A stretch of DNA of 64,000 bases. Origin: Prochlorococcus sp. AG-409-J16. Lineage in GTDB: Bacteria > Cyanobacteriota > Cyanobacteriia > PCC-6307 > Cyanobiaceae. A model generated the notes under the pieces. The model was not told the DNA's origin. It was given only the letters and a program-made list of their open reading frames with translations, and ran no database searches. Of this stretch, positions 1 to 64,000 are shown in pieces. Within the stretch, counting starts at the first letter, position 1; every line of letters begins with the position of its first letter. The position numbers and the translations under genes are program-made. The stretch lies in NCBI GenBank assembly GCA_003215655.1, contig QCKB01000002.1, positions 124,001 to 188,000 on the forward strand. Direction: 5' to 3'.

Positions 1-293
1 ATGATTTTAATCCTCTCCATAATCATTCTGGCTCTTTAAGTTTTGTTATTTATTTAAATGTACCAGAGGAATTAAATGCAGAAGCTTCACACTGGAAAGG
101 AACAGGACCAGATCCAGGAAGTATTATGTTTCAATATGGAGAAGAACTCCCATTAATCTCTAATAAAAGAATCTTTAAGCCTAAGAAAGGAGATATTTTC
201 ATCTTCCCATCATCGTTACATCATATGGTAATTCCTTTTAGAACACCTAATATTGAACGAGTATCTGTAAGTGGCAATATTACTTTAGAATAG
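1..293 (+). CDS. 2OG-Fe(II) oxygenase family protein, 3' part only
   Basis: An open frame enters from the left window edge (first complete codon at 3) and stops at 291-293, giving 96 visible residues. It contains NPLHNHSGSLSFVIYL, then a glycine-rich stretch ending IFIFPSSLHHMVIPF, then IERVSVSGNI close to the end. This order (HxH-like metal site, FP..L.H.V, R.SvS.N) matches the C-terminal half of the putative 2OG-Fe(II) oxygenase family (2OG-FeII_Oxy_5 / TIGR02466) common in phages and marine cyanobacteria. The second His and the Arg would be the distal Fe ligand and the 2-oxoglutarate contact. Substrate unknown. The start lies outside the window. It sits 118 bp upstream of the sugar amidotransferase cassette on the same strand. 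Confidence 0.7.
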   Translation, partial: DFNPLHNHSGSLSFVIYLNVPEELNAEASHWKGTGPDPGSIMFQYGEELPLISNKRIFKPKKGDIFIFPSSLHHMVIPFRTPNIERVSVSGNITLE

Positions 294-377
294 ATAATCA
301 AATTTTAACCTTTTAGTTAGATTAATGCAGCTAATTCCATAAGACTCTTTCGTAGAATCCCATAAATAACGTCTCAC

Positions 378-386
378 TGGTATAAT
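378..386 (+). promoter_or_regulatory. Extended -10 promoter element upstream of hisH2
   Basis: TGGTATAAT is a perfect extended -10 (TGnTATAAT). It lies 24 bp before the ATG of the hisH-like gene and no good -35 hexamer is visible, as is usual for extended -10 promoters. It would drive the three-gene amidotransferase cassette. Transcription start is inferred to be near 393. Confidence 0.5.
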
Positions 387-410
387 GATTAAAGAGATTC
401 AGCTAATTAT

Positions 411-1046
411 ATGTTTTCTATTGGAATTTTAGACGTTGGAATAGGAAATATACCTGCAATAGAAGGCTCTTATAGAAGATTAAATATTCAAACCACAAGA
501 ATATCAACCTATAATCAATTGAAATTAGTTAATCATCTGATAATACCTGGTGTAGGTAACATGTCTGAATATATGTCACGGCTCAGAGGTTTGAGCCTAG
601 ATAATGAAATTAAATCCTTTTCACAATATGGCTACATTTTAGGTATATGCTTGGGCTTCCAAGCCCTTTTCGAGTTTTCAGAGGAAGGCGATACTGAATG
701 CCTTGGAATACTAAATGGCCATGTTAAAAGAATTTTTGATATATCTCATATTTCTACTAACATAGGATTCTTAACCATCTCTCCAAAAAAAATATTAGAG
801 GAGAATAGTATCAAGAACCAGCTTTCATTACGCTCTAATAATAATACTGAGTATTACTTCACTCATTCTTTCTATGTAGAAGACACGAGATTTACCACCC
901 ATTTAATTAATAATTCACAACTATCTAATGTATCTGCGGCATGTAGCAATTTTTCAAATATTTTTGGTACTCAATTTCACCCAGAACTTAGCCATTCCGA
1001 TGGTTTGCACATACTTTCTTCCTTTTCATTATTGGGAAATCAGTGA
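411..1046 (+). CDS. hisH2: HisH-like glutamine amidotransferase subunit (sugar amidination cassette)
   Basis: Class I glutamine amidotransferase of 211 residues, close to normal HisH length. It hydrolyses glutamine and passes ammonia to a partner synthase. The nucleophile is Cys80 in GICLGFQ, and His190/Glu192 in GTQFHPE complete the triad, so glutaminase activity looks intact. The N-terminus (MFSIGILDVGIGNIPAIEGS) matches the HisH pattern. It is followed with a 4-bp overlap by a HisF-like gene and then a WbpG/PseA-type amidotransferase, so it probably serves sugar modification rather than histidine synthesis. Composition is AT-rich like its neighbours. ATG start at 411 fits the promoter at 378-386. 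Confidence 0.85.
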   Translation: MFSIGILDVGIGNIPAIEGSYRRLNIQTTRISTYNQLKLVNHLIIPGVGNMSEYMSRLRGLSLDNEIKSFSQYGYILGICLGFQALFEFSEEGDTECLGILNGHVKRIFDISHISTNIGFLTISPKKILEENSIKNQLSLRSNNNTEYYFTHSFYVEDTRFTTHLINNSQLSNVSAACSNFSNIFGTQFHPELSHSDGLHILSSFSLLGNQ

Positions 1047-1828
1047 TTAATCTCCAGAAGTCTTATTTTAGCCATGCTCGTCCACGTCTAATAGCAACTT
1101 TGCTATTACGTAATTCTCTAGCATTTGTTTCTAATCAATTCAACTCTTATGAATATGTAGGTGATCCGATAGTTATATTAAATATTCTCTCTGGCTTCAT
1201 GGTTGATGAAGTTATTGTAATTGATCTGGATGCATCCTCTTCTGGTGCTCTGAATAAACGTCTTTTGCAATCACTAAGATCTATAGCAGATTATCCCCTT
1301 TCATATGCTGGAGGTTTACGTGATCAAAATAATATAGACTCTATATTTCAGCTGGGTTATGATAAAATTTTCCTTTCATTATTTAACCCCAGTTTAAATA
1401 ATCTTGCATCTTATGCTTCAGCTAAATCTGGAATTCAATCAATAGCCTTATCAATTGATTATACATTAACAATTAATAGCGAGCGTTTTCTTTTTAATCC
1501 TTATGACAGATTGACTAAAGGATATCTGAATGACTTTCCAAGTATTGCTCGACTTGATTATTTTTCCGATATTCTTCTTACCAATACAACACTCACTGGC
1601 ACTAAGACGAGTATCGACCATCATGTCTTATCTGATAGAACAATTAAGGCAATCGACAATCCGATAATTCTTTCAGGTGGTCTTAAAAATGAAGGCATGG
1701 CAACTATTCACTCTTGTGCATTAATAAATTCTAATTTTTCTGGTATAGCAGCTGGTTCTAGCATCTTTCTACAAACAGGTCCTGGCTCTGCTTTGGTTTC
1801 ACTGCTATGTCACTCGAATAATAATTAG
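1043..1828 (+). CDS. hisF2: HisF-like protein, probable ammonia-channel partner without cyclase residues
   Basis: TIM-barrel HisF homologue of 261 residues; GTG start overlaps the hisH2 stop, implying translational coupling. Family signs are YVGDPIVILNILSGFMVDEVIVIDLDA, YAGGLRD near residues 88-94, ALSIDYT with Asp139 (equivalent to HisF Asp130) and LSGGL near residue 210. The N-terminal motif that holds the catalytic Asp11 in true HisF (CLDV..G) reads IATLLLRN here, with Leu replacing Asp, as in HisF2 proteins of O-antigen loci. Cyclisation of the histidine intermediate is therefore unlikely. It probably docks HisH2 and channels ammonia to the next enzyme. The lysine usually found just after this motif also seems lost. 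Confidence 0.8.
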   Translation: MINLQKSYFSHARPRLIATLLLRNSLAFVSNQFNSYEYVGDPIVILNILSGFMVDEVIVIDLDASSSGALNKRLLQSLRSIADYPLSYAGGLRDQNNIDSIFQLGYDKIFLSLFNPSLNNLASYASAKSGIQSIALSIDYTLTINSERFLFNPYDRLTKGYLNDFPSIARLDYFSDILLTNTTLTGTKTSIDHHVLSDRTIKAIDNPIILSGGLKNEGMATIHSCALINSNFSGIAAGSSIFLQTGPGSALVSLLCHSNNN

Positions 1829-1832
1829 AGCT

Positions 1833-3017
1833 ATGGAATCCACTGCAACAATTTGCCCTAGATGTGTTATGGATTGTTCAGATCCAAATATTACTTTCTT
1901 TGCGGATGGTACTTGTAATAATTGTAGGCATGCACAAACAATTCTAGACACACATACTGAGAAGCATTCAATTGAGTTTGTTGTTGCATCAATAAGAAAA
2001 TTAGCTTTAGATTCTAGTCCTTCATCAGATTATGATTGCATTGTAGGTATTAGTGGAGGTGTAGATAGTTCTTGGTTGTTACATGTATTAGTTAATGCAG
2101 GACTAAGAGTTTATGTTCATCATGTAGACACAGGATGGAATACTCATAAGGCTGTTGGTAATATCTACAAACTTTGCAGCAAATTAAGTTTACCTATTCA
2201 TACTCATGTTGTTGATTGGAATTTAATGAAAAAAATACAAACTGCTTTTTTCTACTTAGGTATTTTAAATCAGGATATACCTCAGGATATGGCTATATTT
2301 TCTTCCCAAATAAAGGCTTGTACAGACAATAAAATTTCTATATTAGCGAGTGGTGCTAATAACACTACTGAATCTATTCTGCCTACGGCATGGAGTCACC
2401 ATTGGCATGATGTTTTTAACTTGCAATCAATTTATACTCATTTTTGGGGAACTTCACTATCTAATTTTCCATATACATCCTTTGAAGACCTGGCATCATA
2501 TCGTTTATGGCATACCAAAAAGTTAACCACAATAAATATTTTTGATCATATTGAATATAATAAAACTATTGCTCTTTCGAAATTAGAGGATATTTATGAT
2601 TATGTAAATTATGGCCAAAAGCATGGTGAATCAGCTTGGACTGCTTACTACCAAACAATTTATTTGCCAAGCTTATACTCAATAGATAAACGTAAAGCAC
2701 ATTTAAGTAATTTAATCATTAATAATGAGATTACTAGGAAAGAGGCAATAGAACAGTTGAATAAACCATCACTTTGCTATTCAGATAAATTGGAATTAGC
2801 CAATTTTATAGCTTTAAAACTCTCTATCCCTTTAGAACATGCTTTAAACCCTGGTAAATATATTTTACCAGTTCAGCATAATGTATTTGGTCCATCTAAA
2901 GAGCTTATTGACTATTTCACCTCTTTATACAGTCAAGCAGAGGTATCTAAGAGAAACCAAATATTTAATGATTTCATGTCCAAATATTCTATGCTTTACA
3001 GTAATAAGTTTACTTAA
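1833..3017 (+). CDS. N-acetyl sugar amidotransferase (WbpG/PseA-like)
   Basis: PP-loop ATPase of 394 residues. The N-terminus has a cysteine cluster (Cys8, Cys11, Cys15, Cys28, Cys31) that resembles a zinc site, and ATP-binding SGGVDS at 74-79. This layout is that of the N-acetyl sugar amidotransferase family (WbpG, PseA, LegG-related), which uses ATP and ammonia to convert an acetamido group on a nucleotide or free sugar into an acetamidino group. Ammonia would come from the HisH2-HisF2 pair just upstream (4 bp gap). The exact sugar (mannuronic acid type or nonulosonic acid) cannot be read from sequence. A perfect hairpin terminator overlaps its last codons. Confidence 0.85.
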   Translation: MESTATICPRCVMDCSDPNITFFADGTCNNCRHAQTILDTHTEKHSIEFVVASIRKLALDSSPSSDYDCIVGISGGVDSSWLLHVLVNAGLRVYVHHVDTGWNTHKAVGNIYKLCSKLSLPIHTHVVDWNLMKKIQTAFFYLGILNQDIPQDMAIFSSQIKACTDNKISILASGANNTTESILPTAWSHHWHDVFNLQSIYTHFWGTSLSNFPYTSFEDLASYRLWHTKKLTTINIFDHIEYNKTIALSKLEDIYDYVNYGQKHGESAWTAYYQTIYLPSLYSIDKRKAHLSNLIINNEITRKEAIEQLNKPSLCYSDKLELANFIALKLSIPLEHALNPGKYILPVQHNVFGPSKELIDYFTSLYSQAEVSKRNQIFNDFMSKYSMLYSNKFT

Positions 3018-3037
3018 ACTTATTAAGTTCTTTTTTT
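3002..3037 (+). terminator. Intrinsic terminator after the amidotransferase cassette
   Basis: A 10-bp perfect inverted repeat (TAATAAGTTT at 3002-3011, loop ACTT, AAACTTATTA at 3016-3025) is followed within 5 nt by a seven-T run at 3031-3037. It overlaps the last codons of the plus-strand gene and of the convergent minus-strand membrane protein gene. Confidence 0.75.
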
Positions 3038-3219
3038 CTTTCATTATTAAATATTCTTTTTTCCGCAAAAATTAATATTGCCCACGATAATGTCAATACA
3101 ATAGCTAAAAAATAATCTTGCCTTAAGAGATCTATTGCAGCATATGTACTGGCTAGTATTATCAGTGTTCTTAGAAGCCACCTTTTTGGTGAAATACTTT
3201 TCAGTCTATTGCTTTTCAT
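3010..3219 (-). CDS. Small two-helix membrane protein, unknown function
   Basis: 69 residues. A basic N-terminus (MKSNRLKSISPKRW) is followed by two hydrophobic segments, about 14-30 and 35-52, then a charged lysine-rich tail (EKRIFNNERKKELNKFK). I do not recognise the family. Its ATG overlaps the stop of the upstream 63-residue gene, so the pair is likely translated together. Its 3' end overlaps the convergent amidotransferase gene by 8 bp. Confidence 0.6.
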   Translation of the reverse strand: MKSNRLKSISPKRWLLRTLIILASTYAAIDLLRQDYFLAIVLTLSWAILIFAEKRIFNNERKKELNKFK

Positions 3220-3407
3220 TTAAATCCTTTCTGCTTGTTATCTGGTATGATATTTTTTGAAGGTTTATTTTTATTCAGTTCTCGAATTACTGCTATACTT
3301 ATAGAAGTTAATAATATGAAAAGAAATATTATCATTGACCATATCACTGTGGATGTAGTAGATGAAAATTGACCAGGATTTACTATTTTTAAAAACTCTA
3401 TATTCAT
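3216..3407 (-). CDS. Small single-helix membrane protein, unknown function
   Basis: 63 residues with one strongly hydrophobic helix at about 20-41 (STVIWSMIIFLFILLTSISI), then a polar, lysine-rich cytoplasmic-looking tail. No family recognised. It overlaps the next membrane protein gene by 4 bp and starts 3 bp after the stop of the SRAP-like gene, so all three appear to form one minus-strand operon. Confidence 0.55.
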   Translation of the reverse strand: MNIEFLKIVNPGQFSSTTSTVIWSMIIFLFILLTSISIAVIRELNKNKPSKNIIPDNKQKGFK

Positions 3408-3410
3408 TAT

Positions 3411-4043
3411 TTAAATCAGACTCAATTGATTATAATTGCTATTAAATTTAGGCTCGCTAATCCAATCATCATAATTATTATTTAAAAGCATGCTACTTAT
3501 TGTATCAAGCTCATTACCATAGCAATCTTTCATCCATAGTTCTTCGTATCCATTCTCAATAATTGCAGGCATCCTTGAATGTAATTTTTTGATTAGATTA
3601 TTAGCTTCCCTTGTAATCAAAGCACATGTATCAACTTCACTTCCATCTAGTCCTATCCATCTCTCCCATATTCCTGCAATCCAGAATGTCTCTAAATCTT
3701 TTCGCCTGATCAAGTGGTTTTTTTCAAAAAAGCCACTTGCAGGTATTAAGCAACGTCGATATTGCCATGCACCACGAAATGATTTTTTTTGACCAACTGT
3801 TTCTAATCTGGCATTATAAGATTTTTGATCTACCTTAGGAGTCTTTCTCCAGGAAGGAAGGAATCCCCATAGCATATAAGAGCTTGAGAAGCTTTTATTT
3901 TCTTTTTTCAATACTAATAGTGGATCATCTTTTGTTATCCAATTAAGTGGTTTATAGTTAAAAGAGAAATTTCTTGGAGTTCTTTTTTTTAAGATAGAAG
4001 GTAGATCTTCAAACTCTGTTCTAAGCTCGAATCCGCCGCACAT
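3411..4043 (-). CDS. SRAP/YedK-family abasic-site processing protein
   Basis: 210 residues of the SOS response-associated peptidase family (HMCES/YedK), which crosslinks to abasic sites in single-stranded DNA through Cys2 after removal of Met1. Visible motifs are the N-terminal MCGGFE with Cys2, YNARLETV (Asn and Arg of the active site), LIPASGFFE (catalytic Glu) and LHSRMPAII (active-site His). Position 4 is Gly where most members have Arg (MCGR). Length is normal. It lies on the minus strand at the edge of the AT-rich region, first in a run with two small membrane proteins. Confidence 0.85.
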   Translation of the reverse strand: MCGGFELRTEFEDLPSILKKRTPRNFSFNYKPLNWITKDDPLLVLKKENKSFSSSYMLWGFLPSWRKTPKVDQKSYNARLETVGQKKSFRGAWQYRRCLIPASGFFEKNHLIRRKDLETFWIAGIWERWIGLDGSEVDTCALITREANNLIKKLHSRMPAIIENGYEELWMKDCYGNELDTISSMLLNNNYDDWISEPKFNSNYNQLSLI

Positions 4044-4179
4044 TTTATATTCTGAATTTCTATCATATTATTACTGATCCTACGCATTGTCACTCCCATA
4101 TAGATTTAAATTAACGTCCATACTAAATATCTGAGATTGCAGAAATATCATATATATTCATCAGTAATAGCAATATAAA

Positions 4180-4311
4180 TTAATTGGATTGATATCCAGC
4201 AAGAAGCTTTGCAAGCGAGTCTGGGTTACCATGTACCCACTCTCTTGCTATTAGAATTACAATAAGATTAACAGCTATAAGAGCAATTAAACGAATTCTT
4301 TGGTCTTCCAC
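4180..4311 (-). CDS. Unannotated 43-residue membrane peptide
   Basis: A short frame from GTG at 4311 to TAA at 4180. The product starts MEDQRIRLIALIAVNLIVIL and continues IAREWVHGNPDSLAKLLAGYQSN. It has a charged start, one 17-residue hydrophobic helix and a polar C-terminus, which reads like a real small membrane protein and not random sequence. An in-frame stop lies two codons before the GTG, so no longer form exists. No strong Shine-Dalgarno sequence is visible. It fills most of an otherwise empty gap between two divergent genes. Confidence 0.5.
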   Translation of the reverse strand: MEDQRIRLIALIAVNLIVILIAREWVHGNPDSLAKLLAGYQSN

Positions 4312-4410
4312 GCTTTATAAAGCATTTAATTAATATTACTATAATTAAACTAATTGTCTCTGCTCACTTATTCTTTCGATGCATTTTCTTCGGCACTTAA
4401 AGTTCTCTTT

Positions 4411-4569
4411 ATGAGTCAGCATGAACCTACAAGAAAAGCTCGATATTGGTTGGGTCCACTTTTAGTCGGAGCATGTTTAGCTACAGGTTATGGAATCACA
4501 AAGCGAATCGATTCTTTTCAAGGCTTCTTTCATCAACGCCAAATTACCCCATTTGATATTATTAAGTGA
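4411..4569 (+). CDS. Small membrane-anchored protein, unknown function
   Basis: 52 residues from the ATG at 4411 (MSQHEPTRKARYWLGPLLVG, then ACLATGYGITKRIDSFQGFF). A basic N-terminus precedes one hydrophobic segment at about 13-28, followed by a polar tail. An in-frame TTG at 4354 would add 19 residues, but the ATG form looks more natural. Function unknown. The 199 bp after it up to 4769 show no further gene. Confidence 0.6.
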   Translation: MSQHEPTRKARYWLGPLLVGACLATGYGITKRIDSFQGFFHQRQITPFDIIK

Positions 4570-4768
4570 CCTTCTTATTCTTCATTAATTTATTCTATAT
4601 TCTACTTTTTAGATCTCCGCTGATAATTATTTCTCCTTCCCTCATCTTATTGTTAATATCGCCCTCTCAAATGAGCACTTCGATTTAAATTAATTTACTG
4701 CTCCCTTCACTAGGTACATATCAATACTTCTTCTTTATTATCATTTACTATTGACACCCTTCTATTGA

Positions 4769-5104
4769 ATGAGTTCCCCAGAGGCATTATTCAAAGCAAC
4801 GCTATCTCGATTGTTTGTACGATTTGGTAGTGGTCTTTCTTCCTGCTCTGAAGTGATGAAGGCTTTTGCCAAAGAAACTCCAGAACGTATACGCCAAGAA
4901 TGGGACTCATTCCAGGATGAGGTGTTTTCTGAGGCTGACCGTATAGATAAGGAAAGCGAGGAGTATTCCTATTCAACAGCCAAAGCTGAAGGAAATTCAA
5001 TGTATCCAAATAAAACCTCTTCAATCTCTGATTTAGAGACGCAGATTGACCGATTGAGGTCAAAGGTTTCCGAGTTAAGCCTAAAGGTTGAGGGACGACC
5101 TTAA
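4769..5104 (+). CDS. Conserved-looking hypothetical protein with C-terminal coiled coil
   Basis: 111 residues, acidic and hydrophilic. The first 35 residues could form an amphipathic helix (SSPEALFKATLSRLFVRFGS). The end has heptad-like spacing (ISDLETQIDRLRSKVSELSL), suggesting a short coiled coil at about 87-107. No enzyme motif seen. The stop overlaps the ATG of the UbiB-family gene by 1 bp (TAATG), so the two are almost certainly coupled. The function may relate to that kinase, but this is inferred only from position. Confidence 0.65.
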   Translation: MSSPEALFKATLSRLFVRFGSGLSSCSEVMKAFAKETPERIRQEWDSFQDEVFSEADRIDKESEEYSYSTAKAEGNSMYPNKTSSISDLETQIDRLRSKVSELSLKVEGRP

Positions 5105-6786
5105 TGCCTAGCAGGCCTTTTCTGGATCTTGTGAGTCGTGGACTAAGAGCTTTGCGTATATGGCGTACATTCTTGGCTTTGATTTTCTTTCTTTGGTTTG
5201 ATGCTCGTTCTTGGAGTTATAGATGTGGATTTAATTCTAAAACTAGACAAGAGCGACAACAGAAAAGAGCGCGATGGCTTACTTCAGAGTTGCTTAGTCT
5301 TGGTTCCGCATTTATCAAACTTGGTCAACTTCTTTCTGCTAGACCAGATGTTTTGCCAGCAGGCTGGGTCAAGGAGCTTGCAGATTTGCAGGATAATGTT
5401 CCTCCTTTTAGCTTTGAAAGAGCGCAGTTATTGCTAGAGCGTGAATTGGGCGAAAGATGTGCTGAGATAATTGATTTGGATGAAATACCTCTTGGCGCGG
5501 CTTCCCTAGCACAAGTGCATAAAGCAATTTTGCGAGGTGGGCGTCAGGTTGTTTTTAAGATTCAAAGACCTGGGTTGGAAAGGTTATTTCGTTTAGATCT
5601 AGATGTAATGCAACAGGTTGCTGCTGTTATGCAGCGGCATCCAAGTTGGGGTACGGGACGTGATTGGGTGGGAATTGCGAAGGAGTGTCAAAGGGTTTTA
5701 CTCAGGGAGTTGGATTTTCGATTGGAGGCCCAATATGCGGCACGCTTTCGTCAACAGTTTTTAGAGGAATCTTTTATTCGTGTTCCTTCTGTCGTCTGGG
5801 AGTTAAGCACAAGAAGAATTCTTTGCCTTGATTATCTTCCTGGTATAAAAGTCAATGATCGAGAGGCTTTGTTAAAGGCAGGTATTGATCCTGTGAAGAT
5901 TGCTGAGATAGGAGCTGCAAGCTATCTACAGCAGCTTGTCAAGTATGGTTTTTTTCATGCAGATCCACATCCGGGAAATCTTGCTGTGGATGCGAATGGT
6001 TCTTTGATCTATTACGACTTTGGAATGATGGGGTTGATTTCAGATCGCCTTAGAAGTCGTATAGGAGCAATGGTTCGTGCCGCTTCTCTCAGTGATGTTG
6101 CTTCTTTAGTAGATGAATTGCAGGTTGTTGGCCTTATCGCGCCCGGGGTTGATGTTGGCCCTGTTAGAAGACTAGTAAGGGTCATGCTTAAAGAGGCTCT
6201 TACGCCGCCTTTCAGTTCAAAAGTAATAGATAAACTTTCGGGGGATTTTTACGAATTGGTTTATGGGAAGCCTTTTCGTCTTCCTGTGGAATTGATTTTT
6301 GTGATGCGTGCTTTATCAACTTTTGAAGGGGTAGGGCGTACCCTGGATCCGAGTTTTAATTTGATGGCTATAGCAAAGCCTTATCTTCTTCCTCTTATGA
6401 CATCCAGTAGCTCTGGCCCGAATGATTTGATTAATGAATTAGGCCGCCAAGTAGGAGTGATTGGCAGTAAGGCTGCTGCTCTACCAAGACGATTAGATGA
6501 AAGCCTGGAAAGGCTTGAGCAGGGTGACTTGCAGCTTCAGATTCGTATGGGCGAATCTGATAGACAATTGCGGAGGATGGTTAATGCTCAGTTGGCAATA
6601 GCTCAGTCTGTATTGCTAGGAAGTATGGGATTATCTGCCGCTTTGTTGGGTTCTAGTAATAGGCCAATATGGGCATTGATCCCACTAGTAGCTGTTTTCC
6701 CGCTATTAGTAGGCTGGTTCAAGTTGCAATTTAGATTGCAACGGGATCGACGACTTGATCAAATACCAGACTCTGCTTCTAGATAA
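5104..6786 (+). CDS. ABC1/UbiB-family atypical protein kinase
   Basis: 560 residues. Motifs in order: KLGQLLSARPD (the KxGQ signature, about residues 77-87), LGAASLAQVHKA (Ala-rich nucleotide loop), VVFKIQRPG (ATP-binding Lys), HADPHPGN (catalytic loop) and YDFGMMG (metal-binding DFG equivalent). Two hydrophobic helices near the C-terminus (about 500-540) anchor it to membrane. The family supports quinone or lipid metabolism. Cyanobacteria have several copies linked to plastoquinone, tocopherol or stress, and which role applies here cannot be told. Coupled to the 111-residue gene upstream. Convergent with eno. Confidence 0.9.
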   Translation: MPSRPFLDLVSRGLRALRIWRTFLALIFFLWFDARSWSYRCGFNSKTRQERQQKRARWLTSELLSLGSAFIKLGQLLSARPDVLPAGWVKELADLQDNVPPFSFERAQLLLERELGERCAEIIDLDEIPLGAASLAQVHKAILRGGRQVVFKIQRPGLERLFRLDLDVMQQVAAVMQRHPSWGTGRDWVGIAKECQRVLLRELDFRLEAQYAARFRQQFLEESFIRVPSVVWELSTRRILCLDYLPGIKVNDREALLKAGIDPVKIAEIGAASYLQQLVKYGFFHADPHPGNLAVDANGSLIYYDFGMMGLISDRLRSRIGAMVRAASLSDVASLVDELQVVGLIAPGVDVGPVRRLVRVMLKEALTPPFSSKVIDKLSGDFYELVYGKPFRLPVELIFVMRALSTFEGVGRTLDPSFNLMAIAKPYLLPLMTSSSSGPNDLINELGRQVGVIGSKAAALPRRLDESLERLEQGDLQLQIRMGESDRQLRRMVNAQLAIAQSVLLGSMGLSAALLGSSNRPIWALIPLVAVFPLLVGWFKLQFRLQRDRRLDQIPDSASR

Positions 6787-6791
6787 AATAA

Positions 6792-6811
6792 AAGGACTTT
6801 CCTTATTCTTT

Positions 6812-6812
<1 letters not shown>
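6792..6812 (+). terminator. Possible weak terminator between ubiB-like gene and eno
   Basis: AAGGA-CTT-TCCTT hairpin at 6792-6804 followed by a T-rich stretch (6808-6813) in the 25-bp gap between convergent genes. The stem is only 5 bp, so support is weak. Confidence 0.3.
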
Positions 6813-8508
<1,696 letters not shown>

Positions 8509-11298
8509 TTGAAACCAATGTCTTTTGAGAACACGGGTCAGGCTGATTTGGTAGGAAGCCTGACAACTGATCCAGATCGATTCAGCAATGAAGCATGGAA
8601 TTTATTGCTTGCTAGTCAGGATGTCGCTAGAAGATGGCGTCACGGAGAAATGGATGTGGAGCATTTGCTTCAGGTTTTGTTTACCGATCGCGCCTATAAA
8701 AATTTTGTAGAAGATTTGCCTTTAGATAATGGACAGTTGTTAGATGGGTTGGAGGAGTTTTTGGTAGATCAGCCCACCTCAAGAGGAGCAGAGCTTTTTG
8801 TAGGGGACGATTTAGAAGATTTACTCGAAGAAGCAGAGCGATTAAGGGTTCAATGGGGATCTCGTCTGATTGAAATATCTCATTTGATGATTGCTTTTGG
8901 TAGGGATCTGAGAATAGGTAAAGAGCTTTTCCTTCGGTTGGGTCTTCCTTCAGAAAAGTTGGAGGCTGAAGTAAGGAATTTAAATCCTATGAGTCGTCAA
9001 AACTTTGAACAAAAACCCTTTTCTCAAAACTCTCTCGAAAAGAAATCTGAATCATCTTTGCCTAATACAAAAGCTTCTAATTCATCCCCATCAGTTGATC
9101 AGTCAGAGAAATCAGAAATTAATCATCAACAAATTCAATTAAAGGTTCAGGAAGAGCCCCGGCAAGCACTTGAGTCTTATGGACGGGACCTTACCGAGGC
9201 TGCTAAAGCAGGTGAATTAGATCCTGTAATAGGAAGGGATCCTGAGATTAGAAGACTAATTAAGGTTCTATCACGAAGGAATAAAAATAATCCTGTTTTG
9301 ATAGGTGCCCCAGGTGTTGGCAAGACTGCTATAGCAGAGCTTTTGGCTCAAAGAATAGTGGCTGGAGAGGTCCCAGATTCTCTTAAAGGTTTGAGATTGG
9401 TTGCTCTTGATTTGGGAGCACTAATTGCAGGGGCTAAGTTTCGGGGTCAGTTTGAGGAACGTTTTCGATCTGTTCTTACAGAGGTTAGTGATCCAGATGC
9501 AGGAGTGATTTTATTTATTGATGAATTACATACAGTTATTAGTAGTGATAGATCGAGTGCAGATGCCGGAAGCTTATTGAAGCCTGTTTTGGCACGAGGG
9601 GATTTGAGATGTATTGGTGCTACTACCCCAGAAAACTATCGACGCACGGTCGAAAAAGATCAAGCATTAAATAGACGTTTTCAACAAGTTCTTATTAAGG
9701 AGCCAAGCCTAGAGTTAAGTCTTGAGATTTTGCAAGGTTTAAAAGAACGATATGAATTACATCATGGAGTCACTATTACCGATGCAGCTATTAAGGCGGC
9801 TAACCGTTTGGGAGATCGTTATATCAGTGATCGTTGTTTGCCGGATAAAGCTATTGACTTAATTGATGAAGCGGCTGCTCAACTAAAGATGGATGTCACT
9901 TCAAAACCACAGGTCGTTGAGGAAGCTGAGTTGGAACTTCGTCGAGTTGAGCTTTTGATTTTGGCTGCTGATCATTCTCCTCAGGAGGAAAGGACAAGGT
10001 TGCAGCGATTAAGACTTGAAGCATCGGCTTGCTTGAATGATTTGCGTGAGCGTTGGCAAGCGGAACGTGATCAACTTGCTGAGCTTCGACAGTTATTACA
10101 ACAAGATGAGGACCTTAGGAATGACATTGCTGATGCGGAGCGCTTAGGGGATCTGGAAGAGGCAGCGCGGTTGCAGTATGACAAGTTGCATGGAGTACAA
10201 CAGAGAAGAGCAAAGTTAGAAAATGATTTAGCAAAAGCACAATCTTCAGGAGATGCCTTACTAAGAGACCAAGTTGAAGCTGAAGATATTGCTGATGTAG
10301 TTGCTCGCTGGACAGGTATCCCGATTCAGCGCCTTCTGGCAGGAGAAAGGCAAAAATTATTAGGCCTTGAATCTCATTTGGCTGAAAGAGTAATTGGGCA
10401 AATTGATGCTGTTCGAGCAGTTTCGGCTGCGATCAGAAGAGCTCGTGCTGGGATGAAGGACCCTCGACGACCAGTTGGCTCTTTTTTGTTTATGGGACCT
10501 ACCGGTGTAGGTAAAACTGAACTGGCAAAGGCACTTGCATCATCGCTTTTTGATGAGGAGGAGGCTTTGGTGAGATTGGATATGAGCGAATTTATGGAAC
10601 GTAATGCAGTAGCACGTTTATTGGGAGCACCGCCTGGATATGTTGGTTATGAGGAAGGTGGCCAGTTAACTGAAGCGGTTCGTATGCGTCCATATGCTGT
10701 TTTGCTTTTGGATGAGATTGAAAAGGCCCATCCTGACGTTTTTAATGTTTTACTTCAGGTGCTTGATGATGGTCGATTAACTGATTCTCAAGGGAGAACA
10801 GTCGATTTCAGGCATACTGTAATTGTGATGACAAGTAACCTTGCTAGTCGGTCAATTCTTGACTCCGCAAGAGTGGCAAAAAAGGAGGGAGCGGATCTTG
10901 TTCTTTTAGATAAACAGCTTGGTCAACAGGTTGATGAGTCTTTAAAAAAACATTTTCGTCCTGAGTTTTTGAATCGCATTGATGAGGTGATTCGGTTTAG
11001 GCCTCTTAAAGTTGATGATTTACAGAAAATTGTACGTTTGCATTTAGCTGATTTATCAGTCCTTTTAGCAGAACAGAGCCTTGAATTAAGAGTTGATGAT
11101 GATGTTGTCGAGTCTTTAGCATTAAAGGGTTATGAGCCTGAATATGGCGCACGTCCTTTGAGGCGAGTTTTGCGGCGACAGCTTGAGAATCCTTTGGCTA
11201 CAGAATTACTAGAAGAGCGATTTAATTCTGCTAGGGCAGTGCGAGTTAAAACTTCTGTAGAGGTTCCTGAAGAATTACTTTTTGTTCTGGAGGAATAA
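8509..11298 (+). CDS. clpB: ClpB-family AAA+ chaperone (ClpB2-like paralogue)
   Basis: 929 residues. Order: Clp N-terminal repeat domain (about 20-160), a Ser/Asn/Gln-rich linker (about 165-215), AAA1 with Walker [11 protein letters not shown] and Walker [11 protein letters not shown], a coiled-coil middle domain (about 470-580), and AAA2 with [23 protein letters not shown] and the GYVGYEEGG pore loop. Hsp100 disaggregases work with DnaK. The divergent N-domain, the long polar linker and GAPGVGKT in place of the usual GEPGVGKT resemble cyanobacterial ClpB2 and not the heat-induced ClpB1. Typical ClpB is about 860-870 residues, so this one is longer. First start chosen; a second ATG follows three codons on. 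Confidence 0.9.
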
Positions 11299-11373
11299 GT
11301 TATCAGCATCCGTTAGTGTGTGAGTTAATTGGCCCATGCATAAGCATTGGTCCCAAAATCTGGTTTTTTTGAA

Positions 11374-11616
11374 TTGACGACCCCTACTCCCGAGGAAACA
11401 ACTCCAGAAAACTCGCCACCCCCTGAGGTTGAGGCCCCCCGCCAGAGTGGTTTTTTTTCTTCAACCTATGAAGAATTAAAGCTTGTTGTTTGGCCTAGTC
11501 GCCAGCAACTATTTAGTGAGTCTATAGCAGTCATTCTTATGGTTACTCTTTCAGCTGCATCAATTGCAGCAATTAGTCGATTTTATGGATGGGGGGCTTC
11601 CCAAATCTTTCGATAA
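11374..11616 (+). CDS. secE: Preprotein translocase subunit SecE
   Basis: Single-spanning subunit of the SecYEG channel. The conserved amphipathic segment TYEELKLVVWPSRQQLFSES precedes one membrane helix (AVILMVTLSAASIAAI). I use the TTG at 11374 (MTTPTPEE, 80 residues). A TTG at 11347 would give 89 residues starting MVPKSGFFE, and neither has a clear Shine-Dalgarno sequence. The N-terminus is Pro/Thr/Glu-rich. It precedes nusG, the usual bacterial order secE-nusG-rplK-rplA-rplJ-rplL. Confidence 0.9.
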   Translation: MTTPTPEETTPENSPPPEVEAPRQSGFFSSTYEELKLVVWPSRQQLFSESIAVILMVTLSAASIAAISRFYGWGASQIFR

Positions 11617-11670
11617 ATTCATAAGGCGCTAGCTTTTTATTATTTAGTAATTTTTAGAACATTTTTTCCA

Positions 11671-12342
11671 GTGACAACATCTGAATCCCAGCCTAAAGAT
11701 CCATCAGCAATTCTGGATAGTTCTGCGTCTGATAAGACCGAGCAGGAATTATCTAATTCATCAGCTATTGCTAAGACTGCAATTGCTCGTTGGTATGCAG
11801 TTCAGGTTGCTTCTAGCTGTGAAAAGAAGGTAAAAGCAACTTTAGAGCAACGAGCTGTGACACTTGGGGTTAGTTCTCGCATTCTTGAAATTGAGATTCC
11901 CCAGACTCCTGCGGTGAAATTAAAAAAGGATGGAAGTCGTCAGTCGACAGAGGAAAAGGTTTTTCCTGGATATGTTCTTGTTCGTATGGTTTTAGATGAA
12001 GACACAATGATGGCGGTTAGAAGTACTCCCAATGTCATTAACTTTGTAGGTGCAGAAGATCGTCGCTCTACTGGAAAGGCTAGAGGTCATATCAAGCCAC
12101 GCCCATTAAGCCGGCAAGAGGTTGATCGCATATTTAAACGAGCTGCTGAAAAGAAAACCGTGGTAAAACTTGATCTCACTGAAGGTGATCAAATACTAGT
12201 TACTGCAGGGCCTTTTAAAGATTTCCAAGGGGAGGTTATAGAAGTCTCGGGAGAGCGGAGCAAGTTAAAGGCATTGCTTTCGATCTTTGGTAGGGAAACC
12301 CCAGTTGAGTTGGAGTTTTCGCAAATCAGTAAACAAAATTGA
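11671..12342 (+). CDS. nusG: Transcription termination/antitermination factor NusG
   Basis: 223 residues with GTG start. NGN domain from about residue 40 (ARWYAVQVASSCEKKVKATL ... VFPGYVLVRM) and C-terminal KOW motif (EGDQILVTAGPFKDFQGEVI). Binds RNA polymerase and couples transcription to translation. The first 38 residues are a low-complexity polar extension, common in cyanobacterial NusG. Between secE and rplK as usual. Confidence 0.97.
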   Translation: MTTSESQPKDPSAILDSSASDKTEQELSNSSAIAKTAIARWYAVQVASSCEKKVKATLEQRAVTLGVSSRILEIEIPQTPAVKLKKDGSRQSTEEKVFPGYVLVRMVLDEDTMMAVRSTPNVINFVGAEDRRSTGKARGHIKPRPLSRQEVDRIFKRAAEKKTVVKLDLTEGDQILVTAGPFKDFQGEVIEVSGERSKLKALLSIFGRETPVELEFSQISKQN

Positions 12343-12349
12343 GTGAACT

Positions 12350-12404
12350 GCGACTGTCACCCTATTGAGGGCGGTCGAGGAGGTAGGTTCTACATCCTGC
12401 TCCA
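12350..12404 (+). promoter_or_regulatory. Hairpin-rich leader before rplK
   Basis: The nusG-rplK gap contains a hairpin with stem CCCT-ATTG-AGGG flanked by GAC/GTC (12350-12376), then a second potential stem, GGAG...CTCC (12378-12403). Neither is followed by T residues. They may be a processing or regulatory leader of the rplK-rplA transcript. No known family matched by eye. Confidence 0.3.
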
Positions 12405-12453
12405 TCTGATAAATATATTCAGGTGATCCGCATTTATTCAATTTCGCTAGAAG

Positions 12454-12879
12454 ATGGCAAAGAAAGTCGTAGCTGTGATCAAGCTGGCCCTGCAGGCTGG
12501 TAAAGCAAATCCAGCCCCACCAGTAGGCCCTGCTCTAGGTCAACATGGTGTCAACATCATGGCCTTTTGCAAGGAGTACAACGCTCGTACTCAGGACAAA
12601 GTAGGTTTTGTGATTCCTGTTGAAATTTCGGTCTTTGAAGATCGGAGTTTTACCTTTATTACTAAAACCCCTCCAGCATCAGTTCTGATTACAAAAGCTG
12701 CTGGGATCGAAAAAGGTTCTGGTGAGTCAGCGAAGGGCCAAGTCGGAAAGATCACTCGGGCTCAGCTTGAGGAGATTGCAAAGACTAAGCTGCCAGATCT
12801 TAATTGCAATACTGTTGAGTCTGCAATGAGTGTTATTGAAGGCACTGCGCGTAATATGGGTGTTGCCATCAGTGATTGA
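12454..12879 (+). CDS. rplK: 50S ribosomal protein L11
   Basis: 141 residues, normal length. Opens [20 protein letters not shown] and has the Pro-rich [17 protein letters not shown] segment, with the rRNA-binding C-terminal half ending NMGVAISD. Binds the GTPase-associated centre of 23S rRNA. It is followed after 84 bp by rplA, the usual pair. Confidence 0.98.
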
Positions 12880-12925
12880 ATAATTGCTGGGGTCATCTTT
12901 ATAGTTATCAACTAAACCTTTACTC

Positions 12926-12954
12926 GGGGGAGACAACCAAGTCGCCTGTACCCC
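12926..12954 (+). promoter_or_regulatory. Possible hairpin just upstream of rplA
   Basis: GGGG (12926-12929) can pair with CCCC (12951-12954), and GAC-AACCAA-GTC forms an inner stem (12932-12943). It ends 10 bp before the rplA start, so it could control initiation. L1 autoregulation is well known in bacteria, but matching this hairpin to an L1 site is only a guess. Confidence 0.3.
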
Positions 12955-12963
12955 ATCATTTCT

Positions 12964-13668
12964 ATGCCAAAACCCTCAAAGCGCTTTACTAGTCTTTCTA
13001 GCAAGGTTGAAGATCGTATTTACCAGCCTCTAGAGGCTATTGAGCTTGTGAAAGCTAATGCGAATGCAAAATTCGACGAAACTATCGAGGCACATGTTCG
13101 TCTAGGGATTGATCCGAAGTACACCGATCAGCAATTGCGAACCACTGTCGCTTTACCGAATGGTACGGGTCAGACGGTTCGGATTGCAGTTATAGCAAGG
13201 GGTGAGAAAGTGGCTGAAGCTAAGGACGCAGGAGCAGAGCTTGCAGGAGAGGATGAGTTGGTTGAAAGTATTGCTAAAGGAGATATGAATTTTGATCTGC
13301 TTATTGCTACTCCAGACATGATGCCTAAGGTTGCCAAGCTGGGTCGCGTTTTAGGGCCAAGAGGTCTTATGCCGAACCCAAAGGCTGGAACAGTAACTAC
13401 AGATCTAGTTGGTGCAATTAAGGAGTTCAAGGCCGGAAAACTTGAATTTCGTGCAGATCGAGCTGGCATAGTTCATGTTCGTTTTGGGAAAGCGAGTTTT
13501 TCTGCAGAACACCTTTTAGAAAATCTAACAACTTTGCACGAGACAATTGAACGCAATAAGCCAAGTGGAGCCAAAGGTCGTTTCTGGAGAAGTTTTTATT
13601 TGACTTCAACTATGGGCCCTTCTGTTGAGGTCGATTTAGCTGCTTTGCAAGAAAACAAACAGGATTAA
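12964..13668 (+). CDS. rplA: 50S ribosomal protein L1
   Basis: 234 residues. Signature region is [20 protein letters not shown] followed by [15 protein letters not shown]. Two-domain L1 that binds the mobile stalk of 23S rRNA, and in many bacteria represses its own mRNA. ATG start at 12964. Followed by the L10 leader. Confidence 0.98.
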
Positions 13669-13679
13669 TGACCTTGTTG

Positions 13680-13800
13680 TTGTAAGGTTAGGAAACGGCA
13701 TAAGCCGATGGGCAAATCACCGGACCTAAGACAGTAGGTTTCAAATCAAGTGATGTTATTTCATCATTTGAATTTGATTAAATCCTGCCGAGGTATACAT
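13680..13800 (+). ncRNA. Ribosomal protein L10 leader
   Basis: The 236-bp gap before rplJ contains the hallmark paired strands of the L10 leader: ACCT-AAGACAGT-AGG (13724-13738) facing CCT-GCCG-AGGT (13784-13794). The outer and inner helices pair exactly and leave the kink-turn-like internal loop with AAGACAG. The hairpin above it is a long stem, TCAAATCAAGTGATG (13741-13755) with CATCATTTGAATTTGA (13762-13777), needing only one bulge and one G-U pair. A small CGGC-ATAA-GCCG stem lies 5' of it. L10(L12)4 binds this element to repress rplJ-rplL. Confidence 0.85.
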
Positions 13801-13904
13801 GACGACTTTTCCTTATTTGGACTGGATCGGTTTGTGACCTCGTCTCATTTTCGAGAAATCAAGGTTCGCATGCTCAGCTTTTCCACCGATTCGATCCAAA
13901 TCTT

Positions 13905-14426
13905 ATGGGCCGCACTCTGGAGAATAAACAGCAAATCGTTAAAGAGCTTAAAGAGCTTTTAAGCGAGGCTGAAATGGCATTAGTCCTTGATTATCAAGGT
14001 CTATCCATAAAAGAGATGTCTGACCTGCGAACACGTTTGCGGGAAAGCAATGGTGTCTGCAAGGTGACCAAAAATACCTTGATGCGTCGCGCTATTGATG
14101 GAAATAGTGCGTGGACAGATCTCAATTCCTTACTTAAAGGAACTAATGCATTCGTCCTTGTAAAAGGCGATGTGGGGGGAGCCGTTAAGGCTCTTCAGTC
14201 TTTTCAAAAGGAAACTAAGAAATCTGAGACTAAGGGCGGTCTTTTCGAAGGCAAGTTACTTACTCATGATGAGATCAAGGCTATTGGAGATTTACCTTCT
14301 AAAGAGGTTCTCATGGCTCAACTCGCAGGCGCAATCAATGCTTTGGCTACCAAGGTCGCTGTAGGTATTAACGAGGTTCCATCTGGTCTTGCTCGTTCAC
14401 TAAAACAGCATGCTGAAGGCGACTAG
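13905..14426 (+). CDS. rplJ: 50S ribosomal protein L10
   Basis: 173 residues, [20 protein letters not shown] at the start, normal for the family. L10 forms the base of the L7/L12 stalk. The C-terminal helix ([20 protein letters not shown]) is the L12 dimer-binding region. Controlled by the leader just upstream. rplL follows after 61 bp. Confidence 0.98.
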
Positions 14427-14487
14427 GCCTGAACCAGTATCTTTTTAATTCTCATTTCCCTAATCATTCAGTTGCTGAATTCCAATC

Positions 14488-14880
14488 ATGTCTGCAAAAA
14501 CCGACAAAATTCTAGATTCATTGAAAGAACTTTCTTTGCTTGAGGCTTCTGAGCTTGTTAAGCAAATCGAGGAAGCTTTTGGGGTATCTGCTGCTGCTTC
14601 TGCTGGAGTTGTCATGGCCGCTCCAGGAGCTGCTGGGGGTGCAGCGGCCGAGGCTGCAGAAGAAAAAGATGAATTTGAGGTTGTACTAGAGAGCTTTGAA
14701 GCTTCTGCAAAGATTAAGGTCTTAAAGGCTGTTCGTGAGGCAACTGGACTAGGTCTTGGAGATGCAAAAGCGATGGTAGAAGCGGCTCCTAAAACCATTA
14801 AGGAAGGTGTTTCTAAAGAAGATGCTGAGAATTTGAAAAAGGCTATTGAAGAAGCCGGCGGCAAGGTAAGTCTTAAGTAA
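14488..14880 (+). CDS. rplL: 50S ribosomal protein L7/L12
   Basis: 130 residues. N-terminal dimerisation helix pair, an Ala/Gly-rich hinge at about 35-58, and the C-terminal factor-binding domain ([20 protein letters not shown], then [16 protein letters not shown]). Stalk protein that recruits translation factors. Last gene of the operon, with a strong terminator 40 bp downstream. Confidence 0.98.
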
Positions 14881-14920
14881 ATCTGAGACTCACTTTTTTT
14901 AACCTATCAATTACTTATTA

Positions 14921-14950
14921 AAAAAGCTTTGCCATTGGCAAAGCTTTTTT
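14921..14950 (+). terminator. Intrinsic terminator after rplL
   Basis: A 13-bp perfect stem, AAAAAGCTTTGCC (14921-14933) and GGCAAAGCTTTTT (14937-14949), with a 3-nt ATT loop and a run of six Ts ending at 14950. Classic strong terminator for the ribosomal protein operon. The A-rich left arm may let it act in both directions. Confidence 0.92.
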
Positions 14951-14951
14951 G

Positions 14952-15258
14952 GTTCTTGGAAATTTATAAGGAGTCTTTCCTTGTTTCGACCCTTGGAATT
15001 TTCCAAACCCCTCACACGATTATTACCATATCCAAATTCAAAAAATCAGGAAACCATTCAGTGGAGCTATTTTAACTGTCCTTAAGCTTTTCACTTTATT
15101 TGTCTGTATTAATAGGAGCCAAGCTAAGCATCGCTAATGCTTATTACTTATTACCTTTAAGATCTCTCAAAGAAGATAGGAGTTAAGTTTTTAGCTAGTT
15201 TTGGTATAGGTTTGATTCTTACCAAGATTTTTTTCATCCATTTGGAAATAGCTTTTGA
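14952..15258 (+). promoter_or_regulatory. Intergenic region before rnhA with a small hairpin
   Basis: 307 bp without a supported gene. It holds a perfect 7-bp hairpin, TAAGCAT-CGCTA-ATGCTTA at 15125-15143, and a TATTAAT sequence near 15106 that could be a -10 box. The promoter for rnhA is expected here. No tRNA or known sRNA recognised. Confidence 0.4.
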
Positions 15259-16059
15259 ATGACTGTTGATCATGGAAGGGTGGTATCTGCTGCAACTGAT
15301 GGTGCATGCAGTGGCAATCCAGGGCCAGGTGGGTGGGGAGTGTTGATGCGATATGAGGATGGCAGCATTGAGGAATTTGGAGGTCATGAACCAAGTACCA
15401 CGAATAATCGTATGGAGCTTCAGGCCGCATTAGCTCTTCTAGAGCGTTTACAAGAACTTCCTCGTCATCCTGATTTGATAATTCGATCAGATAGTAAATA
15501 TTTAATCAATGGCTTTAGTTTGTGGCTTGATGGATGGAAGAGGAAAAATTGGCGAACAGCTTCGGGTAAACCAGTCCTTAATCAAGATCTTTGGCAGGCT
15601 TTAGATAACTTTCGTATGGTTGATGTTTCATTCACTTATGTGAAAGGTCATAGTGGCGATCCTGATAATGACCGTGTTGATCAAATTGCTGTTGGATTTT
15701 CCAAGCGCATTCCACCGACTTTGAAGACGTTAGAAAAGGATCCATCTTTTTTATCCACTACATCATCTAATAAAAAATTGAAAAAATTATCGGAAAGGGT
15801 TTTCTCGGGTAGTGATTCTGTTTCGGTCAATCTTCAGCGTTTACTCTCTCGTCTTGAGTTGGCAGATCAATTCGCTAAACATGGTTATGGATTGAGTGTG
15901 ATTGAGTTGGCAGAGTTGGTAGATGAATCCCTTCCACAAATTAAGCAAAGGCAATCTGCCTGGCGTTGGCGAGATTGGCTAGTTGAGCCTTTGGGGAATG
16001 ATTTTTGGCGTTTAACTACTCTTCCTTCCGAGGAGATTGAGGAATGTTCAGGAGAGTAG
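15259..16059 (+). CDS. rnhA: Ribonuclease HI with C-terminal extension
   Basis: 266 residues. The first ~150 are a complete RNase [17 protein letters not shown] (Asp), [10 protein letters not shown] (Glu), [10 protein letters not shown] (Asp) and [11 protein letters not shown] (Asp) supply the two-metal site that cuts RNA in RNA-DNA hybrids. The remaining ~115 residues are not part of classical RNase HI. They contain a Lys/Ser-rich linker and a helical domain ([20 protein letters not shown] ... AWRWRDWL) of unknown role, seen in my recollection in related cyanobacteria. The stop lies 5 bp before the preferred pyrD start. Confidence 0.92.
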
Positions 16060-16064
16060 TCACA

Positions 16065-17243
16065 ATGACTGAGTCATCAGGCAGTCTCGATGTGGCAACA
16101 GGTGGCTTTTATAACGCCTTATTTGGTGGATTGCTATCGCAAGATGAAGGTCTGGATGCTGAATTTTTGTCTCAGTCAGTTCTTGCCACATTGGGCATAG
16201 TGTCAAGGCATCGAGATTGGCCGGGATTTTCGATTGCGTTAAAGGCTGTGGCAAAGGATCTTCAACGTCGTGATCCTCGACTTCAACAGACTCTGTTTGG
16301 TTGTAGTTTTAGCAACCCCATTGGTCTTGCTGCAGGCTTTGATAAGAATGGAGTAGCAGCAGGCATTTGGGATTGTTTTGGATTTGGCTTCGTTGAGCTT
16401 GGTACCGTTACTTGGCATTCTCAGAAAGGTAATCCAAAACCTCGACTTTTTCGTCTGGCTGCAGAGCAGGCTGCTTTGAATCGGATGGGGTTTAATAACA
16501 ATGGAGCATTAGCAATGCATCGCACATTGAGCCGACAAGCTTTGCCTGTCCCAGGCCGACGCCCTGTTGTGATTGGTTTGAATTTCGGCAAGTCAAAAGT
16601 TACTTCTCTTGAGGATGCGCCAGATGACTATGCAATGTCCTTGGAGAACCTAGCTCCGTTGGCAGATTATGCGGTAATAAATGTAAGTTCTCCCAATACT
16701 CCTGGCTTGAGAGATCTTCAGGACGAAGCCCAGTTGAGACGTTTGGTAAGTCGTTTGCGAGAGTTGCAGAGTTGTCCCCCTGTATTAGTAAAGATTGCAC
16801 CTGATCTAGATGATGAATCTGTTGATGGCGTGGGGAGACTTGCGTATGAGGAGGGCCTCGCGGGAGTTATTGCGGTAAATACAAGTCTTGATCGTTTTGG
16901 CTTGGAGACCAGATGGCTTCCTCAAACAGGCCGTACTCTTGGGCAAGAGGCAGGTGGCTTGAGTGGCTTACCATTGCGAAGACGAGCTTTGGAAGTCTTA
17001 AGAAGGCTCCGTGCCACAGCTGGACCTGCATTGCCTCTTATTGGCGTAGGCGGGATTGACTCGGCTGAGGCTGCCTGGGAGCGTATTACTGCTGGAGCAT
17101 GTCTTTTGCAAATATATACAGGTTGGATTTTTAAGGGCCCGGGACTAGTGCCGACGATTTTGGAGGGATTACTTAGCCAATTGGATTTGCATGGTTTTGA
17201 CAATATTTCTGACGCTGTAGGCAGTGGAGTTCCATGGAAATAG
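16065..17243 (+). CDS. pyrD: Dihydroorotate dehydrogenase (quinone), class 2
   Basis: 392 residues from ATG 16065. GGAGAG at 16051-16056 is well placed for this start, whereas the in-frame ATG at 16044 lies inside rnhA. FMN enzyme oxidising dihydroorotate to orotate with a membrane quinone. Motifs: [38 protein letters not shown] (catalytic Ser region) and [19 protein letters not shown] (FMN phosphate site). The N-terminal helical extension marks the quinone-dependent class. Confidence 0.96.
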
Positions 17244-17276
17244 CAATTCGATTTTCTTTTTTGATTTGTTTATAGA

Positions 17277-18359
17277 GTGAGTTCAAGTTTTCCTAAACAT
17301 GGTGGAAATATCTTTCAAGAGGCTCAACGATTGGGCTTCCATTTAGATCAGATATTGGATGCAAGTTCATCTTTGGTACCTTTCCCTCCTCCAAGATTTT
17401 TACGTAGATGCTTGAAAGCGTCTCTAAATGGAGGTGCCTTGCGCAATTATCCAGATCGAACTCATCAGGAGTTAAGGCAAGTCATTGCTAATTGGCATGG
17501 TATTGAGCCTTCTATGGTTCTTCCTGGAAATGGGGCTTCAGAACTTTTGACATGGGTTGCTCGTGATGCTACTGAAACTGGTATGAGTACTTTGCCAGCA
17601 CCTTGTTTTGCTGACTATGAGAGGGCTTTGAATTGTTGGTCTGGATCTTTTCGTCAGGAGCGATTGCCATTGTCGTGGTCCTCTTCTGAACCTCAATCAT
17701 TTCCTTTGGCTCCTCATTCAGAGGTGATTTGGATTACTAATCCACATAATCCAACTGGTCAGTTGTGGAGTAGAGAATCATTACGACTCTTATTGGATAG
17801 GTATTCACTAGTTATTTGTGATGAAGCTTTCCTTTCATTAGTTCCTGGTGGTGAAAAGCAATCTTTAATTGGCTTGGTGAAGGACCATTCTAATTTGGTA
17901 GTTATTCGTAGTCTCACCAAGTTATTTGCAGTCGCTGGTTTGCGACTTGGTTATGCAGTCGCCGATAGTAAGAGGTTAGAAGCTTGGCAGAAGTGGCGGG
18001 ATCCTTGGCCCCTGAATGGCTTAGCTATTGCTGCGGGAACTACGTTAATGACAGATGTATCCGCGTTAGAAGAATGGATAAGGAAGGTTCAAAATTGGGT
18101 GACAGTTGAAGGCTCCTGGCTGCAAGAAAGGTTGCATGCGATGCCAGGCATTTTTCCTCATCCATCTTCAGTCAATTTTCTTTTGATTCACGGAAGAACA
18201 TCGTTATTAGATTTCCATCAAAAAATGTCAAGTCGCGGGGTTTTGTTGAGAGATTGTCGTTCTTTCGTAGGTCTTGGAGAATCATGGTTGAGAATTGGAT
18301 TGCAAAACAGAGCTGGTAATCGTCGGATCGTCTCAGAAATGAAGAAATTGCTTATTTAA
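17277..18359 (+). CDS. cobC: PLP-dependent aminotransferase, CobC/CobD (threonine-phosphate decarboxylase) type
   Basis: 360 residues, GTG start. Fold-type I class I/II aminotransferase: [20 protein letters not shown] and [15 protein letters not shown], whose Lys would bind PLP. The opening [13 protein letters not shown] and [13 protein letters not shown] resemble CobC/CobD, which makes (R)-1-amino-2-propanol phosphate for cobalamin. HisC is related, but the HGG start favours the cobalamin role. Its last 8 bp overlap murG from the opposite strand. Confidence 0.8.
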
Positions 18360-19428
18360 CTTGCTCGATAAGGTCGATTAATTTTTCCTTAGCATTGATT
18401 GCTCCTAACTCTTGCATCGCTTTCCTCATTCCTATGAGAGGGTCATTTTCATTTTTGTTAGCAGATACTTTTGTTTTTAGTAATCGCCAAAGGGCATCAT
18501 TTAATGCTCGGTGGGTAGGTAAATGTTCGTGAACTATTACAGCAGCCCCTTTTGCTGCTATATAAGCCGCATTCGCTTCTTGGTGTTGATCCGTAGCGAA
18601 TGGATATGGGACGAGTACAGCAGGTGTTCCACACATGGCTATTTCACTAAGACTTCCAGCACCTGCACGACTTATAACCAGGTCTGCATGTTGTAGTAAG
18701 CCTGGAATTTCATTAGTAAATGCTGTCTCTATCAGATTGGGGTGCTCGTTTTTTTTAGATTTACTTTTTTGTTCACCTGTTATATGAACGACTTTGCAAC
18801 CGGCTTCTAAGAGGGAGGGTAAAACAGCTTCGACCATTAAATTAAGACCAACAGCTCCTTGACTGCCTCCCATGACAACTATTAGGGGACCTTTCCCTTT
18901 GGGGACCCAGCTTGGTTGAGCTTGAGGTCTGAAAAATTCAGATCTTATTGGTGTGCCTGTTATAACAATTTTTAAAGTTCGTATGCTTTTTGTGGCTTTT
19001 GTTGGAAACCCAAGAGCGACCACATTGCAAAATCGACCCATTAATCGTGTGACTCGTCCTGGGATAGCGTTTGATTCATGGATGATAATTGGAATGCCGC
19101 ACGTAAATGCTCCTAGGATTGCAGGAGCTGCAATATATCCACCGGTTGTAAAAACGATATCGATCTTTCTACGTAGGATTAATTTTCTTACGGATCTGGT
19201 TGCAACTAAAAGCTTTATTAATTGCAGAATCTTTTGCCAAGGGCTGCCTTGAAGGCCTCCTGCTGGGATAGTTACAAGACCATATTTCTTAGGTACAAGT
19301 TTCGTTTCAAGTCGATCTGGAACACCTAGCCAACTTATATTCCAGCTTTCAGTTAATGCTTCGGCTACTGCAATTGCAGGGAATAAATGGCCTCCTGTAC
19401 CACTAGCAGCTATCAGTATCTTTTTCAT
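18352..19428 (-). CDS. murG: UDP-GlcNAc:undecaprenyl-pyrophosphoryl-MurNAc-pentapeptide transferase MurG
   Basis: 358 residues, GT28 glycosyltransferase that converts lipid I to lipid II at the inner face of the cytoplasmic membrane. N-terminal [15 protein letters not shown], then [55 protein letters not shown] and [14 protein letters not shown] are all family signatures. Length normal. ATG start at 19428. Confidence 0.97.
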
Positions 19429-19487
19429 ATAGCCAACAAGTTACTCTAAGTTGCCTTAACTTATTAGATGATTCGAGTAAGCCAAGC

Positions 19488-20213
19488 GTGCGCAATCCGC
19501 TTTATTTAGGTTTGGCCTCAGGTTTTTTGGCTTTGAATACGGTATGTGGATCATTATTGGTCCATTCAAAGGAACTTTCTAATTTGATTCCTCGACTTGA
19601 GAAAGCCTTAAACAAATCTGATCATTCTTCTCTTAGAACTTTGCTTGAGTCAAGAAATGGTTTGGATCAAGTCAGAAGATATTCCAACTTTATGAAAAAA
19701 TACCCTAATGCTTTATGGACGGTTGAACAGTCCATACCACGTAAGGATGGCCCGCCGACTTTTCAGATAGCTGTTACTGCAATAAAGGAGTCTGGACCTC
19801 ATAATTATTTTTTGGAGTCAAAACAGCTTGTAACCTTTCAAGCTAAAGACGGAAAGATTATTGATCAAGAATTGATTAGTGAGCAATCAATTTTAAAAAG
19901 TAGTATTAAACCTTTGCCTATAACAATTCTAATACCTGATCAAGTATTAACCGGCAGTAGATATGACATTGACATAGTGTTCGATGAGCCTCTTGGGGGA
20001 GCACTTGTTGCTGCAGGCTTGATCAATATTTCGCCAGAGCAAGTTAAGAATCAGGTTATTCCGCCCATTGTTCTTTCACCAATGGGCGGTGGGGGGCTTT
20101 TTAAGTCAGTAAAAGCACCTTTAAAAGAAGGTATTCAGACTTGGGTAGCACTTTTGGCTCATACTGACGGTTTGATCTCTGTTACTAAAAAGGTCAAAGT
20201 AGTATCAGACTAA
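19488..20213 (+). CDS. Secreted or membrane-anchored conserved hypothetical protein
   Basis: 241 residues, GTG start. Residues 1-25 look like a signal peptide or anchor (MRNPLYLGLASGFLALNTVC). The rest is soluble and beta-rich, including an immunoglobulin-like middle (ITILIPDQVLTGSRYDIDIV, FDEPLGGALVAAGLI). A Cys at residue 20 follows LNTV, which is a poor lipobox. No catalytic motif or recognised family. Divergent from murG and convergent with pgk. Confidence 0.6.
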   Translation: MRNPLYLGLASGFLALNTVCGSLLVHSKELSNLIPRLEKALNKSDHSSLRTLLESRNGLDQVRRYSNFMKKYPNALWTVEQSIPRKDGPPTFQIAVTAIKESGPHNYFLESKQLVTFQAKDGKIIDQELISEQSILKSSIKPLPITILIPDQVLTGSRYDIDIVFDEPLGGALVAAGLINISPEQVKNQVIPPIVLSPMGGGGLFKSVKAPLKEGIQTWVALLAHTDGLISVTKKVKVVSD

Positions 20214-20222
20214 GGCAATTAT

Positions 20223-20255
20223 TTAATAAGTAATCAACATTTAATTACTTATTAA
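20223..20255. terminator. Bidirectional terminator-like hairpin between convergent genes
   Basis: A perfect 12-bp inverted repeat, TTAATAAGTAAT (20223-20234) and ATTACTTATTAA (20244-20255), loop of 9 nt. It sits between the stop of the 241-residue gene and pgk and includes the pgk stop codon. Very AT-rich with no long T run, so terminator strength is uncertain. Confidence 0.55.
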
Positions 20256-21460
20256 GTTTCATCATCTAATGCAGCAACTCCTGGAAGCTCTTTACCTTCT
20301 AGTAGCTCAAGACTGGCCCCGCCTCCTGTTGAAATGTGGGACATCGATGATGCAAGTCCTGCTTTCTCTACAGCTGCAACTGAGTCTCCACCTCCAATGA
20401 TTGTGCAGCAACCTTTCTTACTAACATCTGCAAGTGTTTCAGCAATCGCATTAGTTCCTTTGGCAAATTTATCAAATTCGAAGACTCCCATAGGACCATT
20501 CCAGATAACAGTTTTACAATTTTCAAGAGCTTTTTGGAAGGTATTGATTGCATCTGGTCCAATATCTAATCCCATCCAACCATCAGGTATTGAAGAAATA
20601 GAACTTATTTGACTATCAGCATCTGGAGCAAACTTATCTGCTAAAACAACGTCTGAAGGAAGAAGAAGTTCAACTCCTTTTTCTTTTGCTTTGTTTTCAA
20701 GTTCTTTTGCTAGGTCAAGTTTATCTTCTTCGACCAAACTTTTGCCTACTGATAGTCCGCGAGCTTTATAGAAAGTGAAAATCATTCCGCCACCTATCAA
20801 AATCTTGTCGCATTTATTGATTAGGGCTTCAAGAACCCCAATTTTGCTGCTCACCTTTGAACCTCCAACTATTGCTGCAAGTGGTCTTTGAGGGCTATCA
20901 ACAGCTCCTTGCAGATATTGAAGTTCTTTCTCCATAAGATAACCAGCAACACTGGGATTTAGAAACTTTGTGACGCCTTCTGTGGATGCATGAGCCCGAT
21001 GAGCAGCTCCAAATGCATCATTTACATATACCTCTGCTAATGAAGCTAGTTTTTCTGCAAAATCTGGATTATTTTTTTCTTCTTCAGCAAAGAAGCGCAC
21101 ATTTTCAAGTAGGACTACATCACGGTCTTGCATTGAAGCGACTTGTGCTGCTGCCTCGTTACCAATGCAGCTGTCAGTCTTTGCAACAGGTTTCTTTAGT
21201 AATTCGCTAAGGCGCTTTGCTACTGGGGTGAGACGCATACCATCATTGACTTGGCCTTTTGGTCGTCCAAAGTGAGCTGCAAGGATAACCCGAGCATTTT
21301 TCTCGATCAGATCATTAATTGTGGGAAGAGCCGCTCTTATTCGTGTGTCGTCAGTTATTTCTCCTTTGTCATTAATGGGTACATTGAAGTCCACCCTTAC
21401 TAAGACTCTTTTGCCGTTTAGGTCCTCTTTTTTGAGGCTAGAAAGGGATCGTTTAGTCAT
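20252..21460 (-). CDS. pgk: Phosphoglycerate kinase
   Basis: 402 residues. Transfers phosphate between 1,3-bisphosphoglycerate and ATP, in both the Calvin cycle and glycolysis. Signature [14 protein letters not shown] near the start, [50 protein letters not shown] and the Gly-rich nucleotide loop [15 protein letters not shown]. Intact and of normal length. Confidence 0.98.
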
Positions 21461-21594
21461 CTTGGGTATGTCGGTTGGTTGGGAATGCGGTGAGGTTAAC
21501 CCTTGGCTTGCATAATTTGCATTTATTTTGATGCAGCTGATTTGGTTTTCATACGGTCTATTGCAAAATGCTCTTTGCTTTGGAGAAGGCTTAA

Positions 21595-21978
21595 ATGTTT
21601 GAGACGGTTCTTTTTCCAGTTGATCAGAGTCGAGAGACTATGGAGACTTCCAAAAATGTTATTGAACTTGCCTCTAAGTATGAAAGTAAGGTTATTTTGA
21701 TGGGTGTTATGCAGTCTGAGGGCTCTCAGATGAATAATCCTGAGGCTGTTAATGAGCTTTTGGAAATAACAAGAAAACAATTTGACAATGCTCATATTCA
21801 TTGTGAAGTAGTTAAGAGAGAAGGAAAGCCAGCATTTTCAATATGCGATTTTGCAGACGAGTTCAATATTGATCTGATTGTGGTGGGGACTAGAGGAATA
21901 AGTCTTGATAGAGAAACTGAAAGCACAGCAACTCGTGTTATTCAACTGGCGCCTTGTCCAGTTCTTGTTGTGCCGTGA
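21595..21978 (+). CDS. Universal stress protein (UspA family)
   Basis: 127 residues, single Usp domain. Starts [20 protein letters not shown]. The C-terminal nucleotide-binding loop is [20 protein letters not shown] followed by PCPVLVVP. The usual G-2X-G-9X-G(S/T) loop is modified, so ATP binding is uncertain. Coupled to the rbgA GTG start, which overlaps its stop. A role in ribosome maturation is not implied by this position alone. Confidence 0.85.
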
Positions 21979-22838
21979 GTTCACCAAATATTCATTGGTA
22001 CCCAGGCCATATAGCAAAGGCGGAGAAACAGCTCGCTAAGAATCTTGATAAGGTTGACTTGGTGATTGAAGTTCGTGATGCTCGTATTCCTCTAGCTACT
22101 GCACATCCACGACTTCAGCGCTGGATTGAGGGGAAACATCATATTCTCGTTATTAATCGACTGGACATGATTTCCTCTGAGGCACGTGATGCCTGGGAAA
22201 AATGGTTTCGAACAAATGGACAGCAACCTTGTTGGTGTAACGCTAAAGCTGGTACTGGTGTTAAGCAGCTCCAACAAGCAGCTTTGCGTGCAGGAGATAA
22301 GTTGAATAAGCGCCGTACTCAGCGTGGAATGCGGCCTCGGCCTGTGAGAGCTTTAACGCTTGGTTTCCCTAATGTCGGTAAGTCAGCTTTAATCAACCGC
22401 TTGGTTCGTAAGAAAGTAGTAGAGAGTGCGCGTAGAGCTGGTGTAACACGTACTTTGCGTTGGGTTCGGCTTGGACAAGAACTTGATTTACTCGATGCAC
22501 CAGGTGTTTTACCTCCTCGCTTAGATGACCAGAAGGCGGCATTACATCTTGCTTTATGTGATGACATCGGACAGGCTGCATATGACGTTGAGTCTGTAGC
22601 TATTGCATTCTTGGAGATGTTGACCCCTTTATCTAAACAGGCAGCTTCTGGTGTTTTTCAGGGAGTTCTTGAGAATCGATATGGTATTGATTTTGATAGT
22701 GAAAATATTAATGCGAATGCCTGGTTGGTTGCGGTTGCGGATCGCCACACATCAGGTGATACGTTGAGGATGGCTCAGAGACTTTTGGACGATTTTCGTA
22801 GGTCTTTTCTCGGCTTGATTGCTCTTGAACTTCCATGA
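21975..22838 (+). CDS. rbgA: Ribosome biogenesis GTPase RbgA (YlqF)
   Basis: 287 residues from GTG 21975, overlapping the usp stop; this start gives [20 protein letters not shown], the expected N-terminus. Circularly permuted GTPase: G4-like NRLD appears before G1 GFPNVGKSALIN, then G3 DAPG. It helps assemble the 50S subunit. The C-terminal ANTAR-like helical region ends RRSFLGLIALELP. The stop overlaps the rluD start. Confidence 0.93.
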   Translation: MSSPNIHWYPGHIAKAEKQLAKNLDKVDLVIEVRDARIPLATAHPRLQRWIEGKHHILVINRLDMISSEARDAWEKWFRTNGQQPCWCNAKAGTGVKQLQQAALRAGDKLNKRRTQRGMRPRPVRALTLGFPNVGKSALINRLVRKKVVESARRAGVTRTLRWVRLGQELDLLDAPGVLPPRLDDQKAALHLALCDDIGQAAYDVESVAIAFLEMLTPLSKQAASGVFQGVLENRYGIDFDSENINANAWLVAVADRHTSGDTLRMAQRLLDDFRRSFLGLIALELP

Positions 22839-23800
22839 TTAGTGAGGAGCCGGTTTATATATTTGGCCAAGGACCTGGTGAACTTTTAAAGCTTGAGTAT
22901 CCCAGAGAATTTCCTATGCGCTTGGATCGTTGGTTGGCGAGTCAGCGGTCTGAGTTGAGTCGAGCATATGTTCAGAAGTTTATTGATGCTGGATTGGTTC
23001 GTGTGAATGGGATTCCTGGGCGCGCGAAGACTCCTTTGAGACAAGGAGATGACATTGAGTTCTGGTTACCTCCACCTGAACCATTGCCATATCTCAAGCC
23101 AGAAAAAATGGCATTAGATGTTTTATTTGAAGATAGTCATTTGATAGTGATTAACAAACCCGCAGGTTTAACAGTTCACCCTGCTCCGGGGAATAGAGAT
23201 GGAACTTTAGTAAATGGGCTTTTGCATCATTGCAAGGACTTACCTGGCATCAGTGGTAAGTTGCGACCAGGGATAGTTCATCGTCTAGATAAGGACACAA
23301 CTGGTTGCATAGTTATTGCCAAGAGTCAGGAAGCACTCGTTAAACTGCAGGATCAAATTCAGAAGCGAATTGCGACTAGGACTTATTTAGCAGTTGTACA
23401 TGGTGCACCTAAGGGTGATGAGGGGGTTTTTGTAGGAGCGATAGGTCGCCATCCAGTCGATCGTAAAAAATATGCCGTTGTTAGCGATGAATCAGGTCGC
23501 CATGCCACAACACATTGGCAATTGGTTGAAAGGCTTTCAGATTATTCGCTCTTAAGATTCAAGCTTGATACAGGTCGAACTCATCAAATAAGAGTCCATT
23601 GTGCTCATATGGGTCATCCTATCGTTGGCGACCGTACTTACAGTCGATGTCGCAACTTGCCTATTTCTTTGCCTGGTCAAATTTTGCATGCGATTCAACT
23701 TGGTTTAATCCATCCAGTTACTCTTAAAAGGATGGTTTTTGATGCTCCTCTTCCTGATTGTTTTCAGAAACTCTTATCTTTTTTAAGACAAAGAAATTAA
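22835..23800 (+). CDS. rluD: Pseudouridine synthase, RluD-like
   Basis: 321 residues. An S4 RNA-binding domain (MRLDRWLASQRSELSRAYVQ, about residues 29-85) precedes the RluA-type catalytic domain with IVHRLDKDTTG carrying the catalytic Asp, and RTHQIRVHCAHMGHPIVGD near the end. Modifies uridines in 23S rRNA (the 1911/1915/1917 cluster if a true RluD). Overlaps rbgA by 4 bp, so both ribosome-related genes are coupled. Ends exactly where the convergent ABC gene ends. Confidence 0.93.
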   Translation: MISEEPVYIFGQGPGELLKLEYPREFPMRLDRWLASQRSELSRAYVQKFIDAGLVRVNGIPGRAKTPLRQGDDIEFWLPPPEPLPYLKPEKMALDVLFEDSHLIVINKPAGLTVHPAPGNRDGTLVNGLLHHCKDLPGISGKLRPGIVHRLDKDTTGCIVIAKSQEALVKLQDQIQKRIATRTYLAVVHGAPKGDEGVFVGAIGRHPVDRKKYAVVSDESGRHATTHWQLVERLSDYSLLRFKLDTGRTHQIRVHCAHMGHPIVGDRTYSRCRNLPISLPGQILHAIQLGLIHPVTLKRMVFDAPLPDCFQKLLSFLRQRN

Positions 23801-25429
23801 TTAGAGATTCTCTTGTGGGAGCCTTGGACATGATTCAATGAGTTTTCGTGTAATGGAAGCTTTGGGTTGATTAAACAGTTCAATGCCAGGCCCTTCTTCA
23901 ACAATATGACCATTGTTCAGTACAATTATTTTATGACAAAAACCCGTCGCAACTGATAGATCATGAGTAATGAACAATATTGCTAATCCAAGATTCTCCT
24001 GAAGATTCCTTAGTAAAACTAATATCTCTGCTTGGCTTTCAGCGTCTAACATACTCACGCTTTCATCGCATATAAGTACTTTTGGGTTGAGAGTTAATGC
24101 TCGGGCAATAGCTACTCTTTGTAGCTGACCACCTGATAATTCTCTGGGAAAACATTTTTGATAATGGGAAGCAGGACTAAGTCCCACTTTTTCTAGTAAC
24201 TCAAGGGATTTTTCATGTGCCTTTTTTTGATTAGCGATTTTATGTATTAGTAGAGGGTCAGAGATAGCTTCTCCAATAGTCATCCTGGGATTAAGGGAAG
24301 CAAGAGGATCCTGGAAAACCATTTGCAGGGATTGACGTGCTTTTTGACATTGTTTGCTTTGGAGAGTGAGCAATTGTTGGTTCTCTAGCTTGACTTCTCC
24401 TCCTCGAATAGGTGTTAGGCCAGTCAAGGCTTTGCAGAGAGTGCTTTTCCCACAGCCCGATAGCCCAACTACCCCTAAAGCCTCTCCTTCTCGCAGTTGG
24501 AAGCTGACATTATTGACAGCTTTAACCCATTGAGGGGCTCCCCAAAGCATTCCTCCTAAAGGATGCCAACTACGTAAGCAGTTCACTTCAAGAACAGTCT
24601 TTGATTGGCTTTTTTTTGGGGTTTTCTCTCCTTCTCTGGCCCTTGCAGCATTAACTAATGTCTTGCCGGTTTTGGATTTTGGATTTATTAGAAGCTGTCG
24701 ACTTTGACCTTCTTCGACGATTTTGCCATTATTTAAGATTGCCATTCTTTCGCACCACTTTCCAGCCATGGCTAAGTCATGGCTGATTAGGAGTAGGGCG
24801 CTTCCTATTTCTTTGCATTGACTGCAAAGTTCGGCCATTACTTTATTTGCAACATCCATATCTAGGCTGGTTGTTGGTTCATCAGCAATGACTAATTCGG
24901 GATTTAGCGCGAGTGCCAATGCAATACCAAGTCTTTGTCTCATACCCCCACTGAATTCATGTGGGTATGCAAGAAAGCGTTTTTTATGTATTCCTACCCG
25001 CTCTAGAAGTTCTTCTGCTTGCTTTTTTCTTGAAGAGTAGGTTGTTGTTGGGTTATGAGCTTGTAAAAGGTCTAGCAAATGACCACCAACTGTCATTAGA
25101 GGATTTAGCCTCGTCATTGGGTCTTGGAAAATAAGACCAACAGATTTGCCTCGTAATTTCCTTAACTTGGCTTGAGATAATTGCCTAGGGTCTTGACCAG
25201 ATATAAACAATCCACCTTCAGAAGGGCTTCCTTGAGGCAGTAATTGGAGTATTGCCTTGGCCAATGTACTTTTTCCACAGCCTGAAGGCCCTACTAATGC
25301 AACACATTCACCTGACTTTATTTTGAAGTCCAGTCCATTAAGTATCCAGTGTGGGCTTTGGGAGTAACGCTGTCGGAAGCCTTCAAGTTCTAAAGCCACC
25401 CCTGACGAATTGAACATAGTTACTAGCAA
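23801..25429 (-). CDS. Fused two-domain ABC ATPase, peptide/nickel type (DppD-DppF-like)
   Basis: 542 residues with two complete ABC cassettes. First: GPSGCGKST, FSGGMRQRLGIALALALNPE, LVIADEPTTSLD. Second (from about 280): GLSGCGKST, LSGGQLQRVAIARALTLNPK, LICDESVSMLD. The second Walker B reads CDESVSMLD, with Ser in place of Pro-Thr seen in most ABC proteins. The arrangement is that of fused oligopeptide/dipeptide transporter ATPases. The permease and binding protein genes are not beside it. Substrate unknown. Confidence 0.9.
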   Translation of the reverse strand: MLVTMFNSSGVALELEGFRQRYSQSPHWILNGLDFKIKSGECVALVGPSGCGKSTLAKAILQLLPQGSPSEGGLFISGQDPRQLSQAKLRKLRGKSVGLIFQDPMTRLNPLMTVGGHLLDLLQAHNPTTTYSSRKKQAEELLERVGIHKKRFLAYPHEFSGGMRQRLGIALALALNPELVIADEPTTSLDMDVANKVMAELCSQCKEIGSALLLISHDLAMAGKWCERMAILNNGKIVEEGQSRQLLINPKSKTGKTLVNAARAREGEKTPKKSQSKTVLEVNCLRSWHPLGGMLWGAPQWVKAVNNVSFQLREGEALGVVGLSGCGKSTLCKALTGLTPIRGGEVKLENQQLLTLQSKQCQKARQSLQMVFQDPLASLNPRMTIGEAISDPLLIHKIANQKKAHEKSLELLEKVGLSPASHYQKCFPRELSGGQLQRVAIARALTLNPKVLICDESVSMLDAESQAEILVLLRNLQENLGLAILFITHDLSVATGFCHKIIVLNNGHIVEEGPGIELFNQPKASITRKLIESCPRLPQENL

Positions 25430-25472
25430 GGGTTGTTCAGTCTGAATACCATGGTTTTATCCATTGGTTCAG

Positions 25473-27803
25473 ATGTTAAATACCACCTCTGTTCCGGATT
25501 CGCCAAAGGCTGATCAGGCCTTTGATCCGGCTTTGCGTGGAATTCCAGAACTCAGATCAAATTCGACCCGTAGCCTTGACGACTATGGCATTTTTTTGCC
25601 GGATTGGCTGAAGGATTGTTTAGAACAAAGTCCTCCAGGTATTGGTCATAGTTGTCCAATAGATTCAAATTCAGTTTTAGCAGCCGCTTTCGATTTAGCT
25701 TTTCAACTTCATGAAGGGCAATTTCGTGCAAGTGGCGAACCATACATTGTTCATCCTGTGGCTGTTGCTGATTTGTTGAGAGATATTGGAGCTAGTACAA
25801 GTGTTATTGCCGCAGGCTTTCTCCATGATGTCGTAGAAGATACGGATGTAACCCCCGAACAATTGGAAGGTTATTTTGGTGAAGAAGTACGAGGCCTAGT
25901 TGAAGGGGTAACAAAACTAGGTGGTATTCATTTCACTAATCGTACTGAGGCGCAAGCGGAAAATCTACGCAAGATGTTTCTTGCTATGGCTAGCGATATC
26001 AGAGTAGTTCTTGTGAAGTTAGCGGACAGGCTTCATAACATGCGCACCTTAGGATCATTGCAAGCAGATAAGCAGCAACGAATAGCTCGTGAAACACGTG
26101 AAATATATGCTCCTTTAGCTAATCGGCTTGGGATAGGCAGATTTAAATGGGAATTGGAGGATTTAGCTTTTAAGTTGTTAGAGCCAGAAGCCTTTCGCCA
26201 AATTCAGCAGGAGGTCTCTACGAAGCGTAGTGAACGAGAGGAGCGTTTAGCTACGACAGTGCAAGTGTTGAGGGATCGTTTGATGTCTGTGGGTTTAGAT
26301 ACTTGTGAGGTCAGCGGTAGGCCTAAGCATTTATATGGGATTTGGAGCAAAATGCATCGTCAACAAAAAGAGTTTCACGAGATATTTGATGTAGCTGCTT
26401 TGCGCATTATTGCTCCAAGCGTTGAGACTTGTTATAGAGCTCTAGCTGTTGTACACGATACTTTTCGTCCTATTCCAGGTCGTTTTAAGGATTACATTGG
26501 TTTGCCAAAAGCAAATGGATATCAGTCTTTACACACGGCCGTCATAGGTCGACATAGGCCAATAGAAGTTCAGATTCGTACACCAGAGATGCATCAGGTG
26601 TCTGAATTTGGTATTGCAGCTCATTGGAAGTACAAAGAAGGGGGTTCGCCAGCTTTAGGAGATACTGAAAGATTTAACTGGCTACGTCAGCTGGTTGAGT
26701 GGCAGCAAGAGGGAGGCAATGATGACCATAATGACTATCTCGCTTCTATAAAAGAAGATCTTTTTGATGAAGAGGTCTTTGTTTTTACACCTAAAGGTGA
26801 TGTTGTTGGTTTACGAAAAGGTTCCACAGCTGTTGATTTTGCCTATCGAATTCATTCAGAGGTTGGTAACCATTGCCATGGAACACGAATTAATGATCGA
26901 TTATGCGCTTTGTCAACGCCGCTTCAAAATGGAGATTTTGTTCAAATACTTACTAGTAAAACAGCTCATCCAAGTCTTGACTGGCTTAATTTTGTCGCCA
27001 CCCCCACTGCTCGAAACCGTATACGACAGTGGTACAAGAGAAGTCATCGAGATGAAACGATTCAAAGAGGAAAAGATCTGTTAGAACGTGAATTGGGTCG
27101 CAATGGCTTTGATGCTTTGTTGAGCAGCACAGCAATGACTCAGGTCGCAGAAAGATGTAATTTACAAACAACTGATGATTTATTAGCCGCCCTTGGATTT
27201 GGTTCAGTAACTCTTCAACAGGTTTTGAATCGATTGCGAGAGGAAATTCGGTTGCAAACAGTATCTCCTGAGCAATCTCTTAACAATGTAGACGTAGCTA
27301 AATCACTAGTTGCACAGGCCGATTTAACTTCAACTAAAAACATAGCTTCAGGAGGGTCTCCAATACTTGGCCTGGAAGGTCTGGATTATCGACTTGGTGG
27401 CTGTTGTACTCCTTTGCCTGGTGAGCCAATTGTTGGAACTGTTGCTTTAGGTAATCACGGAATTACTATTCATTTGCAAGAGTGCATCAATGTGACATCA
27501 ATACCTACTGAACGGCGCTTACCAGTGAGATGGAATCGGCACACTTCCCTAGAGGATCAGAGATATCCTGTTCAGCTGCGTATTGAAGTAATAGATCGAG
27601 TTGGAATTCTTAAAGACATACTGATGCGACTTTCTGACAATAGGATCAATGTTAGTGATGCAAGAGTAAAGACTGCTCATGGCAAACCAGCATGTATTGA
27701 TTTGCTTGTTGAGATGAATAGTTCTAGCCAGTTGGCTTCAACACTTGATCAGATTCGATCAATGGCTGATGTGCTAGATATTGCCCGTACTGGCTTAAGT
27801 TGA
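25473..27803 (+). CDS. spoT: Bifunctional (p)ppGpp synthetase/hydrolase (Rsh)
   Basis: 776 residues from ATG 25473 (a TTG three codons earlier is possible). Domain order: HD hydrolase (LHEGQFRASGEPYIVHPVAV, FLHDVVEDTD), RelA synthetase (GRFKDYIGLPKANGYQSLHT), TGS (EEVFVFTPKGDVVGLRKGST), a helical region, and C-terminal ACT (LRIEVIDRVGILKDILMRLS). The HD site and RFKD synthetase motif suggest both activities. Controls the stringent response. It appears to be the single Rsh expected in picocyanobacteria, though I see only this window. Confidence 0.95.
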   Translation: MLNTTSVPDSPKADQAFDPALRGIPELRSNSTRSLDDYGIFLPDWLKDCLEQSPPGIGHSCPIDSNSVLAAAFDLAFQLHEGQFRASGEPYIVHPVAVADLLRDIGASTSVIAAGFLHDVVEDTDVTPEQLEGYFGEEVRGLVEGVTKLGGIHFTNRTEAQAENLRKMFLAMASDIRVVLVKLADRLHNMRTLGSLQADKQQRIARETREIYAPLANRLGIGRFKWELEDLAFKLLEPEAFRQIQQEVSTKRSEREERLATTVQVLRDRLMSVGLDTCEVSGRPKHLYGIWSKMHRQQKEFHEIFDVAALRIIAPSVETCYRALAVVHDTFRPIPGRFKDYIGLPKANGYQSLHTAVIGRHRPIEVQIRTPEMHQVSEFGIAAHWKYKEGGSPALGDTERFNWLRQLVEWQQEGGNDDHNDYLASIKEDLFDEEVFVFTPKGDVVGLRKGSTAVDFAYRIHSEVGNHCHGTRINDRLCALSTPLQNGDFVQILTSKTAHPSLDWLNFVATPTARNRIRQWYKRSHRDETIQRGKDLLERELGRNGFDALLSSTAMTQVAERCNLQTTDDLLAALGFGSVTLQQVLNRLREEIRLQTVSPEQSLNNVDVAKSLVAQADLTSTKNIASGGSPILGLEGLDYRLGGCCTPLPGEPIVGTVALGNHGITIHLQECINVTSIPTERRLPVRWNRHTSLEDQRYPVQLRIEVIDRVGILKDILMRLSDNRINVSDARVKTAHGKPACIDLLVEMNSSSQLASTLDQIRSMADVLDIARTGLS

Positions 27804-27980
27804 GGCTGTTAAATTGCCAAATTCTTTTAGTAATTAACACTTTTCTATCATGGATAAAGATCATAATTGGAAACCAATGAATTACTGGCGGATAAATCTT
27901 CTCTTTTAGAAGCATGTAAAGATTCGAAGAAAGGGTTGTAAGATGTAATTTTTTCATAATTAAATGCAATTATCTACTTG

Positions 27981-28451
27981 CTAAATTCCCTTTTTTATTG
28001 GAAATCTCTTAAGGATTCCATATATGATACTTCCGCTTAGTATACCTGCTATCATTCCTACTATTGTTGAGCCTAATAATACTCTACTGGTAAATTCCCA
28101 GCTTTGATTAAATATTTCCTCAAGGGTTAATCCATTTAGATTATGTTCTAATTGTTCATTTTTTAGTAACCAGCTTCCTACCTGATAGTTGAACCAATAA
28201 AGAGGTACATAAGTGATTGGATTACTGATCCATGTTCCACCAGCAGCTAGTAGGGAATTGCCACGTAGGATTCGTGCAAGAGTGATTCCCATTATTGTTT
28301 GTAAGCCGAATAATGGGAAGCAACCGCTGAATATCCCAGCGCCTATGCCACGTGCACGCTGACCAGGGGTTCCTTCTTGTCGCCAAAGCCATGAGATCCA
28401 ACGTCTAAAACGATGACGTATCACAAGAAGTTGTTTTACATCAGGAAGCAT
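27981..28451 (-). CDS. DUF2062 membrane protein
   Basis: 156 residues. Typical DUF2062 pattern: basic N-terminus, TPGQRARGIGAGIFSGCFPL, FGLQTIMGITLARILRGN, GTWISNPITYVPLYWFNYQV, then a second hydrophobic helix near the C-terminus. Inner-membrane protein of unknown function. Convergent with spoT, divergent from mnmE with a 60-bp gap. The 177 bp between spoT and this gene hold no supported gene. Confidence 0.85.
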   Translation of the reverse strand: MLPDVKQLLVIRHRFRRWISWLWRQEGTPGQRARGIGAGIFSGCFPLFGLQTIMGITLARILRGNSLLAAGGTWISNPITYVPLYWFNYQVGSWLLKNEQLEHNLNGLTLEEIFNQSWEFTSRVLLGSTIVGMIAGILSGSIIYGILKRFPIKKGI

Positions 28452-28511
28452 TCGAATGGTCGATGCTGCAGAGTTGTGATGATCGTAGACAGAAGTCTTG
28501 ATTCAAATTAG

Positions 28512-29906
28512 ATGTCTGATTTTTCATCTTCACAAGACACGATAGCTGCAATAGCTACTGCAATTGCTCCTGGACAGGGTGGTATAGCTGTAGTAAGAGT
28601 TTCAGGCCCGAAAGCAGAAGAGATTTGCAGGAAAGTAGTTGTTATTCCTGGAGAGCAGGTTTGGGCTAGTCATCGGGTGCTTTATGGACACGTTATGAAT
28701 GAAAGCAATAACGAACGTATTGATGAGGTATTGCTCTTGATCATGAATGGTCCAAGAAGTTTTACCGGTGAAGATGTCGTAGAGATTCAATGCCATGGAG
28801 GCCTCATAGTTGTCAAGCGTGTTCTTGACAGACTTTTGGCACAGTCAGATGTTCGTCGTGCGTTGCCTGGTGAGTTTAGCCAAAGGGCTGTATTCAATGG
28901 TCGATTAGATCTCACACAGGCAGAAGCCATTAGTCAATTAGTATCAGCACGTAGTTGTCGGGCGGCTCAGCTTGCAATGGCTGGCCTAGATGGAGGAATA
29001 CAAAAGAAGATAACGAAACTTCGCGAAAGATTATTAGATCAATTGAGTGAATTGGAGGCTCGCGTTGATTTTGAGGATGATCTCCCAAAGCTGGATGAGA
29101 CTCAGGTTCTAAATGAACTGTTGGCGATAAGATTAGATCTTCAAAAGCTTGTTGAGGAATCTCAAAGAGGAGCCTTGCTTCGCTATGGATTGCGGGTTGC
29201 TTTGGTTGGCGCTCCTAATGTGGGTAAGAGTTCTTTATTGAATCATTTAAGTCGGAGTCAACGTGCAATTGTCACCGACTTACCAGGAACGACGCGTGAC
29301 CTTTTAGAAAGTGAGATTGTTGTTGAAGGGGTACCAATAACTTTTCTCGATACTGCCGGAATTAGGTCAACAGATGACGCTATAGAACAATTAGGTATTG
29401 ATCGTAGTCGTGAAGCCATAGCTGCAGCCGATGTTGTTTTGTTGATATTTGACTTAACCCGTGGATGGACAAAAGAAGATTCTGAAATCTTTTGCCAAGT
29501 CCCAAAGGGTGTTCCAAGAATTCTTGTAGGGAATAAGGTTGATGATCAGTCTGTTCCTGTAAACCATTTAGATCAATCCGTGGCTGATGGAATAACTCCT
29601 TTAGTAATTATTAGTGCATTGACTGGTCAGGGAGAGGACGAGTTGATGGAAGTTATTTTGAGAGAGTGTGGAGTTTGTGAATTAGGTGGTCTTCAATTTG
29701 CCTTGAACGAGCGGCAGTGTGACTTGGCGGAGGCTGCGGCGGCATCATTAGAACGAAGTCATGAGGCATCAGATAAAGAATTGCCTTGGGATTTTTGGAC
29801 TATTGATTTGCGTGAGGCTATTCAGTCTTTGGGTGAGATTACAGGTGAGGAAATAACAGAAGCAGTGCTTGATAGGATTTTTTCACGTTTTTGCATTGGC
29901 AAATAG
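28512..29906 (+). CDS. mnmE: tRNA modification GTPase MnmE
   Basis: 464 residues. N-terminal folate-binding domain (TIAAIATAIAPGQGGIAVVR), helical domain, and an inserted G domain with GAPNVGKSSLLN, TDLPGTTRD, DTAGIR and NKVD. The C-terminal FCIGK motif supplies the catalytic Cys. Works with MnmG to make 5-carboxymethylaminomethyl uridine at tRNA wobble positions. Complete. Confidence 0.97.
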   Translation: MSDFSSSQDTIAAIATAIAPGQGGIAVVRVSGPKAEEICRKVVVIPGEQVWASHRVLYGHVMNESNNERIDEVLLLIMNGPRSFTGEDVVEIQCHGGLIVVKRVLDRLLAQSDVRRALPGEFSQRAVFNGRLDLTQAEAISQLVSARSCRAAQLAMAGLDGGIQKKITKLRERLLDQLSELEARVDFEDDLPKLDETQVLNELLAIRLDLQKLVEESQRGALLRYGLRVALVGAPNVGKSSLLNHLSRSQRAIVTDLPGTTRDLLESEIVVEGVPITFLDTAGIRSTDDAIEQLGIDRSREAIAAADVVLLIFDLTRGWTKEDSEIFCQVPKGVPRILVGNKVDDQSVPVNHLDQSVADGITPLVIISALTGQGEDELMEVILRECGVCELGGLQFALNERQCDLAEAAAASLERSHEASDKELPWDFWTIDLREAIQSLGEITGEEITEAVLDRIFSRFCIGK

Positions 29907-29981
29907 ATTAATGGATATTGTTGATAGCTATTTTCTTAATGAATAGCTTTCTTTAAATCACTACTTTCTTTTTTTAGATTC

Positions 29982-30854
29982 GTGGATTTACGTTCTCCCG
30001 CTTTGAACAAACTTATAGATAATTGGCTTGATGAGGATTTAGGACGAGGTGATTTGACTGGTGTTGCATTAAACGACACAAATGTCGCTGCTTATTGGAT
30101 AGCTAAGGCAAAGGGCATTTTCTGTGGAGGCTCATTAGTAGAGAAAATTTTTCAGCGTTTAGATGCTTCAGTCAGGGTGAAGTTGTTGATATTGGATGGT
30201 GATTGCTTGACTGAAGGACAAACGATTTTGGAGTTGGAGGGACCCCCATCTGCTCTTGTAGCTGGGGAGCGCACAGCATTAAATCTTGCGATGAGGCTAT
30301 CTGGAATTGCTACATCAACTGCAGAATTAGTTAAGGAGCTTGAAGGAACAGGGATTTGCCTTTGTGATACCCGTAAGACCACGCCAGGAATGAGATTGTT
30401 CGAAAAATATGCTGTGCGTTGTGGAGGAGGCATAAACCATAGATTTGGACTAGATGATGCTGCCATGTTGAAAGAGAATCATTTGGCGTGGTCAAATGGA
30501 ATTGAGGATGCTGTGTTGGCTGTAAAGTCCAGTGCACCTTGGTCCTCAAAAGTAATCGTGGAGGTTGAGAGCCCCGAGCAGGCCGAGGAGGCAGTACTAG
30601 CTGGTGTGGATGGTGTTTTACTAGATGAGTTTTCTCCTAAGGAACTTGAAACTTTGGTTCCTCATTTGCGAAACTTAGCCAAATCTTTTGTTACCACTGG
30701 TGGATCAGGACAGATTGTCCTAGAAGCATCTGGGGTCAAACCAAAGAACTTAAAAGCATATGCCACCTCAGGAGTTGATCTGATTTCCACTAGTGCGCCT
30801 ATTACTCAAAGTTCTTGGCTCGATTTCAGTATGCGTTTCTCTGGGCTTGTTTGA
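29982..30854 (+). CDS. nadC: Nicotinate-nucleotide pyrophosphorylase (quinolinate phosphoribosyltransferase)
   Basis: 290 residues, GTG start. Makes nicotinate mononucleotide from quinolinate and PRPP in NAD synthesis. Motifs: DLGRGDLTGVAL, LNLAMRLSGIAT, CDTRKTTPGMR, EKYAVRCGGGINHRFGLDDA, KENHL, VEVESPEQAEEA and TTGGSGQIVLEASGG-like substrate loop (written VTTGGSGQIVLEASGVK here). Length typical. Follows mnmE after 75 bp and may be cotranscribed. Confidence 0.96.
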   Translation: MDLRSPALNKLIDNWLDEDLGRGDLTGVALNDTNVAAYWIAKAKGIFCGGSLVEKIFQRLDASVRVKLLILDGDCLTEGQTILELEGPPSALVAGERTALNLAMRLSGIATSTAELVKELEGTGICLCDTRKTTPGMRLFEKYAVRCGGGINHRFGLDDAAMLKENHLAWSNGIEDAVLAVKSSAPWSSKVIVEVESPEQAEEAVLAGVDGVLLDEFSPKELETLVPHLRNLAKSFVTTGGSGQIVLEASGVKPKNLKAYATSGVDLISTSAPITQSSWLDFSMRFSGLV

Positions 30855-30921
30855 GTCTGCATGTTTGTTTTAGAAAGATGATCACAGTCTTTGTTTTACT
30901 AAATCTGATCTTTCCGAGCTG

Positions 30922-32733
30922 ATGCTTAATCTTTCACGCTCTATAGAAAACAAGTTAAGAGCGGCTTTGGAGAAGCTTTATCCGGAGTTAGCAGAGTCTT
31001 CTGAAAACGGCGAAATTTCACTTGACCCTCAGGTGGTACAAGCTAGCAAGCCTGAATTTGGTGATTTTCAGGTCAATGTTGCTATGGCTTTAGCAAAACC
31101 ATTAAAGAAGTCACCTCGTGAGATAGCGATGGAGATTGTTAAGGAGCTTGAGAAGGATAAATCTTTCTTTTCTTTTTGTAAGACACCTGTAATTGCTGGG
31201 CCTGGATTTATCAATCTCACTATTAGAGAAGATTGTTTGGCTACTGAGATTCGCAACCGTATTGGAGATTCTCGATTAGGTATACCTTTAGTGGAAGGAA
31301 AGGAGTCTAAGGATCAGTCGACTTCTGTTGTGCTTGATTTTTCGAGCCCAAATATCGCTAAGGAAATGCATGTTGGTCATTTGAGATCAACAATTATTGG
31401 CGATTCATTAGCTAGGACTCTCGAGTTTCGTGGTTATCGAGTCTTGCGACTTAATCATGTAGGCGATTGGGGCACACAGTTTGGGATGTTGATTACATAT
31501 TTAAAAAAAGTTGCTCCAGACTCACTTCATATGGCTAAAGCTTTTGATTTAGGAGACTTAGTTAAATTTTACCGGGAGGCGAAACAATGTTTTGATAGTG
31601 ATGATGAGTTTCAGACAGCATCTAGAGAAGAGGTAGTGAAATTACAAAGTGGAGAACAATCTTCAATCAAGGCATGGAAGTTGTTATGTGAACAGTCAAG
31701 GATCGAGTTCCAGAATATCTATGACCGTTTAGATATTCGTATTCAAGAAAGAGGTGAGTCTTTTTATAACCCTTACCTTCAAGAGGTTGTAGACGACTTA
31801 GATTCTTTAGGGCTATTAGTGAGTGATGAGGGGGCTAAGTGTGTTTTTCTTGATGGAGTAATTGGTAAGAATGGCAAAGCATTGCCATTAATTGTCCAAA
31901 AAAGTGATGGTGGTTTTAATTATGCAACCACTGATTTGGCTGCTATTCGTTATCGATTTACTTGTGCTTCAAAGGGTGATTGTGCATCTAGGGTTATTTA
32001 TGTTACCGATGCAGGTCAGGCTAATCATTTTGCAGGTGTGTTTCAGGTGGCACAACGAGCTGGTTGGGTCCCTTTAGGTGGACGACTTGAACATGTTCCG
32101 TTTGGTTTGGTTCAGGGAGAAGATGGTAAGAAGTTAAAAACGAGGTCTGGTGAGACAGTTCGGTTGCGCGACTTATTAGATGAGGCTGTTGCACGGGCTG
32201 AGATGGATCTGCGTAAACGATTAAAGGAGGAAGGACGCCAGGAAGATGAATCTTTTATCAAGAAAGTAACCACGACAATTGGCTTGGCTGCTGTTAAGTA
32301 TGCGGATCTATCCCAGAACAGAATCACAAATTACCAGTTTAGTTTTGACAAGATGCTTTCTCTTCAGGGGAATACGGCTCCTTACTTGCTTTATGCTTTG
32401 GTTCGAATTGCCGGTATTGCAAGGAAGGGTGGTGATTTGGATACCAGAATGGACCAACTACGATTTACTGAGCCTCAAGAATGGAATTTAGTTAGGGGCT
32501 TATTAAAGCTTGATTCAGTGATTGTCGATGTAGAGGAGGAGTTACTGCCTAATCGTCTCTGTGCATATTTGTTTGAGTTAAGTCAGCTATTTAATCGTTT
32601 TTATGATCAAGTACCAATTTTAAAAGCGGAGGCTCCAGATAGGTCTTCTCGGTTAGCACTTTGCCGCCTTACGGCTGACACACTAAGGCTTGGCCTTGGT
32701 TTGTTAGGTATCCCGACTTTGGAGAGGATGTGA
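30922..32733 (+). CDS. argS: Arginyl-tRNA synthetase
   Basis: 603 residues, class I synthetase. N-terminal Add1 domain, the HIGH-type motif [13 protein letters not shown] with the preceding [10 protein letters not shown], the GDWGTQFG segment, and C-terminal DALR anticodon domain. The usual KMSKS lysines are replaced by [11 protein letters not shown], normal for many ArgS. Its TGA overlaps the start of the next aminotransferase gene. Confidence 0.97.
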
Positions 32734-33851
32734 TGCAGCTCCCATTTGATTCATCATCTAATTGCTTTCCTTCTCCAAGGCCCGAGATCGTTGACTTGAG
32801 CTCTTATACTGCTCCTTTGGAAGGACGACGTGACCTTTTAAGACTTGATTTTAACGAAAATACCCTTGGACCTAGCCCTTTAGTAATTAGAGCACTAAAG
32901 GATATACATGCAGAACATATAGCTATTTATCCCGAGTACGGCGGTTTGCGTGAGGCGTTCGTGAAAAACCTTACCTCTCTTGGTTTATCGGCACCTTTAT
33001 CGGTTGATCAAGTCGGTCTTTTTAATGGTGTGGATGCTGCTATTCACGCCATTTTTCATGCTTATGGGGATAAGGATACTTTGTTACTTACGACAAGCCC
33101 TACTTTTGGTTATTACACACCTTGTGCTCGGATGCAGGGCATGAAAATCTCTGCCATTCCTTATATCGGCTCTGATTTTAGTTTTCCTTTTGATGCCATT
33201 TATTCAGAACTTGTCAGTAAGCAGCCACGTCTTTTGTTCATATGTAATCCAAATAACCCGACGGGCACTCGTCTTTCTCCTCAGAGCATTATTCATCTGG
33301 CGCATGCGGAACCAAAAACCTTGGTAGTCGTCGATGAGCTTTATGAGGCCTTCACAGGCGATAGTGTTATGCCTTTAGTTGATTTTGAACACACTCCCAA
33401 TCTTTTAGTTCTTCGGTCACTTTCTAAGACAGCGGGCTTAGCTGGTTTACGTATTGGTTTCGCTATTGGTGATCCTAGAGTAGTCGATATGATTAGCCGT
33501 GTTACAGGTCCATATGATATTAATAGCCTTGCTGTTACGGCTGCATTTGCTGCACTTTCAGACCAGGCATACGTCGAAACTTATGTAAATAAAGTTTTTG
33601 AATCTCGCGAATGGATTAAAGCAAAATTAGAAGCCAGTGACTTGCGTTTTCATCTTGATGGTGGAAATTATTTTTTGATTTGGCCCAGAAGGGAGCCATT
33701 GACAGTTGAATCAGCCTTGCGTTCAGATGGAATTCTTGTACGGAATATGCTGGGTAAACATCTTTTAGAGGGAGCCTTAAGAGTTAGTATTGGAACAATT
33801 GATCAGATGAAGAAATTTTGGGATTCTTTTAGCTCTATTGATGCAAATTAG
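32733..33851 (+). CDS. hisC: HisC-like class I/II aminotransferase (histidinol-phosphate type)
   Basis: 372 residues from ATG 32733; GGAGAGG at 32721-32727 fits this better than GTG 32730. PLP fold-type I: LDFNENTLGPSP (HisC-like opening), ICNPNNPTGTRL, VVDELYEAF, and SLSKTAGLAGLRIGF with the PLP Lys. Most likely histidinol-phosphate aminotransferase. A second HisC-family gene (CobC-like) lies at 17277, so substrate assignment has some doubt. Coupled to argS. Confidence 0.82.
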   Translation: MQLPFDSSSNCFPSPRPEIVDLSSYTAPLEGRRDLLRLDFNENTLGPSPLVIRALKDIHAEHIAIYPEYGGLREAFVKNLTSLGLSAPLSVDQVGLFNGVDAAIHAIFHAYGDKDTLLLTTSPTFGYYTPCARMQGMKISAIPYIGSDFSFPFDAIYSELVSKQPRLLFICNPNNPTGTRLSPQSIIHLAHAEPKTLVVVDELYEAFTGDSVMPLVDFEHTPNLLVLRSLSKTAGLAGLRIGFAIGDPRVVDMISRVTGPYDINSLAVTAAFAALSDQAYVETYVNKVFESREWIKAKLEASDLRFHLDGGNYFLIWPRREPLTVESALRSDGILVRNMLGKHLLEGALRVSIGTIDQMKKFWDSFSSIDAN

Positions 33852-33877
33852 GGGTATTTCAAGTTTGAGTATAGAAG

Positions 33878-34627
33878 TCAGTTGGATACTGCTTCTTTCT
33901 GATTAGGATTCATCAGGTTAATGATTGTGTTTTCTCCCAGATTTCTTGGGACTCGAAAAATATTGCCGACTTGTATAACTTTTGCATTTTTCATTGCTTG
34001 CAAGAAAGGCTTCACATTGGATAGATCGCATTCAGCTGGGGAGTTCGTACTTAAGTATTGCACTGGGATTACACGACGTGGGTTTAGTTCTTTTACAACT
34101 TTTGCTGCTTCATCTCCGTTATATACCTTTGCTCCTCCACCAACGCCGATAATTAAAATATCTGGCCGTCCGAGAAGCACTTTCCCTTCTCCTGTAAGAG
34201 GTGCCGCACTTCCTCCAAGGTGAGCAAAGTTTAATCCGCCTTGCTTCCATCTCCATAAAGTTGCTTGCCCAAATCTTCTGCCTCCTAGACGATCATGCGG
34301 AGCAGCAAAACCTTCTATATATAAGCCTTTAATACGATATGAGCCTGGGTTGACAAGAAATGTTCCATTAGCAACTTTCGCTCCTTCATCTGCCAATAGT
34401 GAACTGGCGAGAATTACATTTGCATTGACTCTTGGCTCTTTGAGGCCTGCTGCGCAACCAACTGCCTTGAAAGGATTAAGAAGTACTGATTGTCCACCGC
34501 CTTTGATTAAAAGAGCACTATGCCCAAAATTTTGTATGGTTACTCCGTCTGCAAGTACTGAGGGACTTGCAGAAAGTAAAAAACCTATAGCGGAAATAAT
34601 TTTTAAGTAAAAACTTCTTGTAATCAT
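33878..34627 (-). CDS. Exported metallo-beta-lactamase-fold protein with degenerate metal site
   Basis: 249 residues with a signal peptide (ITRSFYLKIISAIGFLLSAS, cleavage near residue 26). The fold resembles UPF0173-type MBL proteins: VTIQNFGHSALLIKGGGQSV at the start, HLGGSAAPL in the middle and PRRVIPVQYLST near the end. However the metal-binding HxHxDH is absent; the equivalent segment reads VILASSLLADEGAKV. The last His of PxHxIPMHY also reads Gln. It is therefore probably not a hydrolase, and a binding or structural role in the periplasm is possible. Confidence 0.7.
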   Translation of the reverse strand: MITRSFYLKIISAIGFLLSASPSVLADGVTIQNFGHSALLIKGGGQSVLLNPFKAVGCAAGLKEPRVNANVILASSLLADEGAKVANGTFLVNPGSYRIKGLYIEGFAAPHDRLGGRRFGQATLWRWKQGGLNFAHLGGSAAPLTGEGKVLLGRPDILIIGVGGGAKVYNGDEAAKVVKELNPRRVIPVQYLSTNSPAECDLSNVKPFLQAMKNAKVIQVGNIFRVPRNLGENTIINLMNPNQKEAVSN

Positions 34628-34674
34628 GGACTAGTCGACATGACAGAAATCATGTACTGAAAATTAGCAGTGTG

Positions 34675-35271
34675 TTAATCATTTTCTGCTAAACGTAAGA
34701 AGTTACTGAGCAGTTTGTGACCTGAATCAGTTAGCACACTTTCTGGATGGAATTGAACCCCTTGTACATGTTGGTAATCACGATGACGTAGTCCCATGAT
34801 TGTTCCATCTTTAAGCCAAGCGGTTACTTCTAAACATTTTGGCAGGCTTTTCTTTTCAGCGACCAAGCTGTGATATCTAGTGGCTGTAAGGGGTTGAGGT
34901 AATCCTTCAAAGACACCCTGACTGTTATGGATGACAGGAGAGGTTTTTCCATGCATTAGTTTTTTTGCTTGTATTATTTTTCCGCCATAAATCTGTGCTA
35001 TGGCTTGATGACCTAGGCAAACGCCAAGGGTGGGCGTGATCGGTGAAATCTCTTGTAATATTTCCAGGCAAACCCCTGATTGATTTGGGTCGCCAGGACC
35101 AGGTGACAAAAGAATTGCTTTGGGCTTTAATTTTTTTATTTGTTTGATTGTTAAAGCATCATTTCTTTCGACACGTATTTTTTTTGCTATTGGGTGCTTT
35201 GAAGCAAGTTCACCCAAGTATTGAACGAGGTTAAACGTGAAACTGTCGTAGTTGTCTATTACGAGAAGCAT
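34675..35271 (-). CDS. trpG: Anthranilate/aminodeoxychorismate synthase glutaminase subunit
   Basis: 198 residues, class I amidotransferase. Opens MLLVIDNYDSFTFNLVQYLG, with LSPGPGDPNQSGVC, nucleophile in LGVCLGHQAIAQ, KTSPVIH, RYHSLVAE and VQFHPESVLTDSG. Supplies ammonia to TrpE and, in many bacteria, also to PabB, so it may serve both tryptophan and folate. The synthase partner is not in this window. Last of a minus-strand run with dgkA and ybeY. Confidence 0.92.
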   Translation of the reverse strand: MLLVIDNYDSFTFNLVQYLGELASKHPIAKKIRVERNDALTIKQIKKLKPKAILLSPGPGDPNQSGVCLEILQEISPITPTLGVCLGHQAIAQIYGGKIIQAKKLMHGKTSPVIHNSQGVFEGLPQPLTATRYHSLVAEKKSLPKCLEVTAWLKDGTIMGLRHRDYQHVQGVQFHPESVLTDSGHKLLSNFLRLAEND

Positions 35272-35284
35272 AAAATTAATTCGG

Positions 35285-35743
35285 TCAGGCTGTGATTAGG
35301 AACAAAAGTTCTGGTAGAAGTAGCAAACAGGCAATTAATAGAGAGCTAATTGAAGCTAACAAAACAGCTGCTGCAGCACAGTCTTTCGCTATGCGTGCGA
35401 GCGGATGGAATTGACGACCTATAGATAGGTCAACCACTGCTTCAATAGAAGTATTGATTAATTCCAGAACCAGGACAATTATCACCATTAAAAGCAGTAT
35501 TGCTAAATCACTTCTATTAAGTTGGAGCCATAGACTTATCGCAAATACAAGCGCACCAATAAATAATTGGATACGAAAGTTTCTTTGACTGCGTAAACTA
35601 TAAGAGATGCCCTGAGCCGCGTAGCGAAAGCTAGAAGGTAGATCTGTAGCGATTCGCCATGCTCCCCTTTGCGCAGCTCGTTGCTCTTTGTTGGAAGAGC
35701 TTTGTTCTTTAGTTGGGATCAGTTCCCTTCGCTCATAAGACAT
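35285..35743 (-). CDS. dgkA: Diacylglycerol kinase, DgkA/undecaprenol kinase type
   Basis: 152 residues. About 45 polar N-terminal residues precede the three-helix DgkA membrane domain: SFRYAAQGISYSLRSQRNFR, LVLELINTSIEAVVDL (active-site signature) and AKDCAAAAVLLASIS. Phosphorylates diacylglycerol or undecaprenol at the membrane. It lies 17 bp downstream of ybeY, an arrangement common in bacteria. Confidence 0.93.
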   Translation of the reverse strand: MSYERRELIPTKEQSSSNKEQRAAQRGAWRIATDLPSSFRYAAQGISYSLRSQRNFRIQLFIGALVFAISLWLQLNRSDLAILLLMVIIVLVLELINTSIEAVVDLSIGRQFHPLARIAKDCAAAAVLLASISSLLIACLLLLPELLFLITA

Positions 35744-35760
35744 TAGTGATTTCTTCAGTT

Positions 35761-36333
35761 TTAGTCGTTGTGCTGAACAATACTGTCGATAGTTATCAAC
35801 TGTTCTTGAAAGCTAAGCATTTCATTTAGAGACTCTTGGTTTGGGTGCTCCCATCCCAAAAGATGAAGGAGACCATGGCTCACTAGCCAGCGGAGTTCTT
35901 TGATTAGTGCATGATTATGTTCTTTAGCTTGTTGGCGAGCTCTTGTTACTGAAATGATTATGTCACCAAGTTCTATGAATCTATTCTCGGGACAGATGAT
36001 TTTTTCATCAAGTGCTGGGAAAGAAATGACATCAGTTGGTTCTTCCTTTTTGCGCCAACGAGCATTCAGCTTTGTAATTGTTGCATCATCAGTCAATTGA
36101 AGCCCTAGGCTCAAAGCATTTGCTGATCGCACTATTTCTTGACAGCAAAGATTTTTGTTGGTTCGAGTTGCATTTATCCAGCAGATGATGTCTCTTTGCC
36201 ATGGCATCTCACTGGTTAGTCTCTGTCGAGTTGACGCATCCATAGGCTCATTCAATAGTGCTTTAGATGCTCCTTCGAATGCTAAATCTAGTTCCAGACC
36301 CAGAGTTGATTTCCGGACTGGCTTGGTGTTCAT
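35761..36333 (-). CDS. ybeY: Endoribonuclease YbeY (16S rRNA maturation)
   Basis: 190 residues. The zinc motif HGLLHLLGWEH (HxxxHxxxxxH) is complete, preceded by LSLGLQLTDDATITKLNARW and TDVISFPALDE. Single-strand ribonuclease for 16S rRNA 3' end processing and quality control. The N-terminal ~25 residues are not typical and may reflect a later start. Between a DUF3285 gene (7 bp) and dgkA. Confidence 0.94.
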   Translation of the reverse strand: MNTKPVRKSTLGLELDLAFEGASKALLNEPMDASTRQRLTSEMPWQRDIICWINATRTNKNLCCQEIVRSANALSLGLQLTDDATITKLNARWRKKEEPTDVISFPALDEKIICPENRFIELGDIIISVTRARQQAKEHNHALIKELRWLVSHGLLHLLGWEHPNQESLNEMLSFQEQLITIDSIVQHND

Positions 36334-36340
36334 AATGAAA

Positions 36341-36532
36341 TCAGCTAGGAAGGTTGGGGCGACCCAACCAAGCGAGAATAAGAATAAAACCTAGAAACCC
36401 AGCAGCTGTAAGGCTGAAGTGCCATAAGCTTTGTTGACCTTTACGCACCATGTTTTTCATAGCAAGTTTTACAAAACTTGGTGGCGGCGCATTGGTTGCA
36501 GGAGCCGCTTTAGATGTTTGATTGGCTTTCAT
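36341..36532 (-). CDS. DUF3285-like small membrane protein
   Basis: 63 residues: a polar Ala/Pro-rich start, then PPSFVKLAMKNMVRKGQQSL and one hydrophobic helix (LTAAGFLGFILILAWLG). It resembles the cyanobacteria-specific DUF3285 family as I remember it. Function unknown. Conserved position between prfB and ybeY would suggest one transcript. Confidence 0.7.
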   Translation of the reverse strand: MKANQTSKAAPATNAPPPSFVKLAMKNMVRKGQQSLWHFSLTAAGFLGFILILAWLGRPNLPS

Positions 36533-36549
36533 GATTTTTAGTTAGTTCT

Positions 36550-37669
36550 TTAGTTAATCTCGGGTCCTTCTACACTTTGCCGAAGCAGAGCTTGAATGAA
36601 AGGATCTAGATCTCCATCCATTACTCCTTGTACATCTGTTGTTTCTTTGTTAGTCCTTAAGTCTTTAACCATTTGATAAGGGTGAAATACGTAGTTTCGA
36701 ATTTGGTTGCCCCAGGCGGCTTCAACAATGTCACCGCGGATATCTGCGATTTCTGCTGCTCTTTGTTCTTGGGCAATAACTAATAACTTGGCTTTTAAGA
36801 GGGCCATCGCTTTTTCTTTATTTTGCAATTGAGAACGTTCTTGAGTGCATCTAACAGCTAAGCCAGTTGGAATATGCAGAATTCGCACGGCTGTTTCGAC
36901 TTTATTGACATTTTGTCCTCCTGCTCCTCCGGATCGGCTAGTAGTTATTTCTAAATCCTTCTCTGGGATATCCAATTCAACTTCCTCATCAATTTTGGGC
37001 ATCACCTCAACACCAGCAAAGCTTGTTTGTCGTTTGTCATTTGCGTTAAAAGGCGAGATTCTTACAAGTCGATGTGTACCTTTTTCATTTTGTAGATAAC
37101 CATATGCATACCTTCCTTCTACTTCAATTGTGGCGCTTTTGATGCCTGCTTCTTCTCCCTCAGACAATTCATCTACGGTTACTTTCATACCATGGTCTTC
37201 GGCCCAGCGGGTGTACATCCTGAGGACCATTTGCGCCCAGTCTTGAGCATCTGTTCCTCCTGCGCCAGCATTTATTGACAGGACTGCTCCTTCTTTGTCA
37301 TAGGTCCCACTAAGAAGACGTTCTAGTTCCCATCTTTCAAGGTCTTGCTTTAATTTATTTAGGCCAGTTTGGGCTTCCAGAAGGAGATCTTCATCTGGCT
37401 CTAAAGCGTATAGCTCAACTGTAGCTTCTGCGTCTTCTACGATTTTTTGCCAGCGAGAAAGTTGATCTAACTGTGCTTTGATTTCATCAAGATTACGAAG
37501 TTGTTTCTGTGCATTTTGTTTGTTTTCCCAGAAATTTGGTTGTGTAGCAAGTTGCTCTAGATCCGATCGTTTGGCTTGGAGTGCAGGAACGTCAAAGACA
37601 GTCCTGGACAAGGCCCAGGCGATCTGTTAGCAACGAAAGGTCTCTTTTGAAGTCGGTTAAATCCTGCAA
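36550..37669 (-). CDS. prfB: Peptide chain release factor 2, with programmed +1 frameshift
   Basis: RF2 recognises UAA and UGA. The long frame contains the GGQ motif ([11 protein letters not shown]) and the tripeptide-like region [14 protein letters not shown]. Its true 5' end is in another frame: reading the minus strand from TTG 37669 gives [20 protein letters not shown], then VQDCL, then CTT-TGA-C at 37597-37591. A +1 slip over CTTTGAC joins to DVPALQAK. The combined product is about 372 residues, normal for RF2. ATG at 37720 is an alternative start (389 residues) but leaves only 25 bp to grxC. Without the frameshift the product would look 5'-truncated. Confidence 0.93.
37591..37597 (-). 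promoter_or_regulatory. prfB programmed frameshift site
   Basis: Minus-strand CTTTGAC, the nearly universal RF2 slip site. The zero frame stops at TGA and the +1 frame continues with GAC. An AGGA, four bases upstream of CTT, could act as the stimulatory internal Shine-Dalgarno sequence. The site lets RF2 level control its own synthesis. Confidence 0.92.
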
Positions 37670-37745
37670 AGGTAGAGCTTGATCTTTGTAATTGACGCTA
37701 TCAGCTTGACGGTCCTTCATAAGATTGCAACTAATTCCAATTTTT

Positions 37746-38012
37746 ATGATGCCCAAAGTTGAGATTTATACATGGCAGCTTTGTCCTTTTTGCATACGGG
37801 CAAAGGCCTTGCTTGAGAGTAAAGGCGTTGTTTATCAAGAGTATTCAATAGATGGAGATCAAGATGCACGCTTGGCAATGGCTGATCGTGCAAATGGTCG
37901 TACGACGCTCCCACAAATTTTCATAGATAATCAATCCATTGGTGGATGTGATGAGTTGCATGATCTTGAAAGGGCATGTCAACTAGATGTTCTGCTAGGA
38001 CTTGCAGATTGA
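37746..38012 (+). CDS. grxC: Glutaredoxin 3
   Basis: 88 residues. Dithiol active site CPFC in [33 protein letters not shown] with the cis-Pro and the GG(C/S)D glutathione-binding signature. Reduces protein disulfides using glutathione. ATG at 37746 chosen over upstream TTG. It precedes gshB by 4 bp, giving a coherent glutathione operon, and diverges from prfB. Confidence 0.96.
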
Positions 38013-38016
38013 AACC

Positions 38017-38943
38017 ATGCGTCAATTATTTGTTGTTGATCCAATCGAACAATTAAAGCCTGAAAAGGATTCTTCAGTTGCCCTAATGGAGGCAGCCCAA
38101 CGGGCTTCCCTTGAAGTTTGGATATGTACTCCTGAAGACCTTCAAGCTAGAGGTAATGAAGCTTGGGCGATTGCTTCACCTGTTGTTCCCGAACCATGGA
38201 TTAATAGAGGTGAGCCTCAACGGCGTCCGCTTACTGATTTCTTTTGTGTTTGGATGCGGAAGGACCCTCCAGTGGATGATGTTTATTTATATGCGACCCA
38301 TTTACTTGAAATTGCGGAACGTGATGGAGTAAGGGTTGTCAATAAACCAGCATCTCTTCGTGCTTGGAATGAAAAGCTTGGGGCTCTTCGTTTTAGTCAT
38401 TTGATGGCACCAACACTTGTAGCTAGCAGGGTGGCTGAGCTTGCATCTTTTATTAATGAATTTGGAGAGGTGGTTTTGAAGCCTCTTGGAGGTCGAGCGG
38501 GTCAAGGAGTAATTCGTGTGGGTGAGGCTGCTCCAGGAGTTGAAGCCTTGCTTGAGTTGGTTACTGATCAGGAGCGTTTGCCAGTCATGGCTCAGAAGTT
38601 TTTACCAGAAGTTATGAGTGGTGATAAAAGAATCTTGCTAGTTAATGGAGAGCCGTTAGGTGCAATAAATCGTCGTCCCGCTGCGGGAGATTTTCGGAGT
38701 AATTTGGCTGTAGGTGGACAGCCAGAATCTACAAGAATTTCTAGCCGTGAAAGAGAAATATGTGATGCGCTAGCCCCTTCGCTTAAAGCTCAAGGACTTT
38801 TTTTTGTTGGGATAGATGTAATTGATGGTTTATTGAGTGAAATCAATGTTACTAGCCCTACTGGCATTAGAGAGGTTGAGCGCTTAATGTCTATTCCACT
38901 AGCTGATCAGGTAATCGCTTCTTTATTAAATGGTTGCACTTGA
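38017..38943 (+). CDS. gshB: Glutathione synthetase
   Basis: 308 residues from ATG 38017 (TTG 38002 lies in grxC). ATP-grasp enzyme joining gamma-glutamylcysteine and glycine. [76 protein letters not shown] and [20 protein letters not shown] are all GshB hallmarks. The last 37 bp overlap menF on the other strand. Confidence 0.96.
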
Positions 38944-40328
38944 AGATTCGGTGTTAGTTGAAGTTGATCGGCTAATACCGCAAGCTTGAGGCCAACTTCT
39001 TCTAACTCTTTGTCTGGGATTGAACCTCGTACAAGACCTGCGCCTGCAGTTAGTTCAAGTATTTGCCCATTTGTTTTTCCACAGCGAATCGCAACTCTTA
39101 GCTCTGCATTGCCTTCAATATCTATCCAGCCGATAGGGGCAGCATAATTTCCCCTTTCAAATGGTTCTAAAGTGCGCAACCAATTTAAAGCTTCTTTTCG
39201 AGGTAGGCCTGCTACTGCTGGTGTTGGATGAAGAGAATTTGCTAATTGAAGAGGTCTATGCCCTCGGGCATCTGCGGTTATCAGGGTATGTAAATGAAGC
39301 AATTGTCCATGCTTGGCGAGTTCGGGGGTTTTTGGACGCTTTCCATGAATTCCTTGTTTAGATAACTGGTCAATAATTGAAGTTACGACAATTTCATGTT
39401 CTCTTCGATCTTTAGCCGATTTGAGTAGACAATCTGAACTGGCTCCATAGCCAGCGGTTCCAGCGAGTGCATCACTAAAAAGTTGTCCGTTTCGAATGCT
39501 TATAAGACGTTCTGGAGAGGCTCCAAAGAATGCCTCATCTTTGTTGTGTTGCCATAGGAATCTACAACTGCTTTCTTGCTCATATCTAAGCTTTTCAAGT
39601 AGTTCTAGTGGGTTTAGAGAACTATCTAATTGAATTGATTGGCGCACGGCTAACACTAGTTTTTGCAGTTCTCCACTATTAACAAGATCGATTCCTCTGC
39701 TTAGTGCAGGCCGATAACAGTCTTGCCATTCCTGAGCTATGAAGCTTCCTTGGAATTTGTCTTTAGGTATTGATTGATTGAATTTATTAGTTTTTGATAA
39801 ACGCTCACTCATTAGCCATAACTGCTCTGCAAGTTCTCTGACTTCTGCTTCATGAGTGACTACACCATTGAGCCGAAGCCAGCCATGCGCACCTTTTCGG
39901 CTTAGTTGCCACCTCGGTAATACTGCTTGAACTGCAGGAGGATCTCCACCATCTCTCTTCCTTTCTGTTGTGGACTCAAAAAATGAGAATGCAAACAGAA
40001 TTCTTGGGCGCGCTTGCGCAGGCGCCTCAGGTGTCGCATCTGTTAAGTGGCCAAGTGTGGTATCGCTAAATCTTTGTGCAAGTTCAAATCTTCTTTCCCC
40101 AACAAGATTAAGTTGTTGAGAGAGCCCTGAAGCAGCAATACTAAGACCTGGAGATTTATCCCAGAGGAAGCGAAAGGATTCTTTCCCTTTTAGTAATGGT
40201 AGCTGTTGCAGTGGATCTATACCGCTAATAGGTATGGCAATGCTTATGACACTTTCATCGCCTTTTCTTCTGCACCAGGCCTTTCCTGCTGCAGCCAAAA
40301 TGTTGCTGAAACTAGAAACTGCCTTCAT
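38907..40328 (-). CDS. menF: Isochorismate synthase
   Basis: 473 residues, chorismate-using enzyme of the MenF/EntC type. Catalytic C-terminal domain: [64 protein letters not shown] and [20 protein letters not shown]. Converts chorismate to isochorismate, the first phylloquinone-specific step. Divergent from menA with a 73-bp gap. Convergent overlap with gshB. Confidence 0.93.
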
Positions 40329-40401
40329 AAGGGATGCGCAGTCATAGAGTAAGGCCTTCCATATGTATAAACCGTTACTAGAGGTCTAGGGGTTTAAGCC
40401 C

Positions 40402-41364
40402 ATGCAAGACCAGCATGCTGTTGTATCCCTTCATGCCTCGTGGGATGAACGAAGGCATCTTTGGAGGGCTGCGATTAAGTGGCCGTTGTATTCAGTTGCT
40501 GTTATGCCAGTGCTTTTGGCGGCAGGGTGGCGTTCTGGATCAGGACAAATTGTGCGTTTAGATCAGTTATTTGGTTTTTTGCTTGCTTCGGTATTGCTTT
40601 TGCTTTGGGAGAACCTTACTAATGATCTGTTTGATGCTGAAACGGGGGTAGATGAATTTAGTAAGCCCCATTCTGTAGTTTCTTTGGTTGGGCATAAGAG
40701 GCCAGTTCGGCGCTTGGCTCATTTGGTTTTGATCTTGGGACTTTTGTTGATATGTCTTTTGGCTTGGAGGAGCACTTTGACAGTGCTGTTTCTGGTATTA
40801 GCAAGTTGTGGACTTGGATATCTTTATCAAGGCCCTCCTTTTAGGCTTGGTTACAAGGGCTTGGGAGAACCTCTTTGTTGGCTTGCATTTGGACCTTTTG
40901 CAACTGCCGCTGCTCTTTTAGTTATTTCAATGCCTTTGGAGGATCCATTATTAGTCCCATGGGGCATTGCATTGACTTTGGGATCTGGTCCTGCTTTAGC
41001 AACAACCTTGGTTTTGTTTTGTTCGCATTTTCATCAAGTCGCTGAGGACGCAGCTCATGGCAAGAGGTCACCATTAGTTCGATTGGGCACTCGCCGTGCA
41101 GCATCATTTATCCCATGGTTTCTTTTACTGATATTTGTTTTGGAATGGATTCCTATTCTCCAAGGGAAAATGCCTATTACGGCTTTGTTGGGCTTGTTGG
41201 GCTTACCTCAAGGATTTGCGTTGGTTCGTTTGTTGATAGCACACCATGATCAGCCTGAGTTGGTAAGTGGGAGCAAGTTTTTGGCTTTGAGATTTCAGGC
41301 TTTAAATGGATTGGGACTTTCAATTGGTTTGGCTATTGCTCCTTTGTTTGGATGGGGCCTCTAA
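40402..41364 (+). CDS. menA: 1,4-dihydroxy-2-naphthoate phytyltransferase
   Basis: 320 residues, UbiA-family prenyltransferase with about eight or nine hydrophobic helices. The first Asp-rich motif is NDLFDAETGVDEF and the second region is HFHQVAEDAAHGKRSPLVRL. In cyanobacteria MenA attaches a phytyl chain to DHNA for photosystem I phylloquinone. Followed by menC after 16 bp. Confidence 0.93.
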   Translation: MQDQHAVVSLHASWDERRHLWRAAIKWPLYSVAVMPVLLAAGWRSGSGQIVRLDQLFGFLLASVLLLLWENLTNDLFDAETGVDEFSKPHSVVSLVGHKRPVRRLAHLVLILGLLLICLLAWRSTLTVLFLVLASCGLGYLYQGPPFRLGYKGLGEPLCWLAFGPFATAAALLVISMPLEDPLLVPWGIALTLGSGPALATTLVLFCSHFHQVAEDAAHGKRSPLVRLGTRRAASFIPWFLLLIFVLEWIPILQGKMPITALLGLLGLPQGFALVRLLIAHHDQPELVSGSKFLALRFQALNGLGLSIGLAIAPLFGWGL

Positions 41365-41380
41365 TTTTTAAGACTAGGAA

Positions 41381-42349
41381 ATGCGCGTAGCACTCGACAT
41401 CAAGCCTTTTTCTTTTCTTTTACGTAGACCTCTCAAAACTTCTACGGGATTGATAGACCGTCGACAGGGATTCTTGTTGCGGCTGTCGAATAGTGATGGA
41501 CGGACTGGCTGGGGTGAGGTATCACCATTTCAATTAGATGAGCTGAAGCTTTGTGAGCGTTCTCTAGAAGCCTTAGGCAGGACTCCTTTACGTAAGGAAT
41601 TAGAAGCAGAGCTGGTTGTTTCTCCAGCACCACTTGCCTTTGGAATTGGTGCTGCTTTAGCGGAACTTGATTTTTTGATTGGTGAAAAAACTTCTGAGGG
41701 TTGGTTAAAACCGCCACGTTCAGCTTTTTTACTGCCATCTGGGAAGGATGCTTTGGTTGACCTTTCTTTAAGGCTTGGGGAGGTTGGTTCACTAAGTGAG
41801 CCATTGACTTTCAAGATGAAGGTTGGAATAGCAACTAATTCTCAGGAGATCAGCCTTTGTGAGCAGATTTTGGCGAGAATGCCCGCAAGTTCTCGTTTGA
41901 GATTGGACGCGAATGGGAGCTGGAACAAAAGCAAAGCTATGGATTGGGCAGAACATTTTCGGCAAGAATCAAGAATTGAATGGTTCGAACAACCCTTGCC
42001 AGCAAATGATCTTTATGGACTTAGAACTTTGGCGAAATATATGCCTGTAGCTTTAGATGAGTCGTTATTAGAACAACCTGCGTTGAGAGAGGATTGGAAT
42101 GGATGGCAGGTTAGACGTCCACTTTTGGAGGGAGATCCAAGAGTATTGCTACGGCAATTAAAGGATGGAATCCCTTACAGAATGATTAGCACAACCTTTG
42201 AAACTGGGATTGGTCTTCGATGGATTCATCATCTGGCAGCTTTGCAAAAAAAAGGTCCTTCACCTACAGCTCCTGGTTTAGCTCCAGGATGGTGTCCTGA
42301 AGGGCCACTATTTAGTTCTGACCCGGAGTTGGTTTGGTTGGCGGCATGA
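41381..42349 (+). CDS. menC: o-Succinylbenzoate synthase
   Basis: 322 residues, enolase superfamily. TFKMKVG carries the KxK base pair (Lys145, Lys147), and metal ligands are Asp176 (RLDANGS), Glu203 (WFEQPLP) and Asp226 (ALDESL). The second catalytic lysine of the family, in a KPxxxG motif, appears to be Arg246 here (VRRPLLEGDP). Dehydrates SHCHC to OSB in phylloquinone synthesis. Stop overlaps the menE ATG (ATGA), so the genes are coupled. Confidence 0.9.
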   Translation: MRVALDIKPFSFLLRRPLKTSTGLIDRRQGFLLRLSNSDGRTGWGEVSPFQLDELKLCERSLEALGRTPLRKELEAELVVSPAPLAFGIGAALAELDFLIGEKTSEGWLKPPRSAFLLPSGKDALVDLSLRLGEVGSLSEPLTFKMKVGIATNSQEISLCEQILARMPASSRLRLDANGSWNKSKAMDWAEHFRQESRIEWFEQPLPANDLYGLRTLAKYMPVALDESLLEQPALREDWNGWQVRRPLLEGDPRVLLRQLKDGIPYRMISTTFETGIGLRWIHHLAALQKKGPSPTAPGLAPGWCPEGPLFSSDPELVWLAA

Positions 42350-43593
42350 GGCCATTTATCGATTTTCTGTGTGACCCCAGCAAAGTTGAGGCATGTGCTG
42401 AGAAGCTAGCTCATGCTTTGGATCGAGGTTCTTGGGTTCAATTGAGATCTCCTGGTTCGAAGTCGAATCTGATACCAAGTTCTTTATTGCCTATTGGCCC
42501 CGGGGTTGTTGTAGAAAGTGGCGGCAGCTCTGGAGGTCGTAAGTATTGCTTACAACCTGCCGATCACCTTGATCAGTCTGCTTTAGCAACAGCAAAATGG
42601 CTTCTAAAAAATGAGATCGAGCCAACCAATTCTTTGGTTTTGAATCCACTGCCATTACATCATGTAAGTGGGCTAATGCCTTGGTGGCGAAGTCGTTATT
42701 GGAAAGCAAATCATATTTGGCTGAAGCCTTCATTTATGAGAGACCCGTTTGCGCTAGAGCAGCTGTTCCAAAAGGTGCTTAAGAGTTTTGAAGGAACAAT
42801 TTTGATATCTCTTGTGCCTACTCAGTTGCAAAGGCTACTTAGTAATCCTGAAGGGGTACAACTGTTAAGACGATGTTCAATCATTTGGGTTGGCGGAAGT
42901 AACCTTTCAGACCAATTGGCAAAAGAAGCTAAGAAGCAAGCGCTGCGGTTATCGCCTTGCTATGGATCCACAGAAACTGCGGCAATGGTGACTGCACTTT
43001 CTCCTAAGGATTTTTTATCTGGCGTGCATGGGTGTGGTAAGCCGCTTAGTGGTGTCGAGTTAAAACTTTCATTTGAAGGTGCCTTGCAAGTCAAAACTCC
43101 ACGCTTGGCTATTGCACGTTGGACAAACGACAAGTTGGAGTCTCTTGTAGATGAAGAAGGTTGGTGGACTTCTGGTGATAGTGCTTATTTTTTCGGAGAT
43201 GACTTCAAGAAATATTTGGCAATTACTGGAAGAATTGATTGTGCGATCAACTCTGGTGGCGAAACAGTTTTTCCTGAACAGTTGGAAGGCAGATTGATGT
43301 CTTTAGCTGCACAGAATGGACTGCGACTTGAGTATGTTTTATTTTTGCCTCGGCAGGATATGGAGTGGGGGCAGAGATTCGTTGCCTTAGTAAGGTTTCA
43401 AGACCAATCTTCATCCAGAGAGTTCGCCTCCCGATTAGCCTCTCTTAAGGCACTGATTCATAATTGGCCCCCAGCTGAGCGACCAATTTCTTGGCATCAA
43501 TGCCAAGAATTATCACCTAATCAAGTAGGTAAATGGGAGAGGCGTAAATGGTCTAAATGGCTTGATAGGGATAGAGATTTTACTGCTGAATAA
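42346..43593 (+). CDS. menE: o-Succinylbenzoate-CoA ligase
   Basis: 415 residues from ATG 42346. ANL-family acyl-CoA synthetase: a P-loop in the form ESGGSSGGRKYC, the PCYGSTETAAM motif, GWWTSGDSAYF, and C-terminal LSPNQVGKWERRKW with the catalytic Lys. Shorter than typical ANL enzymes (500 or more residues), as is usual for picocyanobacterial MenE. Activates OSB for ring closure by MenB, which is not in this window. Confidence 0.9.
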   Translation: MRPFIDFLCDPSKVEACAEKLAHALDRGSWVQLRSPGSKSNLIPSSLLPIGPGVVVESGGSSGGRKYCLQPADHLDQSALATAKWLLKNEIEPTNSLVLNPLPLHHVSGLMPWWRSRYWKANHIWLKPSFMRDPFALEQLFQKVLKSFEGTILISLVPTQLQRLLSNPEGVQLLRRCSIIWVGGSNLSDQLAKEAKKQALRLSPCYGSTETAAMVTALSPKDFLSGVHGCGKPLSGVELKLSFEGALQVKTPRLAIARWTNDKLESLVDEEGWWTSGDSAYFFGDDFKKYLAITGRIDCAINSGGETVFPEQLEGRLMSLAAQNGLRLEYVLFLPRQDMEWGQRFVALVRFQDQSSSREFASRLASLKALIHNWPPAERPISWHQCQELSPNQVGKWERRKWSKWLDRDRDFTAE

Positions 43594-43669
43594 TACTTTT
43601 TTCAATTACTTTAATTTGGTTAAGCGATTATAAGACCATTGACTAAGTTTTATCGATTCAGCGAATTTT

Positions 43670-44128
43670 CTAGCCTTTAAACCCGATAGATGAAGCCTTT
43701 ATCCAGTTAGTAATTTCAGTTGGTAGATTGCATGTTTTTCTGGTATAGATATCGATCGACTTATGCAAAAGCAATCCAGAACCAATATTTTTTGAGTCAA
43801 TTAGAAAGGATGTTTTAACTTGGAATTGGCTGTTATCGATTTGTTCTGGGTGTATTGTTATTAATAAGCTGTCTCCCGTATATACGGGATATTTGAAGTC
43901 CGCTTCACAATGGATTATTGGTAATGCAATCTTTGTATTTTGATTGTTAATTGGATTAATTGGGAATATTTCATTCATCTGAACTCCATATCCTTCAAGG
44001 CTTGTTTCCCAGGCTTCATGGCACCAGCGAAGTAGATGATGAAAATGTAATACCCCAGCAGCATCAGTTTCCCCAAAACGAACGGTTCTATTTGAAATAA
44101 GCCATTGTTGAGCCTTTTTAGCAACCAC
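43670..44128 (-). CDS. 1,4-Dihydroxy-2-naphthoyl-CoA thioesterase (4HBT hotdog fold)
   Basis: 152 residues. The opening TVRFGETDAAGVLHFHHLLR contains the 4HBT catalytic Asp and matches the cyanobacterial DHNA-CoA thioesterase. It sits beside menA-menC-menE and would release DHNA for MenA. Ends convergently 77 bp from menE. Starts 9 bp downstream of the ndhH stop on the same strand. Confidence 0.88.
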   Translation of the reverse strand: MVAKKAQQWLISNRTVRFGETDAAGVLHFHHLLRWCHEAWETSLEGYGVQMNEIFPINPINNQNTKIALPIIHCEADFKYPVYTGDSLLITIHPEQIDNSQFQVKTSFLIDSKNIGSGLLLHKSIDIYTRKTCNLPTEITNWIKASSIGFKG

Positions 44129-44136
44129 GAAATTAT

Positions 44137-45321
44137 CTAGCGATCTACAGATCCCATGATTACGTCTATTGAGCCAAGGATTGCCATGATATCTGCTACT
44201 TTGTTGCCTTTGAGAATATGAGGCAGAATCTGTAGATTATTAAGATCTGCGGCGCGAATTTTGAAGCGCCATGGAGTTACATCGTTGTTTCCCTGAATAA
44301 ATATACCAATTTCTCCTTTGCCTGATTCAAGACGGGTATATAGCTCACCAGAAGGGATTTTGAAGGTTGGAGCAACTTTTTTGGAAACATATTGGTAATC
44401 AAATCCTGAGAATGGACTGTTTTTGCCTTCTGCCATTCTTTTGGCTTCAATATTTTCAGTAGGACCACCTGGGATCATTTCACAGGCTTGTTCAAGGATT
44501 TTTAGGGACTGGCGCATTTCTTCAATGCGAACTCTATATCTCGCATAGCAATCACCTTCTTTTTCAGTGGCAATTTTCCATTCAAAATCGTCATAGCATT
44601 CATAGTGGTCTACTTTTCTTAGATCCCAGCTAACGCCTGAAGCCCTTAGCATTGGCCCTGAGAGGCTCCAATTTATAGCATCATCTTTGCTAATTGTTCC
44701 AAGACCTTCTATGCGCCGCCTGAAGATAGGGTTGTTTGTGATGAGCTTTTCGTATTCATCAATTTTTGGGCCGAACCAATCACAGAAATCTTTGCATTTT
44801 TCAAGCCAACCCCATGGCAAGTCAGCAGCGACACCACCGATGCGGAAATAATTGTTGTTGATTAATCTTTGACCGGTGGCCGCTTCCCAAAGGTCGTAAA
44901 TCATTTCACGTTCTCTGAAGATATAGAAAAATGGTGTTTGAGCTCCTACGTCTGCAAGAAAGGGGCCAAGCCAGAGAAGGTGATTCGCGATTCGATTGAG
45001 CTCTAGCATGAGGACACGTATATAACTCGCCCTCTTAGGCACTGAGATATTGGCTAGCCGCTCAGGAGCATTTACTACTATTGCCTCATAAAACATTCCT
45101 GCTGCGTAATCCATTCTGCTGACATAAGGAACAAACATCACATTTGTCCTGTTCTCGGCGATTTTTTCCATCCCACGATGGAGATAACCGATTACGGGTT
45201 CGCAATCCACTACGTCTTCTCCGTCCAGTGTGACCACTAGTCGGAGAACCCCATGCATTGAAGGGTGATGGGGGCCGAAATTGACCACCATTGGCTCCGT
45301 GCGCGTTTCTAATTGCGTCAT
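44137..45321 (-). CDS. ndhH: NDH-1 subunit H (49 kDa, quinone-site subunit)
   Basis: 394 residues. [20 protein letters not shown] at the start, [42 protein letters not shown] and the C-terminal [18 protein letters not shown] are diagnostic. Part of the peripheral arm that docks plastoquinone and ferredoxin-dependent electron flow in thylakoid NDH-1. Other ndh genes are at 57.7-60.6 kb. Confidence 0.98.
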
Positions 45322-45364
45322 GGGGCCATGGTTAAAGCAACTCTAATGATCTTAGGAAGGACTC

Positions 45365-46276
45365 ATGAAAGACCAATCATCCTTAACTCCTTCTCACGTT
45401 TTGCATCAGCCTGTGCTGGTTCAAGAGGTGCTTCATGCTTTCTCAAGACTGCCTTCTGATTTGTTAAAGGGTGGACTGATGGTTGATGCCACCCTTGGTT
45501 ATGGGGGGCATGCAACGCACTTGCTTAAGGCTTATCCAGATTTGCGTTTGATTGGTTTAGATCAAGATCCTAATTCTCGCTTAATTGCGGCTCAGTATTT
45601 ATCGTCTTTTGGCAGCAGGGTAAAGATAGTCGGGATAAATTTTTCGGAATACATTCCATCAGAGAAAGTTGTTGCTGTTTTCGCTGATTTGGGCGTTAGT
45701 AGCCCTCAATTAGATGTTCCAGAACGTGGGTTTAGTTTTCGTCTAGATGGGCCTTTGGATATGAGAATGAATCCAGATATGCCGATGTCAGCAGCAGATT
45801 TGATTGAGAAACTTGATGAGAGGCAACTTGCTGAAATTATTTACAATTATGGAGAGGAGAAATTTTCTCGTCGTATTGCTAAAAGAATTAAGAAAGACTT
45901 GCGAGAGGAAGGACAATATTCAGGGACCAAGGCATTGGCATATGCAGTAGCAGGTTGTTATCCTCCTCAAAAAAGATATGGAAGAATTCATCCTGCTACT
46001 CGCACTTTTCAGGCATTACGAATAGCTGTTAATAATGAGCTCGATGCGTTGCAGCGATTTTTGCAGGTTGCTCCTGATTGGCTTTTGCCAAAAGGTATTT
46101 TTGGCATTATTAGTTTTCATTCTTTAGAAGATAGGCAAGTCAAGAAGGCTTTCCTTGGAGACTCTAGATTAGAACGTATCACGCGTAAGCCTTTAACTGC
46201 TAGTCCAGAAGAGGTTTCTATGAATGGAAGAAGTAGAAGCGCAAAATGTAGATTTGCATGCAAGTTAATCGATTAA
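45365..46276 (+). CDS. rsmH: 16S rRNA m4C1402 methyltransferase
   Basis: 303 residues, SAM-dependent MraW/Rsm[34 protein letters not shown] (SAM site), [37 protein letters not shown] and [14 protein letters not shown] are all present. It modifies 16S C1402 in the P site. Divergent from ndhH (43 bp gap). Confidence 0.97.
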
Positions 46277-46312
46277 TTGTTTATTTTGAATAGGATTTCT
46301 TTTCGCTAAGTT

Positions 46313-47464
46313 TTATTCGTCTCTAAGCTCATTGACGACTTCAATTATTACTTTTATAGCTAAATCAATCTCTTTCTGTGATGTGTCCTTCCCTAGACTT
46401 AGTCTTATAGACGATTCGGCTTCCTTGCGCGTATGACCTAGAGCTAGCAAGACATGAGAAGCCTTTCCTGAGGAACATGCAGAACCACTGCTGCATTGAA
46501 TTATCGGGCGTAATTTTCTGTGCAAAGCAACCCCTTTTACCCCTGATATTGTGATATTTAGATTGTTGGATAGGCGCTTCTCATGGCAACCATTCATTTG
46601 TATATTTGATAAGTTAGATTGTAACTGAAGCCACATATGATCACGTAGATATTTTATCTTTTTTTGCCGATTTTCTAAATCACGTAAAGCTATTTCAACC
46701 GCTTTTGCAAAGCCAACAATCAATGGTACTGGGAGGGTGCCTGAACGAAGTCCCTCTTCTTGCCCTCCTCCAAAGATAAGCGGCTCTATTTGGATTGATT
46801 CATTCTTGATCAAAGCCCCTATCCCTTTTGGCCCATATATTTTGTGGCTACTAATGCTTAGTAGATCTATGCCAAGAGCGTTAGGGTCTAGATGTATATT
46901 TCCAAATGCTTGCGCTGCATCACTGTGAAAAGTTATCTTTTTATTCCTACATAATGCAGCTAACTTTTGTATAGGTTGTAAAACACCTATTTCATTATTT
47001 GCGGTCATTATGCTGACTAATATTGTGTCATTTTGAAGAGCATTTTCTAATTGACTTTCATTAATTATTCCATCATTATTTGGATCCAGCTTAGTTAAAC
47101 TAAAACCTTCTTTTTCTAGTTCCTTTAATGGGTCTAGGACTGCCTGATGTTCTGTCTTAACAGTTATCAAGTGACCTGGCTTTCCAACTATTTTTGCATT
47201 TTTTCTTGCATATCCAAGTATTGATAGGTTATTGGCTTCTGTTGCACCACTTGTAAAGATTACTTGTTTCGGTTGAACGTTGAGGGCTTGTGCTATTTGA
47301 TCTCTCGCAACGCTGACAGCAGCAGCAGCTTGTAATCCAGATCGATGTTGACGGCTTGAGGGATTTGCCCAGGATTCATTCCAGTAAGGTTCCATTGCTT
47401 CTACAACCTCTTGTGAGCAAGGGGTTGAGGCTTGGTAGTCAAGGGCTATAGGGGCATTTTTCAC
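46313..47464 (-). CDS. Cysteine desulfurase (NifS/IscS family)
   Basis: 383 residues from GTG 47464, giving MKNAPIALDYQASTPCSQEV, the expected NifS start. The open frame continues upstream to 47638 but that part overlaps the divergent neighbour and has no family similarity. Motifs: TSGATEANNLSI, HSDAAQAFGN, SSHKIYGPKGIGAL with the PLP Lys, RSGTLPVPLIVGF and the mobile loop CSSGSACSSGKAS with catalytic Cys. Supplies sulfur for Fe-S clusters or tRNA. Confidence 0.9.
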   Translation of the reverse strand: MKNAPIALDYQASTPCSQEVVEAMEPYWNESWANPSSRQHRSGLQAAAAVSVARDQIAQALNVQPKQVIFTSGATEANNLSILGYARKNAKIVGKPGHLITVKTEHQAVLDPLKELEKEGFSLTKLDPNNDGIINESQLENALQNDTILVSIMTANNEIGVLQPIQKLAALCRNKKITFHSDAAQAFGNIHLDPNALGIDLLSISSHKIYGPKGIGALIKNESIQIEPLIFGGGQEEGLRSGTLPVPLIVGFAKAVEIALRDLENRQKKIKYLRDHMWLQLQSNLSNIQMNGCHEKRLSNNLNITISGVKGVALHRKLRPIIQCSSGSACSSGKASHVLLALGHTRKEAESSIRLSLGKDTSQKEIDLAIKVIIEVVNELRDE

Positions 47465-47519
47465 GGATCTATTTGAAATGCTGGGCAGGATCGTATTTAA
47501 TTCAATTTTTTCATCTGGT

Positions 47520-48026
47520 ATGCGTCGACTAGTAGGGATAGTGGGTTTGTGTTCTATTGGTTTTTCTATTGTGATCCCCTTAAAGGCTGGTGATCGAAAG
47601 ATTTTGATGGAGAAAGTGCCAGAGATGAGGCCATCCAATTTGGTTGTTTTGGTTAATCGCCCACATATCCGTGGTGGTAATTATTTTTTAGGTATTTATG
47701 ATTTGAAGCGCGATGAGGCTGATCAAGACCTTCGGAGGTTCAAGCTTTGGGAGGAATGGTCTTTTGACCTCAATATTCATAATGAATTGGTGCGTTGTAG
47801 TTATGAGGAGCCTTTGAGAATAAAACGGGATTCAAAATTCATATATGTTCGTCGCTTGAATCCTGGCGGTACTGTGACGTCTGCTAATCGTGAAGACCAT
47901 CTTGTCTGGTGGGCTGCTTGCTATCCAAAGCTTGCTGGGATGGATCCACAGAATTTTCATGAAAAAGCCCTGAAGATGGGTTTTACTACCGAGTTGATTG
48001 AATCTCAGGAAATTCTAAATAGGTAA
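47520..48026 (+). CDS. Conserved hypothetical protein with N-terminal anchor
   Basis: 168 residues from ATG 47520. It starts MRRLVGIVGLCSIGFSIVIP, a signal peptide or membrane anchor. The upstream in-frame extension to 47478 would overlap the desulfurase. The mature part has the patch LVVLVNRPHIRGGNYFLGIY and FIYVRRLNPGGTVTSANRED, but no known domain. Mostly charged. Divergent from the cysteine desulfurase, with a 55-bp gap that must hold both promoters. Confidence 0.65.
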   Translation: MRRLVGIVGLCSIGFSIVIPLKAGDRKILMEKVPEMRPSNLVVLVNRPHIRGGNYFLGIYDLKRDEADQDLRRFKLWEEWSFDLNIHNELVRCSYEEPLRIKRDSKFIYVRRLNPGGTVTSANREDHLVWWAACYPKLAGMDPQNFHEKALKMGFTTELIESQEILNR

Positions 48027-48100
48027 TGATTTGGACGTTTTGCCTTTAGCAAGCTTGAATTTAATATTGCTTCTAGATTCTTTGCAGTAATCGTTTTGCT

Positions 48101-48835
48101 ATGAGTGAGCCTCTCTCTCCTGATTCTGAGGTTCTACCTCAGCAACAGCCTCCAAGATTATTGCTCGTTGATGATGAGCCAGGTTTGAGAACTGCAGTAC
48201 AAACTTATCTTCAGGATGAGGGCTTTGATGTCACCACAGCAGTAGATGGGGAAGAAGGTTGGCAAAAAGCTCAACAAATGATTCCAGATGTAGTAATTAG
48301 TGACGTAATGATGCCTAGATGTGATGGATATGAGCTTTTGAGACGATTACGTGAGGATGAACGATTGGGCGGGACACCGGTTATTTTTCTAACGGCGAAG
48401 GGAATGACTATTGATCGAACCCAGGGATATCAGGCAGGTGTTGATGATTACATCCCTAAGCCTTTTGACCCTGATGAGTTGGTTGCTCGAATTAGAAATG
48501 TTGTGCGTAGGCAAGATCGTTTGTTAGCTGAAGCAGCTCGGTTTGCAGATGTTGATGTGAGTCAAATGGCAAGACAGATAACTGAAATTCGATCCATGCT
48601 TACTCAAGGTGATTCATCACCATCTAAAGAAGTGCTTTTGCATAGCTTTACTCCTCGAGAGGAAAGTGTTTTGCAATTGGTTGCAGAGGGTTTGATGAAC
48701 AAGGAGATTGCGAGACAGCTGGAGACCTCAATACGTAATGTTGAAAAATACGTAAGTCGTTTGTTTACTAAGACTGGCACTTCCAGTCGAACTGAATTAG
48801 TCCGATATGCACTAGAGAATAATTTAGTGACCTAA
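48101..48835 (+). CDS. Two-domain response regulator, Ycf29/NarL type
   Basis: 244 residues. REC domain (about 18-135): LLLVDDEPGLRTAVQTYLQD with acidic pair and phospho-acceptor Asp in VVISDVMMPRCDG, then IFLTAKG and YIPKPFDP. LuxR-type HTH (about 180-240): TPREESVLQLVAEGLMNKEI, then RQLETSIRNVEKYVSRLFTK. Resembles Ycf29, a regulator shared with red-algal plastids. The sensor kinase is not in the window. A polar linker joins the two domains. Confidence 0.85.
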   Translation: MSEPLSPDSEVLPQQQPPRLLLVDDEPGLRTAVQTYLQDEGFDVTTAVDGEEGWQKAQQMIPDVVISDVMMPRCDGYELLRRLREDERLGGTPVIFLTAKGMTIDRTQGYQAGVDDYIPKPFDPDELVARIRNVVRRQDRLLAEAARFADVDVSQMARQITEIRSMLTQGDSSPSKEVLLHSFTPREESVLQLVAEGLMNKEIARQLETSIRNVEKYVSRLFTKTGTSSRTELVRYALENNLVT

Positions 48836-48855
48836 GTCTGAATTCAGGTCGTAAA

Positions 48856-49842
48856 TTGATTACAAAAGATTGGAAGCAAGCAAGCCTTAATGAAGGATGG
48901 ACCTATGTCCATAATGTACAGCCTTTTGAAAGTGGAAAAACTCTTATTGAAATATTGGCTGATAACTATAAACATTCATCTAAGTCTTCATGGAAAAGTA
49001 GATTAAAATATGGAGAGCTTAGTATTAATAAGGAACAGGTAGATGCGAATATAATCGCTTATTGTGGAGATCGTATTTATTGGAATCGTGCGCCTTGGAG
49101 AGAAGAGGCAGTTCCTAATTCATGGAATGTAATTTTTGATAATGGAGATATTTTTGTAATCGATAAACCAGCAGGCTTGCCAGTTGTTCCAGGTGGTGGG
49201 TTCTTAAATCATACGGTTGCTTCTATGTTGAAGAACCGTTATCAGTCTCTAGATGGTGATAGATATCCAATACCTGTTCATCGCTTAGGTAGATTTACTT
49301 CTGGTATCTTGGTTTGCGCTAGGGAACATAAGACTCGAGCAAAATTGTCGAAAATGTTTAGAGACTCCACAATAGGTAAAGCTAAAATCAATAAGACTTA
49401 TCGCGCTTTAGCAATTCAAAACCTCTCTTTAGACTTTTCAGCCTCAGTGCAAATTAATGCACCAATTAATAAGTATCCTCATCCTTTATTAGGCTATATC
49501 TGGAATGCATCTCTAACTAGTTTAAAGTGCAAATTTAAGCCTAATTTGCCTGGAGGATTAAGTGCTATCTCAAGGATTAAATTGCTTGATAGGAAAGAAG
49601 ATGGTGATTTATTAGATGTATCTATTGTCACTGGAAGACCGCATCAAATTAGGATTCACTTGTTTTCTTTGGGAACTCCTCTTGTTGGAGATCCTTTGTA
49701 TTTGCCAAGAGGGGAGATTTCGAAGGACTGTACCCCTGGAGAAGGTGGATACTCCTTGCATGCACATAAATTATCAGATATAGATATAGATGGGGAGATA
49801 CTTTCTTTAGAGGCAATACCTCCCAATCGATTAAGAGTATAA
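48856..49842 (+). CDS. RluA-family pseudouridine synthase-like protein with Gly for the catalytic Asp
   Basis: 328 residues, TTG start. The fold is RluA-like: VIDKPAGLPVVPGGGFLNHT, then PVHRLGRFTSGILV and GRPHQIRIHLFSLGTPLVGD. In active enzymes the motif is HRLD..T(S/T)G with the essential Asp; here residues 142-145 read HRLG, so Gly145 replaces it. A branch with HRLGR-TSG is known to me in plants and cyanobacteria. Either chemistry differs or it binds RNA without catalysing. Ends adjacent to convergent chlM. Confidence 0.85.
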   Translation: MITKDWKQASLNEGWTYVHNVQPFESGKTLIEILADNYKHSSKSSWKSRLKYGELSINKEQVDANIIAYCGDRIYWNRAPWREEAVPNSWNVIFDNGDIFVIDKPAGLPVVPGGGFLNHTVASMLKNRYQSLDGDRYPIPVHRLGRFTSGILVCAREHKTRAKLSKMFRDSTIGKAKINKTYRALAIQNLSLDFSASVQINAPINKYPHPLLGYIWNASLTSLKCKFKPNLPGGLSAISRIKLLDRKEDGDLLDVSIVTGRPHQIRIHLFSLGTPLVGDPLYLPRGEISKDCTPGEGGYSLHAHKLSDIDIDGEILSLEAIPPNRLRV

Positions 49843-50571
49843 TTATTGATTTTCATGGTCTAATTTTTTAAATTCTATCAGCTGCGAGAAATAGAATGGC
49901 GCTTGATTCAGACTTTTCCGAACTGGTTCAAAACCACAATTGCGAGCTGCTTTAACAATCCCTTTCTCTTTCAGTGTGTAAGCTCTAGTTGTTTTACTAG
50001 GGCCAGGAAAAAGTTGACCTATTTGCTTAAGTAATGCCAGAAGAGGCGTATAAGGGGCGAAGCTAACAATTAATCTTTCTTGGCTTAGTCCGCAAAGATG
50101 ACGAACCATTTCTTCGGCAGCAATTTGGGGATAGTGGATAAATACATCTAGGCAAATAACTGTGTTAAATGATCCTTTTATGTTCTCTAGATCGGAGATA
50201 TTGAACGTTATGCAATTCAGATCTACACCAGCTTCTTCTGCTCTTCGTTTTGTCTCAGTAACCATTGCTGGAGAGATGTCACTGGCTGCAATGGATTGAA
50301 CTCCCATATTTGCTAATGGTATGGAAATACTTCCTACTCCACACCCAGCATCGCAGAAGGTTTTTGAGCTTAAATTTGCATCTTCTTTCAGCCAAGAAAG
50401 GACATCTTCAACAGTTTTTTGATGGCCGATACGTATATTTCGTTGAACTTTGTTGACATCATTACTTTCGCTATATATCCGGTTCCAGCGCTCGAAACCC
50501 TGGTTATTAAAGTATTGAGCCACTTCAGCTTTTTCTGCTTGCTTGAGTTCTTGGACCTTGTCGCTGGTCAT
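49843..50571 (-). CDS. chlM: Magnesium protoporphyrin IX methyltransferase
   Basis: 242 residues. SAM-binding motif TFCDAGCGVGSISIPLANMG. The N-terminal YFNNQGFERWNRIYSESNDV and VNKVQRNIRIGHQKTVEDVL are specific to ChlM/BchM. Methylates Mg-protoporphyrin IX in chlorophyll synthesis, at thylakoid or plastid membrane. Good evidence that this organism is photosynthetic. Followed divergently upstream by nagA on the same strand. Confidence 0.95.
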   Translation of the reverse strand: MTSDKVQELKQAEKAEVAQYFNNQGFERWNRIYSESNDVNKVQRNIRIGHQKTVEDVLSWLKEDANLSSKTFCDAGCGVGSISIPLANMGVQSIAASDISPAMVTETKRRAEEAGVDLNCITFNISDLENIKGSFNTVICLDVFIHYPQIAAEEMVRHLCGLSQERLIVSFAPYTPLLALLKQIGQLFPGPSKTTRAYTLKEKGIVKAARNCGFEPVRKSLNQAPFYFSQLIEFKKLDHENQ

Positions 50572-50595
50572 GGTGTTTATTCGTGCTGATGGATA

Positions 50596-51753
50596 TTAAG
50601 CAGCTTGCTGCCAATTCAGGTTTGAACCATCTAAATTCCCTTTCCATCGCAATAGTTTGAATAATGGTTTGCCAAGCAGATGCTTTTGAAGTGTTGATTT
50701 TGGGGTCAGTAGATGTCTTGGGGCCATTGTGGCTGCCCAGATTGCAGCAGCAGGTTCTTTACTCCAAGACGCTAGTTTCTTGCACCCTTCCAGAAGCGGG
50801 ATTGTTGTACCTACAAGGGTATTGTCTTGAAGATGGCAAGTGCCTTCGTTGATTAATAGAGCTCTTGTATCCCAATAAGCTTCCTTTATTTTGAGGCCAT
50901 AGGGGGACAGAGCATCGCTTACAAGTACTAATTTGTCGCCTGCTAATTTTTGAAGTAAAACTGCGATGCTTGGATCAACATGAATGCCGTCAGCAATAAG
51001 TCCTAAATAGATCCCTCCATTGCTTAGTGCTTCAACTATTGGTCCAGGGTCTCTGTGATGAATGCCATTCATCGCATTGAAGGAGTGTGTGATCATTTTT
51101 ATGCCTTGTGAAAATGCTTGTGAAGCAATTTGTTTATCTGCAGTTGAATGACCAAGAGAGACAATTATTTCTAGATCTAACAGTTTGCTTATTAGATCGA
51201 ATGAGCCTGAGAGCTCAGGAGCAATTGTCATCAAATCGATGTCATTCTCAAAGCCACTAATTCGTTTTTCTAGTTCTGACAAACTGGGACTACAGATTTT
51301 TTTTAAGGGATGGGCTCCACGTTTTTCTTTCGCAATAAATGGGCCTTCGAGATGAGCACCTAATAATTCACACTGATTAGGTAAGGATTTTTTTCTTGCA
51401 TTTTGGAGAGTTAGAAGTGCTTGGCGCAGATCGTTGATTTCACAGGTAACAATTGTTGGGCAGATTCCTTCAATGCCGTCTGTCCAAAGATGTTCTAAAA
51501 GTTCGAATAATCGTGGAAGGTCTTTTTCTTTCAGTTCGTTGAAGGCAAGGCCCAAGCCGCCATTGATTTGTAGGTCTATCCCCATTGGGCTAATCCAGTC
51601 TCCTTCCCAACTCTCACTTGAGATAACAGTGTCAGCGACCATTGGCTGAAGATCTGAGATACATCCATTTTCCGCTAAAGAAATTTGCCATAAATCACTT
51701 TCTTTAGAACTGTTTAATGGCTTTGGAAAGCGGACGTTTGTTATCCGACGCAT
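50596..51753 (-). CDS. nagA: N-acetylglucosamine-6-phosphate deacetylase
   Basis: 385 residues, amidohydrolase superfamily. IDLQINGGLGLAF, HLEGPFIAKEKRGAHP (metal Glu), VSLGHSTADKQ and ITHSFNAMNGIHHRDPG (metal His residues) and VSDALSPYG (catalytic Asp). Removes acetate from GlcNAc-6-P during cell-wall amino sugar recycling. Located upstream of chlM by 24 bp, and divergent from purE. Confidence 0.9.
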   Translation of the reverse strand: MRRITNVRFPKPLNSSKESDLWQISLAENGCISDLQPMVADTVISSESWEGDWISPMGIDLQINGGLGLAFNELKEKDLPRLFELLEHLWTDGIEGICPTIVTCEINDLRQALLTLQNARKKSLPNQCELLGAHLEGPFIAKEKRGAHPLKKICSPSLSELEKRISGFENDIDLMTIAPELSGSFDLISKLLDLEIIVSLGHSTADKQIASQAFSQGIKMITHSFNAMNGIHHRDPGPIVEALSNGGIYLGLIADGIHVDPSIAVLLQKLAGDKLVLVSDALSPYGLKIKEAYWDTRALLINEGTCHLQDNTLVGTTIPLLEGCKKLASWSKEPAAAIWAATMAPRHLLTPKSTLQKHLLGKPLFKLLRWKGNLDGSNLNWQQAA

Positions 51754-51828
51754 GGGAGTTAATCAGATTCGCTAGTGCGGGACTATGACAGTCTCGTCAT
51801 TATTCATATTGAATGGTGTTTATTTCCT

Positions 51829-52365
51829 GTGTCTTTTCTGTCCAATCAAAAAACTCCTCGAGTAGCTGTTGTGATGGGTAGTGACTCTGATCTGGCGACC
51901 ATGCTTCCAGCTGTGAAGGTTTTAGAGGAGTTTGGTCTATCGGTCGAGGTAAGAGTACTTTCTGCGCATCGCACTCCTCTTGAGATGGTTGCTTTTGCTA
52001 AGGAAGCCCATTTAAAGGGATTCAAGGTATTAATTGCTGGCGCTGGAGGCGCTGCTCATTTACCTGGAATGCTTGCAGCGATCTCACATTTGCCTGTAAT
52101 TGGTGTCCCTGTGCAAACCAAGACCCTTGCAGGAGTGGACTCGATGTCTTCAATAGTTCAAATGCCAAAAGGTGTCCCCGTTGCCACAGTTGCAATTGAT
52201 GGCGGTCTGAATGCAGGGTTGCTGGCTGTACAGATTTTGGCTATTTCCGATTCGAAACTTGAAGAGCGTTTGGTTGGATATAGAGAAAATCAACATGATC
52301 AAGTGATTTCAAAAGATGAAAGACTTGTAGACCTTGGAGCAGAAGCGTATCTCAAACAAATGTAA
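51829..52365 (+). CDS. purE: N5-carboxyaminoimidazole ribonucleotide mutase
   Basis: 178 residues from GTG 51829, which yields MSFLSNQKTPRVAVVMGSDS. A GTG at 51775 would add 18 residues without family similarity and leave only 21 bp to divergent nagA. Class I PurE motifs: VMGSDSDL, VLSAHRTPLEM, AGAGGAAHLPGMLAA and GVPVQTK. Purine synthesis. Convergent with cysC. Confidence 0.93.
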   Translation: MSFLSNQKTPRVAVVMGSDSDLATMLPAVKVLEEFGLSVEVRVLSAHRTPLEMVAFAKEAHLKGFKVLIAGAGGAAHLPGMLAAISHLPVIGVPVQTKTLAGVDSMSSIVQMPKGVPVATVAIDGGLNAGLLAVQILAISDSKLEERLVGYRENQHDQVISKDERLVDLGAEAYLKQM

Positions 52366-52408
52366 TTTCACTACTTTAGAATCTATGACTTAGATGATAA
52401 ATATTACT

Positions 52409-53044
52409 TTAATTACAAGGAATTATTTTTAAATTTATTAGTTTTTCTAAAATAATTTCAACACAAGTATCAAGCTCTTCTGCGCCTGTATCAATAATAA
52501 TCTCTGGATCTATAGGCTCTTCGTAGGGGCTCGAAATCCCTGTGAATTCATTGATCTCCCCTGATCTTGCCTTTGCATATAAACCTTTGGTGTCACGTTC
52601 TTCGCAGACGTTTAAGTTTGCGGCACAAAAGATCTCAATAAAGTCGTTTTTAGAGACCAAGCTTCTTGCTGTATCTCTATCTGCTTTAAATGGAGACACA
52701 AATGCGGTAAGAACTATAACCCCAGCATCTAAGAATAATTTCGCAACTTCTCCAATTCTTCTAATGTTTTCAGTCCGATCATTGTCTGAGAATCCAAGAT
52801 CTTTGCAAAGCCCATGGCGAATATTGTCGCCATCAAGAACATAGGTTTCTATACCCCTATGAAAAAGGGCTGAGTTGACTGCGTTTGCAAGAGTGCTTTT
52901 CCCAGAGCCAGATAGACCTGTAAACCAAAGTATTGCACTTTTGTGATTGCGTTTTTCTGCTCTGGCCTCACGTGTAACTGAGGTTTCATGCCAGACGATA
53001 TTTGTTGCCTTAGGGGTTGAGGTCTCTTCTAATGGTTGGTTCAT
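52409..53044 (-). CDS. cysC: Adenylylsulfate (APS) kinase
   Basis: 211 residues. P-loop GLSGSGKSTLANAV, DGDNIRHGLCKDLGFSDNDR, then FVSPFKADRDTARSL and the C-terminal APS-binding GLYAKARSGEINEFTGISSP. Phosphorylates APS to PAPS in sulfate assimilation or sulfation. The ~20-residue N-terminal extension (NIVWHETSVTREAR) is normal for CysC. ATG at 53044. Confidence 0.95.
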   Translation of the reverse strand: MNQPLEETSTPKATNIVWHETSVTREARAEKRNHKSAILWFTGLSGSGKSTLANAVNSALFHRGIETYVLDGDNIRHGLCKDLGFSDNDRTENIRRIGEVAKLFLDAGVIVLTAFVSPFKADRDTARSLVSKNDFIEIFCAANLNVCEERDTKGLYAKARSGEINEFTGISSPYEEPIDPEIIIDTGAEELDTCVEIILEKLINLKIIPCN

Positions 53045-53102
53045 TGACAGAATTTTTGTTGGCTGTTTTTAGTGAATGCAGTTGTTTCTATTGATAATTA
53101 CA

Positions 53103-53426
53103 TTATCCTCCCGCTTGTTTAGGCCTATAGCCTTGTTTGCTTAAAAAATCTAGAGCCATTGCAACCTGATCTCCTTGTAGCTCTAGAGAATTTTGTTTTA
53201 TTGTTCCTCCCGTTCCTCCATATTTTTTTAGTTGCTTAAGGACATTGCGTAACTCAAAATCATTGAGCTCTAGACCCGTAATTACTGTAACGGTTTTGCC
53301 ATTTCTCCCTCCTTTTATTCTTTGAACACGAATTGATTGAAGATTTATAGGTGTTTTGGCTTTGTTACAACTTGACTTGGGTGTTGCAGATAGATCATCA
53401 AATTCACGCCAGTTTCCTTTTGGCAT
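53103..53426 (-). CDS. SUI1/eIF1-like translation factor (YciH family)
   Basis: 107 residues. The SUI1 domain covers about 40-105: GRNGKTVTVITGLEL, LRNVLKQLKKYGGTGGTIKQ and the ELQGDQVAMALDFLSKQGYR end. Bacterial YciH proteins can affect start-site selection; whether it is functional here is not known. Ends 58 bp before cysC starts on the same strand, and is divergent from trpB (43 bp). Confidence 0.9.
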   Translation of the reverse strand: MPKGNWREFDDLSATPKSSCNKAKTPINLQSIRVQRIKGGRNGKTVTVITGLELNDFELRNVLKQLKKYGGTGGTIKQNSLELQGDQVAMALDFLSKQGYRPKQAGG

Positions 53427-53469
53427 TGGACGAATTCCTAGGCTGTTATATATCTTCCGTCCTTAGCAA

Positions 53470-54720
53470 GTGACCAGCATGTCTTTTTATCAGTCAAGTG
53501 GCCATGATTTGGCTGATGCTGCTCGTCCAACAGCCTTAGGACGCTTTGGAAGGTATGGAGGTCAATATGTCCCTGAGACGCTTATGCCTGCTCTTGCTGA
53601 ATTGGAACAGGCTGCGTCAGAGGCATGGAATGATCCTGAGTTTGTGGAAAACCTTAATAAGCTTTTAAGTTCATATGTTGGTAGGGCGACACCTTTGTAT
53701 GAGGCTGAGCGCCTCTCGCATCACTATCGGCGCAGTGAAGGTGGACCAAGGATTTGGCTTAAACGAGAAGATTTAAATCACACAGGTGCTCACAAGATAA
53801 ATAATGCACTTGGTCAAGCTCTTTTAGCCTTAAGAATGGGCAAAAAAAGGGTGATTGCTGAGACTGGTGCAGGTCAGCATGGAGTTGCAACAGCAACCGT
53901 TTGCGCTCGTTTCGGTTTGGAATGTGTCGTTTATATGGGTGCAGAAGATATGAGGCGTCAGGCGTTAAATGTGTTCAGGATGCGTTTGCTAGGTGCAACA
54001 GTTAAGTCAGTCAATGCTGGTACAGCGACTCTTAAAGATGCAACTAGTGAGGCGATTCGTGATTGGGTTACCAATGTTGAGACTACTCATTACATTCTTG
54101 GTTCAGTAGCCGGACCACATCCATATCCGATGTTGGTCCGTGATTTTCATGCGGTTATAGGACAAGAAACTCTTGACCAATGTATGAAGGCATTTGGGAG
54201 GCTGCCAGATGTTCTGATTGCCTGTGTCGGCGGAGGTTCTAACGCGATGGGACTATTTCATCCTTTTGTGCAAAAAACTTCAGTGCGAATGATTGGTGTA
54301 GAAGCTGCTGGTGAAGGTATCAATACAGGTAGACATGCAGCGACGATTACCGAGGGTAGGGTTGGCGTTTTGCATGGTGCTATGAGCCTTTTGCTACAAG
54401 ATACTGATGGGCAAATACAGGAAGCTCATTCCATTAGTGCAGGACTTGATTATCCAGGCGTTGGTCCAGAACATAGCTATTTAAAAGAAATAGGTAGAGC
54501 AGAGTATGTTTCAGTGACTGATCAAGAAGCATTAGATGCTTTGAGATTGGTAAGCGAGCTTGAAGGAATTATCCCTGCGCTAGAAACAGCACATGCCTTT
54601 GCTTGGCTTGAGAAGCTATGTCCGACTTTGCCTCCTCAAGCAGAATTGGTTATAAATTGCTCAGGTCGTGGCGACAAGGACGTCAATACAGTTGCAGAGA
54701 AACTTGGAGTGCAATTATGA
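53470..54720 (+). CDS. trpB: Tryptophan synthase beta subunit
   Basis: 416 residues. [19 protein letters not shown] at the start, [20 protein letters not shown] with the PLP Lys, [50 protein letters not shown], and [19 protein letters not shown]. Condenses indole with serine using PLP. Complete and catalytically intact. Codons 3-4 include a second possible Met start. Confidence 0.98.
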
Positions 54721-54727
54721 ATAGGAC

Positions 54728-55735
54728 TCAAGATAAAACCATGTTGAGATGCTGTGCTACTGCTTTTACTGCAGCTTTTGCAGTTGCATAAGCCATACGC
54801 ATAGGGCCAATAAGTGCAATGTGGCCAATGTCATTACCTGAATTGTGATAACAAGCCTCTATTACTGAAAAGTTCATTAGTTCTTTTTGTGGATGTTCTG
54901 CACCAATCCAAATACCATCGGTTTGATTTTTGATACTCGGTATTAATGCGGTTGGTTGATTATCAATCAGTTCTATTAGAGGCCTAATACTTTCGCTATT
55001 ACTGAACTCTGGTTCGGCTAGCAGATATGAAACTCCATGGAACTTTGTGTCTGCTTCATAAGCAGTTTGGTTTTTGCTGTGGTTTTCAATTGCATCACGA
55101 AGAATTGCACCGCTGAGATGTAATTCTGATGGCAGGCTGTTCCAATCAATGCTGCTATCTTCTGATTTAGCAAGTTGGCTGCATAGCCAAGTTTCAATTG
55201 ATTTGAGTTGGTTTGATGCCTTATGAGGTAGGCGCAGATTTAATTGAAAGGCTTGGTTGGAGTTTTCAACAAGCATGACCAGAAGTCTGTCACTGCTTTG
55301 CACGAGACGTACTTCCTGGAGCCTAGGGATTGACCTTTCTGGTCGTGTAATCATGCTCATTAGACCTGTGAAATCAGTTAGGCGTCGAGCAAGATGAGAG
55401 AGGAGGTCATCAAGAGAAGACCACTTCAAACTTAGATTGGTTAGCTCTTTTTCTAGATGTAGGACAGTTGCACTGGGAGGGGGCAGCAAGCAATTCACAT
55501 AATGCCGATAACCTTGTGGTGTTGGCACTCGTCCAGCCGAAGGATGTGGTTGATTTAAAAAGCCCTTTTGCTCTAGAGCTCCCATCGCAGAACGAACTGT
55601 TGCAGCACTGGCTTTTAGTCCAAACCGTTGAACAAGGGTTTTGCTGCTGACAGGCTCTATTGTGTCCACGTAGTGATGAACCGTGGCACGGAGTATTTGC
55701 TGGTGTCTTTTTGGAAGCTTCTCCAATGGCTCCAA
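54728..55735 (-). CDS. hrcA: Heat-inducible transcription repressor HrcA
   Basis: 335 residues. The winged-helix N-terminus reads PKRHQQILRATVHHYVDTIE, then PVSSKTLVQRFGLKASAATV and RSAMGALEQKGFLNQPHPSA, then GRVPTPQGYRHYV. HrcA binds CIRCE upstream of groES/groEL; no CIRCE is present in this window. Convergent with trpB. Confidence 0.94.
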   Translation of the reverse strand: MEPLEKLPKRHQQILRATVHHYVDTIEPVSSKTLVQRFGLKASAATVRSAMGALEQKGFLNQPHPSAGRVPTPQGYRHYVNCLLPPPSATVLHLEKELTNLSLKWSSLDDLLSHLARRLTDFTGLMSMITRPERSIPRLQEVRLVQSSDRLLVMLVENSNQAFQLNLRLPHKASNQLKSIETWLCSQLAKSEDSSIDWNSLPSELHLSGAILRDAIENHSKNQTAYEADTKFHGVSYLLAEPEFSNSESIRPLIELIDNQPTALIPSIKNQTDGIWIGAEHPQKELMNFSVIEACYHNSGNDIGHIALIGPMRMAYATAKAAVKAVAQHLNMVLS

Positions 55736-55803
55736 AGAATTCTGATGATCGTACGAGAATTGTGATCGTTTAACTGGTTGGTGGCTAACTCTTTTACGTT
55801 TGC

Positions 55804-56190
55804 TTAGTAACGAGGGACATTGGAATCAATGTTGACACTCCATGCGTCAATGCCTCCTTCTAAGTTCCATACAGTTTCTATGAAGCCTTGTTCTAATAGC
55901 CATATCGAAAAATTCCAACTTCTTACCCCTGCATGGCAGAGAACGACAATTGGTTCATTCGTTGGTAGTTTCTTTTGAAGACTATTTATCCACTCAGAGC
56001 TTTTACTAAGAGGGAGATGGAGCACCTTTCCAGGAAATGGAGCTAGAGCTATCTCTTGATCTTCTCTTACATCTATTAGAAATACTTTTTCAGTAGTTTT
56101 GTTTAACCATTCATTTAGCTCTTTTGCTGTAAGGTTTTTTGGTCTCTTTTCTTGCATGGCTGTACTTTGCTGATCCTTAATTTTTACCAT
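55804..56190 (-). CDS. Rhodanese-like sulfurtransferase
   Basis: 128 residues, single rhodanese domain. VFLIDVREDQEIALAPFPGK and the active-site loop VVLCHAGVRS (Cys) are intact. The C-terminal WNLEGGIDAWS is typical. Transfers sulfane sulfur or detoxifies cyanide; the substrate is unknown. ATG 56190 opens the frame and a second Met lies 11 codons on. 68 bp upstream of hrcA on the same strand. Confidence 0.88.
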   Translation of the reverse strand: MVKIKDQQSTAMQEKRPKNLTAKELNEWLNKTTEKVFLIDVREDQEIALAPFPGKVLHLPLSKSSEWINSLQKKLPTNEPIVVLCHAGVRSWNFSIWLLEQGFIETVWNLEGGIDAWSVNIDSNVPRY

Positions 56191-56505
56191 TGAATTGGCA
56201 TTAGCTTTGAAAATACGTGAAACCTTAGAAACCTAAATTACTTTTACAAACTGTTGCTGGGATTTTTTCATAGCATTCATAATTGAGTTTGCTTGTAATT
56301 GCGGTTAGAGGTACTCGACAGAAGAGCCGATTTTTTCAAGGCAGCAACTTGCTTCTATTTGTTTTTTGTGATTTCAGTTAGTGAGTTGAAAAAGACTTGT
56401 TTGCGTGTTCTTAATGAAGTTTTTGTTCTTATTTTCTTGATGAAAGATTTTCTTGAACAGACATTAGCCATTTCTTAGGCCCTTATTTGCGCTGTTCCGC
56501 TTAGG
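56191..56505. promoter_or_regulatory. Divergent intergenic region, rhodanese to gltA
   Basis: 315 bp between divergent starts with no supported gene, tRNA or recognised sRNA. It should hold promoters for both the rhodanese-hrcA run and gltA. Only a 36-codon GTG frame (56368-56478) without a ribosome binding site was seen, which I do not count as a gene. Confidence 0.45.
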
Positions 56506-57720
56506 TTGACTTTTAGTCGAGAATTTGATTTGGGGAAGGAGAAGGTTGAATTGACTCGTCAAGAAACTGGCGAAATTGACTTCCGTCCTGGTTTGGAGGG
56601 GGTTCCAGTTACCCATTCCTCGATATGTGATGTCGATGGGGTCCAAGGGAAGTTGACTTATCGGGGATATCCCATCGAGGAATTGGTTGCTCACAGTACT
56701 TTTTTAGAAACCACATATTTATTGATTTGGGGCGAGTTGCCAAGCCCTCAGCAACTTCGTGACTTTGAAGCGGAAGTTCAGATGCATCGCAGAGTGAGTT
56801 TCCGAGTTAGGGACATGATGAAGTGCTTTCCTGCGACAGGTCATCCAATGGATGCATTGCAATGTAGTGCTGCATCTTTAGGCCTTTTTTATTCACGCAG
56901 AGCAATTGATAACCCTCAATACGTATATGACGCAGTTATTAGGCTTATCGCCAAAATTCCTACAATGGTTGCGGCTTTTCAGCTGATTCGTAAGGGCCAG
57001 GATCCTATTCAACCAAGAGATGATCTTGCTTATTCTGCGAATTTCCTCTACATGCTTACTGAGCGTGAACAGGACCCTCTAGCTGCTCGTATTTTTGATA
57101 GGTGTTTAATTCTTCATGCTGAGCACAGCTTGAACGCAAGTACTTTTAGCGCGAGAGTCACAGCAAGTACTTTGACAGACCCTTATGCGATTGTTGCCTC
57201 AGCAGTAGGGACCTTAGCTGGCCCTCTTCATGGGGGGGCGAATGAAGATGTATTGGCCATGTTGGAAGAAATCAAAACCCCAGAGTGTGCAGGGGCCTAT
57301 TTGGCTGATGCGATTGCTAAAAAACGCAAAATCATGGGGTTTGGTCATAGGGAGTACAGGGTGAAAGATCCACGTGCCTCAATTCTTCAAGGGCTTGGAG
57401 AGGAGCTTTTTGCAAGATTTGGGAGGGATCAGATGTATGACTTAGCAATCGCCCTTGAGAAAGAAGCTATTTCTCTTTTAGGACCAAAGGGGATCTACCC
57501 TAATGTTGATTTTTATTCAGGCCTTGTTTATCGGAAGCTTGGTATTCCAAGAGATCTTTTTACTCCTGTTTTTGCGATATCGAGAGTGGCTGGGTGGTTG
57601 GCACACTGGCGTGAACAGCTTGGGGCTAATAGGATTTTTAGGCCTTCTCAAATTTATACAGGATCTAAAATTAGATCATGGATTCCGCCAGAGGATCGAG
57701 TACGCACTTTAAGTTCTTAG
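56506..57720 (+). CDS. gltA: Citrate synthase
   Basis: 404 residues, TTG start; an in-frame TAG lies nine codons before it and no ATG or GTG lies between. [36 protein letters not shown] (His), [14 protein letters not shown] (His), [14 protein letters not shown] and YPNVDFYSG (Asp) complete the active site. First step of the incomplete cyanobacterial TCA cycle. ndhA begins 10 bp downstream, so NDH-1 genes may be cotranscribed. Confidence 0.95.
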
Positions 57721-57730
57721 TTGTAAAGAC

Positions 57731-58897
57731 ATGTACATTCCAATTGTCTTCACGTTTGCTAATTCTTCACCAAGCTTGGTCTCTTCTGGACTCGATTTGG
57801 AGAGAAGCTTCAGTCAAATGATGCAAGGAGTGGGCTTTTCTCCTTCATTGGCCCATTTGCTTTGGCTGCCTTTACCAATGCTTCTTGTACTTGCGGCAGC
57901 TGTAGTTGGTGTTTTAGTCACAGTTTGGCTGGAGAGAAAAATATCTGCAGCAGCTCAGCAGAGAATTGGTCCTGAATATGCAGGAGCATTAGGTGTTCTT
58001 CAGCCTATGGCAGATGGCTTGAAGTTGCTTGTTAAAGAAGATGTGATTCCTGCAAAAGCTGATGGACTTTTATTTACTCTTGGACCAGTACTTGTCCTGG
58101 TTCCAGTAATACTTTCTTGGTTGATAGTACCTTTCGGTCAAAATCTTTTGATTAGTAATGTAGGAGTGGGAATTTTCCTTTGGATATCCTTAAGTAGTAT
58201 TCAGCCAATTGGCTTATTGATGAGTGGATATGCTTCTAATAATAAATATTCTCTTCTTGGAGGCTTACGTGCCGCAGCGCAATCAATAAGTTATGAAATC
58301 CCTTTAGCATTATCTGTTTTAGCAGTGGTAATGATGAGTAATTCTTTGAGCACTATTGATATAGTTTCACAGCAAAATGGTGCTGGTTTGTTGAGTTGGA
58401 ATATCTGGCGACAACCAGTTGGTTTTGTTATTTTTTGGATTTGCGCGTTGGCTGAATGTGAGAGGTTACCTTTCGATCTTCCTGAGGCTGAGGAGGAATT
58501 AGTTGCTGGCTATCAAACTGAATATGCAGGCATGAAGTTTGCTTTGTTTTATTTAGGAAGCTATATAAACCTTGTTTTGTCTGCCTTATTGGTATCTGTC
58601 CTTTATTTAGGGGGTTGGGGTTTTCCTTTGCCCCTTGAATGGGCGGCTAGTTGGTTTGGTTTGCCGTTGGACTCTCCATTGCTTCAAGTGATTACAGGGT
58701 CTGTAGGTATCGTTATGACTGTTCTGAAGGCATACTTACTTGTTTTCCTTGCGATTTTGTTGCGCTGGACCACTCCGCGGGTTCGGATTGATCAGTTACT
58801 TGATTTGGGCTGGAAGTTTTTACTCCCTATTTCTTTAGTTAATTTGCTTGTAACTGCTGCTTTGAAACTCGCTTTCCCAGTGGCATTTGGTGGCTGA
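57731..58897 (+). CDS. ndhA: NDH-1 subunit A (proton-pumping membrane subunit)
   Basis: 388 residues from ATG 57731, with about eight membrane helices. [40 protein letters not shown], then [16 protein letters not shown] and [20 protein letters not shown] are hallmarks. Family members usually start near [10 protein letters not shown], so the first ~15 residues may be extra. Forms the quinone channel with NdhH at the thylakoid membrane. Confidence 0.96.
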
Positions 58898-59010
58898 ATG
58901 CCCAGCATGTTTGATAATACTAATCTTGTTGGGTAGATCTACTTATAGCCAGTGAAATGCTTGTAAGATTGGTTTGCTCACGTTAAATCTCTTTTGGGCG
59001 AGGATTTCGG

Positions 59011-59664
59011 ATGTTCGGATTCTTCAAAAAGGTAGTTGATTATGCCCGTGATGCAACGGATGCTGCTAATTACTTGATTCAAGGGCTTGCTGTTACTTTC
59101 GATCATCTTCGTCGTCGTCCAATTACTGTCCAATATCCCTATGAAAAGTTAATTCCGTCCGAACGTTATAGAGGCAGAATTCATTATGAGTTTGATAAGT
59201 GCATTGCTTGTGAGGTATGTGTAAGAGTTTGCCCAATCAATTTGCCAGTAGTTGATTGGGTTATGAATAAGGAAACCAAGAAAAAAGAGCTTAGAAATTA
59301 TTCTATTGATTTTGGGGTATGCATCTTTTGTGGAAATTGTGTGGAGTATTGCCCTACTAACTGTCTTTCAATGACAGAGGAATATGAGCTGGCTACTTTT
59401 GATAGACATAATCTTAATTACGACAATGTTGCCCTTGGTCGACTGCCAACTAGTGTCACTACAGACCCCTCAGTTCTGCCATTGAGAGAGCTTGCTTATT
59501 TGCCTAAAGGGGTAATGGATCCTCATGATGTCTCTGCTAATCAACCAAGGGCTGGTGAGCTTCCCGCTATGGTTTTAGAGAGACTTAAGAAAGACTCTTC
59601 TCTATCTAATGAGCGTAGTGAGTCGGTTAATGATTCTATAAATCAAGATGAGTCGAAAGGATGA
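59011..59664 (+). CDS. ndhI: NDH-1 subunit I (two [4Fe-4S] clusters)
   Basis: 217 residues. Two ferredoxin motifs [12 protein letters not shown] and [12 protein letters not shown] supply ligands for two [4Fe-4S] clusters. The N-terminal [20 protein letters not shown] lies along the membrane. Carries electrons toward the quinone site. The stop overlaps the ndhG ATG by 4 bp. Confidence 0.97.
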
Positions 59665-60263
59665 GTATTTCTAATTCCACAGAGTTGATTTGTTTTTTAG
59701 TGCTCGCTTTTGTTGTCATCTTAGGGAGCTTAGGAGTTGTTTTGTTGGGCAATATTGTTTACTCCGCGTTTTTGCTGGGTGGAGTATTTATGGCGGTAGC
59801 AGGGTTATATCTATTGTTAAATGCGAGCTTTGTTGCTGCTGCTCAAGTTCTTGTTTATGTAGGTGCAGTTAATGTCTTAATTCTCTTCGCAATAATGTTA
59901 GTTAATAAGCGTGAAGATCTAAAGCCAATTCCTGGACTTCAGCTTCGAAGATTCCTGTCTGCGGGAATATGCTTGGGTTTATTAGTATTAATGTTTCGAG
60001 TCGTTTTGATTACTCCTTGGTCTTTACCTGGACCTGCTGCTATTGGGGAGGGGGCAACCGTAAGGATTGGCGAGCACCTTTTTACAGATTATTTATTGCC
60101 TTTTGAATTGGCATCAGTTCTGCTTCTGATGGCAATGATAGGAGCAATTGTTTTAGCCAGAAGAGATATTCAAACTGTTGATGTTGGTACAGGTAATGAA
60201 GTGAATCAGAGCCTTATAGAGAAAGCAGGTACTCCTTTGCTTGTTGACAAAACCACGACTTAA
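59661..60263 (+). CDS. ndhG: NDH-1 subunit G (membrane)
   Basis: 200 residues with about five helices; ATG overlaps the ndhI stop. [20 protein letters not shown] and [17 protein letters not shown] are NdhG/NuoJ signatures. Proton-pumping subunit of the membrane arm, next to NdhE. Nine bp separate its stop from ndhE. C-terminal ~25 residues are polar. Confidence 0.96.
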
Positions 60264-60271
60264 TAAGACCT

Positions 60272-60601
60272 ATGCTTGAATCTTTTTCTGGACCTGTACC
60301 TCTTCAGGCTTACTTGCTGTTAGGGGCATCGCTTTTTTGCATAGGTGTATGGGGCCTTATTAATAGTCGTAATGCAGTAAGAGTATTGATGAGTATTGAG
60401 TTGATGCTTAATGCTGTAAATATCAATTTGATGGCTTTTTCATCATTTCTTGATGGTGATTTGATTAGAGGTCAAATCTTTGCTGTTTTTGTTATCACGG
60501 TCGCAGCCGCAGAGGCTGCTGTTGGACTTGCGATATTACTTTCCCTATATAGAAATAGAGTGACTGTTGATATGGAGCGTTTCAATTTATTGAAATGGTA
60601 G
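60272..60601 (+). CDS. ndhE: NDH-1 subunit E (membrane)
   Basis: 109 residues with three helices. [20 protein letters not shown] and [20 protein letters not shown], with Glu in the second helix, are NuoK/NdhE features. Proton-translocating subunit. nadK starts 12 bp downstream, continuing the run. Confidence 0.97.
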
Positions 60602-60613
60602 GTATCAGATCGC

Positions 60614-61561
60614 ATGCTCCTTGACCTGGTCTGGGTTTTATATCGTTCTGATAGTGAGTCTGCTTATAAGCAAGCATGTTCTTGCGTGAATGAATTGGAA
60701 GAGCTTGGTGCCAAGGTTGAAGTTTCGATGGCTGGTCAAGAATCCAATCCTTATCAAAGTCTGTTGGCTCGACAAGAGCGAATGCCTGATTTAGCAGTAG
60801 TTCTAGGTGGCGATGGCACTGTGCTTGGAGCAGCGAGGAATCTTGCTCCTCATGATGTTCCGATTCTAAGTTTCAATGTTGGAGGGACCTTAGGCTTTCT
60901 AACTCACGATCGTCGACTACTTAGTGATGGCAATTTATGGAAGCAATTGTTGGAAGATCGCTTTTCTATTGATCGGAGAATGATGCTTCAGGCACAGGTT
61001 GTTTCTTGTTCGACTTCTGAAACCTATTCGGAAACATTTGATATAGGAAATCATTCGAATTCACAAAACTTTTCGCATACTGCTTTGAATGATTTTTATA
61101 TGAGGCCTTATCTGGATGAAGTATCTCCAACATGCATTCTTGAATTAGAAATTGATGGTGAGGTGGTTGATCAGTATCGAGGGGATGGTTTGATTTTGGC
61201 GACCCCTACTGGTTCGACTGGTTATGCAATGGCTTCAGGTGGTCCAATCCTTCATCCAGGAATAGAGGCCATTATTGTCAGCGCGATTTGCCCTATGAGT
61301 CTTTCTAGTAGGCCAATCGTTGTGCCTGCAGATTCGAGACTTTTAGTAAGACCATTAGGTGACTCTTCAAGAAGAGTAAAACTTTGGAAGGATGGAGCGA
61401 GTGGCGAATTGCTTGCTCCAGGGGATTACTGCGTTATTGAGAGGGCCCATCATCATTCTCTAATGGTTGTTCTTGAGCAAAGTCCTTCTTATTACTGGAC
61501 ATTGACCCATAAACTTCGTTGGGCGGGAAGCTTGGAACAAAATCAACTTATCTCTGGTTGA
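60614..61561 (+). CDS. nadK: NAD kinase
   Basis: 315 residues. [15 protein letters not shown] is the GGDG motif, ALNDFYMRP the NE/D loop, [20 protein letters not shown] the nucleotide-binding loop. Phosphorylates NAD to NADP. Follows the ndh genes by 12 bp, so it is probably in the same transcript. Cyanobacteria typically have two paralogues; this is one of them. Confidence 0.95.
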
Positions 61562-61566
61562 ACTTT

Positions 61567-62070
61567 ATGGGATTAGAAATTGAAAGACGCTTTCTTGTTA
61601 CAGGTAATGCATGGAGGGCTTTTGCAGCATCTTCAAAGGTGTTGCGCCAGGGCTATTTGGCTACTTCTAAAAAAGGATTTACTGTAAGAGTAAGGATTTT
61701 GTCAGATATTAAAGCTTGGTTGACACTTAAGACCCCTTCTAAAGGTATCGCTGTTCATGAGTTCGAATATATGATTCCTTTAATGGATGCTCAGAATATT
61801 TGGAATTTGACTTCTCATCGTGTTTATAAAAAGCGTTATAAATTGTCTTTAAGAGGAGGAGATTGGATAGTTGATTGTTTTGAAGAAAAAAATGCACCTC
61901 TTGTGTTGGCTGAGGTAGAGCTTTCTTCGATTAATGATCCTCTTGAAATCCCTGCCTGGTGCTGGCATGAGGTAACAGGTCAGTCTCAATGGAGTAATGC
62001 TTCCTTAGCGCAAATGCCTATTGCTGAGTGGACTACTGAAAAGAAAAAAGTTTTCAAAGTTCTTTCTTAA
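61567..62070 (+). CDS. CYTH-domain triphosphatase-like protein
   Basis: 167 residues from ATG 61567, immediately after nadK; an upstream in-frame start lies within nadK. CYTH signature EIERRFLV at residues 4-11, then a chain of charged strands: TVRVRILSDIKAWLTLK, HEFEYMIP, WIVDCFEEKNAPLVLAEVEL. Likely inorganic triphosphatase or thiamine-triphosphatase-like, metal dependent. Exact substrate unknown. It may be cotranscribed with nadK. Confidence 0.85.
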   Translation: MGLEIERRFLVTGNAWRAFAASSKVLRQGYLATSKKGFTVRVRILSDIKAWLTLKTPSKGIAVHEFEYMIPLMDAQNIWNLTSHRVYKKRYKLSLRGGDWIVDCFEEKNAPLVLAEVELSSINDPLEIPAWCWHEVTGQSQWSNASLAQMPIAEWTTEKKKVFKVLS

Positions 62071-62163
62071 GAAGGCAGAGGAAGGAACTTGATAGTTTAG
62101 ATTCTCTTAAGATTCTCTATTCAGGCCAAGGCTAATTCTTAGTTGAGGCTTCAAGGGGGGGGT

Positions 62164-62349
62164 ATGTTTGGTTTGTACGACAACGATGGCATCCTTCGCT
62201 TCACCGGTATAGACCGTGAGGCTTGCTTGGCCTATGCGGACCTTTTTGAAATCCCGCGCTCTGGATGCTCGTTATTGGATTTGCCAGATCCGGAGTTTGA
62301 TGGAGTTACTCGTCGGACGACGGTGCGTCGGGGAGGGAACAGCAATTGA
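62164..62349 (+). CDS. Small hypothetical protein overlapping pedR
   Basis: 61 residues from ATG 62164, preceded by a strong G-rich Shine-Dalgarno sequence (AAGGGGGGG at 62153-62161). The product starts MFGLYDNDGILRFTGIDREA and is mixed alpha/beta with no known motif. Its last 44 bp overlap the end of the LuxR-type gene on the other strand, so the two transcripts would be antisense to each other. Confidence 0.6.
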   Translation: MFGLYDNDGILRFTGIDREACLAYADLFEIPRSGCSLLDLPDPEFDGVTRRTTVRRGGNSN

Positions 62350-62584
62350 AGCCATCCCTGCAAATTTTTCCATGATCCATGGCCCAATTAAGAAGGGCGA
62401 CACGGTTTTTTGAGCCAGTTTTTGTGAACATATTGCTTACATGATTATCCACAGTTCGCTTGCTGATGGTTAATCGAACAGCAATTTCTTGATTTGTAAG
62501 TCCACTTGCAACAAGGTCAATGATTTCCATCTCCCTTGCAGAAAGGGACATATTGGCTGAATTTGATAATTCTCCTAGGCCCAT
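62306..62584 (-). CDS. pedR: PedR-like small LuxR-family transcription regulator
   Basis: 92 residues: essentially a stand-alone LuxR HTH. LSAREMEIIDLVASGLTNQE, then ISKRTVDNHVSNMFTKTGSK, then ALLNWAMDHGKICRDGFNCC. The C-terminal Cys residues match PedR (Synechocystis Ssl0564), a thioredoxin-linked regulator that reports photosynthetic electron transport in light shifts. Redox sensing here is inferred from similarity. Confidence 0.82.
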   Translation of the reverse strand: MGLGELSNSANMSLSAREMEIIDLVASGLTNQEIAVRLTISKRTVDNHVSNMFTKTGSKNRVALLNWAMDHGKICRDGFNCCSLPDAPSSDE

Positions 62585-62671
62585 GCCCTCCTTAATAAGC
62601 CTGCATAGTTATATTACGCAGATTTTGGGTTCCTCGATCACTCATAGTAAGTAGGTAACGAGTAAAAGATT

Positions 62672-63565
62672 TTGAGCTCAGTGCTTCAGCGCTCCCTGGA
62701 GGCAGGTGCGGTCACTATTACAGCTGAAATTATGCCGCCAAGAGGGGCAGATCCTTCCAATGCAATAGCAAAAGCACAAATGTTACGAGAATATGTTCAT
62801 TCGATCAATGTCACAGATGGCAGTCGTGCAGTTATGAAGATGAGCAGTCTTGCTCTTTGCAAATTGCTTTTAGATATTGGACTTGAGCCTGTATTGCAAA
62901 TGGCTTGTAGAGATCGCAATCGAATTGGGATTCAGTCTGATCTTTTAGGGGCACATGCTCTAGGTATTCGAAATATTCTTTGCCTTACAGGAGATCCGGT
63001 AAGGGCGGGTGACCAGCCTGATGCAAGACCAGTTAATGAATACGAATCTGTGAGATTGCTTAAGCAGGTGGCTTCGTTTAACCGGGGAGAAGACCCCGTA
63101 TCAGGTTTGTTACAAGATGGTGGTACTGGTTTTTTTCCTGGTGCAGCAGCAGATCCAAATTCCAAAAGTTTTTCTGGTCTTATTAAACGTTTAGAGAAAA
63201 AGAAGGAAGCGGGGGTGAGATTTTTGCAAACTCAAATGGTTATGGATCCAGTGGTTTTAGAAAAATTTTGTAATCAGGTTGCAGAACCACTTGAGATGCC
63301 TGTTCTGGCAGGTGTTTTCCTCTTGAAGTCAGCTCGTAATGCTTGCTTTATTAACAAGGTTGTGCCTGGAGCCTGCATCCCAGACTCAATAGTGGAAAGG
63401 TTGAGCAATGCAGGTGATCCTCTAGCCGAGGGTGTAGCTATTGCGGCTGAGCAAGTTAAATCATTTCTTGATATATCCCAAGGAGTTCATTTAATGGCGA
63501 TTAAGTCTGAACAACTTATCCCTGAAATACTCGAACAAGCTGAAGTTAGCTTGCAGCAGCTGTGA
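62672..63565 (+). CDS. metF: 5,10-Methylenetetrahydrofolate reductase
   Basis: 297 residues, TTG start (GTG four codons later is possible). FAD TIM barrel: GAVTITAEIMPPRGADPSNA, NVTDGSRAVMKMSSLA, NILCLTGDPVRAGDQPDA and the FLQTQMVMDP segment, with GVFLLKSARNACFIN near the end. Makes 5-methyl-THF for methionine synthesis. Its last 20 bp overlap the minus-strand sugar nucleotide gene. Confidence 0.93.
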   Translation: MSSVLQRSLEAGAVTITAEIMPPRGADPSNAIAKAQMLREYVHSINVTDGSRAVMKMSSLALCKLLLDIGLEPVLQMACRDRNRIGIQSDLLGAHALGIRNILCLTGDPVRAGDQPDARPVNEYESVRLLKQVASFNRGEDPVSGLLQDGGTGFFPGAAADPNSKSFSGLIKRLEKKKEAGVRFLQTQMVMDPVVLEKFCNQVAEPLEMPVLAGVFLLKSARNACFINKVVPGACIPDSIVERLSNAGDPLAEGVAIAAEQVKSFLDISQGVHLMAIKSEQLIPEILEQAEVSLQQL

Positions 63566-64000
63566 TGTCTGTTCCTAAAAGTTCGGCCATAGCTTTTTGC
63601 TGCGGAGATGGCTCGACTAGATCTTGTCTTCGAGCATCTGTTATAAGCCAATCCAGAGCTGCTTCTTGAAGATCAAAGTGATTTCCATTTTTGCCTACGC
63701 AATATCGTCCGAATACCAACTTTTCAACAAGTTGTACTCCTGGGCCAATTCGGGAGTAATCAAAAATTATGGAGTTATCAATTGTTGCTCCTTCGCATAT
63801 ACAGCAGCTAGGACCAATCATGGTGGGCCCAATAATCGTCGCCCCATCTTCAATACGGGTCATTCCTCCTACATAAATAGGACCTTTGACGTTGATTTTG
63901 TCCCAATTGGCAGCAACGTTTAAACCGGTATATATGCCAGGTCTAATTTCTTTCCCTGGAATTCCAATTTGGCGTACTTCTCCTAAGAGAACACTTCGGA
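63546..64000 (-). CDS. Sugar-nucleotide pyrophosphorylase-like protein, 3' part
   Basis: The minus-strand frame is open to the window edge (about 150 residues visible); internal Met at 63863 is not the real start. Visible C-terminal part contains hexapeptide-type repeats: GKEIRPGIYTGLNVAANWDK, INVKGPIYVGGMTRIEDGAT, IIGPTMIGPSCCICEGATID, then NSIIFDYSRIGPGVQLVEKL. This is a left-handed beta-helix as in mannose-1-phosphate guanylyltransferase or glucose-1-phosphate nucleotidyltransferase families. The catalytic domain lies outside the window, so the sugar cannot be named. It may relate to polysaccharide synthesis. Confidence 0.8.
   Translation of the reverse strand, partial: RSVLLGEVRQIGIPGKEIRPGIYTGLNVAANWDKINVKGPIYVGGMTRIEDGATIIGPTMIGPSCCICEGATIDNSIIFDYSRIGPGVQLVEKLVFGRYCVGKNGNHFDLQEAALDWLITDARRQDLVEPSPQQKAMAELLGTDITAAAS

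Follow-up and report, generated by a model that had tools for sequence, protein, structure and literature searches.

Three genes near the start of the window (the whole stretch of 64,000 nucleotides analysed, C2:124001-188000 of a 1.84-Mb draft genome, G000, rated 99.96% complete) raise the question of why a marine picocyanobacterium should keep HisH- and HisF-like proteins beside a PP-loop enzyme, and which molecule the three might modify. They encode a HisH-type glutaminase of 211 aa (411..1046), a strongly diverged HisF2/WbuZ-type (β/α)8 barrel of 261 aa (1043..1828) and a WbuX/WbpG-type N-acetyl-sugar amidotransferase (NASAT) of 394 aa (1833..3017). As originally predicted, all three reading frames are present on the + strand, the first two overlapping by 4 bp and the last two separated by 4 bp, and the trio is translationally coupled. 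We consider it probable that the products form a dedicated complex of the WbpG/HisH2/HisF2 (WbuX/WbuY/WbuZ) kind, which converts an N-acetyl to an acetamidino group on a surface-glycan sugar. In such a complex, HisH would hydrolyze glutamine to ammonia, and the HisF2 barrel, the presumed ammonia channel, would pass it on with no histidine intermediate being made. NASAT, with its PP-loop and ATP, would activate the N-acetyl carbonyl of an amino sugar for the addition of ammonia, so that the surface glycan would carry acetamidino in place of N-acetyl. The proposal draws on three family memberships, the catalytic motifs, the conserved linkage of the genes, the separate hisH and hisF genes of the genome and the location in a variable island; from these we infer the ammonia transfer, the amidine chemistry and the surface destination.

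The original prediction had also given the trio its own promoter and terminator. The extended -10-like sequence TGGTATAAT is indeed present on the + strand (378..386), 24 bp upstream of the HisH start, and is a possible promoter; this is its one exact match in the window, against a chance expectation of 2.6, and the -35/-10 scan listed no promoter at 378-386, which leaves the assignment plausible only. At the other end, a weak A+T-rich stem leading into a T run (3012..3038, +; -2 kcal/mol, z -1.5) overlaps a convergent small ORF and is a doubtful terminator, and the terminator scan found none at the end of the trio. With both scans negative, the -10 match at chance level and the stem weak, a promoter and terminator of the trio's own are not established.

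The enzyme assignment, on the other hand, is firm, and the prediction of a glutaminase, a barrel and a PP-loop sugar amidotransferase was right. HisH belongs to the class-I GATases (PF00117) and matched TIGR01855 at 4e-36 (124.7 bits, above the cut-off of 105.4), retaining the catalytic Cys in GICLG and the His and Glu in QFHPE. NASAT matched TIGR03573 (WbuX) at 3e-50 over nearly the entire profile (2-334 of 344), with a score of 171 bits that lies below the curated cut-off of 203; it was likewise under the cut-off in the whole-genome profile search. We read this score as divergence, because both family motifs and the fold match. A PP-loop and a zinc tetracysteine define the NASAT family (PMC10607449), and the window protein contains the SGGxDS motif as SGGVDS (S74-G-G-V-D-S79) and the CxxC-Xn-[GN]xCxxC motif as C8, C11, G26, C28 and C31. 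Its predicted model (pLDDT 88) gave 8WEX, the Legionella pneumophila LpNASAT, as the top Foldseek match (E 3e-11, TM 0.58-0.61), and this was the only N-acetyl-sugar amidotransferase among its PDB matches. A PDB search with the single sequence gave no match; a profile search gave 8WEX. The two proteins share the Rossmann-like PP-loop fold and the zinc tetracysteine, but are only 14% identical in the structural alignment, and LpNASAT has a disordered insert near the metal site that is said to be absent in other members. In the NASAT tree, the window protein was placed next to Helicobacter, which may be due to long-branch attraction, and the tree was therefore used for family membership only. 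The original prediction had named a non-sugar PP-loop family and non-glycan neighbors as the outcomes that would speak against it; instead, the PP-loop protein groups with the N-acetyl-sugar amidotransferases by profiles, homologues and tree, and a DegT sugar aminotransferase lies in the left flank.

A single-protein search of the genome and viral collections returned no match, and a profile of ten relatives returned hundreds. NASAT was found in about 20 of 399 same-order genomes, over most of its length and at 28-39% identity; identity to many bacterial NASATs was 33-42%. The three genes were adjacent at 19 of the 20 same-order loci fetched, in the order HisH-HisF-WbuX (n = 14) or WbuX-HisH-HisF (n = 5), while the 20th locus was a short contig ending within the NASAT gene. 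This adjacency argues that the trio is a real module. It was also present at 64 of the 79 NASAT loci drawn from named genomes, which span many phyla. For several other bacterial NASATs (L069, L075, L086, L119, L123, L129 and L131), profile searches of the fetched flanks detected neither HisH nor HisF, and the trio is thus common, not obligatory. The clusters of two relatives, examined in detail, contain nucleotide-sugar dehydrogenases, ManC, DegT, Gfo/Idh, a PglD-like acetyltransferase and a glycosyltransferase. Two cyanobacterial NASATs (L044:9438-10604 and L046:10154-11305) lack some cysteines of the zinc tetracysteine (CSRTVMD..CDHA and CKKTVMD..SNHY) and retain the PP-loop and the linkage to the trio.

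Among characterized systems, WbpG of P. aeruginosa O5 serves ManNAc3NAmA and WbuX of E. coli O145 serves L-FucNAm (PMC10607449). Like the window protein, both are NASAT family members with the PP-loop and tetracysteine; the window differs in a NASAT about 30-40% identical to family members, a far more diverged HisF, and a host genome without the epimerase family needed for both of their substrates. Their HisH and HisF2-type partner genes are adjacent, as in the window. A cell-associated polysaccharide cluster of a freshwater Sphingomonas, in which transposon hits change colony morphology, includes WbuX, AglZ/HisF2 and HisH, a trio from the same families as that of the window (PMC11340318). That cluster also contains a nucleotide-sugar dehydrogenase, an acetyltransferase and an MviM dehydrogenase, whereas the window trio has only an aminotransferase nearby.

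The gene content of the genome bears on which sugar might be modified. The two leads that came with the original prediction, nonulosonic acids and the Pseudomonas ManNAc3NAc route, found no support: G000 has no NeuB (PF03102), which 11 of the 20 genomes searched do have, no Epimerase_2 (PF02350, WbpI/FnlC type), which was present in 11 of 14 control genomes, and no WbpD orthologue. A full WbpA-B-E-D-I route was considered and rejected, since contig C1 has a Gfo/Idh and DegT pair, but WbpI and WbpD orthologues are missing. The best match to PF02719 (Polysacc_synt_2) in G000 scored 56 bits, whereas a phage homologue from a sugar cassette scored 288, a difference that argues against a UDP-GlcNAc 4,6-dehydratase. 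Without NeuB and Epimerase_2, the genome is unlikely to provide nonulosonic acids, ManNAc3NAcA or L-FucNAc as precursors. We considered the possibility that the trio nevertheless amidinates one of these classical substrates (Pse/Leg, modified by PseA, or ManNAc3NAcA/L-FucNAc, modified by WbpG and WbuX), with the corresponding enzymes undetected or missing from the assembly. The characterized family members act in this way (PMC10607449), and the 11 genomes with NeuB were all relatives with NASAT; however, the missing NeuB, Epimerase_2 and WbpD in a genome of this completeness, together with the weak Polysacc_synt_2 matches, make this explanation rather unlikely. Because the genome lacks the pathways for the best-studied sugars, the target is probably to be sought outside them. 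The genome does contain rmlB (428 bits, above cut-off), and the DegT gene of the island (L004:14677-15795), about 8 kb from the trio and on the opposite strand, has DesI as its best NCBIfam match, below the cut-off. With RmlB and a DesI-like aminotransferase, dTDP-4-amino-4,6-dideoxyhexose would be possible, and our guess is that the sugar comes neither from the nonulosonic acids nor from a WecB-type epimerase and is perhaps this one; no N-acetyltransferase for such a dTDP-sugar was identified. The occurrence of the module in a marine picocyanobacterium without both classical precursor routes suggests a substrate range beyond the few known sugars.

The window trio is also unusual in its own sequence. 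In a leave-one-out comparison at near-invariant positions, the window HisF was changed at 16 of 44 positions, while the 81 other members had a mean of 1.2 and a maximum of 9. HisH was changed at 6 of 37 positions and NASAT at 6 of 61, neither being the extreme in its set. The terminal branch of NASAT (1.83) was the longest in the tree (next 1.11, median 0.31), and the nearest-neighbor identity of each trio protein was lower than for any other member of its set. By these comparisons, the trio appears to be the most isolated copy of the set examined, above all in HisF, with its catalytic motifs kept. The isolation is partly a matter of sampling, since similarity to the window protein guided the choice of the comparison set, which came from well-sampled groups; the HisF count suffers less from this, as the positions used are conserved across all others. 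No other member has a HisF as altered as this one, so its role as a channel is less sure. It is possible, and we propose it only tentatively, that the trio represents a lineage of its own, acting on a substrate beyond the known set (e.g., dTDP-4-acetamido-4,6-dideoxyhexose), in which the HisF changes reflect an altered ammonia-transfer or partner arrangement.

The same divergence could mean that the trio is decaying, with HisF function lost and the cassette becoming a pseudogene, as the number of HisF changes, the long NASAT branch and the A+T-rich surroundings would allow. We find this improbable: the three reading frames are intact and coupled, the catalytic motifs of HisH and NASAT are kept, with changes in both proteins within the range of other members, and the barrel is modeled with confidence. 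The trio is a divergent example of an already known enzyme complex, in a typical variable-island setting.

NASAT-like genes were also found in viruses. All 80 viral contigs kept (L146-L225, IMG/VR) had such a gene, with both motifs in 79. No HisF could be recognized in the fetched DNA of these contigs, many of which are short. A HisH-like frame directly follows the viral NASAT in nine contigs at E < 0.1, seven of these at < 0.001; Pfam confirmed the class-I GATase in L150 and added L147. Thus, a small class-I GATase lies directly downstream of NASAT in about 10 viral contigs, in cassettes with DegT, Polysacc_synt_2 and Gfo/Idh. Examples of NASAT without HisF in the fetched DNA are L147:10001-11483, L150:9998-11597 and L207:10004-11068, and terminase genes identify L147 and L207 as phage. 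No matching PHROGs family was found, and there was no match among cultured-phage records. GATase and NASAT paired without HisF may represent a phage variant. The viral NASATs suggest that some members work without a HisF barrel, a point that may be relevant to the altered HisF of the window.

The trio sits, as predicted, at the edge of an AT-rich island, the GC content being 30-36% at window positions 1-5000 and 37-47% beyond. The AT-rich stretch continues for about 10 kb beyond the left end of the window and spans approximately C2:115000 to C2:129000. It corresponds to a 14.5-kb insert (C2:114225-128769, or L004:10225 to window position 4769) between argJ on one side and a small ORF, then an ABC1 kinase gene, on the other, with the trio at its right end. 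In four relatives the site is empty, with only about 0.6-0.75 kb from argJ to the small ORF. In another (G121, L227:8668-19650), the same two genes enclose 11 kb of unrelated genes, including an LA_1612-type O-antigen protein, an acyl-CoA synthetase-like gene and a hexapeptide acetyltransferase; for the other 12 relatives, the 20 kb read did not contain argJ. The site, empty or differently occupied in relatives, is thus a swap point. At least two genomes carry glycan-related cargo there, and it provides a clear example of such cargo being exchanged at one chromosomal position. No tRNA genes, Rfam families or notable repeats were found to mark the insertion point, and no integrase was recognized among the island proteins scanned.

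Besides the DegT sugar aminotransferase, the island encodes two methyltransferases, a DAO-family oxidase, a 2OG-Fe(II) oxygenase-like protein (start at L004:19652, 3' end at window 1..293, +; PF13759, 3e-12), a SRAP-family protein of 210 aa near the right end (3411..4043, -; PF02586, 1e-40) and several proteins without matches. The methyltransferases, the oxidase and the oxygenase, and the failure to recognize a glycosyltransferase in the island, might point to a small molecule or secondary metabolite, instead of a surface sugar, as the target of amidation. This is quite improbable, given the NASAT family match, the sugar aminotransferase in the island, the glycan clusters around the trios of relatives and the O-antigen-type gene at the same site in G121. 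A role of the trio in surface-glycan modification remains the likely one: the DegT gene, the glycan genes of relatives and the swapped or empty site provide supporting context, while the sub-cut-off scores of HisF2 and NASAT and the lack of a recognized glycosyltransferase count against it. Amidino sugars are charged, uncommon decorations and may alter how phages and grazers see the cell; a possible part in phage or grazer recognition, as originally predicted, would be compatible with the hypervariable location of the trio.

The barrel scored 104 bits against NF038364 (9e-30) and 95 bits against TIGR03572 (4e-27), far below the curated cut-offs of 310 and 299.7 bits, and was therefore filed as HisF2-like, not as an equivalog. 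Its match to the true HisF profile was weaker still (2e-11, 44 bits). Its model (pLDDT 87) found HisF and HisA structures as the best PDB matches. The Asp of the first strand is catalytic in HisF; in the alignment, it is replaced by Leu in the barrel, is also absent in other HisF2 proteins, and is present in the genome's own HisF. The canonical hisF is on contig C10 and hisH on C9 (202 bits), apart from the trio, which argues that the trio does not serve histidine biosynthesis. That it might be a further copy of imidazole glycerol phosphate synthase, working in histidine or purine synthesis, is hardly credible despite the above-cut-off HisH score, in view of these separate genes, the far closer match of the barrel to HisF2/WbuZ, the missing Asp and the conserved linkage with NASAT. 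The resemblance to that enzyme lies in the glutaminase and barrel folds and the presumed ammonia transfer; it ends with the missing Asp, the third partner NASAT and the separate hisH and hisF. A WbuZ-like match on C10 (268 bits, TIGR03572), considered as a second cassette, was the ordinary hisF, and another on C1 is probably hisA. Elsewhere in the genome, L065 (C4:20001-40000) is the probable main LPS locus, with a CDP-glucose 4,6-dehydratase, RfbH and an apparent ABC exporter pair.

Follow-up and report, generated by a model that had tools for sequence, protein, structure and literature searches.

Programmed +1 frameshifting in prfB, the gene for release factor 2 (RF2), is a textbook case in which a duplex between a Shine-Dalgarno (SD) sequence and the anti-SD acts as the stimulator, and for E. 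coli prfB autoregulation by RF2-sensitive +1 frameshifting is established; a strong internal SD is the usual, not strictly required, feature of such sites. Frameshift sites with a weak or absent SD, for example in Flavobacteriales, were reportedly described by Naeem in 2024; they are like the locus presented here in that the frameshift site is retained with a weak or absent SD, and no hairpin stimulator is known for them. To our knowledge, a hairpin that stands in for the SD duplex is known from built reporters only. In a 2025 survey, prfB genes with the frameshift had an SD consensus near AGGGGG (PMC12421855). With a stable synthetic 12-bp hairpin placed before CUUUGA, +1 shifting in E. coli extract reached about 60% of that driven by an SD, and only without RF2 (Huang 2018, PMC6321510); in yeast, +1 shifting was raised by a designed GC-rich hairpin, 6BPGC (Cho 2013, PMC3639245). 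For phage T4 gene 60 an upstream stem has been proposed to pull the mRNA, and the same article names the SD sequence as the stimulator for RF2 (Atkins 2016, PMC5009743).

The locus lies in the window, by which the whole analysed stretch of 64,000 nt from Prochlorococcus sp. AG-409-J16 is meant (contig QCKB01000002.1, positions 124,001 to 188,000, forward strand); the genome comprises 1.84 Mb in 18 contigs, and its best matches among named records were Prochlorococcus, Synechococcus and Cyanobium. With E. coli-type prfB it has in common the gene, the sequence CTTTGAC, an early in-frame TGA, a zero-frame leader of about 25 codons and, presumably, autoregulation; it is unlike it in that the SD here is mostly AGGA lying under a 7-bp hairpin, whereas E. 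coli and 17 loci from other classes of the phylum have a longer SD and no such hairpin. The synthetic hairpins (PMC3639245, PMC6321510) resemble it as stems just 5′ of the slip site, in one case with CUUUGA, and were described as mimics of the SD duplex, but they were reporters, whereas the present hairpin is natural and class-wide, has 7 bp and a spacing of 5 nt and overlaps the SD-like sequence. The 5′ stem-loop of T4 gene 60 (PMC5009743) is likewise an upstream stem at the mRNA exit proposed to move the ribosome forward; there it serves a long bypass in a phage gene and not a +1 shift, and the likeness is one of description. The prfB frameshift itself was already known, and the class-wide hairpin in the place of the SD appears to be the new part. 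Among the literature matches listed, no title or abstract opening reported a cyanobacterial prfB hairpin, a prior mention being possible in Baranov 2002 or Naeem 2024, and the main text of the 2025 survey (PMC12421855) has no word starting with 'cyanobacter', no 'secondary structure' and no 'hairpin'.

The prfB gene consists of the following parts:

36550 to 37593, minus strand: main (+1) frame of prfB, the RF2 body, from GAC (37593–37591) to the stop codon (open reading frame list, PF00472, E. coli match)
37591 to 37597, minus strand: slip site CTT-TGA-C, with CUU in the P site and UGA in the A site, then C (sequence and comparison)
37595 to 37669, minus strand: zero-frame leader of 25 codons from TTG 37669, the supported start, to CTT (37597–37595) (codon-25 comparison)

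Around the slip site the minus strand reads ...CGCCTGGGCCTTGTCCAGGACTGTCTTTGACGTTCCTGCA...; the zero frame ends at the TGA that follows CTT and precedes C, and the RF2 body goes on in the +1 frame to 36550. The product matched PF00472 above the cut-off, a family that does not separate RF1 from RF2, and had as its best match a 12-kb stretch of E. coli K-12 with annotated prfB (E 4e-89), which together identify an RF2-type class I release factor; identity to 29 relatives with loci was 78–86%, and the main-frame translation contains the tripeptide SPF, which we take to be a mark of RF2. CTTTGAC was found at the same offset in 111 of 111 anchored loci (the window's own genome counted twice, some genomes present in both collections), so that the slip site is not due to chance. 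Across 194 anchored Cyanobacteriia loci, sampled across families and including repeats of some genomes, the slip site was CTTTGAC in 193 and CTTTGAA in one (L165), always at offset 0; the second release-factor match of the window's genome (L002), which has no slip site, and a short, unanchored locus (L207) were left out of this count, and two further loci were dropped because of a missing anchor (L003) or too little upstream sequence (L061). An earlier note on this DNA had claimed that prfB retains the programmed +1 site at 37597–37591 (minus strand), that CTTTGAC joins a zero-frame segment of 25 (TTG) or 42 (ATG) codons to the main frame and that a simple open reading frame call misses the 5′ end, and it had suggested an RF2 alignment as a check. 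All of this was borne out: the alignment placed the slip site at one position across relatives, the zero frame is open to CTT from both TTG 37669 (25 codons) and ATG 37720 (42 codons), and the mechanically called frame (36550–37611, TTG start) lacks the zero-frame N-terminus.

Immediately upstream of the slip site the following elements were delimited:

37613 to 37619, minus strand: 5′ arm of the hairpin, CCTGGGC (pairing counts, RNAalifold, frozen synonymous sites of CTG and CGC)
37610 to 37612, minus strand: loop of the hairpin, variable, with the TT of the spurious TTG start (37611–37609)
37603 to 37609, minus strand: 3′ arm of the hairpin, GTCCAGG, including the AGG of the SD-like AGGA
37602 to 37605, minus strand: weak internal SD-like AGGA, predicted duplex with the 16S tail −3.7 kcal/mol
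37598 to 37602, minus strand: spacer of 5 nt (ACTGT) from the stem to CTT, with the E-site codon TGT inside it

The hairpin CCTGGGC-CTT-GTCCAGG (37619–37603) thus has 7 bp and a 3-nt loop and ends 5 nt before CTT; neither it nor the AGGA is mentioned in the earlier note. All seven pairs were present in 166 of 192 Cyanobacteriia loci, six in 21, five in 4 and four in 1; the first 172 loci contained 43 distinct hairpin 17-mers. With 65 distinct sequences, RNAalifold predicted exactly this stem although it had not been supplied, and 94.5% of the pair cells in this alignment were standard; once the register of the stem was shifted, pairing was at most 56.5%. None of 500 shuffles reached the observed number of cells with changes in both partners (20; shuffles 10.1) or the observed covariation score (0.197; shuffles 0.142), whereas two of five measures, pairs with a change on both sides (2 against 2.1) and pair types (8 against 8.0), did not exceed them. 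Variation was found at pair 5 (GC 43, GU 12, AU 9, other 1) and at pair 7 (CG 29, UA 11, UG 9, other 16), the latter being unpaired in 16 of 65. After correction for the tree, covariation pointed in the right direction in an underpowered comparison and was not significant (median p 0.125 for pair 5 and 0.25 for pair 7): changes were 4.1 in the same and 0 in the opposite direction out of 5 pairs at pair 5, 3.4 and 0 out of 8 at pair 7 and, in a second contrast at pair 7, 3.1 and 0.5 out of 6. The 181-nt leader as a whole folded no better than shuffles (z 0.11), the stem nevertheless being part of the centroid; Rfam gave no match at the gathering threshold in 36000–38500 and none at E ≤ 1 in 37560–37760. 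Two picocyanobacterial loci (L020, L024) retained CTTTGAC with a decayed hairpin and an SD that is no stronger.

The conserved pairing stands at a constant distance from the slip site, while its distance from the start codon is not the same in all lineages, differing by at least one codon. This speaks against a stem that acts on transcription or on the fate of the mRNA (pause, attenuator-like terminator, stability) and not on the ribosome, an explanation we consider improbable. A terminator scan did call the stem terminator-like (1 found; mean 0.2, s.d. 0.5 in shuffles), the slip site supplying a tail ACTGTCTTTG that counts as T-rich; directly after the stem there is no T-run, the spacer and CTTTGAC being found there instead.

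Codon choice was analysed with a null in which the amino acids were held and synonymous codons were drawn according to the usage of each gene (2000 draws; 97 of 156 loci kept, those under 300 main-frame codons left out). In the 97 loci 672 pairs were observed, where the null gave 475 ± 10 and never more than 513 in the 2000 draws; the median single-locus P was 0.064, with low values in low-GC genes, and high-GC loci were uninformative (P 0.24–0.32 for the three with the highest GC). Since this null counts related loci as independent, codon changes were also counted along a tree built from 183 prfB sequences, using 223 columns with a conserved amino acid. The slip-site codons CTT(0) and GAC(+1) showed 0 changes each, followed by CTG(−7) and CAG(−3) with 1 each, GAC(−2) with 2 and CGC(−8) with 5; these six had the fewest changes per row of the 223 columns, the next having 19, and the median of Leu columns was 0.35 codon changes per row. 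The stem codon Gly(−6) was not frozen (25 changes in 167). In an alignment of 102 of 121 rows (near-identical rows dropped) the synonymous sites were fixed as CTG in 101 of 102, CGC in 98 of 101 and CAG in 101 of 102, columns of the same amino acids having medians of 0.46, 0.54 and 0.64, respectively. CTG and CGC provide bases of the 5′ arm, which lie before the SD and the slip site and belong to neither, so the freeze points to the stem; judged from codon choice, selection at the level of the nucleic acid acts on the hairpin stretch. That the pairing has no role as RNA and only follows from GC-rich codons and the conservation of a peptide (RLGxxQDYL or QDCL) is therefore very improbable. The peptide is itself conserved, and in high-GC genes between about a quarter and a third of the draws have all seven pairs by chance; this would, however, leave the frozen synonymous sites and the agreeing tree counts unaccounted for, as well as the 15 lowest-GC loci listed, 14 of which had seven pairs with a null P of 0.03 or less (exception L020).

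Of 242 Cyanobacteriia genomes searched with a covariance model, 238 contained the element; of 105 genomes from elsewhere in the phylum, none did. The sequences from which the model was built match by construction; among the 80 Cyanobacteriia genomes independent of model building 79 matched, and in a phylum-wide draw of 194 genomes the counts were 88 of 89 Cyanobacteriia and 0 of 105 others. The 105 genomes are dominated by one family (f45), and the model takes in the slip site, so that the absence in other classes concerns the element as a whole; in three of them (G186, G199, G318) only weak release-factor matches were present (E about 1e-51 to 1e-54), and its absence says little there. The four misses in Cyanobacteriia had either release-factor matches of only 34–38% identity (G045, G068, G088) or a 3′ fragment of prfB (G354), so no genome of the class is known that lacks the element while its prfB 5′ end is intact. 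Where the two were compared, the covariance match abutted the prfB match (e.g. G004, G009, G040, G056, G062, G102). The genome of L207 (G281) was among those in which the model found the element, and a second stretch from it (L292) was anchored. Each matching genome had one match except G072 with two: on its contig C196 (10413–12115; L234, L241–L243) two prfB 5′ ends with hairpin stand in inverted arrangement, from duplication or an assembly artefact.

Twenty of the 105 genomes of other classes were read directly, and CTTTGA was found in 17; the other three loci (L184, L194, L196) had no CTTTGA at prfB and are perhaps frameshift-free, as far as their sequence suggests. In the 17, AAGGAG, AGGAGG, CGGAGG or similar preceded CTTTGA and the SD was stronger in all; 2 to 5 of the seven stem pairs could form, within the range of shuffles, and the Cyanobacteriia stem was absent. 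Two loci of another class (L189, L190) had, in the same stretch, a strong SD plus a different predicted stem (−7.3 and −7.9 kcal/mol).

Predicted energies showed the corresponding difference. In the 65 distinct Cyanobacteriia sequences the medians were −3.7 kcal/mol for the SD (range −7.1 to 1.2) and −10.2 kcal/mol for the hairpin (−12.6 to −0.6), against −8.3 (−11.2 to −6.6) and −0.3 kcal/mol (−7.9 to 0) in 16 distinct sequences from the rest of the phylum and −10.4 and −0.6 kcal/mol in E. coli prfB. No strong internal SD (near AGGGGG) was found 3 nt before CTT in the window, where AGGA is present (−3.7 against −10.4 kcal/mol in E. coli), and on that account prfB is here called a variant. In the window's genome the 16S tail pattern GCTGGATCACCTCCT occurs once, as a putative intact tail, and loss of the anti-SD is therefore not a likely cause there; this pattern matched in 9 of 20 genomes, another one having had 0 matches in the window's genome, so that an intact tail is claimed for the window's genome only. 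Going by E. coli, the 17 loci of other classes and the published consensus, the strong SD would be ancestral; that an mRNA:mRNA hairpin took over from the mRNA:rRNA duplex at the base of the Cyanobacteriia, and has been nearly unchanged since, is a proposition to which we give an even chance.

AGGA was present in 61 of the 65 distinct Cyanobacteriia sequences, its AGG within the 3′ arm, so that stem and SD pairing are mutually exclusive. The main rival explanation is that the hairpin masks the residual AGGA, lowers frameshifting and tightens autoregulation. We regard this as unlikely: the SD of Cyanobacteriia is already so weak that there is little to mask, a still weaker SD would do the same job and leave the 5′ arm free to vary, and no correlation between the strengths of SD and hairpin was seen within the class (rho −0.03). 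It is also improbable, to much the same degree as an effect on transcription, that the weak AGGA is still the stimulator and the hairpin only averts a competing structure or times the ribosome. Directly after the stem all 65 sequences have the same unpaired A, which would fit a working SD, but this A is also the second base of an Asp, Glu, His or Gln codon there; a stronger AGGAG stands alongside the hairpin in 8 of 65 sequences (−6.6 to −7.1 kcal/mol, reaching the weak end of the range of other classes), and the 16S tail of the window's genome matches the intact pattern, whereas the AGGA of the class is far from the near-AGGGGG consensus of prfB with the frameshift in the survey (PMC12421855).

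On the best reading, the hairpin would be an intramolecular mimic of the SD duplex that stimulates the +1 shift, the direction of the effect being taken from the synthetic precedents. The elongating ribosome would unwind the stem and then pause, CUU occupying the P site and UGA awaiting scarce RF2; the stem could then re-form where the mRNA leaves the ribosome, 5 nt before the P codon, act like an SD:anti-SD duplex in drawing the mRNA backward, and so help peptidyl-tRNA-Leu to move from CUU to UUU. The residual AGGA may play a part as well, in alternation with the hairpin. The complete proposal, an RF2-sensitive +1 frameshift in a prfB translated from the 25-codon TTG, with a conserved hairpin as the main stimulator in Cyanobacteriia in place of a strong internal SD, seems to us slightly more probable than its negation. 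Against the mimic reading stand L020 and L024, where the hairpin has decayed without compensation by the SD, the lack of a trade-off between SD and hairpin strength within the class, the 8 sequences with both AGGAG and the hairpin, the other stem in L189 and L190, and the dimensions of the native stem, 7 bp compared with the 12 bp of the synthetic 70S hairpin, with a spacing here of 5 nt; in eukaryotic −1 attenuation tests the hairpin effect fell by half when the spacing grew from 2 to 5 nt (PMC3639245).

If the mimic reading is true, a class-wide hairpin in the place of the SD would mean that a frameshift stimulator is exchangeable in evolution, prfB of Cyanobacteriia would be a natural case of the hairpin-mimic mechanism, and the model of a duplex at the mRNA exit could be tested by mutants of the two arms; L020 and L024 are useful natural tests of the role of the hairpin. 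It would moreover aid the correction of annotated prfB starts in cyanobacteria.

Translation of prfB would begin at TTG 37669, and comparison largely settles the ambiguity of the start in favour of this codon. Upstream of it lie the divergent neighbour and two candidate elements:

37749 to 38012, plus strand: grxC (glutaredoxin), divergent neighbour with ATG 37749 (named by resemblance)
37720 to 37725, plus strand: proposed −10-like TAAGAT of grxC, with one base in common with ATG 37720 of the other strand (recurrence)
37694 to 37704, no strand assigned: recurrent intergenic element CTGATAGCGTC in the divergent region between grxC and prfB (recurrence)

In 105 distinct picocyanobacterial upstream regions codon 25 was TTG in 54, GTG in 45, CTG in 3 and another codon in 3. 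ATG was found at codon 42 in 11, with an open frame after it in 4, and a stop codon occurred within codons 42–26 in 47. grxC was divergent from prfB in 115 of 120 picocyanobacterial loci, and was not found upstream of prfB in 73 other Cyanobacteriia loci. TTG 37669 leaves a gap of 79 nt to the grxC ATG (family median 82), while ATG 37720 would leave 28 nt; the A of this ATG overlaps the antisense of TAAGAT, with a similar context in 8 of the 11 cases with ATG at codon 42. The conserved TTG/GTG at codon 25, the rarity of an open ATG at codon 42, the gap to grxC and the −10-like overlap thus make TTG 37669 the better start. A start at ATG 37720 is less likely, its equivalent being open in 4 of 105 regions only and its A lying inside the antisense −10-like box. 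A main-frame start at TTG 37611 can be set aside, since this codon begins in the hairpin loop, whose bases vary among relatives.

The TTG or GTG start of picocyanobacterial prfB (37667–37669 here; 99 of 105) differs from the ATG found at codon 24 or 25 elsewhere in the class, outside the picocyanobacterial family (68 of 73 loci), and is perhaps a second damping of RF2 synthesis. The earlier note had also held that the two starts differ in the room they leave for the grxC promoter. The difference in room stands, with the two gaps given above, while the promoter itself is a proposal: a consensus scan of 37580–37860 gave no promoter, and TAAGAT is put forward from recurrence, its antisense form ATCYTA being present in 50 of the 104 distinct regions upstream of prfB, where base shuffles gave 4.6 on average (related sequences). 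CTGATAGCGTC was found exactly in 20 and with two mismatches or fewer in 62 of 104 distinct picocyanobacterial regions (base-shuffle mean 0.6, related sequences), most often 22–25 nt before the prfB start, and is a possible promoter or operator.
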